A DNA stretch of 34,525 nucleotides, taken from positions 1-34,525 of the forward strand of contig JAWXAU010000079.1 in the NCBI GenBank assembly GCA_034439655.1, given 5' to 3'. Shown piece by piece: positions 1-34,525 of this stretch. The translations under genes and the position numbers were made by a program. This DNA comes from Bacteroidota bacterium. GTDB taxonomy: Bacteria > Bacteroidota > Bacteroidia > UKL13-3. The notes beneath the pieces were generated by a model. That model searched no databases and was not told the DNA's origin. It saw only the letters and a program-made list of their open reading frames with translations. How positions within the stretch are numbered: position 1 is the stretch's first letter; every line of letters begins with the position of its first letter.

Positions 1-16
1 AACTACATCCCGAAAG

Positions 17-51
17 CCCCGCTTAATCCCGATAATTATCGGGATGCGGGG
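17..51. repeat. Palindromic hairpin at window start
   Basis: A perfect 20-base palindrome, ATCCCGATAATTATCGGGAT (26-45), is flanked by CCCCGC (17-22) and GCGGGG (46-51), giving a long stem with a three-base bulge. A second small hairpin follows (AGTCC 57-61 with GGACT 71-75). The ATCCCGA/TCGGGAT arms recur at 22395-22412, so this is probably an interspersed palindromic repeat or the terminator of a gene lying to the left. No clear T-tract follows it. Confidence 0.55.
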
Positions 52-163
52 GGATTAGTCCCTTTCTTTTGGACTATTATATATTGAGTGTCGGTATAAC
101 TATACAAAAAGTTTTACAAATGATAAATCTATATTTTCACACATCTAGTTCGGCTGTATTTAC

Positions 164-194
164 TTGCCACAATTATATAAATTATTTACCTTTG
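164..194 (+). promoter_or_regulatory. Bacteroidota-type promoter
   Basis: TTG at 164-166, a 20-base spacer, then TACCTTTG at 187-194. This matches the primary sigma (SigAB) promoter of Bacteroidota, TTG-N19/20-TAnnTTTG. It would start transcription near position 200, leaving a leader of roughly 14 bases before the ATG at 214. Confidence 0.65.
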
Positions 195-213
195 CCCACA
201 GAATATATAAGAA

Positions 214-567
214 ATGGAAAACAGCGATCTGCAATATTTATTAGATACCTTAAATAGAGATATACAATTTTTTAAAGCCCAGCTTAAAGAAGTAGCGGTG
301 GATATGTTGGACGGCGGCTATACCAAATACCCAGTGTTTGCGGCACATCAGCACACATTGCAATTGGGCGAATTATTATTTGACAAAGAAGAATACCAAT
401 GCAACTGGAGTATACATGTAACCACCTTAGAAGAATTAATGGAAAAGGGATTGATAGAAAAGGTGCGTGAAGAAGAATTTATTAAAGCTTTTAAGGATCC
501 GAAATTATTTATGTGTGTATTGATGATTTCGCCAGGCAATGCTCATTTTGCGTTTGTGGGGTATTAA
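214..567 (+). CDS. Small conserved hypothetical protein, 117 aa
   Basis: I do not recognise a named family. The protein is acidic and soluble, with no signal peptide and no membrane segment. The N-terminal half is predicted helical, and the C-terminal half looks like a small alpha/beta fold ending in a hydrophobic strand. The start at 214 is chosen because it sits about 14 bases behind the expected transcription start of a well-formed promoter (164-194); a frame opening further upstream at 69 has no coding character. It is probably monocistronic: a repeat-rich gap follows, and the next gene converges on it from the minus strand. I infer a cytoplasmic protein of unknown role. Confidence 0.8.
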   Translation: MENSDLQYLLDTLNRDIQFFKAQLKEVAVDMLDGGYTKYPVFAAHQHTLQLGELLFDKEEYQCNWSIHVTTLEELMEKGLIEKVREEEFIKAFKDPKLFMCVLMISPGNAHFAFVGY

Positions 568-583
568 ACAACTCCTCATTCTG

Positions 584-760
584 TTTGCCGCGGCGAAAAG
601 TCATAGTATAATGCTTGAACCAATAACGAAGTTTAAAGGCGTGACGAAGAAATTTTAATTCGACAAAGTCAATCTGCCCAAAGTATAATCTTTAAGCATG
701 GGGAATTTCGCTTACGATTCAAAAGATTCTTCGTGTCGAAGCGAGAATTCAGAATGATGG
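584..760. repeat. Degenerate intergenic repeat region
   Basis: The gap after the first gene holds a near-palindrome (GCCGCGGCGAA, 587-597), which matches the perfect TTCGCCGCGGCGAA at 13552-13565. It also holds an AGATTCTTCGTGTCG segment followed by CAGAATGATGG. The latter two strings closely match the inner and outer arms of the folded element at 22385-22539 (AGATTCTTCGTCTCG and CAGAATGACG). I read this as a decayed copy of the same repeat family. No gene is visible here. Confidence 0.5.
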
Positions 761-787
761 TATACCGCAACGAATAACGTGAGAGCC

Positions 788-1984
788 TCAATCAATATAT
801 ATCAAATACTTTTGCCTTGCAATAATAAACTTACGCAAACCAGGTTCCCAACTTTTATATATTTGCTCAACGCTTTTATGTTCCATCAATTGTTTGCGTA
901 AGGTGTCGGAGCCTACGAGTTTATCAAACATGGGATTGAAAAAAGTATTGGTGTCTTTACTCATGTCATAAAAACCAATGAGCCAATACAAATATATTCT
1001 GCGTGAGTTTAATATATAGTTTCTGCTGAAATTTGTGAGTTCAAAACCTTTGCATTCTACACCTTTATAAGGCGGATTTTCGGCAATGCCTTTCATACTT
1101 TTTGGCGTAAAAGTAGTGGTTCCTTTTTCAAAACCCGGGCGACCTACCATTTCAAAAGGTTTCTGGGTGCCACGTCCTACGCTCACGTCCGTGCCCTCGA
1201 ACAAACATAAACTGGGATATAAATATATAGATTCTATGGTTTGTAAATTGGGTGACGGTGGAATTGGCGGTTCGTAAAAATGCTGGTGGTTATAATTAAA
1301 GCAAGGGATAATTTCTATATTACAGTTAATGCCATTTGGCAACCAATGTTCGCCATTAATCATTTTTGCAAGTTCACCTAAGGTCATTCCATGCACAATA
1401 GGTATGGGATGCATACCCACAAAGGAACGAAATGCTGTATCCAATACTGGACCATCTACATAAAAACCATTTGGATTGGGGCGGTCGAGTATAATAAGCG
1501 GAATTTTATTTTCGGCACAAGCTTCCATTACATAATGAAGCGTGCTGAGGTAAGTATAAAAACGGCATCCCACATCTTGTATGTCGAATACCATAATATC
1601 AATACCCAGTAAATCTTCTACAGAAGGTTTATTGTTGTTGCCATATAATGATATAACAGGCAGTTTTGTTTTTTTATCAATCCCTTTTTTTATTTTATGG
1701 CCTGCTTCTGCGTCACCTCTAAATCCATGCTCGGGACCAAATACTTTTATGATATTTATTTTTGCTTTTAACAAAGAATCTACTAAATGGTGTTTGCCTA
1801 TTGTAGAGGTTTGATTGGCGACGACACCTACTTTTTTTCCTTTTAGTTTTGGAAAATATTCAGCGGTACGTTCGGCCCCACAAAGGGTTTGGGCTTGTGG
1901 AATAAGAAATGCGAACAAACAAAATAACAACAAGCATACTTTAGATAGGTATTGTTTATTATGATGTAGATTTGCAGCGGTCAT
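788..1984 (-). CDS. namZ: Exo-beta-N-acetylmuramidase NamZ family (DUF1343), exported
   Basis: DUF1343/NamZ proteins remove terminal N-acetylmuramic acid from peptidoglycan fragments and act outside the cytoplasm. Family features are visible: an early KVGVVANQTS block, FGPEHGFRGDAEAG, the FDIQDVGCRFYTYLSTL stretch, ILDRPNPNG, HGMTLGELA and EGTDVSVGRGTQKPF. Starting at 1984 gives about 397 residues with a hydrophobic signal peptide (KVCLLLFCLFAFLIPQAQ). An upstream in-frame ATG at 2113 would add 43 residues that lack family character and would bury the signal peptide, so I reject it. The start codon overlaps that of the divergent permease gene in the tetranucleotide CATG, so any promoter must lie inside that gene; TAAGTTTG on the minus strand at 2016-2009 is a candidate. 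The namZ symbol is by family; the substrate is untested here. Confidence 0.88.
   Translation of the reverse strand: MTAANLHHNKQYLSKVCLLLFCLFAFLIPQAQTLCGAERTAEYFPKLKGKKVGVVANQTSTIGKHHLVDSLLKAKINIIKVFGPEHGFRGDAEAGHKIKKGIDKKTKLPVISLYGNNNKPSVEDLLGIDIMVFDIQDVGCRFYTYLSTLHYVMEACAENKIPLIILDRPNPNGFYVDGPVLDTAFRSFVGMHPIPIVHGMTLGELAKMINGEHWLPNGINCNIEIIPCFNYNHQHFYEPPIPPSPNLQTIESIYLYPSLCLFEGTDVSVGRGTQKPFEMVGRPGFEKGTTTFTPKSMKGIAENPPYKGVECKGFELTNFSRNYILNSRRIYLYWLIGFYDMSKDTNTFFNPMFDKLVGSDTLRKQLMEHKSVEQIYKSWEPGLRKFIIARQKYLIYID
1967..1974 (+). promoter_or_regulatory. Candidate -7 box for the FtsX-type permease, inside namZ
   Basis: TAGATTTG fits TAnnTTTG and ends 8 bases before the ATG at 1983. No good TTG lies at the right distance upstream. 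If it is used, the transcript would be leaderless or nearly so. The box lies within the signal-peptide codons of the divergent namZ gene. Confidence 0.4.
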
Positions 1985-3197
1985 GTATTTTCCTTGGTTT
2001 GTAGCCCGCAAACTTACAACGGGCGGAGGCAATTCCCTAGCGGCTTCCATATTAAAAATGGCAACTGCGGTTGTGGCTATGTGTCTAGCGGCCATGCTGG
2101 TTTCTGTATGCATTGCAAAAGGTTTTCGTAATGAGATTGAGGATAAGTTGATGGGTTTCTCTGGGCATATTCAAATAACACGTACCACTAACCCCGACAT
2201 AGAAAACGTGGAAGGGGTTGCCTACGACGATAAGATTTTAGACTTTATTCGCAAAGACCCTACCGTCAAAAGTTTGCAGCCTTTTATATTTAGTCCGGGT
2301 ATTATAAAGGCGGGCGACCTGATTGAAGGTATCCGTTTTAAAGGTATCGACAGCAGTTTTGATACTGGCTTTATAAGCAATCATATATTAGAAGGTCGAT
2401 TTATAAATACAAAAAGTAAAGAAGGAAATGAGGCAGTAATTTCGACCACCACAGCACAAAGATTGGGATTAAAAGTGGGAAATGATTTGCGTGTGTATTT
2501 TGTAGGGAGTGAACTAAAAGGAAGGAAGTTTAATATAGTAGGCATCTATGAAACAGGTTTGGAAGATTTTGATAAATCCTTTGCCTGGTGCGGCATTTGG
2601 GTATTGCAGAAGTTAAATGGGCGTGACAGTAATAATGCTGATGGAATGGAAGTAATGTTGAAAGATATCAAACTTATTTCATCAAAAACAGATGCTATTC
2701 ACCATGCCTTGCCACCCGATATGGATGCTGCAAGTATTAGAGAAACTTTTCCAGAATTGATGGATTGGCTCGATTTAGTAGGGCAAAATGTATATATAGT
2801 TTTGGCCTTGATGTTAGCCGTTGCTGTAATATCTATGATAACCGCTATTTTGGTTTTGATGATAGAACGAACTGCTATGATAGGAACTTTTAAAAGTTTC
2901 GGCTCCAGTAATTTTATATTGACCCAAGTATTTATGATGTTAGCAGGCAAACTTGCATTATGGGGAATATTTTGGGGTAACCTCGTTGCCTTTGGTTTTA
3001 TAATGGCTCAGCAAAAGTTTCATTTGATTACTTTGCCCCAAGAAAGTTATTATATGAAATATGTTCCGGTAGAAATTGATTGGGCTTTGGTGCTTCCCAT
3101 TAATATTGGCACTTTGGTGGTATGCATTGTATTCATGCTTTTGCCTTCATTAATTATCAATCGAATTTCTCCTTTGGCAGCTTTGAGGTTTAAGTAG
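1983..3197 (+). CDS. FtsX/LolC-type ABC transporter permease, 404 aa
   Basis: This is an inner-membrane permease of the MacB/FtsX family, resembling the lipoprotein-release (LolC/LolE) type that moves lipoproteins towards the outer membrane with a LolD ATPase. The N-terminus has the usual ARKL...SILKMATAVVAMCLAAMLVSVCIAKGF transmembrane start followed by a GFSGHIQI motif. A periplasmic domain of about 220 residues follows, and three C-terminal membrane segments begin near residue 270 (VYIVLALMLAVAVISMITAILVLM). It ends in the typical SPLAALRFK. Length is normal for the family. Start ATG 1983 overlaps the namZ start. No ATPase gene is adjacent, so it must pair with one encoded elsewhere. A hairpin at 3203-3237 closes the gene. 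Confidence 0.88.
   Translation: MYFPWFVARKLTTGGGNSLAASILKMATAVVAMCLAAMLVSVCIAKGFRNEIEDKLMGFSGHIQITRTTNPDIENVEGVAYDDKILDFIRKDPTVKSLQPFIFSPGIIKAGDLIEGIRFKGIDSSFDTGFISNHILEGRFINTKSKEGNEAVISTTTAQRLGLKVGNDLRVYFVGSELKGRKFNIVGIYETGLEDFDKSFAWCGIWVLQKLNGRDSNNADGMEVMLKDIKLISSKTDAIHHALPPDMDAASIRETFPELMDWLDLVGQNVYIVLALMLAVAVISMITAILVLMIERTAMIGTFKSFGSSNFILTQVFMMLAGKLALWGIFWGNLVAFGFIMAQQKFHLITLPQESYYMKYVPVEIDWALVLPINIGTLVVCIVFMLLPSLIINRISPLAALRFK
2009..2016 (-). promoter_or_regulatory. Candidate -7 box for namZ, inside the permease gene
   Basis: On the minus strand the sequence reads TAAGTTTG, fitting TAnnTTTG, and it ends 24 bases before the namZ ATG at 1984. It lies within the first codons of the divergent permease gene. 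The spacing to any upstream TTG is poor, so support rests on this box and its position. Confidence 0.35.
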
Positions 3198-3202
3198 CCG
3201 CA

Positions 3203-3237
3203 TAACCTTTGGAAAGTTTCAAGCTTTCCAAAGGTTA
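3203..3237. terminator. 14-bp stem hairpin behind the permease gene
   Basis: The arm TAACCTTTGGAAAG (3203-3216) pairs perfectly with CTTTCCAAAGGTTA (3224-3237) across a 7-base loop, starting 5 bases after the permease stop codon. No T-tract follows on either strand, so it may be a rho-independent-like stop, an mRNA-stabilising hairpin or an inserted palindrome. Position favours transcript-end formation. Confidence 0.5.
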
Positions 3238-3243
3238 AAAGTT

Positions 3244-3251
3244 TACCTTTG
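3244..3251 (+). promoter_or_regulatory. -7 box TACCTTTG for the coiled-coil/zapA/rny genes
   Basis: TACCTTTG matches TAnnTTTG and ends six bases before the ATG at 3258, which would make the mRNA leaderless. A TTG at the usual distance upstream is not evident, because that stretch is occupied by the hairpin. Confidence 0.5.
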
Positions 3252-3257
3252 TTCCCC

Positions 3258-3587
3258 ATGACCACTGACCAACTTTTGCAGAAACTGGAGCTCATTGCCC
3301 GAAAAGTGGAGCTGCTTAAAAAAGAAAACTTTGCCTTAAAGGAAAAGCTAGAAACCCAACAAAATCAGTACATAGAGCTGAAAACGAAAGTGGATTTGAA
3401 AAATTCTGAGACAGAAAGTCTACAAAAACAACTAAAATCAGTTAAACTTGCAATGTTTTTGAGCAAAGAAGACAAGCAATCTATCAAATTGCAAATCAAC
3501 AAAATGATCGAAGACATAAACACAAGTATCAACCTGTTGACACAACAAAACGGGACGAAAAGTGAACAAGATTCAAATAAAGCTTAA
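3258..3587 (+). CDS. Coiled-coil protein encoded before ZapA, 109 aa
   Basis: The first two thirds form a continuous coiled coil: a leucine-rich heptad pattern LLQKLELIARKVELLKKE, then ENFALKEKLETQQNQ and ETESLQKQLKSVKLAM. A short helix-rich tail ends in a polar segment. There is no signal peptide and no membrane segment. ATG 3258 is preferred to a TTG at 3249, which lies inside the -7 box. The 3' end overlaps zapA by 26 bases, so the two are translationally coupled. A small coiled-coil protein beside ZapA suggests a divisome accessory role comparable to ZapB, but I cannot show homology. Regulated by the TACCTTTG promoter box just upstream. Confidence 0.82.
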   Translation: MTTDQLLQKLELIARKVELLKKENFALKEKLETQQNQYIELKTKVDLKNSETESLQKQLKSVKLAMFLSKEDKQSIKLQINKMIEDINTSINLLTQQNGTKSEQDSNKA

Positions 3588-3828
3588 GATTGCCGAGCGG
3601 CTCTACCCGCTTACTATCGAGGCTCAAGATGAAGAACTAGTAAGGAAGATTGCTAAAGTGCTGAACGAAAAATTTGCATATTACAACAAACAATATTCTT
3701 CTGCCGATGCACAGGATACCATGGTAATGACCGCCATTGATGCTGTAACATCCCTTTGTAAAAGTATGGACGCAGTGCCAGCAAAGGTAGAAGAACAAAT
3801 GAAGCACCTTGAGAAACTCCTAGCCTGA
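3562..3828 (+). CDS. zapA: Cell division protein ZapA
   Basis: ZapA binds FtsZ and bundles its protofilaments at the division ring. This 88-residue protein has the family's compact layout: an N-terminal beta strand pair (IQIKLKIAERLYPLTIEAQDEELVRKIAKVLNEK) followed by a long helix containing DTMVMTAIDAV, then a C-terminal coiled coil (VEEQMKHLEKLLA). Only a GTG start (3562) is available in frame, and it lies within the end of the preceding coiled-coil gene, consistent with translational coupling. Length matches short Bacteroidota ZapA proteins. rny follows 59 bases downstream, the usual arrangement in this phylum. Confidence 0.85.
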   Translation: MNKIQIKLKIAERLYPLTIEAQDEELVRKIAKVLNEKFAYYNKQYSSADAQDTMVMTAIDAVTSLCKSMDAVPAKVEEQMKHLEKLLA

Positions 3829-3887
3829 GCGTACACTTTTTTGCCGCATCCCGTTGGGTTTGTCAACCCTAAAAAAAACAATAGTAT

Positions 3888-5447
3888 ATGGGTGCCATAC
3901 AAATTTTACTTTTAGTATCTGGTTTAGCAGCGGGAAGCTTGATTTCCTACTTCCTACTAAATTCTGGGATACAAAAAAAGAAGGCTCAGTTGCTTAAAGA
4001 AGCACAAGACAAAGCCGACCTCTACAAAAAGAATCGTGAGATTGAAGCCAAAGAAAAGTTTATTACGCTAAAAGCCGAGCACGAAAAGGAAATTCAAGTA
4101 CGAAACCGCAAAGTTGCTGACACTGAAAATGCAATTCGTCAGCAACAAGCTGAAGCCAAAGGCAAAGAGCAATCGTTAAAAGACAAGATTGACAATATTG
4201 CCAAACGCGAAAAGGAACTTGACCCCATCAAGGACAAGTTGCAATTGCAACAAGAAGCTGCGGAAAATAAATACCGTGAGGCTGATGCGATGTTCCAACA
4301 ACAACTTAAGCACCTCGAAAAAATTGCGGGTCTTAGTGTAGAAGAAGCACGCAACCAATTGGTAGAAGGCTTGCGAGAAGAAGCCCGTACCAAAGCAAGT
4401 GGTATTATAAAAGAGATCGTAGACGAAGCCAAAATGACTGCGGCCAAAGACTCAAAACGTATTGTATTGCAAACTATTCAACGTACTGCTGTGGAGCATG
4501 CGGTTGAAAATTCAGTATCGGTATTTAATATTGATAATGATGAAGTGAAAGGTAGAATTATTGGTCGCGAAGGCCGTAATATCAGGGCACTGGAGGCAGC
4601 AACTGGAATTGAAATTATTGTGGATGATACCCCAGAAGCTATTATACTTTCAGGCTTTGACCCGATTCGCCGTGAAATTGCTCGCTTGTCATTACACAAA
4701 TTGGTAACCGACGGACGTATACATCCTGCTCGTATTGAAGAAGTAGTTGAAAAAACCACCAAACAAATTAATAATGAAATTATAGAGATAGGCGAACGCA
4801 CTTGTATTGATATGGGTGTGCATGGTTTGCATCCTGAATTAATTCGTATGGTTGGTCGTATGAGATATCGTTCCAGCTACGGACAAAACTTATTACAGCA
4901 CAGTCGTGAAGTGGCAAACCTTTGTGCTACGATGGCAGCAGAGATGGGACTTAATACCAAACTTGCCAAACGTGCTGGACTATTACATGATATAGGTAAA
5001 GTGCCCGATGATGATCCAGAAACACCGCATGCTTTGTTAGGTATGAAGCTGGCCGAGAAATATAAAGAACATCCCGAAGTGGTGAATGCGATTGGAGCCC
5101 ATCACGATGAAATAGAAATGACTTCATTATTATCGCCTATTGTTCAAGCTTGCGATGCTATAAGCGGTTCAAGACCAGGAGCACGACGTGAAGATACTGA
5201 GCAATATACTAAACGATTGAAAGACTTGGAAGGCTTGGCTATGTCATACAAAGGTGTAGAAAAAGCATTTGCTATACAAGCGGGACGTGAGCTAAGGGTA
5301 ATAGTGGAAGCTGAACGCGTGAGTGATGAAAAAGCAGATACTTTAGCGTTTGATATCAGTCAAAAAATTATGACGGATATGGTTTATCCAGGTCAAATTA
5401 AAGTTACCGTGATACGCGAAAAACGATCAGTGAGTTTTGCTAAATAG
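3888..5447 (+). CDS. rny: Ribonuclease Y
   Basis: RNase Y is a membrane-anchored endoribonuclease that starts mRNA decay. All parts are present in 519 residues: an N-terminal membrane anchor (about residues 5-25), a long charged coiled coil to about residue 160, a KH RNA-binding domain with [19 protein letters not shown], and an HD metal-dependent domain with LLHDIGK and GAHHDE. Length is standard. It lies directly behind zapA. The leader contains a small hairpin (GGGTT 3856-3860 with AACCC 3865-3869) followed by an A-run, so it is not a terminator. A 20-base palindrome at 5474-5493 marks the end of the unit. Confidence 0.97.
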
Positions 5448-5473
5448 GTTTCTAAAGTAGCACGGAAGTGCAG

Positions 5474-5493
5474 CAACTTATATATATAAGTTG
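5474..5493. terminator. 20-bp palindrome behind rny
   Basis: CAACTTATATATATAAGTTG is a perfect palindrome lying 27 bases after the rny stop and 13 bases before the next start. It could fold as a transcript-end hairpin, but no T-tract follows and its core is very AT-rich. Being perfectly symmetric, it could also be a protein-binding site for the next gene. Function is inferred only from position. Confidence 0.4.
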
Positions 5494-5505
5494 TTATAGA
5501 TTAAT

Positions 5506-6135
5506 ATGAAAAAACTATTATATCTTTTGCCTTTCATTTTAATGTGTGCTTGCAAGCAGCAAAGGTTTGTGTGTAATCCAAATCTTGCTTCATCAAAACC
5601 TGAAATTATTACCGTAGTTCCACAAAAAAACCATACAGATACCCTACAAACTGAAGCATTGGCTGTTGTGGCGGTGGAATCAACAAATGCAATAACTACA
5701 GAGAAAAAAACTGATAAAAAGAAGGACAAAGTATTTCCTCGCATCCTCAAGAAACTCCTTACCAGCATTACGCAACCACAAGATTCTACTATAAAAGACC
5801 CAGGGTTGAAGAAGGCTCAAAAAGCTCTGGAATTGGAAGAAAAATGGTTGAAAGCCTTTGCAATTTTTATTGGTTTAGGTATTATAGTCGCACTTATGCT
5901 TTTGGGTGTTTTCGAGCTAGCAGCTTTATTAAGTGAGACAATACTTATAGCACTCGCAGTCTTAGCTTATTTAGGGTTTGCCGTTACCTATTATGGAATT
6001 ATTATAGTATTTATTATGCATATAGGTGTATATAGACATTACCCGAAGGAGAAAGAAAGACATTTATTTTATGTACTTGGTTTCGTTCTTTTACCTTATT
6101 TGTTAGCTATATTATTTGTGTTATTATTTTTTTAG
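5506..6135 (+). CDS. Putative lipoprotein with three membrane segments, 209 aa
   Basis: The N-terminus has a signal sequence ending in a cysteine motif (LLPFILMCACKQQ) that looks like a lipobox, so lipid attachment is likely. A polar, lysine-rich linker of about 80 residues follows (EKKTDKKKDK). Then come three strongly hydrophobic segments near residues 120-145, 148-172 and 188-208. The combination of a lipobox, a linker and a C-terminal multi-helix membrane block recurs in Bacteroidota proteins of unknown function; I cannot name this one. It stands between rny and another small membrane protein, all in the same direction, but the 185-base gap downstream suggests separate transcription. Confidence 0.78.
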   Translation: MKKLLYLLPFILMCACKQQRFVCNPNLASSKPEIITVVPQKNHTDTLQTEALAVVAVESTNAITTEKKTDKKKDKVFPRILKKLLTSITQPQDSTIKDPGLKKAQKALELEEKWLKAFAIFIGLGIIVALMLLGVFELAALLSETILIALAVLAYLGFAVTYYGIIIVFIMHIGVYRHYPKEKERHLFYVLGFVLLPYLLAILFVLLFF

Positions 6136-6320
6136 TATTTGGATTTGTTCCATCCAAAAGTAGCCCTAGTACTTTCATTTGTATGATTATTAATATACTG
6201 GTGTTAAGATAATTGATAATATATTGTGTCTGTTGGGATTTTCATATTGATTGTTTTTTTGCTCGAATTAAAGGTCTTGATACCTGCAATTTTGTATCAT
6301 AATAATTAAAGAGAAACAAT

Positions 6321-6518
6321 ATGAAAAACAGTAAGATCAATCGCTTTTATGTAATCGGAGGATTAATAGCAGTTATTCTGGCAGTTATTTTTTTTAGCAT
6401 AGCGAAGTTTGGTGTATGTGACACTTTAGACTTATCGATTGTAATTTTCACCGTCCTTTCTGTATTTTGTCCCCTTGGTGTTGTGTTGGGACTCAATTTA
6501 AAGAATTCAGATAGCTAG
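6321..6518 (+). CDS. Small membrane protein, 65 aa
   Basis: This is a short protein made almost wholly of two hydrophobic helices: residues about 9-28 (FYVIGGLIAVILAVIFFSI) and 38-58 (LSIVIFTVLSVFCPLGVVLGL). Basic residues before helix 1 put the N-terminus in the cytoplasm. It starts with MKNSKIN about 10 bases after an AAAGAGAAA purine-rich tract. A weak hairpin (TGATAC 6278-6283 with GTATCA 6294-6299) lies in the leader. It converges with the next gene on the minus strand. Function unknown; it is supported as a gene by composition and by clean membrane topology only. Confidence 0.55.
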   Translation: MKNSKINRFYVIGGLIAVILAVIFFSIAKFGVCDTLDLSIVIFTVLSVFCPLGVVLGLNLKNSDS

Positions 6519-6551
6519 GTTGCAACAGACACGCTAATGAGCAATATGATA

Positions 6552-8102
6552 TTAATCTGCCTGAGCTGCCTTTTGTTTTTTCAGTTTCAATAAATCTTTG
6601 TAATGTATGTTTTCTATTTTGCTTTCCACCCAAGTAATAAAATCAAATATCTTGAAGAATTTTTTCTCAAACGGGTCTTCCTGAATCTTAAGCAAATCTT
6701 TTTTAAATTTTATATAAGCACTGTTTATTTTCTTGTCATCATCTAAAGTTATATAGTTTTTCATAAATTTGAGAATGGCTTTTTCGACCGTAAATAATTT
6801 TTCGCGTTTGTTCAAAAAGCGATAAGTAGAATTAATAGCATACTGTAAATAAAACCCATCATCTAATTTTAAATGGATAATCAAATTAAAAATACGTGCA
6901 AAACAGTGTGCATCTTCACGCATTTCCACCTCACGCATATTGATAATTTTATTAATCCAGAACACTGCCTGCTTATAGTCTTCGCCTCCATAAGCAATCA
7001 ATGAACTACTAATAAATATGCGGCACGAGTCTTCTATATTTAACGACTTTTCATATAGCGGCAATTCTGTTTTAATATTTTTTAATAGTTCAAGACAAGT
7101 AGTATAATCTATAATCTGCTGATAATATATTAGAGAAAAAACAGATGTTTCCGTAAATATTTTTTGCTTCAATTCCACATCATAAGTTTCTACATTTTTT
7201 AAGATATTTATATATATCGGTAATTCTTTTAATTTGCCAGCATGATACGCAATATATAAAAAATCAGGAATTAATATAATATAGTTTTTCTTATACTCAT
7301 TAATCATCCATTCGTTTTGCTCCCATATAGAAACCTGCTTACGTTTGGTTTTATAGGCATCTTCGGTTTCATTGATAATCCATAAGTATATACTGTGTAG
7401 TTCGTAAAATGAATTTAGTGAATATAATGTTTTGGCGGAACTACTATCTTTCATCAGGTCATTTTGCAATAACTTTTTTAATACCCCCATTTTATCATCG
7501 CTGCGTATATATTTTTCGTTTTTCAATACTTTTTGCGATTCAAAAAACAGGCTCATGAACATACTTTTATTGCTCAATTTTTCGACAATCAGTTTTTCTT
7601 GGTCCATTATTTTGTCGAGGCCGTGTTTGATATCGCCCATTCGCATATCTACAATCATCTCTTTTTCTATTTCCAAAATCTCCAACATTCGGGTCATTTT
7701 CTCGTGTTGGGTTGCTATGTCGAAGGCTTTGGTTAGGTACTTAACTGCTTGTTTAAACAAGCCTTTTTGCTGTAATAGCTTCACAAACCCAATCATATCG
7801 TTAATTTTAAAATCGATACTTTTTTTGCGGTGATATTCCGTAAGTGATTTTAATATGAGCTCGAATAATTGATTTTTGAGAACTGGCAAATGTGTAATTT
7901 TAAGTTTACTTTTCACCATTACTTTTAACTTGTCATCATCAAAACTTTTTTGACCATCAATGGCGTCAAATAGCATTACATAATTGAACTGGGTCTTCGT
8001 TTCATCATTGTCATTCTTTTGAGCAAATACTTTGAAATATCTTTTCTCGTTTTTCGAAAGTGATTTGATAAGCCGGAAAAGTTGTTCGCGTGTTTCCATC
8101 AT
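6552..8102 (-). CDS. Helical-repeat cytoplasmic protein of unknown function, 516 aa
   Basis: The protein is rich in lysine and almost entirely helical, with TPR-like pairs of amphipathic helices (for example KLLQQKGLFKQAVKYLTKAFDIA near residues 108-130 and GGEDYKQAVFWINKIINMR near 375). It has no signal peptide. The N-terminus (ETREQLFRLIKSLSKNEKRYFKVFA) looks like a conserved opening block of a Bacteroidota-restricted family. ATGs at 8102 and 8099 are both possible. It diverges from the fibre-protein gene across a 162-base gap and converges with the small membrane protein. A scaffold or protein-interaction role is an inference from the repeat structure. Confidence 0.82.
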   Translation of the reverse strand: MMETREQLFRLIKSLSKNEKRYFKVFAQKNDNDETKTQFNYVMLFDAIDGQKSFDDDKLKVMVKSKLKITHLPVLKNQLFELILKSLTEYHRKKSIDFKINDMIGFVKLLQQKGLFKQAVKYLTKAFDIATQHEKMTRMLEILEIEKEMIVDMRMGDIKHGLDKIMDQEKLIVEKLSNKSMFMSLFFESQKVLKNEKYIRSDDKMGVLKKLLQNDLMKDSSSAKTLYSLNSFYELHSIYLWIINETEDAYKTKRKQVSIWEQNEWMINEYKKNYIILIPDFLYIAYHAGKLKELPIYINILKNVETYDVELKQKIFTETSVFSLIYYQQIIDYTTCLELLKNIKTELPLYEKSLNIEDSCRIFISSSLIAYGGEDYKQAVFWINKIINMREVEMREDAHCFARIFNLIIHLKLDDGFYLQYAINSTYRFLNKREKLFTVEKAILKFMKNYITLDDDKKINSAYIKFKKDLLKIQEDPFEKKFFKIFDFITWVESKIENIHYKDLLKLKKQKAAQAD

Positions 8103-8230
8103 TTATAATTTTTGGCCTAACAAAAGCAGGTGTTTGGAATTTAAGAAAGGACTCTTTTAAAATATTGATAGACAGTTTTAAAAATTGAACATAAATTATG
8201 TAGCAATGTAATAAATTAAAAAAATTGTCA

Positions 8231-8260
8231 TTGAAACGTGAAATTTATATGCCATATTTG
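8231..8260 (+). promoter_or_regulatory. Candidate promoter of the fibre-protein gene
   Basis: TTG (8231-8233), a 19-base spacer, then CATATTTG (8253-8260), one mismatch from TAnnTTTG. It lies four bases before the ATG at 8265, predicting a leaderless transcript. Spacing is ideal; the first base of the -7 box is not. Confidence 0.45.
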
Positions 8261-8264
8261 AACT

Positions 8265-9845
8265 ATGAATAAGCTCAAATAAAAATTCTTAGTGTTATGC
8301 TGTATGGCATCACTCTGCGGCTCTGCCCAAGTGGGCATTGGCACCAATACACCTGACTCATCTGCCATATTACACTTGGAAAGTACAAGTAAGGGATTTT
8401 TGCCAACACGAATGACCATTGCACAAAGGGATTCGATTGTGAACCCTGCCAATGGTCTGATAGTCTATATTACCGACAGCAATGATTTTTCATTTTATAA
8501 AGACAGTAGTTGGGACTTCTTATCATCTTATAGGAAAGTTTGGTCAATTTACGGTACGGCTACCGATCCTTTGCCCGATACTTTTATTTGGTTGGGAACA
8601 ACGGATAATACCCCACTCAAGTTTATGGTGAATGGAGGCAGGGCAGGTATAATAGACCATAACAATATGAATGCCTACTTAGGTTACCAGTCGGGAACTT
8701 CAAGTGGGTTTACTGCCTCGCGAAATGCATTTTTGGGTGACTCTACAGGTTATTTAACCACAACAGGTCGTGATAATTGCTTTATAGGCAAAAGTGCTGG
8801 ATTTAGCAATACAGTAGGCAAGTACAATAATTATGTGGGATCTATGTCTGGATACTCCTCGTCTACAAGTGATGATAATAATACTTTGGGTTATCAAACA
8901 TTATTTAATAATATCGATGGTATTAAAAATGTGGGTATTGCCAGCAATTCATTGTTTAATAATTTAACGGGCGATTGCAACATAGGTGTAGGGAATCAAA
9001 CATTATATAGTAATACTGTGGGAAATTTTAATATCGCTTTAGGTTGTAATGCTTTGAGCAACAACTCTGTTGGTAGTTATAATATCGCTATTGGCAGTTC
9101 TTCCATGGAAAACTTTGGAAATGGCGATTTGAATGTAGCCATTGGAGCCGCTTCAATGACAAACAAATTTGCAGGTACATCAAATGTGGCCATTGGAGCA
9201 GGGGCATTGGTAAATGACTCGATAGGAATGGGCAACACAGCTATAGGAAAAGAATCGTTAAAAAATAATAAAATTGGAAATGGCAATATCGCTATAGGTG
9301 CAAAAGCGGATGTATCATCTCCAAATCTTTTTAATGCAACTATGATATGATTTGATGCATCTGTCGATTCAAGCAATACTGTGAGAATAGGAAACTCACA
9401 AGTGAAACAATGGGGCTTTGGGGTAAATCCGGGGCAAGGTAAAGTGCTGGCAGTAGGTCATGATAGCACCAATGGTAATGGTGCATACTTATCAAGTGGA
9501 GGTGCATGGTCCAATTCATCATCATTCATCAAAAAGGACCGTATACAATTATTAGATGGGAATGATATATTGAAGAAAGTAATGCAATTGCATATAGATG
9601 GCTGGTATTATAAAGGCACCAATGAGTATCATATTGGTCCTTATGCGGAAGAGTTCTATAATACATTTAATACAGGAACCGACCAACATTATATAAGCAC
9701 GGTAGACCCTGCAGGTATTGCTCTTAAAGCTATTCAGGAATTAAATACGCAAAACCAAAATTTGAAAGCTGAGAATGAATTGTTGAAGCAGAGATTGGAT
9801 AGGTTGGAGCAGTTGATGGCTCAAGAAAATACAATAAAGAAATAA
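8265..9845 (+). pseudogene. Trimeric fibre protein (YadA-like head, S74-like tail) with two in-frame stops
   Basis: Reading in one frame from ATG 8265 gives a signal peptide broken at codon 6 by TAA (8280-8282): MNKLK, stop, KFLVLCCMASLCGSAQ. The frame then stays open through VGIGTNTPDSSAILHLES and a run of 24-25 residue repeats of the type N-x-AIG-x-x-AL-x-N, typical of the beta-roll heads of trimeric adhesins, until TGA at 9348-9350. The same frame resumes with FDASVDSSNTVRIGNS and ends in an S74-like tail (DPAGIALKAIQELN) plus a terminal coiled coil. Both stops are one substitution from a fitting codon (AAA to TAA for lysine, GGA to TGA for glycine). A GTG at 8292 could restart translation but would lack a proper signal peptide. 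I read this as a recently inactivated surface fibre gene; readthrough is the alternative. Confidence 0.8.
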
Positions 9846-9861
9846 TAAAGAGATATTATTT
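9840..9861. terminator. Shared hairpin between convergent genes
   Basis: AAATAATA (9840-9847) pairs with TATTATTT (9854-9861) across a six-base loop. The hairpin includes the stop codon of the fibre gene and touches that of the minus-strand GldM-C gene. It is AT-only and weak, but placed where a bidirectional terminator is expected. Confidence 0.4.
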
Positions 9862-10559
9862 TAATCTGTTACCACTAAAGCAATTTCCTTCAACCAAATA
9901 TAAGGTCTGATTGGATTTATAGTTTCAATACTGGTGAAAACTACGAGATCACCATTTTTAACTTTGCTTAGCACTTCTTTCAATTGTTCACTGAGCACCG
10001 CACCAGTTTCAGCAGATTGGATAATCACAGTAGCATCCTTCCCTGTTGAGTCTTTCACTTTGGTAGTGCACATAAATATAAATTTAGAAACTTTATATCC
10101 ATTTCCATTAAAAATAAAATCTGATGGAAACTCATAATAGATAGAATCAAGTGACACAATTGTTTTCTTTGATATTTTTCCCGATTGTGCAATTCCCACT
10201 TTCAAAATCGCTTTGGGCATGGGCATTACCCTAAAGTTAGTAATACCTTTCTGAACTCCCTGATATAAAGTTGTTATAGAAATTTCCTTGGGAGCATTGG
10301 GATATACCACTACTACATAGTGTCCGAAACTAGTCATCCTCACATCGCCGCCATCGGAACAACGCAGACTGATAAACTCCTGTCCGACCTCTGGAATAGC
10401 TACAGAAATGGGGTTTTCCATTCCTGTATATAAAACCTTCATATTGTCAACTGCTATAATAGCATTTTGGGTAGTATCAACTTTGGTTTGTGCTTTTGAT
10501 ATCTGGAGGCTTACTACAGAAATCAGCAATAAAAGTAAATGCAAAATTTTTCTTTTCAT
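9861..10559 (-). CDS. Secreted GldM C-terminal-domain protein, 232 aa
   Basis: GldM/PorM is the periplasmic shaft of the type IX secretion motor. This protein has no N-terminal GldM domains or anchor. It has a cleavable signal peptide (KILHLLLLLISVVSLQISKAQ), followed by the two last GldM-type beta domains: NMKVLYTGMENPISVAIPEV near residue 40, FRVMPMPKAILKVG near 110, and a closing block with VSKFIFMCT and VLSKVKNGDLVVF. It may be a stand-alone relative that docks on the secretion machinery or binds surface partners. A truncated paralogue lies just upstream (10579-10839). It converges with the fibre-protein gene. Confidence 0.8.
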   Translation of the reverse strand: MKRKILHLLLLLISVVSLQISKAQTKVDTTQNAIIAVDNMKVLYTGMENPISVAIPEVGQEFISLRCSDGGDVRMTSFGHYVVVVYPNAPKEISITTLYQGVQKGITNFRVMPMPKAILKVGIAQSGKISKKTIVSLDSIYYEFPSDFIFNGNGYKVSKFIFMCTTKVKDSTGKDATVIIQSAETGAVLSEQLKEVLSKVKNGDLVVFTSIETINPIRPYIWLKEIALVVTD

Positions 10560-10578
10560 GGTTTTTTAATGATATTAA

Positions 10579-10839
10579 TTATTCGATTGTTATTGTTAAA
10601 GCTTTTATAAGGCCTGATGATTTCATTGGACTTATTCCCTCGACATGAGATATTGTTATTAGGTCTCCGCTTTTGGCAAACTTAAGTTCATCTTTGATGC
10701 GTTGCGTTATTTCTTGTCCATTCTCCACAAATATAATTGGTTCTCTCTTAGCAGAAGTAAGTACAAATGTATATTTCGTAACCTTAATTTTCAATCCTTC
10801 AGGAAATGCATCACTGAGTGGGAATCCCAAATATATCAT
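10579..10839 (-). pseudogene. 5'-truncated paralogue of the GldM-C protein
   Basis: These 86 codons align in order with the last domain of the neighbouring GldM-C protein: VTKYTFVLTSAKRE matches VSKFIFMCTTKVKD, IKDELKFAKSGDLITI matches LKEVLSKVKNGDLVVF, and GLIKALTITIE matches WLKEIALVVTD. The signal peptide and first domain are missing. The reading frame opens only inside a GTTGGTG hairpin repeat at 10850-10868, so the repeat marks the break point. I treat it as the remnant of a tandem duplication. Expression as a small cytoplasmic domain is possible but would be unusual. Confidence 0.65.
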
Positions 10840-10849
10840 ATTTGTCCAT

Positions 10850-10868
10850 GGTTGGTGTCCTCACCAAC
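10850..10868. repeat. GTTGGTG hairpin repeat, copy C
   Basis: GTTGGTG (10851-10857), loop TCCT, CACCAAC (10862-10868). The same core, GTTGGTG-N4-CACCAA(C), occurs at 13466-13485 and, with one mismatch, at 21954-21973, always between genes. Here it sits between fdhD and the truncated GldM-C remnant. Confidence 0.65.
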
Positions 10869-10881
10869 TCTTAGTATGTAA

Positions 10882-11712
10882 CTACAAATTAACAGCAGAA
10901 ATCCTTTCACTTCCGCAATATATATTCATTCTATTATCTCGCAAAAAGCCTACTAAGGTCATTCCTGACTCTTTGGCTAGGTCAACAGCCAAACTGCTTG
11001 GAGCACCAATGGCAGCAACTACTCTAATGCCCGCCATCATGGCTTTTTGTATCAATTCGAAACTCGCACGGCCACTTAATAATAATATATAGTTTTCCAG
11101 CGGTAATAGATTTTCTTTTAAACAATAACCTATTAATTTATCCAATGCGTTATGTCTTCCCACATCTTCTCTTAATACTATCGTATTTCCTTCTAGGTCG
11201 AATAAAGCAGAAGCATGCAAGCCACCTGTACTTTCAAATATATCTTGTTGCTGGCGTAAAGTGGTGGGAAGTTTATATATTACCTCTGGGTCAATTGGTT
11301 TATTAATCGTATTTGTTAATTCTATTCGGCAATTGGTTTTAATAGCATCGATACTGGATTTACCACATACGCCACAACTAGAAGTTGTATAAAAATTTCG
11401 TTCTAATGAAGATAATTTTAATTCCACTTCAGGTTTGAGTTCTACGCAAACGATATTCTCATCTACCAAAGTATTATAGGCTTTTTCTACTTGATTATAG
11501 TTGGTGATAATACCTTCAGTATATAAAAAGCCTGTAGAAAGTTCTGGGTCGTTTCCGGGTGTTCGCATCGTAACAGATATACTTTTGGTAGTTCTGTCGG
11601 GGCCATACAATATGCGTATTTCCAAGGGTTCTTCTTGGGCAAGCATATCATCTGCCGCAACATATTCATTGCCCGATAATTTTTGTATGTGAACAGTTGT
11701 AGTGGTAGCCAT
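10882..11712 (-). CDS. fdhD: Formate dehydrogenase accessory sulfurtransferase FdhD
   Basis: FdhD transfers sulfur from the cysteine desulfurase IscS to the molybdenum cofactor before its insertion into formate dehydrogenase. The 276-residue protein has the key C-x-x-C pair at about 113-116 (TTSSCGVCGKSS), the TRTPGxDxELxxGFLYTEG-type N-terminal block, FxxTGGLHAS followed by REDVGRHNALDKLIG, and a C-terminal SGRASFELIQKA with LAKESGMTLVGFLR. Length is typical. It follows mobA and an lpxD-like gene on the same strand, but a 165-base repeat-rich gap separates it from mobA. No formate dehydrogenase is in the window. Confidence 0.95.
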   Translation of the reverse strand: MATTTTVHIQKLSGNEYVAADDMLAQEEPLEIRILYGPDRTTKSISVTMRTPGNDPELSTGFLYTEGIITNYNQVEKAYNTLVDENIVCVELKPEVELKLSSLERNFYTTSSCGVCGKSSIDAIKTNCRIELTNTINKPIDPEVIYKLPTTLRQQQDIFESTGGLHASALFDLEGNTIVLREDVGRHNALDKLIGYCLKENLLPLENYILLLSGRASFELIQKAMMAGIRVVAAIGAPSSLAVDLAKESGMTLVGFLRDNRMNIYCGSERISAVNL

Positions 11713-11739
11713 TGTTATATTGTTTGTGTTACCGATATA

Positions 11740-11860
11740 TCACCCCGATGGGATCTTCTTTACTTACATTTTTTATTAACGCACGAAATTTCAAAGTCCC
11801 ATCGGGACTATAGATTGGTTGAATGGCATGAGCAAACCTCACAAAGTCCCGTACGGACGA
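11740..11860. repeat. Inverted GTCCC/GGGAC palindromic repeats between mobA and fdhD
   Basis: Three related short palindromes share one gap: ACCCCGATGGGAT (11742-11754), AGTCCCATCGGGACT (11795-11809) and GTCCCGTACGGAC (11846-11858). The last is followed by GAAATATG. The outer two lie in opposite orientations beside ATATATC-type strings, so the whole gap can fold as an inverted repeat. Such GTCCC-core repeats are scattered in many Bacteroidota genomes. It separates fdhD from the mobA-lpxD pair. Confidence 0.5.
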
Positions 11861-11877
11861 AATATGATATATATAAT

Positions 11878-12444
11878 TCATTTAAGCTTCTTTAATGCTT
11901 CTTCATATTCCAATTTTGTATCCACGCTTTGTATAATTTGTATATTTTGTGGCGAAATATAATGAGTATTATATGATAATAAAAAATGTTTCAAACTATA
12001 ATTTCCTTTTTCGAATTCTTTTAATAATATTTCTTTGCAAGATACTTCATAGATACCTAATAGCGGCTCTGGAATATTAAAATCATTATTATAATAGGTA
12101 GTAGCCATGCAATACGCATCTCTATTTTCTATGAGCAAAGATAGTTCATCTTTTTGAAAAAATGGATAATCGCAACCTATTACCAACCAACTCTTTTCAT
12201 GTTCTTTAAAAGCCTTGAGTATTGCCGCCATTGGGCCAATATCCTCTTGTTCATCTACCAGGTAGTTAAAACCTTCAGCTATATTTTCTTCTTGATTTTT
12301 ATTACAAGATATATATACCTTGTCGCAAAATTGTTTTAATAAATTATATATATAATAACGCTGCGGCAAACCATGGTAATCGAGCATGCTTTTGTCGTTG
12401 CCCATTCTGCTGCTTTGTCCGCCACATATCACTAGGCCATTCAT
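11878..12444 (-). CDS. mobA: Molybdenum cofactor guanylyltransferase MobA
   Basis: MobA joins GMP to molybdopterin to make the guanine dinucleotide cofactor. The 188-residue protein opens with the nucleotide-binding signature CGGQSSRMGNDKS (residues 7-19, matching GGxSxRMGxDK). It has the DIGPMAAILKAF block near residue 70 and the metal-binding VIGCDYPF near residue 95, then the conserved EPLLGIYE. The C-terminal part is shorter and less conserved, as usual. Ten bases separate it from the preceding lpxD-like gene, so these two form an operon. With fdhD next along, the cluster serves maturation of a molybdenum enzyme. Confidence 0.93.
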   Translation of the reverse strand: MNGLVICGGQSSRMGNDKSMLDYHGLPQRYYIYNLLKQFCDKVYISCNKNQEENIAEGFNYLVDEQEDIGPMAAILKAFKEHEKSWLVIGCDYPFFQKDELSLLIENRDAYCMATTYYNNDFNIPEPLLGIYEVSCKEILLKEFEKGNYSLKHFLLSYNTHYISPQNIQIIQSVDTKLEYEEALKKLK

Positions 12445-12453
12445 ATCATATAT

Positions 12454-13389
12454 TTATTTGGTTCTTTTTTCTTTGGTCAATCTCGCTAATGTGGCAAGTT
12501 CCAACAGTGCTTGTCGGTTTTCTTTGGCAGGAGCACCGAAATAAGTTTTACCTCCTTCCAAACTTTTCGATACGCCCGATTTTGCCATTACCACCGCACC
12601 TTTGCCTATGGTAATATCTTTGGTCACGCCTACTTGTCCCCACAGTACCACTTCATCTTCCAAGGTGGTAACACCAGCGATTCCGCATTGTGCAGCTATA
12701 ATACAATTTTGTCCAATTTTATTATCATGACCTATTTGCACAAGGTTGTCTATTTTGGTTCCACGACCAATAACGGTATCACCACTCACACCACGGTCGA
12801 TAGTGGTATTGCAGCCAATCTCCACCCAATCTTCGAGTGTCGCTCTGCCGCAACTGTGCATTTTAACAAAATCACCGGGTAATCTTTTATAATAAAATGC
12901 ATCGCCACCGATGGTACTATTTGCATGTATAATTACATTGTTGCCAATTACTGAATGATCATATATTACTACATTGGGATATATAATACAATTGCTGCCA
13001 ATGCTCACATTGTTTCCAATCACGGCACCGTTATGTATATAAGTATTTTCGCCTATTGTAGTATTTTGTCCTTGGTGAAAAATTGTATTTGAAGGTTGCT
13101 GTAAAGGTCTGAAATATTGTGTGAGGAAATTATAATCTCGGAAAGGATTTTCACTAATCAGCAAACATTTTCCTTCGGGGCAGGGAATCTCTTTGTCTAT
13201 AATAATTACCGAAGCATTAGAAGTTAAGGCTTTATTATAATACTTTTCAAAATCTACAAAAGTGATATCGCCTGTTTTCACCATGTGTATTTCGTTGATG
13301 CCGGTGATATTAAAATTGGCATCACCAACGGCTTTGGCATTAATTAAACTACAGATAGAGCTTAGTGTTTGTGTGGTTTCTAATTGCAT
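12454..13389 (-). CDS. lpxD: LpxD-like UDP-3-O-acylglucosamine N-acyltransferase
   Basis: LpxD adds the second 3-hydroxyacyl chain in lipid A synthesis. The 311-residue protein has an N-terminal LpxD uridine-binding-like domain (GINEIHMVKTGDITFVDFEKYYNKAL) followed by a left-handed beta helix built of hexapeptide repeats (TTIGENTYIHNGAVIGNNVSIGSNC, read in two parts). The active-site region is represented by QIGHDNKIGQNC, and the family's IAAQCGIAGVTTLED follows. Its C-terminal helix (GAPAKENRQALLELATLARL) is normal. Bacteroidota often have a second LpxD-like protein besides the LpxD-LpxC locus; being next to mobA rather than lpx genes, this may be that paralogue, so the symbol is by family only. 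Confidence 0.85.
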   Translation of the reverse strand: MQLETTQTLSSICSLINAKAVGDANFNITGINEIHMVKTGDITFVDFEKYYNKALTSNASVIIIDKEIPCPEGKCLLISENPFRDYNFLTQYFRPLQQPSNTIFHQGQNTTIGENTYIHNGAVIGNNVSIGSNCIIYPNVVIYDHSVIGNNVIIHANSTIGGDAFYYKRLPGDFVKMHSCGRATLEDWVEIGCNTTIDRGVSGDTVIGRGTKIDNLVQIGHDNKIGQNCIIAAQCGIAGVTTLEDEVVLWGQVGVTKDITIGKGAVVMAKSGVSKSLEGGKTYFGAPAKENRQALLELATLARLTKEKRTK

Positions 13390-13406
13390 AATGGATAAAT
13401 GAACTA

Positions 13407-13414
13407 CAAAAATA
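13407..13414 (-). promoter_or_regulatory. Candidate -7 box for the lpxD-mobA operon
   Basis: On the minus strand the sequence reads TATTTTTG, fitting TAnnTTTG, 17 bases before the ATG at 13389. A TTG exists upstream, but with a 15-base spacer, shorter than the usual 19-20. Confidence 0.35.
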
Positions 13415-13465
13415 TATAGTATAAGCGAACAATATCGTATTTGTTGAAATTAATGTGGAAAGTAT

Positions 13466-13668
13466 GGTTGGTGGGGACACCAATCACGGACAAGTCAGTG
13501 TCCAAAAGCACTTGGAAAGCCACGGATAAAATATTGGCGAAAGCAACCCCATTCGCCGCGGCGAACTGAATCCTAAATCCATTTCCCAAATTCTATCCAC
13601 AACCAAAAATAATTCTGAATTATATGATAATTTTGCAAAGAACGCTCTTCGATAAACTCAGCGTGACA
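13466..13668. repeat. Repeat-filled gap upstream of dnaE
   Basis: Three repeat types sit in this gap. First is the hairpin GGTTGGTG-GGGA-CACCAATC (13466-13485), followed by ACGGACAA, a tail also found in the arsR downstream element. Second is a perfect 14-base palindrome TTCGCCGCGGCGAA (13552-13565), echoed at 587-597. Third is CTCTTCGATAAACTCAGCGT (13645-13664) followed by GACA, of a type common between Bacteroidota genes. No coding sequence is credible here. Confidence 0.55.
13628..13635 (+). promoter_or_regulatory. Candidate -7 box for dnaE
   Basis: TAATTTTG fits TAnnTTTG and lies 38 bases before the dnaE ATG. No matching TTG is seen at 19-20 bases upstream. A leader of about 30 bases would contain the CTCTTCGATAAACTCAGCG repeat. 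Confidence 0.35.
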
Positions 13669-13673
13669 TTATC

Positions 13674-16600
13674 ATGGTATTTTCTCATCTACACGTACAT
13701 ACACAATTCAGCTTGCTCGATGGTGCTGCACCCATCGGTAAATTATTTAAAAAAGCAATTGCCGATGGGCAGCCCGCTTTGGCTATTACCGACCATGGAA
13801 ATATGTTCGGGGCATTCAATTTTGTGGCCGAAGCTTATAAGCATAAAAATGAGGACGGAACTTTGAAAGTGAAGCCCATTGTGGGTTGTGAGTTTTATGT
13901 AGTGGACGATAGAACTAAGAAGCAATTTTCAAAAGATAATAAAGATGTTCGTTACCATCAATTGTTTTTGGCCAAGAATGAAGAAGGATATAAGAACTTG
14001 AGTAGGCTTTGTTCGCTGGGTTATATAGAAGGTTTATATAGTAAATGGCCACGTATCGACAAACAACTTATTGAGCAATATCACAAAGGACTCATCGCAA
14101 CTACCTGTTGTTTGGGGGCTTCTGTGCCTCGTACAATTTTACGTAAGGGCGAAGCAGAAGGAGAGAAGGAATTCAAATGGTGGTTGGATATGTTTGGCGA
14201 AGATTATTATATAGAATTACAACGCCATGATATTCCGGAGCAAAACCAGGTGAATGAAGTATTATTAAAATGGGCAGTAAAATATAATGTAAAAGTAATT
14301 TGCAGCAATGACAGTCACTATGTAGATAAGGAAGATTACAATGCCCATGATATATTATTATGCATCAATACAGGCGATGTGCAAAATACTCCAAAAGCCA
14401 CGGATGAAGAGGGTGGACGTGGTTATAGATTTGGTTTTCCCAATGACCAATTCTATTTTAAAACCACTGCCGAAATGGAACAATTATTTTCGGATATCCC
14501 ACAAGCATTGGATAATACGAATGAAATCGTTGGCAAAATTGATTTGCTAAGTCTGAAGAAAGATATATTGGTTCCTGCATTTCCTATCCCTGATGGATTT
14601 TTGAGTGCTGATGATTATTTGAAACATATAACTTATGAAGGAGCACGAAAAAGATATATAGAAATGACGCCCGAAATAGAGGAGCGGTTGAATTTTGAAT
14701 TACATACTATTAAAACTATGGGTTTCCCAGGTTATTTCCTTATCGTGGCCGACTTTATACAAGCTGGTCGAAATATGGGTGTGCTTATTGGTCCTGGTCG
14801 CGGCAGTGCTGCGGGCAGTGCTGTTGCGTATTGTATAGGCATCACCAATATCGACCCCATAAAATATGGAATGCTCTTCGAAAGGTTCTTAAATCCAGAA
14901 CGTAAATCCATGCCCGATATTGATACGGACTTCGATGATGAAGGTCGTGCGAAAGTATTAAATTATGTAGTAGAAAAATATGGTAAAAACCAAGTTGCAC
15001 AAATTATAAATTATGGAACGATGGCTGCAAAAAGTGCAATTAAGGACGTTTCACGAGCTCTCGATTTACCCTTAAGTGAGGCCAATGAACTGTCGAAAAT
15101 GTTTCCAGATAGGGCTAAGACTTTATATAATGTTTTTAAAACCAGCATGGATGAACTCAAGAAATCGGATGACCTGCAAAGTGAAGATTTAGATGCGATA
15201 AAAAAACTTAGAGATATAGAAAAGGGAACTGACTTAAAGGCCCAGGTTCTTAGAGAGGCACAGGCTTTGGAGGGTTCGGTGCGTAATACAGGAATACATG
15301 CATCGGCGGTAATTATTGCCCCAAGCAATTTGATTGATCATATACCTTTATCGGTCAATTCAAAAGAAGGTTCCGATTTACTGGTAACACAGTGGGATGG
15401 AAAAGTAGTAGAGGATGCTGGCTTACTGAAGATGGACTTTTTGGGATTGAAAACTTTAACTATTATAAAGAATGCAGTAGAAATTATAGAACAAAACTAT
15501 AATATTAAAATAGACCCCGACGAAATTCCATTGGACGATCCCAAAACATTTGAACTGTTTCAAAAAGGTGATACTACCGCAGTGTTCCAGTTTGAAAGTG
15601 CAGGCATGCAAAAGTATATGAAGGAGCTCAAGCCTACTCGCATAGAGGATTTGATAGCGATGAATGCTTTATACCGTCCGGGCCCGATGGAATATATACC
15701 TATGTTTATTAAGCGTAAACATGGCTTGGAAGAAATCAAATATCCTTTGCCTGAGTGCCAAGATATATTGGAAGAAACTTATGGTGTAACAGTATATCAA
15801 GAGCAGGTAATGCTACTTTCGCAAAAGCTTGCGGGCTTTACCAAAGGACAAGCAGATACCTTGCGAAAAGCTATGGGTAAGAAGCAAATTTCGGTGCTTA
15901 ATAGTATGAAGGAAACTTTTTTACAAGGCACTTCTGAACGCGGACATGATAAAACGGTATGCGAAAAAATGTGGGTTGATTGGGAAGCATTTGCACAATA
16001 TGCTTTTAATAAAAGTCACTCCACTTGTTATGCATTTGTGGCGAATCAAACTGCCTATCTCAAAGCAAATTATCCGAGTGAATTTATGGCTGCGGTATTA
16101 AACAGTACCAATAATATAGAAGATGTTGCTTTTTTTATGGAGGAGTGCAAACGTATGGGCATCAAGGTTCTTGGGCCTGATATTAATGAATCGAAATTGA
16201 AATTTTCGGTAAATAAAAATGGAGATATACGTTTTGGAATGGGCAGTATGAAGGGTGCGGGCGAAGTTGCCGTAACACAAATTATTTTAGAACGCGAAGC
16301 CAATGGACCATTCAAAAGTATATTTGATTTAACTCGCAGAGTCAATTTAAAAAATGTAAACAAACGTGTATTAGAATCGATGGCGTATGCAGGAGGATTT
16401 GATAGTGTGAGCGGAAATAATAGAGCAAAATATTTTCATTTAGAACAAGGTGAAACGGAAAACCCGATAGAAAAATCTATTCGTTATGGTAGTAATTATC
16501 AAGCACAGCAATCGGCCAATCAGCAAAGTTTATTTGGTGGAGCATCGGCCGTAAGCCTTCCAGAGCCGAGATTGCCCGAGGCAAAAGAGTGGGGTATTAT

Positions 16601-17237
16601 AGCACAACTCACCAAAGAAAAAGAAATGGTCGGTATATTTATTTCAGGACATCCTTTAGACAAATATCGATTTGAATTGGAAACTTTTTGTAAAAGTAAA
16701 GTGATAGAACTACAAGACTTGGATGCATTTCGAAATAAGGAAGTTACCGTAGGAGGTATGATTACAAAAGTAGTGCATCGCACAGGCAAAACAGGCAAGA
16801 AATTTGGCTTATTTACCTTAGAAGATTATACAGGGTCGTTTGAATTTGCATTGTTCGGTAAAGATTATACCGACTATAATAAGTATATGATGGAGGGTTT
16901 GTTTTTATATGTGCGTGCACGAATTCAACCTCGTTATAATGGTGATAGTTTAGAATGTAAAATTACTTTAATAGAGCACCTCACCGAAATAAAGCAACGC
17001 AAATTAAAAGGTATAAATATTAGTATAGAGCTTCCCAAATTTGATTTGGATATTTCAAATAAATTCGAAAAGATATTACAGGAAAATAAAGGCTCAACAC
17101 CCGTTACTATTACTTTTAAAGAGCCAGTAGAAAACATGAATGCAGAAAGTTTATGTGCGAAATATAGTGTGGATTATACGCAAGATTTGAACGAAGCTTT
17201 GCAAAGGTTGGATATGGATGTGAAGGTGAATGTGTGA
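13674..17237 (+). CDS. dnaE: DNA polymerase III subunit alpha
   Basis: This is the catalytic subunit of the replicative polymerase, 1187 residues and uninterrupted. In order: the PHP domain (FSHLHVHTQFSLLDG, ITDHGNMFG, NDSHYVDKEDYNAHD); the C-family polymerase core with GPGRGSAAGSAVAYCIGIT and the catalytic PDIDTDFDDEGR near residue 420; a second acidic motif in LLKMDFLGLKTLTI near 590; the fingers with YRPGPMEYIPMF; KSHSTCYAFVANQTAYLKANYP; a helix-hairpin-helix region; and a C-terminal OB fold (EVTVGGMITKVVHRTGKTGKK). The ATG at 13674 gives the standard N-terminus of DnaE1. It is slightly longer than Escherichia coli DnaE (1160), normal for this phylum. Confidence 0.98.
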   Translation: MVFSHLHVHTQFSLLDGAAPIGKLFKKAIADGQPALAITDHGNMFGAFNFVAEAYKHKNEDGTLKVKPIVGCEFYVVDDRTKKQFSKDNKDVRYHQLFLAKNEEGYKNLSRLCSLGYIEGLYSKWPRIDKQLIEQYHKGLIATTCCLGASVPRTILRKGEAEGEKEFKWWLDMFGEDYYIELQRHDIPEQNQVNEVLLKWAVKYNVKVICSNDSHYVDKEDYNAHDILLCINTGDVQNTPKATDEEGGRGYRFGFPNDQFYFKTTAEMEQLFSDIPQALDNTNEIVGKIDLLSLKKDILVPAFPIPDGFLSADDYLKHITYEGARKRYIEMTPEIEERLNFELHTIKTMGFPGYFLIVADFIQAGRNMGVLIGPGRGSAAGSAVAYCIGITNIDPIKYGMLFERFLNPERKSMPDIDTDFDDEGRAKVLNYVVEKYGKNQVAQIINYGTMAAKSAIKDVSRALDLPLSEANELSKMFPDRAKTLYNVFKTSMDELKKSDDLQSEDLDAIKKLRDIEKGTDLKAQVLREAQALEGSVRNTGIHASAVIIAPSNLIDHIPLSVNSKEGSDLLVTQWDGKVVEDAGLLKMDFLGLKTLTIIKNAVEIIEQNYNIKIDPDEIPLDDPKTFELFQKGDTTAVFQFESAGMQKYMKELKPTRIEDLIAMNALYRPGPMEYIPMFIKRKHGLEEIKYPLPECQDILEETYGVTVYQEQVMLLSQKLAGFTKGQADTLRKAMGKKQISVLNSMKETFLQGTSERGHDKTVCEKMWVDWEAFAQYAFNKSHSTCYAFVANQTAYLKANYPSEFMAAVLNSTNNIEDVAFFMEECKRMGIKVLGPDINESKLKFSVNKNGDIRFGMGSMKGAGEVAVTQIILEREANGPFKSIFDLTRRVNLKNVNKRVLESMAYAGGFDSVSGNNRAKYFHLEQGETENPIEKSIRYGSNYQAQQSANQQSLFGGASAVSLPEPRLPEAKEWGIIAQLTKEKEMVGIFISGHPLDKYRFELETFCKSKVIELQDLDAFRNKEVTVGGMITKVVHRTGKTGKKFGLFTLEDYTGSFEFALFGKDYTDYNKYMMEGLFLYVRARIQPRYNGDSLECKITLIEHLTEIKQRKLKGINISIELPKFDLDISNKFEKILQENKGSTPVTITFKEPVENMNAESLCAKYSVDYTQDLNEALQRLDMDVKVNV

Positions 17238-17253
17238 TTATTATATTTGATAG

Positions 17254-17283
17254 TTGTAAAAAGGCTGATTTATAATAAATTTG
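17254..17283 (+). promoter_or_regulatory. Strong Bacteroidota promoter of the ATPase/TOPRIM-like pair
   Basis: TTG (17254-17256), a 19-base spacer, then TAAATTTG (17276-17283): a full match to TTG-N19-TAnnTTTG. It lies just after the dnaE stop and 20 bases before the ATG at 17304, so the pair is transcribed independently of dnaE with a leader of about 14 bases. Confidence 0.65.
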
Positions 17284-17303
17284 CCTTTTAAATAAAAGTA
17301 CTC

Positions 17304-18392
17304 ATGGCAAAAAAAATTACCGAAAGTTACTTTCTTACTGATGTGGAGATTAAAAACTTCAAATCAATTAAGCATTTAAAGTTTAAGCCTAAAAGAGTAA
17401 ACTTATTCATTGGAAAACCTAATAGTGGAAAGTCAAATTTGTTAGAGGCTTTGTCATTACTTGGCGAGACTTATAATGGTTATGCAGGTCCATTTTTGGA
17501 AAGTTTTATCCGTTTTGACTCTTATAGTCAGTTGTTTTTTAATTTAGACCAATCAAGCCCAATCGAAATAAAAACAAATTTAGGAAATGCGTGGTTGCGT
17601 TACTTGAAGGGAAATAATATACATGACCTAATTATAGGTATTAGTGAAGAAGAGTATAAAAAAAATGTACTGTCTCTTTAAAGAACAAATGATATGGAAC
17701 AGTACGTTCTTTCTAATAAAAGCCCGCATTTTATACTGAAACCATTTTATAAGAGCTTTCAAAGTAATGATAATTATCAAATGGAGCAAGGTATTGAAAC
17801 TCCAATTAAAAGATATTATTTTCAGCCCAAACTAGTTAAAAACTACTCCGATAGTTTTTCTTTGTTCCTCAAAACATCAGGTGAGAATCTATATTCGATA
17901 ATTGAAGGTGATGCCCATCTAAGAGAAATAGCGGGAGATTTTTTTAAAGAGTACAAATTAGATTTTGTATTTGACATAGATAAGAAAAAATTTTTGATAC
18001 AAAAAAGGATTGGAAATATTGTATATAATTGGACTTTGACAATGACTCCTGATACTTTTCAAAGACTGATTTATTATTTAGCTGCTATATATTCAAATAA
18101 TAATTCTGTGTTACTTTTTGAAGAACCAGAAGCACACTCCTTCCCGCCGTATATTTCTATGATAGGTGAGCTGATAGGAAAAAAAGCGGAGAACCAATAT
18201 TTTATTTCCACCCATTCTCCTTACGTATATCAGTCAATCGTTTCGAACACAAACAAGGATGATTTAGCTGTGTGGGCTTTGTCATACTCCAAAGGCCAAA
18301 CAAAGATGGTGCAGTTGACAGAAAAGCAGATTGGCGAAACTTTGAGTGATGGAGTTGATGTATTTCAAAATATAGAACGCTATACTAAATAA
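17304..18392 (+). pseudogene. SMC/OLD-like AAA ATPase split by one in-frame TAA
   Basis: One continuous frame of 362 codons reads as a single ATPase, apart from TAA at codon 126 (17679-17681). Part 1 has the usual opening VEIKNFKSIKHLKF and a Walker A GKPNSGKS at residues 37-44. Part 2, with an ATG at 17694 five codons after the stop, has TPDTFQRLIYYLAAI, Walker B VLLFEEPEAHS, and the D-loop/H-switch ISTHSPYV. These are hallmarks of the AAA_15/AAA_21 ATPases related to OLD, RloA and RecF. Neither part can hydrolyse ATP alone, because Walker A and B lie on separate pieces; they could work only by readthrough or by complementing each other. It has its own promoter and lies three bases before a TOPRIM-like partner. 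I infer an anti-phage or DNA-maintenance system, probably inactivated by nonsense mutation. Confidence 0.8.
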
Positions 18393-18395
18393 TAT

Positions 18396-18881
18396 ATGGT
18401 AGTTTTATATCCCGAATGTCATACTGAGAAATTCCTTTGTGAGTTCATTGGTTATTCCAAAAGCAAGATAATTACGTGTAATGGAAAACCAAATGTAATC
18501 AATAAACTCAGATCGTCGGATAATGATATTATTGCAATTGGTATTGTTGATGAAGTTCCAATGAAGACTCAGCATCCAGATTGTAAATTGTATATTGAGA
18601 AAGCCAATTATTTAGTTATTAGTCTATTACAACAAAAGAATAATGCGAAATATTTTTTAATTGAATTCAAAGAAGAATTTGAGCCTTGGATTAAAAATAT
18701 AAATAAGAAAGCAAAAGTTGATCCCGAAAGATATAATAGTAAAATGGACAGGCTCCATGAATATACAGGAGTAAATATTCCAGATAAGTATAAAAAGTTT
18801 CTTAAAAAAATATTTGATTCATATCCAGACCCAATTAATAAGTTTAAGCAATGGATAAAAGATTGCGATAATAATAGCTAA
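18396..18881 (+). CDS. Small TOPRIM/RloB-like partner protein, 161 aa
   Basis: The start lies three bases after the ATPase stop, so the two are co-translated. The N-terminus VVLYPECHTEKFLCEFIG resembles the EGxTE-type first motif of TOPRIM and RloB/DUF4276 proteins, with Glu7 in the expected place. About 45 residues on, IAIGIVDEVP occupies the position of the DxD motif at the end of a hydrophobic strand, but only the first acid of a DxD and an adjacent Glu are present. The rest is helical and lysine-rich with no recognised domain. In OLD, PARIS and RloAB-like pairs such a protein is the nuclease or effector of the ATPase. This one is shorter than AriB or the OLD TOPRIM domain. Assignment is by motif pattern and context only. 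Confidence 0.62.
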   Translation: MVVLYPECHTEKFLCEFIGYSKSKIITCNGKPNVINKLRSSDNDIIAIGIVDEVPMKTQHPDCKLYIEKANYLVISLLQQKNNAKYFLIEFKEEFEPWIKNINKKAKVDPERYNSKMDRLHEYTGVNIPDKYKKFLKKIFDSYPDPINKFKQWIKDCDNNS

Positions 18882-18986
18882 AAAAAATAAAAGGTCATAT
18901 TTCTCCATTTTTTTTTTCACGGCAACCTGTTTTCATGCTCAAGTCCAATATCTTTATAGTAGATCTTTAAAAAGTCAAAAAAAAAA

Positions 18987-19475
18987 ATGAAAAATACATT
19001 TACTGCAATAGATTTTGAAACGGCACATGGAAAAAGATGGAGCATTTGTCAAGTGGGCTTGGTACGTGTTGAAAATGGAATTATTACCGACAAATTATCA
19101 ATTTTAGTGCAGCCGCCTGATAATTTTTATTTCTATAGAAACACAGAAATTCATGGTATTACCCCTCAGCAAACACGGCATTCACCAACCTTCGATGGTG
19201 TATGGGGGCAGCTAGAACCCTATATTAAAGAACAAGACGTAATAGCTCACAATGGTTTTGCATTCGACTTTAATTGTTTAGAACATACACTTGCCTATTA
19301 TGATATCGCCAAACCACAGTATAAAGGATATTGTACCTATAAAATATATAAGGCTAACTTAGCTTCGCTATGCAAGCAATACAATATTCCTTTAAATCAT
19401 CATGATGCACTGAGTGATGCGATGGCTTGTGCGAGGTTATATGAGATGCATATTGCCGCTACAAATTATAAATAA
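18987..19475 (+). CDS. DnaQ-like DEDDh 3'-5' exonuclease, 162 aa
   Basis: This is an exonuclease-fold protein of the polymerase III epsilon family, acting on 3' ends of DNA or RNA. All catalytic positions are visible: D9 and E11 in AIDFETAHG, D94 in IAHNGFAFD, and the H139-x-A-x-x-D144 signature in HHDALSDA. SICQVGLVRVENG and EIHGITPQQT are typical of the cd06130-like subgroup. At 162 residues it is a bare catalytic domain with no polymerase-binding or BRCT tail. The leader is A-rich (11 A's just before the ATG), and a T10 run lies about 70 bases upstream. It stands alone between the ATPase pair and a frameshifted gene. It may be general repair or part of the accessory block. Confidence 0.9.
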   Translation: MKNTFTAIDFETAHGKRWSICQVGLVRVENGIITDKLSILVQPPDNFYFYRNTEIHGITPQQTRHSPTFDGVWGQLEPYIKEQDVIAHNGFAFDFNCLEHTLAYYDIAKPQYKGYCTYKIYKANLASLCKQYNIPLNHHDALSDAMACARLYEMHIAATNYK

Positions 19476-19488
19476 AATAAAACATAAC

Positions 19489-20299
19489 ATGACAGATACA
19501 TATAATAAATTTTCCCAAGAATATGATAAATTATTCGCTGAGAATATCGTCAGTTTTATAAAAAATATAAAAGCTAAGAAGGATTTAAAAGGCAATTACA
19601 GACTTTTTTACCCCTCGTTTGGTGTTAAAGAAAATGAAAAGTGTGATTTCATCATTTATGGGCAGGCGGTAAAGGATTGGAGCCCTGATATAAGTCTACT
19701 AGAAGATAAGCGATCAATTGCGGATAAAGTAAAGGAAAGTATAATCTATTCGAATTCATATTTAGAAAATCATTGTCCGCTTGATTGGGTGAATGTATAT
19801 TGGAGTAAAAAATCCTACACACTTAATACCTTAAAGAAAGAAGCGGAGGAATTCTATCCCCCTATAGATTATACTACATCTAGATCATTTTTTTGGGAAT
19901 GTAGTATATAAGTTCATTTCTGATTATTATGAAATAAGCAGAGATAGTAATGATTGGGCTAAAAAGATCATTTGGTCAAATTTGTATAAGATATCGCCTG
20001 ATTATGGTAATCCAGAAATTGATGAACGTGTGTATCAATTAGATTTATCAGTTGAATTATTAAAAAGGGAAATAGATGAAATCAAACCTAAGTTTTGTAT
20101 AATACTTACAAATGAAGAATGGTGGAAGCCCTTTAGAGAAAAGTTAGAACAAAAAAAATTGGAACACAATAGCGGACCAGAAGTGATATCATTTGAAGAG
20201 TATAATGATACTAAAATAATATTGACCACTAGGCCCTTTAGCGGCAGCCATGAAAAACATGTTTCTCAAATCCTCAAACTAACGGAAAGAGCAAAGTAA
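19489..20299 (+). pseudogene. Frameshifted hypothetical protein, possibly uracil-DNA-glycosylase-like
   Basis: Frame 1 runs from ATG 19489 and stops at 19911 after RSFFWECSI. Shifting by one base at the T7/G3 run around 19888-19897 gives a smooth continuation, FFxNVVYKFISDYYEISRDSNDW, which stays open to 20299, for about 270 residues in all. So a single extra base in a homopolymer explains the break. The joined protein has FIIYGQAVKDW, then IIWSNLYKISPDYGNP, and near the end RPFSGSHEKHVSQIL. The order of a GQ loop, a strand with Asn and a late S-x-x-H resembles the uracil-DNA-glycosylase superfamily, but this is a weak fold-level guess. It starts 13 bases after the exonuclease stop, so the two are probably cotranscribed. 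Confidence 0.65.
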
Positions 20300-20305
20300 T
20301 ATACA

Positions 20306-20944
20306 TTAAATAACCCTCAACCTTCTCACCCCACTCGCCAACAAAGCACCCAAAACCGGAGCAATTATATATAACCACAACGAAGTAAAATTTCCCGAAA
20401 CCAATGCAGGTGCTAGGCTGCGGGCAGGGTTCATGGATGCTCCACAAATAGGGCCCGCAAACAGAGCTTCCAATAATACCGTTCCGCCAATTGCCAAGCC
20501 TGCAAAATGATTGACATGGTTACTTTCTTCGGTACTATATAATATAACCAACATCAATATAAAAGTAAGTATTAGTTCTAGTATAAAAGATTGCATTTCA
20601 CTTCCTGCGGGTAAAGTTGCTCCTAAGTTTATATTATTGGGGAATAAAAATTTTAACAATATACTTGCCGTAATTCCACCGAGTATTTGCATACTTATAT
20701 AAGGAAGAATTTCTTTGCCTTTAAATCTTTTTGCAAGCCACAAGCCCAAAGTTACTGTTGGGTTTATATGTGCTCCGCTTACATGGCCAAAACTATATAT
20801 CATAGCGATTACAATCAATCCGAAAGTAAAGGCAATGCCAATGTGGCCAATAGTTCCATTGGTTTCTTGGTTAATAATAATGGCACCCGTTCCACAAAAG
20901 ATTAGGGCAAATGTTCCAATAAATTCTGCTAGATATTTTTTCAT
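20306..20944 (-). CDS. Aquaglyceroporin (MIP family) of an arsenic operon
   Basis: This is a six-helix MIP channel of 212 residues with two half-helix loops: SGAHINPTVT at residues 57-66 and GASMNPARS at 169-177. The first loop has NPT rather than NPA; the second is canonical with its arginine. Its ATG overlaps the arsC stop in ATGA, so it is translationally coupled. In AqpS-type operons such channels let arsenite made by ArsC leave the cell down its gradient, replacing an ArsB or Acr3 pump. No arsenite pump gene is present here, which supports that role. It converges with the frameshifted gene at 20299. Confidence 0.9.
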   Translation of the reverse strand: MKKYLAEFIGTFALIFCGTGAIIINQETNGTIGHIGIAFTFGLIVIAMIYSFGHVSGAHINPTVTLGLWLAKRFKGKEILPYISMQILGGITASILLKFLFPNNINLGATLPAGSEMQSFILELILTFILMLVILYSTEESNHVNHFAGLAIGGTVLLEALFAGPICGASMNPARSLAPALVSGNFTSLWLYIIAPVLGALLASGVRRLRVI

Positions 20945-21354
20945 AAATTAGTTTCTACAAATTTTTGGCAATATACTTTTATGAGTTCACGTACTTCGGC
21001 AAATTGTGCTTTTATTTCGTCTTCAGTGCCTGTTGCTTTTGCCGGATCGGGAAAATTATAATGAAATCTTTTTGCATCGCTAGGAATGTAGGGGCAACGT
21101 TCTTTGGCATTATCGCATACGGTTATAATATAATCGAATTTAATAGTTGCATATTCATCTACATTATTTGAAGTATGATTTGATAGGTCAATTCCGTCTT
21201 CAAGCATGGTAGCAATTGCTGTGGGATTTACGCCATGTGTTTCCACTCCCGCACTATATATATTGGCTTTTGCCTTTGCAAAATGTTTGAGATAACCTTC
21301 TGCTATTTGGCTACGGCAGCTATTGCCGGTGCAGAGTACTAAAATGTTTTTCAT
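20941..21354 (-). CDS. arsC: Arsenate reductase, thioredoxin-coupled low-MW phosphatase type
   Basis: ArsC reduces arsenate to arsenite. The 137-residue protein has the P-loop C8-TGNSC-R14 and two further cysteines, C80 and C87, in TVCDNAKERC. Spacings of 72 and 7 residues equal those of the Staphylococcus aureus thioredoxin-type ArsC (Cys10, Cys82, Cys89). The general acid is in NFPDPA (D103). The start at 21354 gives MKNILVLCTGNSCRS; an upstream in-frame ATG at 21423 would overlap the preceding gene and add 23 non-family residues. It lies 19 bases after the DUF6428 gene and overlaps the aquaglyceroporin start. Expression is presumably under the ArsR encoded at the head of the operon. Confidence 0.93.
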   Translation of the reverse strand: MKNILVLCTGNSCRSQIAEGYLKHFAKAKANIYSAGVETHGVNPTAIATMLEDGIDLSNHTSNNVDEYATIKFDYIITVCDNAKERCPYIPSDAKRFHYNFPDPAKATGTEDEIKAQFAEVRELIKVYCQKFVETNL

Positions 21355-21373
21355 GCTAGTATTATATATAATA

Positions 21374-21847
21374 TTAACAGCAAGCTCCTCCGGGAGTGCA
21401 ACAACTTTCATCATTTGCTGCAAGATTGACTAATTGTAATTTTTGTTTTGGCTGAGGTAAATTACATTTAGCTTTAGCTAAACAATCTGTATGCTTAGTA
21501 GTTAGTTTAAAGTTTTCTCCATCCACGTCCAAGCCATATATACCAATGGTTTCGTTTTGATATTCAACTTCAATTTCTAAATCTTCACCACTCAAAACCT
21601 TTTCAGACAAATCTATAATATGTATAAATTTAGAGGGTTTTAATCGGTGGTCAATATCATCGGCAACCCATATTTGGATATTGGCATATTTGTCGGTATG
21701 TATATCGCCACCGCAATCGATAAAATGTTTCGTGGTGAGTCCGACTTCTGTGATATGGAAATGCGATGGCACTTGTTTTCCATTCGGCTGTATAACATTT
21801 AAAGTAGTTATATTACTTAGATGATTTTTTAATTCTGATAGTTTCAT
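21374..21847 (-). CDS. DUF6428 family protein with cysteine-rich tail
   Basis: A 157-residue protein of the kind regularly found between arsR and arsC in Bacteroidota (DUF6428; no established function). The body contains VPSHFHITEVGLTTKHFIDCGGDIH, with several histidines and cysteines, then IQIWVADDIDHRLKPSKF. The C-terminus holds HTDCLAKAKC and ends SCCTPGGACC, giving seven cysteines in the last 40 residues or so. Paired cysteines suggest binding of arsenite or another soft metal, perhaps as a chaperone handing arsenite to the exit channel. That is inference. A folded repeat (21901-21973) separates it from arsR. Confidence 0.82.
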   Translation of the reverse strand: MKLSELKNHLSNITTLNVIQPNGKQVPSHFHITEVGLTTKHFIDCGGDIHTDKYANIQIWVADDIDHRLKPSKFIHIIDLSEKVLSGEDLEIEVEYQNETIGIYGLDVDGENFKLTTKHTDCLAKAKCNLPQPKQKLQLVNLAANDESCCTPGGACC

Positions 21848-21900
21848 AATTTTATTTATTTTTTGATGTTTGTGGTGCTATGTGCCAACCGCAGTTGTCC

Positions 21901-21973
21901 GTGGTTCCCCGAATGTTTTCGGAGCCACCAACCACCTTGCAGGCTTTGCACATGGTCGGTGCCCCCACCAACC
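21901..21973. repeat. Folded palindromic repeat inside the ars operon
   Basis: Two hairpins fill the arsR-DUF6428 gap. The first is GTGGTT (21901-21906), CCGAA (21909-21913), loop TGTT, TTCGG (21918-21922), AACCAC (21930-21935). The second is GGTCGGTG (21954-21961), loop CCCC, CACCAACC (21966-21973), one mismatch from the GGTTGGTG hairpins at 10850 and 13466. The minus strand also carries CACGGACAAC, shared with the 13466 copy. It may stabilise or separate the arsR portion of the transcript. Confidence 0.6.
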
Positions 21974-21982
21974 ATCAATAGA

Positions 21983-22315
21983 TTAACAGCATTTATTATT
22001 TTTCTTTTCTAATTTAGTGGATACACCCGCAAAAAATACCTGTATTTTATCCCAAACTTTTCCATCAATACAATAACAAATCGCATTGCCTTCTATGGTG
22101 CCTTTTATAATCCCTGCAGTTTTTAATTCACGCAAATGCTGTGATACTGTAGCTTGTGCCAAGGGCAACTCATTTACGATATCGCCACAAATGCAAGCAT
22201 CTACTTTTATTAAATACTCTACAATAGCAATACGTGCAGGGTGTGCGAGTGCTTTTAACAATACCGCAGTATCGTTTTGTTTTTTGGTGAAATTTTCGGT
22301 TTTACTAATACCCAT
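21983..22315 (-). CDS. arsR: ArsR/SmtB-family repressor of the ars operon
   Basis: A winged helix-turn-helix repressor of 110 residues that should leave DNA when arsenite binds. It has LLKALAHPARIAIVEYLI (helix 1-2), the helix-turn-helix in PLAQATVSQHLRELKTAGIIKG, and a beta wing (GTIEGNAICYCIDG). Candidate As(III) ligands are C41 and C43 in DACICGD, close to the ELCVCDL place of classical ArsR, and C109-C110 at the extreme C-terminus (KNNKCC). It is first in the operon, before DUF6428, arsC and the channel gene. A palindrome 8 bases upstream of its ATG is a candidate self-operator. Confidence 0.92.
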   Translation of the reverse strand: MGISKTENFTKKQNDTAVLLKALAHPARIAIVEYLIKVDACICGDIVNELPLAQATVSQHLRELKTAGIIKGTIEGNAICYCIDGKVWDKIQVFFAGVSTKLEKKNNKCC

Positions 22316-22322
22316 ATATTAA

Positions 22323-22332
22323 TATTGCAATA
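22323..22332. promoter_or_regulatory. Candidate ArsR operator
   Basis: TATTGCAATA is a perfect 10-base palindrome that extends with one mismatch to AATATTGCAATAAT. It lies 8-17 bases before the arsR start codon. TATTATTG on the minus strand, one mismatch from TAnnTTTG, overlaps it, so a bound repressor would cover the promoter. Confidence 0.4.
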
Positions 22333-22384
22333 ATACGATAAATATTTGAAATTGGAGAATTGTTTTTTTATTTTTTTGTGCAAT

Positions 22385-22539
22385 CGTCATTCTGATCCCG
22401 ACCTATCGGGATTCAATGTGAAGAATCTGTTTTTTAGAAAACGGTATCATATCACCGTCTCCGATACTAACAGATTCTTCGTCTCGTCTTAAAGTTTTAC
22501 TACAACAAATATATACTGCTCACGAGACTCAGAATGACG
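22385..22539. repeat. 155-bp nested-palindrome intergenic element
   Basis: Terminal inverted repeats CGTCATTCTGA (22385-22395) and TCAGAATGACG (22529-22539) enclose three further palindromes. These are ATCCCGA/TCGGGAT (22395-22412), GAAGAATCTGTT (22420-22431) paired with AACAGATTCTTC (22469-22480), and ACGGT/ACCGT inside the latter. Related pieces occur at 720-760 and 23621-23718. It has the build of a small non-autonomous mobile element, or of an RNA hairpin separating arsR from the convergent-side gene. No coding sequence is seen. Confidence 0.6.
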
Positions 22540-22546
22540 GGTAGAA

Positions 22547-23575
22547 CTACAACTTCTCAATCACCCCAATCTTTCCCTTATTGCCCGCTAAAAATATTTT
22601 CTTTCCCTTTTTTGCTTTTTGCACAACGTGAAAACCTTCTGTGGAGTATGAATTCCAAGTTTCTCCATCTTTACTTATATCAACTCCGTTAGGACCACAA
22701 CATATATAATATTTGCCTGCCAGTTCCACACATTCTCTATAGCCATTGGGAAGTTTTTTTGGTTTTATTTGCTTACCATCTATTATAATAACTGCATTTT
22801 TTTCTGCGAGGTTTTCCTTGTCGTAGTTGCCGCCAACCAGGATAAAAGCATTGGTTTTGTTTGACATTGGGCAAAATGAAAATGCACCTGAACCGGAATT
22901 CCCTTGTTGTATCATATTACTATCAATATTATATATGTAAGTTTTAATAGGCCCTCTATCACTCATTGAATGCAAATAACACATGCGACTTATTGCTCCT
23001 CCTGTTACAAAAGCCAAACTGCCTTTGGGCAATGCTCGCATACAAGTACCGCTGGCTGCAAACAAACTTTCGTTGGGCTTGGCTATCATAGTCCCTAAAC
23101 TATCCATTACACTCCAGCTATATCCTATACTTGGTCGAATTGACACAAAATATTTATCAATAGGATCTCCAATAGCTATTCCATGATGCCTATCCCAAAA
23201 AGAAATAGCATCTAAAAATATATTTGTATCATCACTTCTATATGTTTCCATCCAAGAATTTCCACCATCAATAGTTTTTAATATAATAGCGGGTCGGGTT
23301 ACGGCCAATACATAAGCAGTGCTAGTGTCAAATGCTTCCACGTCTCTAAATTCACATTTCTCATAACCTTTGGGTTGCCAAAAGCGGAAGTTTTTTCCGT
23401 CTATACTTTTTGCAATCCAACCTTTGCTGCCGCATGCCCACACGGTTTTATCATCCACCGCACACAAGCCACGCATAGAAGTATTGGTGTCTTTTGCCAA
23501 TATAGTAATTTGCGATTTGCTAATGGTGGTACACAAACATATATATATAATGATGAAGAGTTTTTGGTAATACAT
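22547..23575 (-). CDS. Exported YCF48/HCF136-like beta-propeller protein
   Basis: The protein of about 342 residues has a signal peptide (LFIIIYICLCTTISKSQ) and repeated propeller blades of the YCF48 type: MRGLCAVDDKTVWACGSKGWIAKSIDGK is followed by later copies with ILKTIDGGNSWMETYRSDD and GVDISKDGETWNSYSTEG. In plants and cyanobacteria such propellers help assemble photosystem II. In Bacteroidota the relatives are secreted and of unknown role. The start at 23575 is chosen because it gives a clean signal peptide; an in-frame ATG at 23626 would bury it. It has no visible C-terminal T9SS sorting domain. A -7 box (23590-23583) lies just upstream. Confidence 0.82.
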   Translation of the reverse strand: MYYQKLFIIIYICLCTTISKSQITILAKDTNTSMRGLCAVDDKTVWACGSKGWIAKSIDGKNFRFWQPKGYEKCEFRDVEAFDTSTAYVLAVTRPAIILKTIDGGNSWMETYRSDDTNIFLDAISFWDRHHGIAIGDPIDKYFVSIRPSIGYSWSVMDSLGTMIAKPNESLFAASGTCMRALPKGSLAFVTGGAISRMCYLHSMSDRGPIKTYIYNIDSNMIQQGNSGSGAFSFCPMSNKTNAFILVGGNYDKENLAEKNAVIIIDGKQIKPKKLPNGYRECVELAGKYYICCGPNGVDISKDGETWNSYSTEGFHVVQKAKKGKKIFLAGNKGKIGVIEKL

Positions 23576-23582
23576 ATTGGAA

Positions 23583-23590
23583 CAAATGTA
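23583..23590 (-). promoter_or_regulatory. -7 box for the YCF48-like gene
   Basis: On the minus strand the sequence reads TACATTTG, fitting TAnnTTTG and ending 7 bases before the ATG at 23575. This also supports that start over the one at 23626, which would lie upstream of the promoter box. Confidence 0.4.
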
Positions 23591-23620
23591 GTAGAAAATA
23601 TTTGATGAATAACTATACGG

Positions 23621-23718
23621 CGTCATGCTGAATTTATTTCAGCATCTATAGACCCTGAAACAAGATCAGGATGACGGGAGTCTTCGAATCTTAAATATTC
23701 CTAAGTCTCGCAATGACG
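23621..23718. repeat. CGTCAT-ended palindromic element upstream of the M16 gene
   Basis: CGTCAT (23621-23626) and ATGACG (23671-23676) bound two hairpins: ATGCTGAA-TTTAT-TTCAGCAT (23625-23645) and CCTGA-N7-TCAGG (23654-23670). A further CAATGACG lies at 23711-23718. The ends match those of the element at 22385-22539. This is a widespread type of Bacteroidota intergenic repeat; no gene is present. Confidence 0.6.
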
Positions 23719-23742
23719 AAAACTTTCACCTAAATTCGCACC

Positions 23743-26565
23743 ATGATTTTCACAAAATTTAACAAACATATAGCAGCCCTTTCAGTTGCACTCATTATTG
23801 GAACCCTATGCATGGCACAGGCCACACTGGTAGAAGAAGTAAAAGCACAGCCCGGTAAAACAGTTATCCCCTACAAAAAGTATAAACTCAAAAACGGACT
23901 TACTATTATAGTCCACGAAGACCACAGTGACCCGATGGTGCACGTGGATGTTACCTATCACGTGGGCTCAGCACGCGAAGAAATAGGCAAATCGGGCTTC
24001 GCACATTTCTTTGAGCACATGATGTTTCAAGGTAGTGAGCATGTGGGCGACGAGATGCATTTTAAATATATAAGTGAGGCAGGTGGAAATTTGAACGGAA
24101 CTACCAATCGTGACCGCACAAATTATTTTGAAACATTACCCAAAGATTATTTGGAAATGGCCCTGTGGCTCGAAAGTGACCGCATGGGTTTCTTGTTAGA
24201 TTCGGTTACCAAACAAAAATTTGAAGTACAAAGATCCACAGTAAAAAATGAGCGTGGTCAGCGTTATGACAATGTTCCTTATGGCTTAGTGGGCGAGTTT
24301 TCGGCAAAGAATTTTTATCCTTATGGACATCCTTATAGTTGGCTCACCATTGGTTATGTGGAAGAATTGAATGCCGTAGATGAGAATGATTTGAAACGTT
24401 TTTTTATGCGTTGGTATGGCCCCAACAATGCTACACTTACAGTAGGTGGCGATGTGAGCACAGACCAAGTTATAAAACTTGCAGAAAAATATTTTGGTAC
24501 GATTAATCAATGTCCTACAGTGGGAAAAGCTCCTATTGATGTGCCACAGCTCGCAGCCGACAGACATGTAAATATGGAAGATAATATCCGTTTTCCGCAA
24601 CTGAGTATTATATATCCAGGTATACCGATGGGTCATCCCGATGAGGCAGCACTCGATGTATTATGTCATATATTAAGTAATGGAAGAGGTTCGTTTATGT
24701 ATCGTAATTTTATAAAACCACAAAAAGCCATGACTGCCAATGTAGGTTCGTATACTTATGAGCTTTCGGGCGAGATAACATTTACCGTAAGAACGATGCC
24801 GGGTGCTTCATTGGTAAGTATGGACTCTTTATTGAATGCAACTTTAAACGAATTTGATATATATAAACCCAATAACGATGATTTGAATCGTGCAGTAAAC
24901 GAATATGAAAATAGTATATTAAAATCATTGGGAAGTGTGAGCAGCAAAGTATCACGATTGGCTTCGTATCAAACATTTTTGGGCAACCCCAATATGATAG
25001 GAGAGGAGTTATCAGCATATCATAAAGTAACTGCCAATGATGTAAAACGCGTTTTCAATCAATATATAAAAGGCAAACATAAACTAGTTGTGAGCACCGT
25101 GCCCAAAGGTAAAAAAGAATTAAGTGCAGCTCCCGATGATTATATAGTGGACTCGGCAGGATATATAAAACCCAAAGACCAGTATTCAGGCATTAAATAT
25201 TTAAAAGCTAAGGATATTTTTGACCGTAACAAAAAACCAAATAGTAGTGCGGGATTAAATCCACCACATGATATTAATTACTGGCAAACAACTATTCCAA
25301 ATAATATACCTGTATATGGAATTACAAATACCGAATTGCCTTTTGTTAACTTTAGGGTAGCTATGAAGGGAGGGCATTTACTCGACGGATATGATACCAG
25401 CAAAAATGGTTTGGCCAATATTACGGCGGCCATGCTCAACGAATCAACTTTAAAACATAGTGCTGAAGAATTAAGTAATATGATAGAGGTGACAGGTTCT
25501 TCTATATCATTTAATGCAAGTGGCGAATATATAACTTTGGATATAGAATGTCAGAAAAAATACTTACCTGAAGTAACCCGCATTGCCATCGAAAAAATAA
25601 TGGAACCTAAATTTGATCTAGCTGATTTTTCGAGGGTTAAAAACCGATTGATGGAATCAATTGCCAACCAAAGTACTCAAGCCACCACCATGGCTTCGCA
25701 GTTATTTGCAAAATTGGTATATGGTCCCAATAATATCAACGCACTTCCAGCCGATGGAACAGTTGCCAGTTTAAAAAATATAACTATAGATGATGTAAAA
25801 GATTTTTACAAAAAGTATTTAAACTCATCCAACATGTATATAACCGTGGTGGGCGATATCGAACAACCAAATGCACTGCAAGCTTTGGCATTTGTGAGAA
25901 TGTTGCCAAGCACAAACTATGATATGCCCGCCACGCCCAAAGAATATCAAACACAAAAAACAAAACTATATTTAATTGACAAACCCGGAGCTGCACAAAG
26001 TGAAATAAGAGTGGGTTACTTAGCTTTGCCTTATGACGCTTATGGGGTATATTATAAATGTACGGTGATGAATTACGTATTGGGTGGAGCCTTTAACTCG
26101 CGTATCAATTTGAACTTGCGTGAAAAAAATGGGTGGACTTATGGAGCCCGCTCTAGCTTTAGTGGGGGCAGTACTGCCGGACCTTTTTCAGTATCGGCTG
26201 GAGTGAAGAAAAATGCGACCGACTCAGCCATTCTTGAAATAATAAAAGAACTTGAACACTATAAGCAACAAGGTATTACCATAGAAGAAATGAACTTTAC
26301 CAAAAACGCGTTGATGAATGCCGAAGATTTGAAATACGAAACCAATGGTGCAAAGTTGGGCTATTTAAATACCGTTGCCACCTATAACCTCACGCCGCAG
26401 TTTATGATGCAAAAATTTCAAACTTTGCAGCAACTTAGCGAATCTGCTATCACCCGTTTAGCAGGTGAGTATTTGCCCGTTGACCAAATGTATATAGTAG
26501 TGGTGGGAGATAAGAAAACGATACTGCCAGGTTTGGAGAAATTGGGGTATGAGATAGTAGAGTGA
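23743..26565 (+). CDS. M16 family zinc metallopeptidase, two-domain, exported, 940 aa
   Basis: An insulinase/pitrilysin-type peptidase with a signal peptide (AALSVALIIGTLCMAQ). The first half carries the inverted zinc motif H88-F-F-E-H92 and the downstream glutamate in VKNERGQRYDN (E170), so it is catalytic. The second half, from about residue 490, has no HxxEH motif but keeps the R...Y pair in NLREKNGWTYGARSSFSGG that completes M16 active sites. The full-length fusion of an active and an inactive M16 unit is usual for periplasmic Bacteroidota members that degrade peptides. It is transcribed alone, with a strong terminator at 26601-26632. The sequence is uninterrupted. Confidence 0.95.
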   Translation: MIFTKFNKHIAALSVALIIGTLCMAQATLVEEVKAQPGKTVIPYKKYKLKNGLTIIVHEDHSDPMVHVDVTYHVGSAREEIGKSGFAHFFEHMMFQGSEHVGDEMHFKYISEAGGNLNGTTNRDRTNYFETLPKDYLEMALWLESDRMGFLLDSVTKQKFEVQRSTVKNERGQRYDNVPYGLVGEFSAKNFYPYGHPYSWLTIGYVEELNAVDENDLKRFFMRWYGPNNATLTVGGDVSTDQVIKLAEKYFGTINQCPTVGKAPIDVPQLAADRHVNMEDNIRFPQLSIIYPGIPMGHPDEAALDVLCHILSNGRGSFMYRNFIKPQKAMTANVGSYTYELSGEITFTVRTMPGASLVSMDSLLNATLNEFDIYKPNNDDLNRAVNEYENSILKSLGSVSSKVSRLASYQTFLGNPNMIGEELSAYHKVTANDVKRVFNQYIKGKHKLVVSTVPKGKKELSAAPDDYIVDSAGYIKPKDQYSGIKYLKAKDIFDRNKKPNSSAGLNPPHDINYWQTTIPNNIPVYGITNTELPFVNFRVAMKGGHLLDGYDTSKNGLANITAAMLNESTLKHSAEELSNMIEVTGSSISFNASGEYITLDIECQKKYLPEVTRIAIEKIMEPKFDLADFSRVKNRLMESIANQSTQATTMASQLFAKLVYGPNNINALPADGTVASLKNITIDDVKDFYKKYLNSSNMYITVVGDIEQPNALQALAFVRMLPSTNYDMPATPKEYQTQKTKLYLIDKPGAAQSEIRVGYLALPYDAYGVYYKCTVMNYVLGGAFNSRINLNLREKNGWTYGARSSFSGGSTAGPFSVSAGVKKNATDSAILEIIKELEHYKQQGITIEEMNFTKNALMNAEDLKYETNGAKLGYLNTVATYNLTPQFMMQKFQTLQQLSESAITRLAGEYLPVDQMYIVVVGDKKTILPGLEKLGYEIVE

Positions 26566-26600
26566 TGGTTATCTTTGCATAGCTAAATTATTTAAATATA

Positions 26601-26632
26601 AGCAGCGTATACTCACCATACGCTGCTTTTTT
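26601..26632 (+). terminator. Rho-independent terminator of the M16 gene
   Basis: AGCAGCGTAT (26601-26610), loop ACTCACC, ATACGCTGCT (26618-26627), then five T's and a further T-rich run. A perfect 10-bp GC-containing stem with a T-tract makes this the clearest terminator in the window. Confidence 0.85.
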
Positions 26633-26638
26633 AATTTT

Positions 26639-27107
26639 TTATTCTTTTACAATTTTAAAAGATTTATGATACCTTCCATTCTCTATTTTTAGAAAGTAAA
26701 TTCCGTAACTCCTCGATTATATATATTATAATGTTTCCGCAATAATTCATAGCTATAAGTTGCGGTGGCCATGACTTATTGTTTAGAGTATGATAATCAT
26801 TAACCCCCAATAAGGTTATTCTGTTTCTATCAACTATACATTTTACAATTTCAGAATTAAAATTAGAAGACAAAAAATGCTTTTTATTTATTGTATTCCC
26901 ATATTTATCTAATATATATATAATAGAACGTTGGGTTCTTAAAAATGTGGGGACGTATATATTCCCCACACTGTCAAAATCAAAAGCCCCTTCAGTCATG
27001 TGGTCACTGGGATAATCTTTGATAAGCTTTACCCATTTCTGGGGTTGCTGGGCATAGCTGCTTATGCTTATCAAAGTTATAACACAAACATAAATAGATT
27101 TATTCAT
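26639..27107 (-). pseudogene. Remnant of a T9SS-secreted protein: signal peptide joined out of frame to sorting tail
   Basis: ATG 27107 opens a signal peptide (YVCVITLISISSYAQ) followed by an N-terminal part of a secreted protein (EGAFDFDSVGNIYVPTF, IYILDKYGNTINKKHF). After about 125 residues the text degenerates and stops at 26664. In another frame, just after about 26715, the same DNA reads SYGIYFLKIENGRYHKSFK followed by IVKE and a stop at 26639. This is the characteristic end of a type A T9SS sorting domain. So the head and tail of a cargo gene survive, with the middle deleted and the frame lost. An in-frame ATG at 27137 adds ten residues before the signal and is less likely. The translated product would lack the sorting signal. 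Confidence 0.72.
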
Positions 27108-27481
27108 TATTCTTTGTATATAAGCGTATAACAACATGCATTTCCATTCTTAAATACCACAGCATAATAATACCCTGCTGTAAAATTACCCGTATCTGGC
27201 GTTATGGTCGTACTTGAATTGGGTGACACATTTGACAACTGCGAATATACTTGATAAGCTTGTAAATCTACAATCTTAACCACTATGTCTGCGTCATAAC
27301 TATCTGCGTTATTAATAGTTAATCCAATATTATTGCCAAAAGGGTTAGGGCTTGCGTTTATACTTAAAGAGCAACTATCGTACACAGTAGTATCATTACT
27401 ATAATCATACTGCCAAGCTGCAGGCGGGTAAAAAGCAAAAAGTTCCATTGTATCACTAGAATCATTTAACAAAAGCGACAT
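27107..27481 (-). pseudogene. C-terminal remnant of another T9SS cargo protein
   Basis: The last 80 or so codons are a type A sorting domain: ASPNPFGNNIGLTI opens it, VVKIVDLQAYQVYSQ forms the middle, and GYYYAVVFKNGNACCYTLIYKE closes it. The frame is open upstream only to a TAA at 27560-27562 (the stretch just before 27481 reads SGAAQSLY), with no signal peptide and no catalytic or adhesive domain. Its stop overlaps the next start as TAATG, so the two cargo genes once formed an operon. I read it as a 5'-truncated gene. The ATG at 27481 is simply the first in frame. Confidence 0.65.
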
Positions 27482-27860
27482 ATATAAACTTTGGGCTGCT
27501 CCGCTTATAGTTTTAAGGGTATCAAGAAATTTGCAAGAAACAAACAGCTCAACAAAATTTTAAACGGAGAAGTTATTATTAATGCACTGAAACAAGGGAA
27601 TACTGAAATTAAAGAATTATCTATCATTATTGATAAGATACTAAATAGCCAGTTGTTATAAAAACAATAGTCATCCTCAAAATCACCGTAAAATAAAATC
27701 ACCCCACTTTGTAAGAAATTTTATCCAACTTAATTTTTTGTGTAGTACATTTCGCAGCAATAGTAGTAACAAAAATAGGAGGATAATTATTGGCACATTT
27801 TTACTTTTGCTGTTGCCTTAAAGCAACCATTTTCTCTGTTTTGGGCTCTACTAATAACAC
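27482..27860. other. Gene-poor gap with one short plus-strand frame
   Basis: This 379-base stretch lies between the cargo remnant and the adhesin. Its left part is the degraded 5' end of the remnant. On the plus strand, codons from 27488 to 27661 stay open without a start, and from 27521 they read plausibly as protein (KKFARNKQLNKILNGEVI, then LKQGNTEIKELSIIIDKI). This is about 45 residues of a helical C-terminus I cannot identify. It could be a fragment of a lost gene or chance. To the right is an AATCACC direct repeat, then the adhesin's upstream region with a GTTGC-N6-GCAAC hairpin (27813-27828). Confidence 0.4.
27802..27809 (+). promoter_or_regulatory. Candidate -7 box for the giant adhesin
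   Basis: TACTTTTG fits TAnnTTTG, 51 bases before the ATG at 27861. The nearest TTG upstream (27790-27792) is too close, so only the -7 element is supported. The predicted leader of about 45 bases would contain a GTTGC/GCAAC hairpin. Confidence 0.35.
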
Positions 27861-30800
27861 ATGAATAAGAGCACACAACACCATACGAGCAATTTGGCGT
27901 GTTTCACCATTTTGGTGTTCCTGTTCTTGGGGCAATATGTACTTGCCCAAGTACCTGCAAACGATGACTGCTCTAAATCCGAAGTACTTACCATCGGTAA
28001 TAATGGATTTGCCCTTGCCACTATTTCTTCAAGCAATGTGGACATGACAAATGCCACTATTCAACAGGGAGAGAATTTTCACAGCATCCAAAAAAGCAGT
28101 AATAATAATGTAAAGTCAGTGTGGTTTAAGTTCACCATACCTACCGCCCGATCCATCAATTTAAAATTGAACCAAGTGGGCAATACCATTCCACAAAGTG
28201 ATGCAGGTATTACAACTTACTTTACAAGCAATTGCTTGCCCGCAGTAAGTACCGTGGACAGTTCTAACCTTACCCCGCTCGATAAGTTTGGCAGCACCTC
28301 TACCTCCTGCTCTTACCCGGGTACTTATCTGGTGCAAATTTCTGCCAAGAACGGCGTTAAAGGTAAAATATATATTGAGCTCACCTTGTCGGAACCGGGT
28401 GTATTGAATAGTTATGATATGATGGCAAAGGCATATTCGTTCGGCACGATATCTACTGCTAGCAAATTTATAAGTCACGATATTGGCTGCGAGAGTATAG
28501 AAGACCAACTTGAATATTGCCAGGCATTGGGCAATGAAGCAAAAACATTTACCCAAAGCAGTTGGTACACTTTTTACACCCCATCCTATATAGATTTTTT
28601 GAGGGTGAATACTTCTTGGGTCAATAATGGTAACAAAGACAGCCGCATCGTTTATCGCTTGTATGAAGGCGATGCAAAAACCAGCAGCCTAGGTTCACTT
28701 AGTTTGGTTGATGGTTGCAAAATAAGTACAACAGGAGATGGGAAATATGATTACTTATGTACCATAAAACCCAATACCGTATATAGTGTACAGTTATTGT
28801 TTTACAGTTATCAGTCGGGCACAGTAAAGCTCGATGTAACCATGCTGGGCAAAGCTGCCAGCCAAGCACCGGTTCCTGTAGTGGGGCAAATGGCATCATC
28901 GAATAAATTGGGCGTTATTACCAGTAATATGGCAACTACTAAAAAATTGACCGATTATATGGGTTGCAATTCACGCCTGAGTTTAGCAGCAAATACTTGT
29001 GGCGATGTGAACCCTTTGAATGGTTATAAAAACAGTTCTGGAGATAACCTTAATCTTGCAACCTGGCTCACTTTCGAGCTAGATGTAGATGCAAGTGTAG
29101 CGATAACCCTTGCCCACTGGGGCCATACTTGCAATTTTATATATGGTAGATTATTCCGCAAGGATGCAGGTGCCGATTGCAGCTCAGGCCCAAGCTTGAG
29201 CGACTTAGAAATTGAATTTAGCAGCGACACAAAATTTCCTTGTTTGGCACGTGGTAAATATTCATTGCAAGTGTTGGGTATACTAAGCAGCGACCCAATG
29301 AATTGTGGCAATGCACTGGGAGACCAACTAGAAATTACAATCAACACTGTGCCCTTGCCTATCAATAATTATGGGCTTGCACAAGCGGGTAAAATTGACA
29401 ATATAAATAACTTTAATGCAATAAAGTATGATAGTCTTTACAGTTCCAATATCGGGTCGTTCGATTGTACGGATAATGTGTTACCGGAGTCGAACCCCTG
29501 TTCTAATAATTACACCAAAGCACTCTACCGTCGCTTTAATATTGCCGATGCCGATGCTGATGGGGTGAACGATAGTATGTATATAACATTAACCAGGCTT
29601 TCTTTGTCAGCTTTTGGTTATTTCGACGATTATAAAATATATAGTGGCGATGCAAATGCCTTGGCTGTTTCGCAAAATAAATTTTCGGCGGGGCAAGTTT
29701 TGAGTGGCCTCAATTCACTATATCATTGTATGCAAACACCACAGAACAATAGCTTTTGCTTGTTGCCAGGCCCACATACGGTAGCCACTTTTGGGTTTAA
29801 AAATAATGTGAGCGATTCGGACAAGATTAGAATGAGAGTATATAGAAAAATTAAAAGCCGTTTCAATAATCCCAATACTCCCGATACTACATGGGGAGAT
29901 ATAAATACGTTGCCAATTGAACAAAAAATAATGGCGATATCCGATACAGTCACTTGTGTAGATAATCCAGCTACCATTGATAACTTAACCCCTTGCAACG
30001 ATTTTACTAAATTATTCTATCGGGTATTTACAGTGAGCAAATATACGGTTGCACGATTCTCACCACTTAATGAAAGTAGTCATAAGCTCAGACTGTTTAC
30101 GGGCGATTGCAGGAATGGTCTCAATACACTCAAGTATTATAAAGATTCAGCAGGCAAATGGGGCTGCGATACGCCTATTCGCATACATTATTGCTACCCA
30201 CTTCCACCGGGCACTTACACATTGGTTTCCTATTTATCGGGAAAAGGTTATAATAGAAACGATATTACCGATGAGAACAAGGTTACCCGAGCTACCAATG
30301 TGTATGCATATATATATGATACTCCCAAGCCGCCCAGATACGACTATCCTTATAAGGCCAATACTACAAATTATAGTAAGAAACCCTTCGATTTAAAAGC
30401 TGGTGGGTTGGGCTATCAGCAAGATATATCGCAGGATTATCCTTTGGATACAGAGTACTTTAATTGTAATAATAATTTACCTTATAAAGTGCATCCCACT
30501 ACCTGGTTTTGCAACGATAGAATGAACCGAACGGCTTATTATGTTTTCAATATAAAACAGGAATCATATCTCACCTTAAAAAATACAAATACCACCAATA
30601 TTAGTTATACAGTATATGCACGAATATATAATTTCGATGTACGCAAAGACTCAAGCCGGATGGCTACCGACTCGGCATTGCAGCCATGTATGATAGCAGA
30701 TAATTATATACAAATTTGCAAAATGCAAGCTGGCACTTATACGATACTTTTCAATGTGAGCGATTCGATGATAGGCGATTCTTTAATGTTTTCAGCTTAT

Positions 30801-33800
30801 GTAAGCACGGTACCTTATTCACGTTTCGACCATGCAAATTTGGCTTACGATTTTGGCAATATACCTGGAGACGGAAATTTTTACGACCGTAAGCAAGGGG
30901 ATTCGACTTATTTGAAAACCCATGCAGCAAGCTTCGACTTTTTTAACTGTACCACAGGTGCTAGTGCTAACGACCCCGGTGCCGACAAATATACTGGCAT
31001 CTACGATCCCTCTGTTTCATATCCTATACAGAACAATAGAATAAGATATAATACACCACCCAATATGCAAAATGCCATCAGACGTAATTTGTGGTATACT
31101 TTCACCGTGGGAGGAGCAGGCAGGATAAAAGTATATTGTTATGAAAAACCAGATCCAAATCGCTCAGCAGGATTGGGGAAAATATTTAAAATATATAAAA
31201 GCAATATAAATGGGGCTATACCTTTTACACAATTGCAAAAAACGGGGAAAGTCGATTCTACTATCTTTCAAGGACTTTCTGAAGTAGCCAATAATATAGG
31301 TTCTAACGATAGTTTGCTGCCTACTGCCGGTTTTTTATTCAATACTTGTAGCGATACTTTGCTCACCAGATATTATATAGTGGTCGATCAAGCAGCAACG
31401 CAAGTATATCCAAACGATTGGGTGGAGCTTTCCGTAAAATATGATAGTATAAATTCTTATTTGCCCAATAACGATCATTATATAAATGCCAATGTGATAA
31501 ATGGTTTAAAGCAGTTTAAACCTCCATATAAAGATTCGGCATTGAGCAATGGAATTTTCGAAGGCTTTTATAGCTCTATTGACTGTGCCACCAAAGCAAG
31601 TACTGACCAAAATCTTTGTGGCAATCAAACAGTTTGGTATCGATTTGATGTGGGCCAAGGTAAAAAATTGAGGTGGAATTACGACTTGGTAAATATTGAT
31701 ACCAATAGTAGGATTACCTTGAGTTGGAATGAAGATATCAAACTTTATAAAGAAATAGTAAAAGGAGATTCCACTTCCACTGGGCTTGTGGAGCAAATAA
31801 GTTATAGCACAGCTAATTTGTTGGGCAAAGACTGGCAACTAACCTGTGCTACATCGGGTCGTTACTATATCATGTTCACAGGGTGTAATCATATTTTTTT
31901 ACGAAGATATTTACCCAGAATTTGGCTCGACAATGACCAAGGAGATTATTGTAGCGACCCTATAGATATTAATATAAGTGGTGCGGGAACAGCACTGGGC
32001 AAAACGGATGTATCATGCCATACATCGGGCGATTCGTATGGTGAAGACGGTTCCAATATGGGTTGTTTATATCCTATTGATTCAGGATATAAAACCACTT
32101 GGTTCAAGGTAAATATGTCGTCTACCAATAAAATGGATATGTCGTTTGCACTCGCCAATAAAACAACTGCGTCGTCTACTTTAATTCGGTATCGAATATT
32201 ATATGGTACTTGCGATGCAATGACTCCAGGCCCATGCAATGTGAGTGCATTCACCAAATTCACACTTAACTGCATGACCACAGGTGTATATTATGTGCAA
32301 GTGCAAAGCCCCGCCGATGCCCGTGGCGATGTTGAACTTTTGGTTACCTCTGTGCTTACGGCTGTTCCCAATTGCTCGCCCATCAATCCCGATTTGCCTG
32401 TGGCCGATTTTGAAGTAGAAAAAAATTGCAATTACCAACCTATTAAATTTAAAAACCATTCCACAGCCGGCACTATAATGAAATATAGTTGGGATTTTGG
32501 TTATAATAATTTAAAAGATACTGCCAAAAATCCACTGGTTTTTTATCCCATCACCCATAAAATTGATAGTTATACAGTTACCCTGAAAGTAACCAACACA
32601 AAAAATAAATTGGATAGTATCATCTCGAAAAAAGTGATATTATATCCTGTGCCCACCGCTGCTTTTGTTAGCAATGCAGGCTGTGCCGAACTAGCGGTAC
32701 AGTTTACTGACAGTAGCAATTATAATATGATAAACATTGCCAATCGCATTTGGGATTTTGGAGATACCCTTACTTCTAATGCTATAAACCCAGTACATCC
32801 CTATGCAGATTTTGGAACCAAAAATGTTTCCTTGATTATTATATCCGATCATGGTTGCACCGATACTGCTCTGCAAACTATTACGATAAACCCACCGCCA
32901 CATGCCGCATTTACTTCAAGAACGGTATGCTTGGGCGATACTATATTTTTTAATGAAACAAGTTCCATATCAGCAGGAAATATAATAACTTGGGATTGGG
33001 ATTATGGCGATGGTATACAAGAAACTATTACAAATAATAACTATAGTTCACCCTATCATATATATAATAGTTCAGGTAGTTTTTTAGTGAGCTTAAAAGT
33101 TACCTCCGATTCTGGCTGTAGTGATTTGCTAAGCCAATTGGCCATAGTAGGCGAGTACCCTGTGCCACTATTGATAGCCGACAGCCCCATTTGTTTGAAG
33201 TCTCCAGCAAACTTCTACGATTTTTCCACCATTAATAACGATTCCATTATGTCTTGGCTATGGAACTTTGGCGATGGCACTTCTTCTAAACTTAAAAACC
33301 CAACACATATTTTTAAGAAGGAAGGTTTATATAGTATAGGTTTAAAGGTAATCTCATCAATAGGGTGTAGCACCGATACTATATATATAGATAGGGTGAT
33401 TGTACACCCACGGCCTAAAAGTAACTTTAGTTTAGCACCCGATTCCGTTTCGTTTTTTACACCCACCATTACTTTCACCAATAATTCTGTTGGAGCCGAT
33501 ACTTATATATGGTACTTTGGCAATGGAGATTCCACTACCGATATAAACCCTATATATGATTATACTGATACGGGACGATATCGCGTAAAACTTATTTCTG
33601 TAAATACATTTGGCTGCAAAGATTCCTCCTTTGGGCGATTATTTATCTCGCCCGATTTTACGTTCTTTATGCCCAATACTTTCACGCCCAATGGGCAAGG
33701 GCCAGCAATTAATGAAACCTATGGGCCAGAGGGTGTTTTTAAAGGCATTGCTCAATTTAATATGCATATATACAATAGATGGGGTCAAGAAATGTTCGTG

Positions 33801-33941
33801 TCCCATCATATCACCCAGCGTTGGGATGGCACCTACCACGGTAAGCCTTGCCAGCAGGATTTATATATATATAGAATTACCTATGTCGACTATTTCAAAC
33901 AAGAGCAAAACAAGGCGGGAAAAGTGTATTTGTTGAGGTAG
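27861..33941 (+). CDS. Giant T9SS-secreted adhesin with PKD repeats, 2026 aa
   Basis: The signal peptide (CFTILVFLFLGQYVLAQ) is followed by about 1480 residues of repeated beta-rich modules of 130-200 residues. Many begin near a Cys (NDDCSKSEVL, YCSDPIDINIS) and contain a W-F/Y-T-F or W-F-K strand (SVWFKFTIP, SSWYTFYTP, TVWYRFDVG, TTWFKVNMS), like pre-peptidase-type domains. Five PKD domains follow at about residues 1513, 1598, 1679, 1767 and 1852 (motifs SWDFGY, IWDFGD, WDYGDG, LWNFGDG, WYFGNG). The end (from about 1936, FMPNTFTPNGQGPAINE to the final KVYLLR) is the gliding-motility-associated, type B T9SS sorting domain. The product is expected at the cell surface or secreted, for attachment or gliding. 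The frame is intact over 6 kb. No partner PorP/SprF-like gene is adjacent. Confidence 0.93.
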   Translation: MNKSTQHHTSNLACFTILVFLFLGQYVLAQVPANDDCSKSEVLTIGNNGFALATISSSNVDMTNATIQQGENFHSIQKSSNNNVKSVWFKFTIPTARSINLKLNQVGNTIPQSDAGITTYFTSNCLPAVSTVDSSNLTPLDKFGSTSTSCSYPGTYLVQISAKNGVKGKIYIELTLSEPGVLNSYDMMAKAYSFGTISTASKFISHDIGCESIEDQLEYCQALGNEAKTFTQSSWYTFYTPSYIDFLRVNTSWVNNGNKDSRIVYRLYEGDAKTSSLGSLSLVDGCKISTTGDGKYDYLCTIKPNTVYSVQLLFYSYQSGTVKLDVTMLGKAASQAPVPVVGQMASSNKLGVITSNMATTKKLTDYMGCNSRLSLAANTCGDVNPLNGYKNSSGDNLNLATWLTFELDVDASVAITLAHWGHTCNFIYGRLFRKDAGADCSSGPSLSDLEIEFSSDTKFPCLARGKYSLQVLGILSSDPMNCGNALGDQLEITINTVPLPINNYGLAQAGKIDNINNFNAIKYDSLYSSNIGSFDCTDNVLPESNPCSNNYTKALYRRFNIADADADGVNDSMYITLTRLSLSAFGYFDDYKIYSGDANALAVSQNKFSAGQVLSGLNSLYHCMQTPQNNSFCLLPGPHTVATFGFKNNVSDSDKIRMRVYRKIKSRFNNPNTPDTTWGDINTLPIEQKIMAISDTVTCVDNPATIDNLTPCNDFTKLFYRVFTVSKYTVARFSPLNESSHKLRLFTGDCRNGLNTLKYYKDSAGKWGCDTPIRIHYCYPLPPGTYTLVSYLSGKGYNRNDITDENKVTRATNVYAYIYDTPKPPRYDYPYKANTTNYSKKPFDLKAGGLGYQQDISQDYPLDTEYFNCNNNLPYKVHPTTWFCNDRMNRTAYYVFNIKQESYLTLKNTNTTNISYTVYARIYNFDVRKDSSRMATDSALQPCMIADNYIQICKMQAGTYTILFNVSDSMIGDSLMFSAYVSTVPYSRFDHANLAYDFGNIPGDGNFYDRKQGDSTYLKTHAASFDFFNCTTGASANDPGADKYTGIYDPSVSYPIQNNRIRYNTPPNMQNAIRRNLWYTFTVGGAGRIKVYCYEKPDPNRSAGLGKIFKIYKSNINGAIPFTQLQKTGKVDSTIFQGLSEVANNIGSNDSLLPTAGFLFNTCSDTLLTRYYIVVDQAATQVYPNDWVELSVKYDSINSYLPNNDHYINANVINGLKQFKPPYKDSALSNGIFEGFYSSIDCATKASTDQNLCGNQTVWYRFDVGQGKKLRWNYDLVNIDTNSRITLSWNEDIKLYKEIVKGDSTSTGLVEQISYSTANLLGKDWQLTCATSGRYYIMFTGCNHIFLRRYLPRIWLDNDQGDYCSDPIDINISGAGTALGKTDVSCHTSGDSYGEDGSNMGCLYPIDSGYKTTWFKVNMSSTNKMDMSFALANKTTASSTLIRYRILYGTCDAMTPGPCNVSAFTKFTLNCMTTGVYYVQVQSPADARGDVELLVTSVLTAVPNCSPINPDLPVADFEVEKNCNYQPIKFKNHSTAGTIMKYSWDFGYNNLKDTAKNPLVFYPITHKIDSYTVTLKVTNTKNKLDSIISKKVILYPVPTAAFVSNAGCAELAVQFTDSSNYNMINIANRIWDFGDTLTSNAINPVHPYADFGTKNVSLIIISDHGCTDTALQTITINPPPHAAFTSRTVCLGDTIFFNETSSISAGNIITWDWDYGDGIQETITNNNYSSPYHIYNSSGSFLVSLKVTSDSGCSDLLSQLAIVGEYPVPLLIADSPICLKSPANFYDFSTINNDSIMSWLWNFGDGTSSKLKNPTHIFKKEGLYSIGLKVISSIGCSTDTIYIDRVIVHPRPKSNFSLAPDSVSFFTPTITFTNNSVGADTYIWYFGNGDSTTDINPIYDYTDTGRYRVKLISVNTFGCKDSSFGRLFISPDFTFFMPNTFTPNGQGPAINETYGPEGVFKGIAQFNMHIYNRWGQEMFVSHHITQRWDGTYHGKPCQQDLYIYRITYVDYFKQEQNKAGKVYLLR

Positions 33942-34188
33942 TAATACTAGGCCAGCTTTTTGACCTAACTTGCTTGGCAACTTTCCATAGTAGGAGAAAA
34001 AATTTGTACAACACAATTATATACTAGGTATTAACCCGATAAGGTAGAGACCTTGTTCCTCGGGTTTGAGCAAGGATAGCGTTTTGCAGGTTCATATTGT
34101 GCCCGATTAAAAAGCACTATCCTGTCGCTCGAGCACTAAAGTAGTTAAAAGGCAGTAACTTTCGAGAACCATGTCACCCGGGCATAAT
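33942..34188. other. Hairpin-rich stretch without a gene
   Basis: Three consecutive foldable units are visible. AACCCGA (34033-34039) pairs with TCGGGTT (34060-34066), enclosing AAGGT/ACCTT (34041-34045, 34050-34054). GAGC plus AGGATAG (34068-34079) pairs with CTATCCT plus GCTC (34117-34130). CTCGA (34128-34132) pairs with TCGAG (34162-34166), around AGTTA/TAACT. GC content is higher than in nearby gaps. ACCTAAC (33963-33969) and GTTGGGC (34200-34206) frame it and fit the attC core consensus, but the span of 244 bases is too long and the inner L sites are missing. It could be a structured RNA, a recombination site or a terminator cluster. I see no coding sequence here. Confidence 0.4.
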
Positions 34189-34452
34189 TTAAACCTGATG
34201 TTGGGCGTCGTTGTTTCTTTCTGCCGAGTTCAAATTTGCAGGATTAAATTCTATTTTGTCATCCCATGTTGTGGTAAATGTAATCTTTGCTAAATTATAA
34301 TCTATCATAAAAGGAATTTTAACGGCTTGAAAATCATTTATTATAAGCTCGTTGTTATTCCTAAATAAGTTGTCACCATAAAAAGTTGCTAATGTTACAA
34401 GATGCCATTTATCGAAATCAATTGGATTTGTTGATAATTCATTAGACCTCTT
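34189..34452 (-). pseudogene. Degraded C-terminal fragment of an unknown protein
   Basis: The minus strand reads a protein-like stretch of 87 residues: NELSTNPIDFDKWHLVTLA, then FYGDNLFRNNNELIINDFQ, AVKIPFMIDYNLAKITFTT, TWDDKIEFNPANLN, ending ERNNDAQHQV and a stop. It has no start codon, and a TGA at 34453-34455 closes the frame upstream. A second frame just upstream reads KPLYLLESNYERG and would continue into this one after a frameshift near 34450. So this is the tail of a broken gene, with its head lying to the right or beyond the window edge. I do not recognise the family. Confidence 0.5.
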
Positions 34453-34525
34453 TCATAATTCGATTCTAATAAATATAAAGGTTTGAAACACAAATTTTAA
34501 AACTTAGAATGCTGCCCTTTTTTAT

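What the first reader, a model, noticed from the sequence alone, without database searches (positions are those of the whole stretch)
8265..9845. Surface fibre gene with two nonsense codons in one otherwise intact frame
TAA at 8280 interrupts the signal peptide and TGA at 9348 separates the head repeats from the S74-like tail. Both are one base from the expected codon (lysine AAA, glycine GGA), and the frame is otherwise clean over 527 codons. Two substitutions without frameshifts point to a gene recently released from selection, or to a tolerated readthrough system.
Basis: seen in the sequence. Interest (0 to 1): 0.5.

Follow-up and report, generated by a model that had tools for sequence, protein, structure and literature searches.

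The report
Recently broken bacterial surface-fibre gene
A surface-fibre gene of a freshwater-type Bacteroidota bacterium carries two stop codons that its closest relatives lack, and is most likely an ordinary, recently inactivated gene.

Summary
The frame 8265-9845 holds TAA at codon 6 (8280) and TGA at codon 362 (9348), with 524 sense codons and no frameshift. Both same-genus genomes carry an intact 524-aa orthologue in the same gene order, and a third genus carries an intact 545-aa relative. Both lesions are therefore private to this genome among the sequences held. Recoding finds no support: TAA and TGA end 35 and 16 of 62 conserved genes, and none of 33 typed tRNAs reads a stop codon. Random sequence error is unlikely: of 64 orthologous own genes (25,363 codons), only this one has stops inside its body. 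The gene was under purifying selection for nearly all of its history, so it broke recently; the excess amino-acid change sits largely in one repeat block. A second accessory gene in the window, an AAA ATPase at 17304-18392, also has an in-frame stop that intact homologues lack. Best reading: a young pseudogene of a dispensable adhesin-like fibre. Leaky expression cannot be excluded without reads or peptides.

The parts
8265..9845 (+). Interrupted surface-fibre gene (527-codon frame, two internal stops)
   Evidence: intact orthologues of 524 aa in G001 and G002
8280..8282 (+). TAA, codon 6, before the hydrophobic core of the signal peptide
   Evidence: sense codon in both sisters
8283..9347 (+). 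Signal-peptide remainder, N-terminal domain and head repeats (355 codons)
   Evidence: 74% identical to both sisters
9348..9350 (+). TGA, codon 362, between the head repeats and the tail
   Evidence: sense codon in both sisters
9351..9842 (+). S74-like tail and C-terminal coiled coil (164 codons)
   Evidence: 82-84% identical to the sisters; PF13884 20.6 bits, below its cut-off of 22
8100..8264 (+). 5' flank, still largely conserved with both sisters, with an 18-base invariant block and a conserved block just before the start codon
9861..10559 (-). Convergent neighbour with GldM third and fourth domains; present and intact in the same place in both sisters
6552..8102 (-). Divergent upstream neighbour (516 aa), intact; same neighbour in G002 and G005

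Best explanation
It is a young pseudogene. A secreted Bacteroidota fibre (signal peptide, N-terminal domain, N-x-A-I-G-type head repeats, S74-like tail with coiled coil) was inherited vertically in this genus and kept under purifying selection. Recently, in this genome's lineage, it acquired two substitutions to stop codons. From the native start, translation now ends after five residues. A start further down would lack a normal signal peptide and still lose the tail that is expected to drive trimer assembly. Shown: both stops, intact orthologues, conserved gene order, strong past constraint, no recoding. Inferred: that no functional protein is made; which stop came first; that the protein is a surface adhesin-like fibre.
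For: Orthologues without stops in both same-genus genomes examined and in G005. Window against sisters: genes align in order on both sides and no other aligned sense-strand gene there is interrupted; the stops in other rows lie in ORFs antisense to real genes. Control: 614 sister ORFs gave 69 pairs, 64 distinct own genes, 25,363 codons; 62 of 64 without internal stop; of the other two one is this fibre, the other a porin whose 'stop' lies in a 5' extension upstream of a likelier start. At the upper rate from that control, two or more stops in this gene have P 0.002 (0.005 counting the porin). Branch model: omega 0.077 on the window branch against 0.046 on the sisters' branches; omega = 1 on the window branch is worse by 48 log units. 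A neutral last phase fits best at about 0.04 substitutions per base, zero not rejected. Two stops imply about 38 neutral substitutions (5-138), compatible with that.
Against: Direct relaxation is not demonstrated. The two-ratio test is not significant (lnL -3911.06 against -3912.71). The relative-rate excess is marginal (41 v 25, p = 0.064; 38 v 21, p = 0.036) and is largely local: 22 of 90 window-only amino-acid differences lie in 44 of 526 codons (265-308), and outside that block the fit hardly prefers any neutral phase. No frameshift has accumulated, and the 5' flank is still conserved. The control covers only genes with an orthologue in the sampled stretches, so it favours conserved genes. 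A second genome of the same species was not available.
Confidence: 0.8

Rival explanations
1. The gene is still expressed at a low level by ordinary leaky termination ('pseudo-pseudogene'): near-cognate tRNAs pass the TAA and TGA often enough to give some fibre, perhaps in a few cells.
For: The rest of the frame and the 5' flank are still conserved. In-frame stops with dN/dS below 1 are widespread in bacterial genes according to PMC7918605 (abstract and section 2.1 read).
Against: Two stops in series multiply the losses; neither is shared with a relative; none of 33 typed tRNAs reads a stop codon. Recent loss alone explains the low omega. PMC7918605 itself notes that such stops tend to persist only for short times at population scale.
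Confidence: 0.08
2. Consensus error or strain mixture in a metagenome assembly put stops into an intact gene.
For: The assembly is fragmented (205 contigs) and no reads could be checked.
Against: No other conserved gene of 64 compared has a stop in its body; two in one gene at that rate has P 0.002-0.005. A mixture would still mean that real cells carry the stops.
Confidence: 0.06
3. The gene is functionally split: a downstream start after the first stop gives a head protein of up to 352 aa, and the tail is made separately or not needed.
For: Mechanical ORFs exist (8292-9350 from GTG, 352 aa; 9381-9845 from GTG, 154 aa).
Against: The sisters use one 524-aa frame. The first start would give a signal sequence without its charged N-terminus, the second has none.
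Confidence: 0.04
4. The organism reads TGA (or TAA) as an amino acid.
For: Only the open frame itself.
Against: Among 62 own genes that end within 10 codons of their sister's end, 35 end in TAA, 16 in TGA, 11 in TAG, and 62 of 64 bodies hold no stop; no stop-reading anticodon among 33 tRNAs.
Confidence: 0.01

Closest known systems
Nonsense-inactivated bacterial pseudogenes (general class; e.g. Sodalis glossinidius, PMC7067036, abstract read; review PMC11078800, three passages seen)
   Same: In-frame stop codons in a gene whose relatives are intact; otherwise readable frame.
   Different: Two substitutions and no indel; strong past constraint still visible, so very young; low lesion rate in the conserved genes compared here.
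Bacterial in-frame stop codon genes proposed to be read through (Belinky et al. 2021, PMC7918605; abstract and section 2.1 read)
   Same: In-frame stops with dN/dS well below 1.
   Different: That large-scale analysis focuses on stops shared between species; here neither stop is shared with a relative, and there are two.
Peptidase_S74 / chaperone-of-endosialidase tail proteins (PF13884)
   Same: The relative in G005 passes the Pfam cut-off at the same tail position; C-terminal coiled coil.
   Different: The window tail is just below the cut-off and the sister proteins are not detected at E <= 0.01; the gene is chromosomal, between ordinary cellular genes.
YadA-type head repeats of trimeric autotransporter adhesins (motif recalled)
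   Same: Repeated N-x-A-I-G-like motifs in the middle of the protein, seen directly in the translation.
   Different: No Pfam family reaches E 0.1 in the head piece; no YadA-type anchor was found by Pfam; the S74-like tail is in its place.

Membership tests
Pseudogene by nonsense mutation | Premature stops at positions where intact relatives have sense codons | tested here: met
   Both same-genus orthologues intact at 524 aa; G005 relative intact at 545 aa
Pseudogene by nonsense mutation | Loss of purifying selection after the lesion | tested here: inconclusive
   omega 0.077 v 0.046, not significant; neutral phase 0.04 per base fits best but zero is not rejected; excess largely in codons 265-308
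Pseudogene by nonsense mutation | No functional product | not testable with these tools
   No RNA, reads or proteome held
Reassigned or suppressed stop codon | tRNA with anticodon reading TAA, TAG or TGA | tested here: not met
   33 tRNA genes found, all typed by ARAGORN, none with such an anticodon; no Ile tRNA is in the list, so the list is not complete
Reassigned or suppressed stop codon | The codon is absent as a terminator or frequent inside conserved genes | tested here: not met
   TAA ends 35, TGA 16, TAG 11 of 62 genes; 62 of 64 bodies clean
Conserved readthrough gene | Same stop kept at the same place in relatives | tested here: not met
   Both sisters and G005 have one frame without internal stops
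Peptidase_S74 (PF13884) | Score at or above the Pfam gathering score of 22 bits | tested here: not met
   Window tail 20.6 bits; sisters none at E <= 0.01; G005 relative 41.4 bits, met
Peptidase_S74 (PF13884) | Self-cleavage and assembly into a trimer | not testable with these tools
   Needs expression of an intact relative
YadA-head adhesin | Pfam-detectable head repeats | tested here: not met
   0 families at E 0.1 in window:8283-9347; 0 at E 0.01 in the two sisters
YadA-head adhesin | Beta-roll head fold | tested here: inconclusive
   AlphaFold2 model of the G002 sister: mean pLDDT 53.5, strand-rich middle and a C-terminal helix 482-522; Foldseek against PDB gave 0 matches at E <= 0.001

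The most novel reading that the evidence does not exclude
A fibre gene that is kept with two serial stop codons as a low-output state: the stops are tolerated or even favoured because they throttle, or make rare and switchable, the expression of a surface protein that phages or grazers could recognise.
Probability: 0.04. Interest if true: 0.55.

Novelty: new member of a known kind. Interest (0 to 1): 0.15.

Why it matters
Little beyond annotation: automatic gene callers will report two unrelated short genes where one broken fibre gene lies. It is a clean example of an accessory surface gene caught early in loss, with intact, syntenic orthologues in both same-genus genomes. If full-length protein were nevertheless found, it would be a strong test case for serial stop-codon readthrough in Bacteroidota.

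Tried and rejected
Recoding (TGA or TAA as sense): rejected by terminal-codon counts and the tRNA survey.

Functional split by internal starts: ORFs exist mechanically, but the sisters use one frame.

Paralogue rescue in the same genome: searches of the own genome found one weak head-repeat relative only (G000:C13, 32% identity, E 4.4e-8, a frame open at its start near the contig end) and none for the tail, so no intact second copy is held.

Long-standing pseudogene: rejected; omega = 1 on the window branch is 48 log units worse. My first reading of the mild acceleration as decay was weakened, which put 22 of 90 window-only differences into one 44-codon repeat block, and, where control genes also prefer a tiny non-zero neutral phase.

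Structure: the model of the intact sister was poor and its Foldseek search gave no match at E <= 0.001; a profile search of PDB sequences gave nothing at E <= 0.01. NCBIfam gave nothing above its cut-offs. Literature: 'tail fiber domain-containing protein' with 'Bacteroidetes' gave 0 papers; the other searches (listings seen) showed no paper on this fibre family among the titles listed.

Full report
What is there. The frame from ATG 8265 to TAA 9845 has 527 codons with two internal stops, TAA at codon 6 and TGA at codon 362, and no frameshift. Read through, it has a signal peptide, an N-terminal domain, a middle of N-x-A-I-G-like repeats, a tail resembling Peptidase_S74 and a C-terminal coiled coil. 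The Pfam evidence for S74 in the window copy is just below the curated cut-off (20.6 against 22 bits); it is above it in the relative from another genus of the family (41.4 bits) and undetected at E <= 0.01 in the two sister proteins.

The organism. The window is contig C79 of a 3.5-Mb, 205-contig assembly, 96.8% complete. A freshwater lineage is my inference from record titles.

Orthologues are intact. A search of 58 genomes (own included) with the head piece found a match in 35 of 58; the two same-genus genomes stand far above the rest with 74% identity over the whole piece and no stops. Both have a single 524-aa gene, and the tail is 82-84% identical. G005 of another genus has a 545-aa gene, beside the same 516-aa-type neighbour. 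Gene order around the fibre is the same in the window and in G002 on both sides, and in G001 downstream as far as its contig reaches. In the listed rows two other matched stretches contain stops (G046 one TAA; G057 one TGA and one TAA); the list was cut, so this is not a rate.

Sequence error or a broken genome? I compared own sequence (window, 20 sampled stretches and 30 tRNA loci) with 614 ORFs from the sampled stretches of G002 plus the G001 contig. 69 pairs passed 60% identity and half coverage, representing 64 distinct own genes and 25,363 codons. 62 of 64 had no internal stop and no second aligned piece. The two exceptions were this fibre and a porin (Pfam Porin_10) whose stop is at the sixth aligned codon, in a 5' extension ahead of a likelier start. 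At the 95% upper bound of that stop rate, two or more stops in this gene have probability 0.002, or 0.005 if the porin is counted. The second batch of G002 stretches added little. The control is biased towards conserved genes, so it speaks against random error more than against gene decay among accessory genes.

Recoding. Of 62 own genes whose end lies within 10 codons of the sister's end, 35 end in TAA, 16 in TGA and 11 in TAG. The 33 tRNA genes found in the genome were all typed and none reads a stop codon. The tRNA list lacks isoleucine and so is incomplete.

How old is the lesion? In a three-sequence codon model with stops treated as missing, omega is 0.077 on the window branch and 0.046 on the other two (lnL -3911.06 against -3912.71 with one omega; not significant); omega fixed to 1 on the window branch gives -3958.97. 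Of the five neighbouring genes in that call, FdhD, LpxD and the DNA polymerase III alpha gene show little or no window-branch rise (0.033 v 0.032, 0.048 v 0.041, 0.036 v 0.028); the two faster-evolving ones do (GldM-like 0.160 v 0.078, MobA-like 0.201 v 0.094), although intact, so a rise of this size is no proof of decay. A model with a final neutral phase fits best at 0.04 substitutions per base, with 0 to about 0.08 within two log units. About 5.2% of random substitutions in the sister gene would be stops, so two stops point to some 38 neutral substitutions (5-138). The relative-rate test with G005 as outgroup gives 41 against 25 (p = 0.064) and 38 against 21 (p = 0.036); the 516-aa neighbour gives 9 against 5 (p = 0.42) and a 117-aa gene 2 against 3. 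Against a simple reading of this as decay, 22 of the 90 window-only differences fall in codons 265-308, with no clear rise in third-position differences; without that block the best neutral phase is 0.02 per base and zero is only 0.28 log units worse, and intact control genes themselves prefer about 0.005. So: constrained for nearly all its history, stops recent, relaxation itself not proven. The branches are long (several neutral substitutions per codon), so all these figures are rough.

Flanks. The 5' flank is still conserved with both sisters, including an 18-base invariant block and the bases just before the start, as expected of a recent loss.

A second interrupted gene nearby. In an A+T-rich stretch without counterpart at that place in G002 (17.3-20.3 kb), the AAA ATPase gene 17304-18392 has an in-frame TAA at 17679. 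Homologues of 358, 373 and 338 aa in three other genomes align across it as single frames. A further gene from 19489 seems to continue in another frame after a run of seven T at about 19889; no relative was found among 58 genomes, so that one rests on reading alone. Lesions in this window thus fall in accessory genes and spare the conserved ones, which is what gene loss looks like and random error does not.

Verdict. An ordinary, young pseudogene of a chromosomal Bacteroidota fibre.

Noticed in passing
17304-18392: AAA ATPase gene (AAA_15/AAA_21 pieces) interrupted by an in-frame TAA at 17679; intact homologues in three other genomes align across it. It is followed by a 161-aa gene at 18396 whose relative lies beside the same aquaporin-type gene in G001.
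   Followed up: partly
19489-20299: A gene that appears to change frame near a run of seven T at about 19889; no relatives among 58 genomes.
   Followed up: partly
17240-20300: Low-G+C stretch between the DNA polymerase III alpha gene and an aquaporin gene, absent at that place in G002: a likely insertion site for accessory genes.
   Followed up: partly
L039:527-2209: G002 has a 560-aa gene with a type IX secretion tail (PF18962) beyond the fibre's upstream neighbour; no counterpart in the window was seen.
   Followed up: no
9861-10559: Small protein made of GldM third and fourth domains only, fast evolving (40-42% identity to the sisters), next to the fibre in all three genomes of the genus.
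   Followed up: no
8265-9845, codons 265-308: Window-only amino-acid differences cluster in one block of head repeats without a clear rise in silent differences, as if a repeat had been exchanged.
   Followed up: partly
27861-33941: 2026-aa PKD-repeat protein with a CHU_C type IX secretion signal domain.
   Followed up: no

Follow-up and report, generated by a model that had tools for sequence, protein, structure and literature searches.

A probable recent nonsense interruption in the ATPase gene of an OLD-like two-gene cassette from a Bacteroidota genome

Within the stretch of DNA that we analysed (34,525 nucleotides, hereafter the window), an ABC-type ATPase gene is interrupted by a single in-frame TAA codon. 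The gene most likely belongs to an uncatalogued split-OLD cassette and has suffered a real and recent nonsense interruption, and on balance we think it probable that the whole is an accessory cassette of split-OLD type that was recently inactivated.

The reading frame of the ATPase extends over 17304-18392, giving 363 codons before its natural end, and the TAA at 17679-17681 is the only stop within it. The original prediction placed the two halves in the same frame with one TAA between Walker A and Walker B and an ATG shortly beyond, and all of this is borne out. The open reading frames 17304-17681 (125 aa) and 17694-18392 (232 aa) share one frame, and the first in-frame ATG past the stop lies at 17694-17696, 12 nt downstream. 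The features of the interrupted gene are:

17304-17681, plus strand: ATPase N-lobe fragment, 125 aa, comprising Walker A and the ABC/RecF-like strands of the N terminus, terminated by the TAA (AAA_15, 1.3e-10, profile 3-55)
17412-17435, plus strand: Walker A, GKPNSGKS, codons 37-44, upstream of the stop; G37, N40, G42 and K43 invariant
17679-17681, plus strand: in-frame TAA, within the hypervariable insert between the N-lobe and C-lobe
17694-18392, plus strand: C-lobe portion of the ATPase, 232 aa, which carries Walker B and the H-loop (AAA_21, 2.8e-08, profile 169-302)
approximately 18108-18125, plus strand: Walker B, VLLFEE, followed by PEAHS, downstream of the stop; E274, P275 and E276 invariant
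18213-18215, plus strand: H-loop His, downstream of the stop

The stop divides Pfam AAA_15 between the halves, with profile positions 3-55 in the first and 326-373 of 374 in the second, and AAA_21 is divided likewise, its N-terminal end lying in the first half and its C-terminal part in the second. Walker A, Walker B and the H-loop of the ABC/RecF type are all present, lying astride the stop in the window and within a single chain in homologues. Since the homologues align over the joint as a single protein, the alignments identify 17304-18392 as one interrupted gene and rule out two chance neighbours. The N-terminal half has no Walker B and the C-terminal half no Walker A, and the ATPase is therefore most likely non-functional in the source genome. 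Aligned with the homologues, the stop sits in a hypervariable, poorly conserved stretch between the two lobes, and in a predicted model of the read-through ATPase residue 126 lies in a low-confidence stretch with pLDDT <50.

The search for homologues took in 147 relatives, together with 64 genomes from the order, 395 from the class and 395 from the phylum, and also GTDB contigs (alignment query). All 29 near-complete ATPase homologues (321-413 aa) are single open frames without a stop, and none is split at this joint. The question raised at the outset, whether related genomes carry the same split or always have two separate genes, is thus answered in the negative on both counts within this set. 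Because every near-complete homologue is unbroken, the comparison argues that a split ATPase is no trait of the family. The hosts are Bacteroidota (including Larkinella, Hymenobacter and a Flammeovirgaceae MAG), the gammaproteobacterium Methylocucumis oryzae and one Spirochaetota MAG. In the same-genus genome G001 the contig ends inside the gene and the N-lobe of the orthologue is absent, so that the nearest intact comparison has about 43% identity.

Outside these loci, a pattern search with the bare window protein gave no close homologues in genome contigs or viral contigs, and a profile search of the viral contigs returned only weak C-lobe matches of 25-39% identity. An intact pair of ATPase and small Toprim genes is carried as gp15 and gp16 by an archaeal pleolipovirus, Geoglobus ahangari pleomorphic virus 1 (BK065157.1); these are annotated merely as an AAA ATPase and a hypothetical protein (L092 2001-3442). 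The plasmid search gave one match to the ATPase, a C-lobe fragment in Parabacteroides; this lies on the P. distasonis plasmid NZ_OY725749.1 (L093 2001-2579), and has no partner gene. We also observed an N-lobe-only fragment of 93 aa of the same family (G136:C9:3739-3954; L011), apparently another broken copy.

Directly behind the ATPase lies a second gene:

18396-18881, plus strand: partner gene, 161 aa, small Toprim-like nuclease, with E7, E11, D52, V54 and E96
18555-18557, plus strand: second Asp of the Toprim DxD replaced by Val (V54); all 28 homologues, the same-genus orthologue among them, have Asp

At 27 of 29 loci, as in the archaeal virus, the ATPase is closely followed by an open frame of about 150-210 codons; at the other two none was found directly behind it. 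The signature of Toprim is a glutamate following strand one, with DxD following strand three. When 28 partner homologues were aligned, E7, D52 and D54 (window numbering) were invariant in all of them, with acidic residues also common at positions 11 and 96. The family fits the signature, and the window copy, with Glu and DxV in place of Glu and DxD, does not. The partner gene had been described as intact, which holds for its reading frame but not for its active site. By homology and position we would file the window cassette as a degenerate copy.

The order and spacing of the partner's acidic residues fit the two-metal site of Burkholderia pseudomallei OLD (BpOLD; PMC6755086). In that enzyme single alanine changes of metal-site residues, including D457A, left cleavage in vitro unlowered (PMC6755086), and V54 therefore appears to be good evidence of lost constraint but no proof of a dead nuclease. 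The predicted model of the window partner has a pLDDT of 84. In a VIA-align search with this model the C-terminal regions of OLD proteins (6nk8 and 6njv) ranked top with Z of 6.7-7.0, with unrelated folds within 1 Z, and GajA, retron Eco2 and PARIS chains came further down, the PARIS complex chain 8ux9_A having Z of 5.3. Foldseek gave no match for the model at E <= 0.001. A fold like that of the Toprim/OLD C-terminal region is thus only moderately supported, and unproven, by a moderate match to the Toprim domains of OLD, GajA and PARIS. In PADLOC neither the window partner nor any of seven homologous partners finds a matching model, and Pfam has no significant match for the small partner family (homologous loci L004-L056 and L076-L080). 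One family member hints at DUF4276 with E of 0.059; our literature search found nothing linking DUF4276, Toprim, ATPase and anti-phage activity.

The cassette lies in an insertion between two host genes, with the following features:

13674-17237, plus strand: dnaE-like gene, intact, left border of the insertion site
18987-19475, plus strand: RNase_T-type exonuclease gene inside the insertion, apparently intact (RNase_T, 9.4e-16)
19489-20299, plus strand: third gene of the insertion, frameshifted, function unassigned; the match changes frame at about 19889-19911
20306-20944, minus strand: aquaporin-like gene, right border of the insertion

Relatives of the third gene in other genomes are single open reading frames of about 259-276 aa, and its frameshift is at or near a T-run. 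In G002, of the same genus, the aquaporin gene comes directly after dnaE, corresponding to an empty site. In G001 the C-lobe and partner adjoin the aquaporin gene on contig C258, and contig C81 ends just past dnaE, so the G001 cassette very probably occupies the same dnaE/aquaporin site. The source genome has a second copy of the cassette on contig C1 (G000:C1:74-1325; L002/L025), in which the ATPase is without its Walker A lobe, and the partner is shortened with Ala replacing the first Asp of DxD.

Comparison with G001 bears on the time of the damage. Over 89 comparable codons the C-lobe differs by 38 synonymous and 12 nonsynonymous changes, giving dN/dS of 0.03, and the partner gives 0.17 against its orthologue; dS is near saturation, and both figures are therefore rough. 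The C-lobe value points to purifying selection over most of the history of that lobe. A long-dead gene would look otherwise, and so, judged from these substitutions, the damage to the ATPase must be young compared with the divergence from G001. The earlier suggestion was of a change either recent or tolerated, and the first of these agrees with the comparison.

We have sought to weigh this reading against three others. The TAA might be an error of sequencing or assembly, or the minority allele of a strain mixture in the MAG consensus, with the gene intact in the organism. The MAG to which the window belongs, as contig C79, comprises 205 contigs and 3.5 Mb, and three genes on C79 carry disabling changes, one of them the frameshift in a T-run. 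We therefore regard an artefact as a real, if unlikely, explanation. When about 1 Mb of the source genome was compared with about 420 kb of G002, in-frame stops were found in only three of the 102 shared genes (42,263 codons) and frameshifts in none, and the assembly is thus not generally error-ridden. One of the three genes lies in the window outside the insertion, and encodes a secreted-type repeat protein (8265-9845); here a 524-aa repeat protein of G002 (77% identical) is interrupted by TAA at 8280-8282 and TGA at 9348-9350. All the other window genes shared with G002 are open, the large conserved ones included. The disabling changes seen on contig C79 miss all five large conserved genes, which hold half of the codons; random errors would be expected to do so in about 6% of cases, a weak figure and a post hoc argument. 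It also counts against an artefact that the stop and V54 are both substitutions within one operon, separated by 0.9 kb. That the disabling changes are confined to accessory genes favours genuine decay rather than random errors in the consensus.

A tolerated split would accept the stop as real and have ribosomes terminate at the TAA and begin again at the ATG lying 12 nt beyond, with the two chains assembling into a working ATPase. The Rad50 N- and C-lobes work in vitro as separate polypeptides, and Rad50-like lobes are in general able to pair in trans. Both lobes are otherwise normal and share a frame, the C-lobe was strongly conserved until recently, and the joint falls in a poorly conserved, low-confidence insert. 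This last point also counts against recent inactivation, since a split could do no harm in a variable insert that tolerates change and is soon followed by a start codon. None of the 29 homologues is split, however, while the changed active site of the partner and the frameshift in the neighbouring gene indicate decay, and a two-chain enzyme is for these reasons quite unlikely. Its specific form, an OLD-type ATPase made by termination and restart and paired with a Toprim subunit of altered or purely structural role, we consider very unlikely. We give least credence of all to programmed readthrough or recoding of the TAA into a full-length ATPase. In bacteria in-frame stops with low dN/dS, under purifying selection, have been reported as common and as sometimes read through (PMC7918605), a point that also weighs against inactivation, but the stop here is TAA, whereas TGA is the leaky one, and it is not conserved in relatives. 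Other genes of the window, among them the partner and the exonuclease, end at TAA in the normal way. A recoding structure or palindrome at the stop was rejected as within chance, the RNA around it being no more structured than shuffles (z -0.89) and the nearby 7-base inverted repeats being equally frequent in 12% of equal stretches.

The original prediction had offered a fresh nonsense mutation, a programmed readthrough or restart, and a two-chain ATPase as options. The fresh nonsense mutation is the one to be favoured, because none of the 29 homologues is split, the partner has lost an invariant Asp, the third gene is frameshifted and the C-lobe has a low dN/dS; the other two have fared poorly. 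The similarly degraded copy on contig C1 also supports recent inactivation.

On this preferred reading the intact cassette would consist of two tandem genes, one for an ABC ATPase of OLD/RecF type (about 360 aa), the other for a separate small Toprim nuclease of about 160 aa. Where the cassette is intact, the ATPase presumably keeps hold of the small nuclease and activates it, on the pattern of OLD, Gabija and PARIS (PMC12796447, PMC10568477), and by analogy with OLD systems it may sense a viral cue by which it controls the nuclease. An anti-viral function of the original cassette is inferred by the same analogy. In the window genome the nonsense codon would end the ATPase after the Walker A lobe, leaving a nuclease minus one metal-site aspartate beside a frameshifted gene of the insertion. 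The stop itself would then be an ordinary event, a case of an accessory defence-type cassette dying by point changes in its ATPase, its nuclease and a neighbour, with the large conserved genes of the host left undamaged. The intact two-gene family of ATPase and mini-Toprim is of greater interest, occurring in Bacteroidota, a gammaproteobacterium, a Spirochaetota MAG and an archaeal pleolipovirus.

The cassette may be compared with several known systems. In PARIS (AriA/AriB, class 4 OLD) the ATPase and the Toprim nuclease are likewise encoded by separate adjacent genes, and the read-through window ATPase matches AriA profiles at 1e-15 to 1e-16. The AriA match at 2.6e-16 is one among many similar ATPase matches in PADLOC, with AbiLi, NsnB and HEC-01A scoring similarly; the window partner of about 160 aa is matched by no PADLOC model, AriB included, and the window ATPase is interrupted. 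Lactococcal AbiL is also laid out as two genes. Among PADLOC models AbiLi matches the read-through ATPase best, at full length and 1e-19, but the partner matches no model, and any kinship with AbiLii would be tentative. Class 1 and 2 OLD proteins and GajA of Gabija resemble the cassette in joining an ABC ATPase with Toprim, and E400, E404, D455, D457 and E508 of BpOLD (PMC6755086) correspond in order, by our own mapping, to E7, D/E11, D52, D54 and E96 of the window family. They differ in being encoded by one gene in place of two, and no GajB helicase adjoins the window cassette. From bacterial nonsense pseudogenes no difference is evident. Like them, the window gene is accessory, was under constraint until recently and is open apart from one in-frame stop, and its homologues are continuous open reading frames in 29 of 29 cases.
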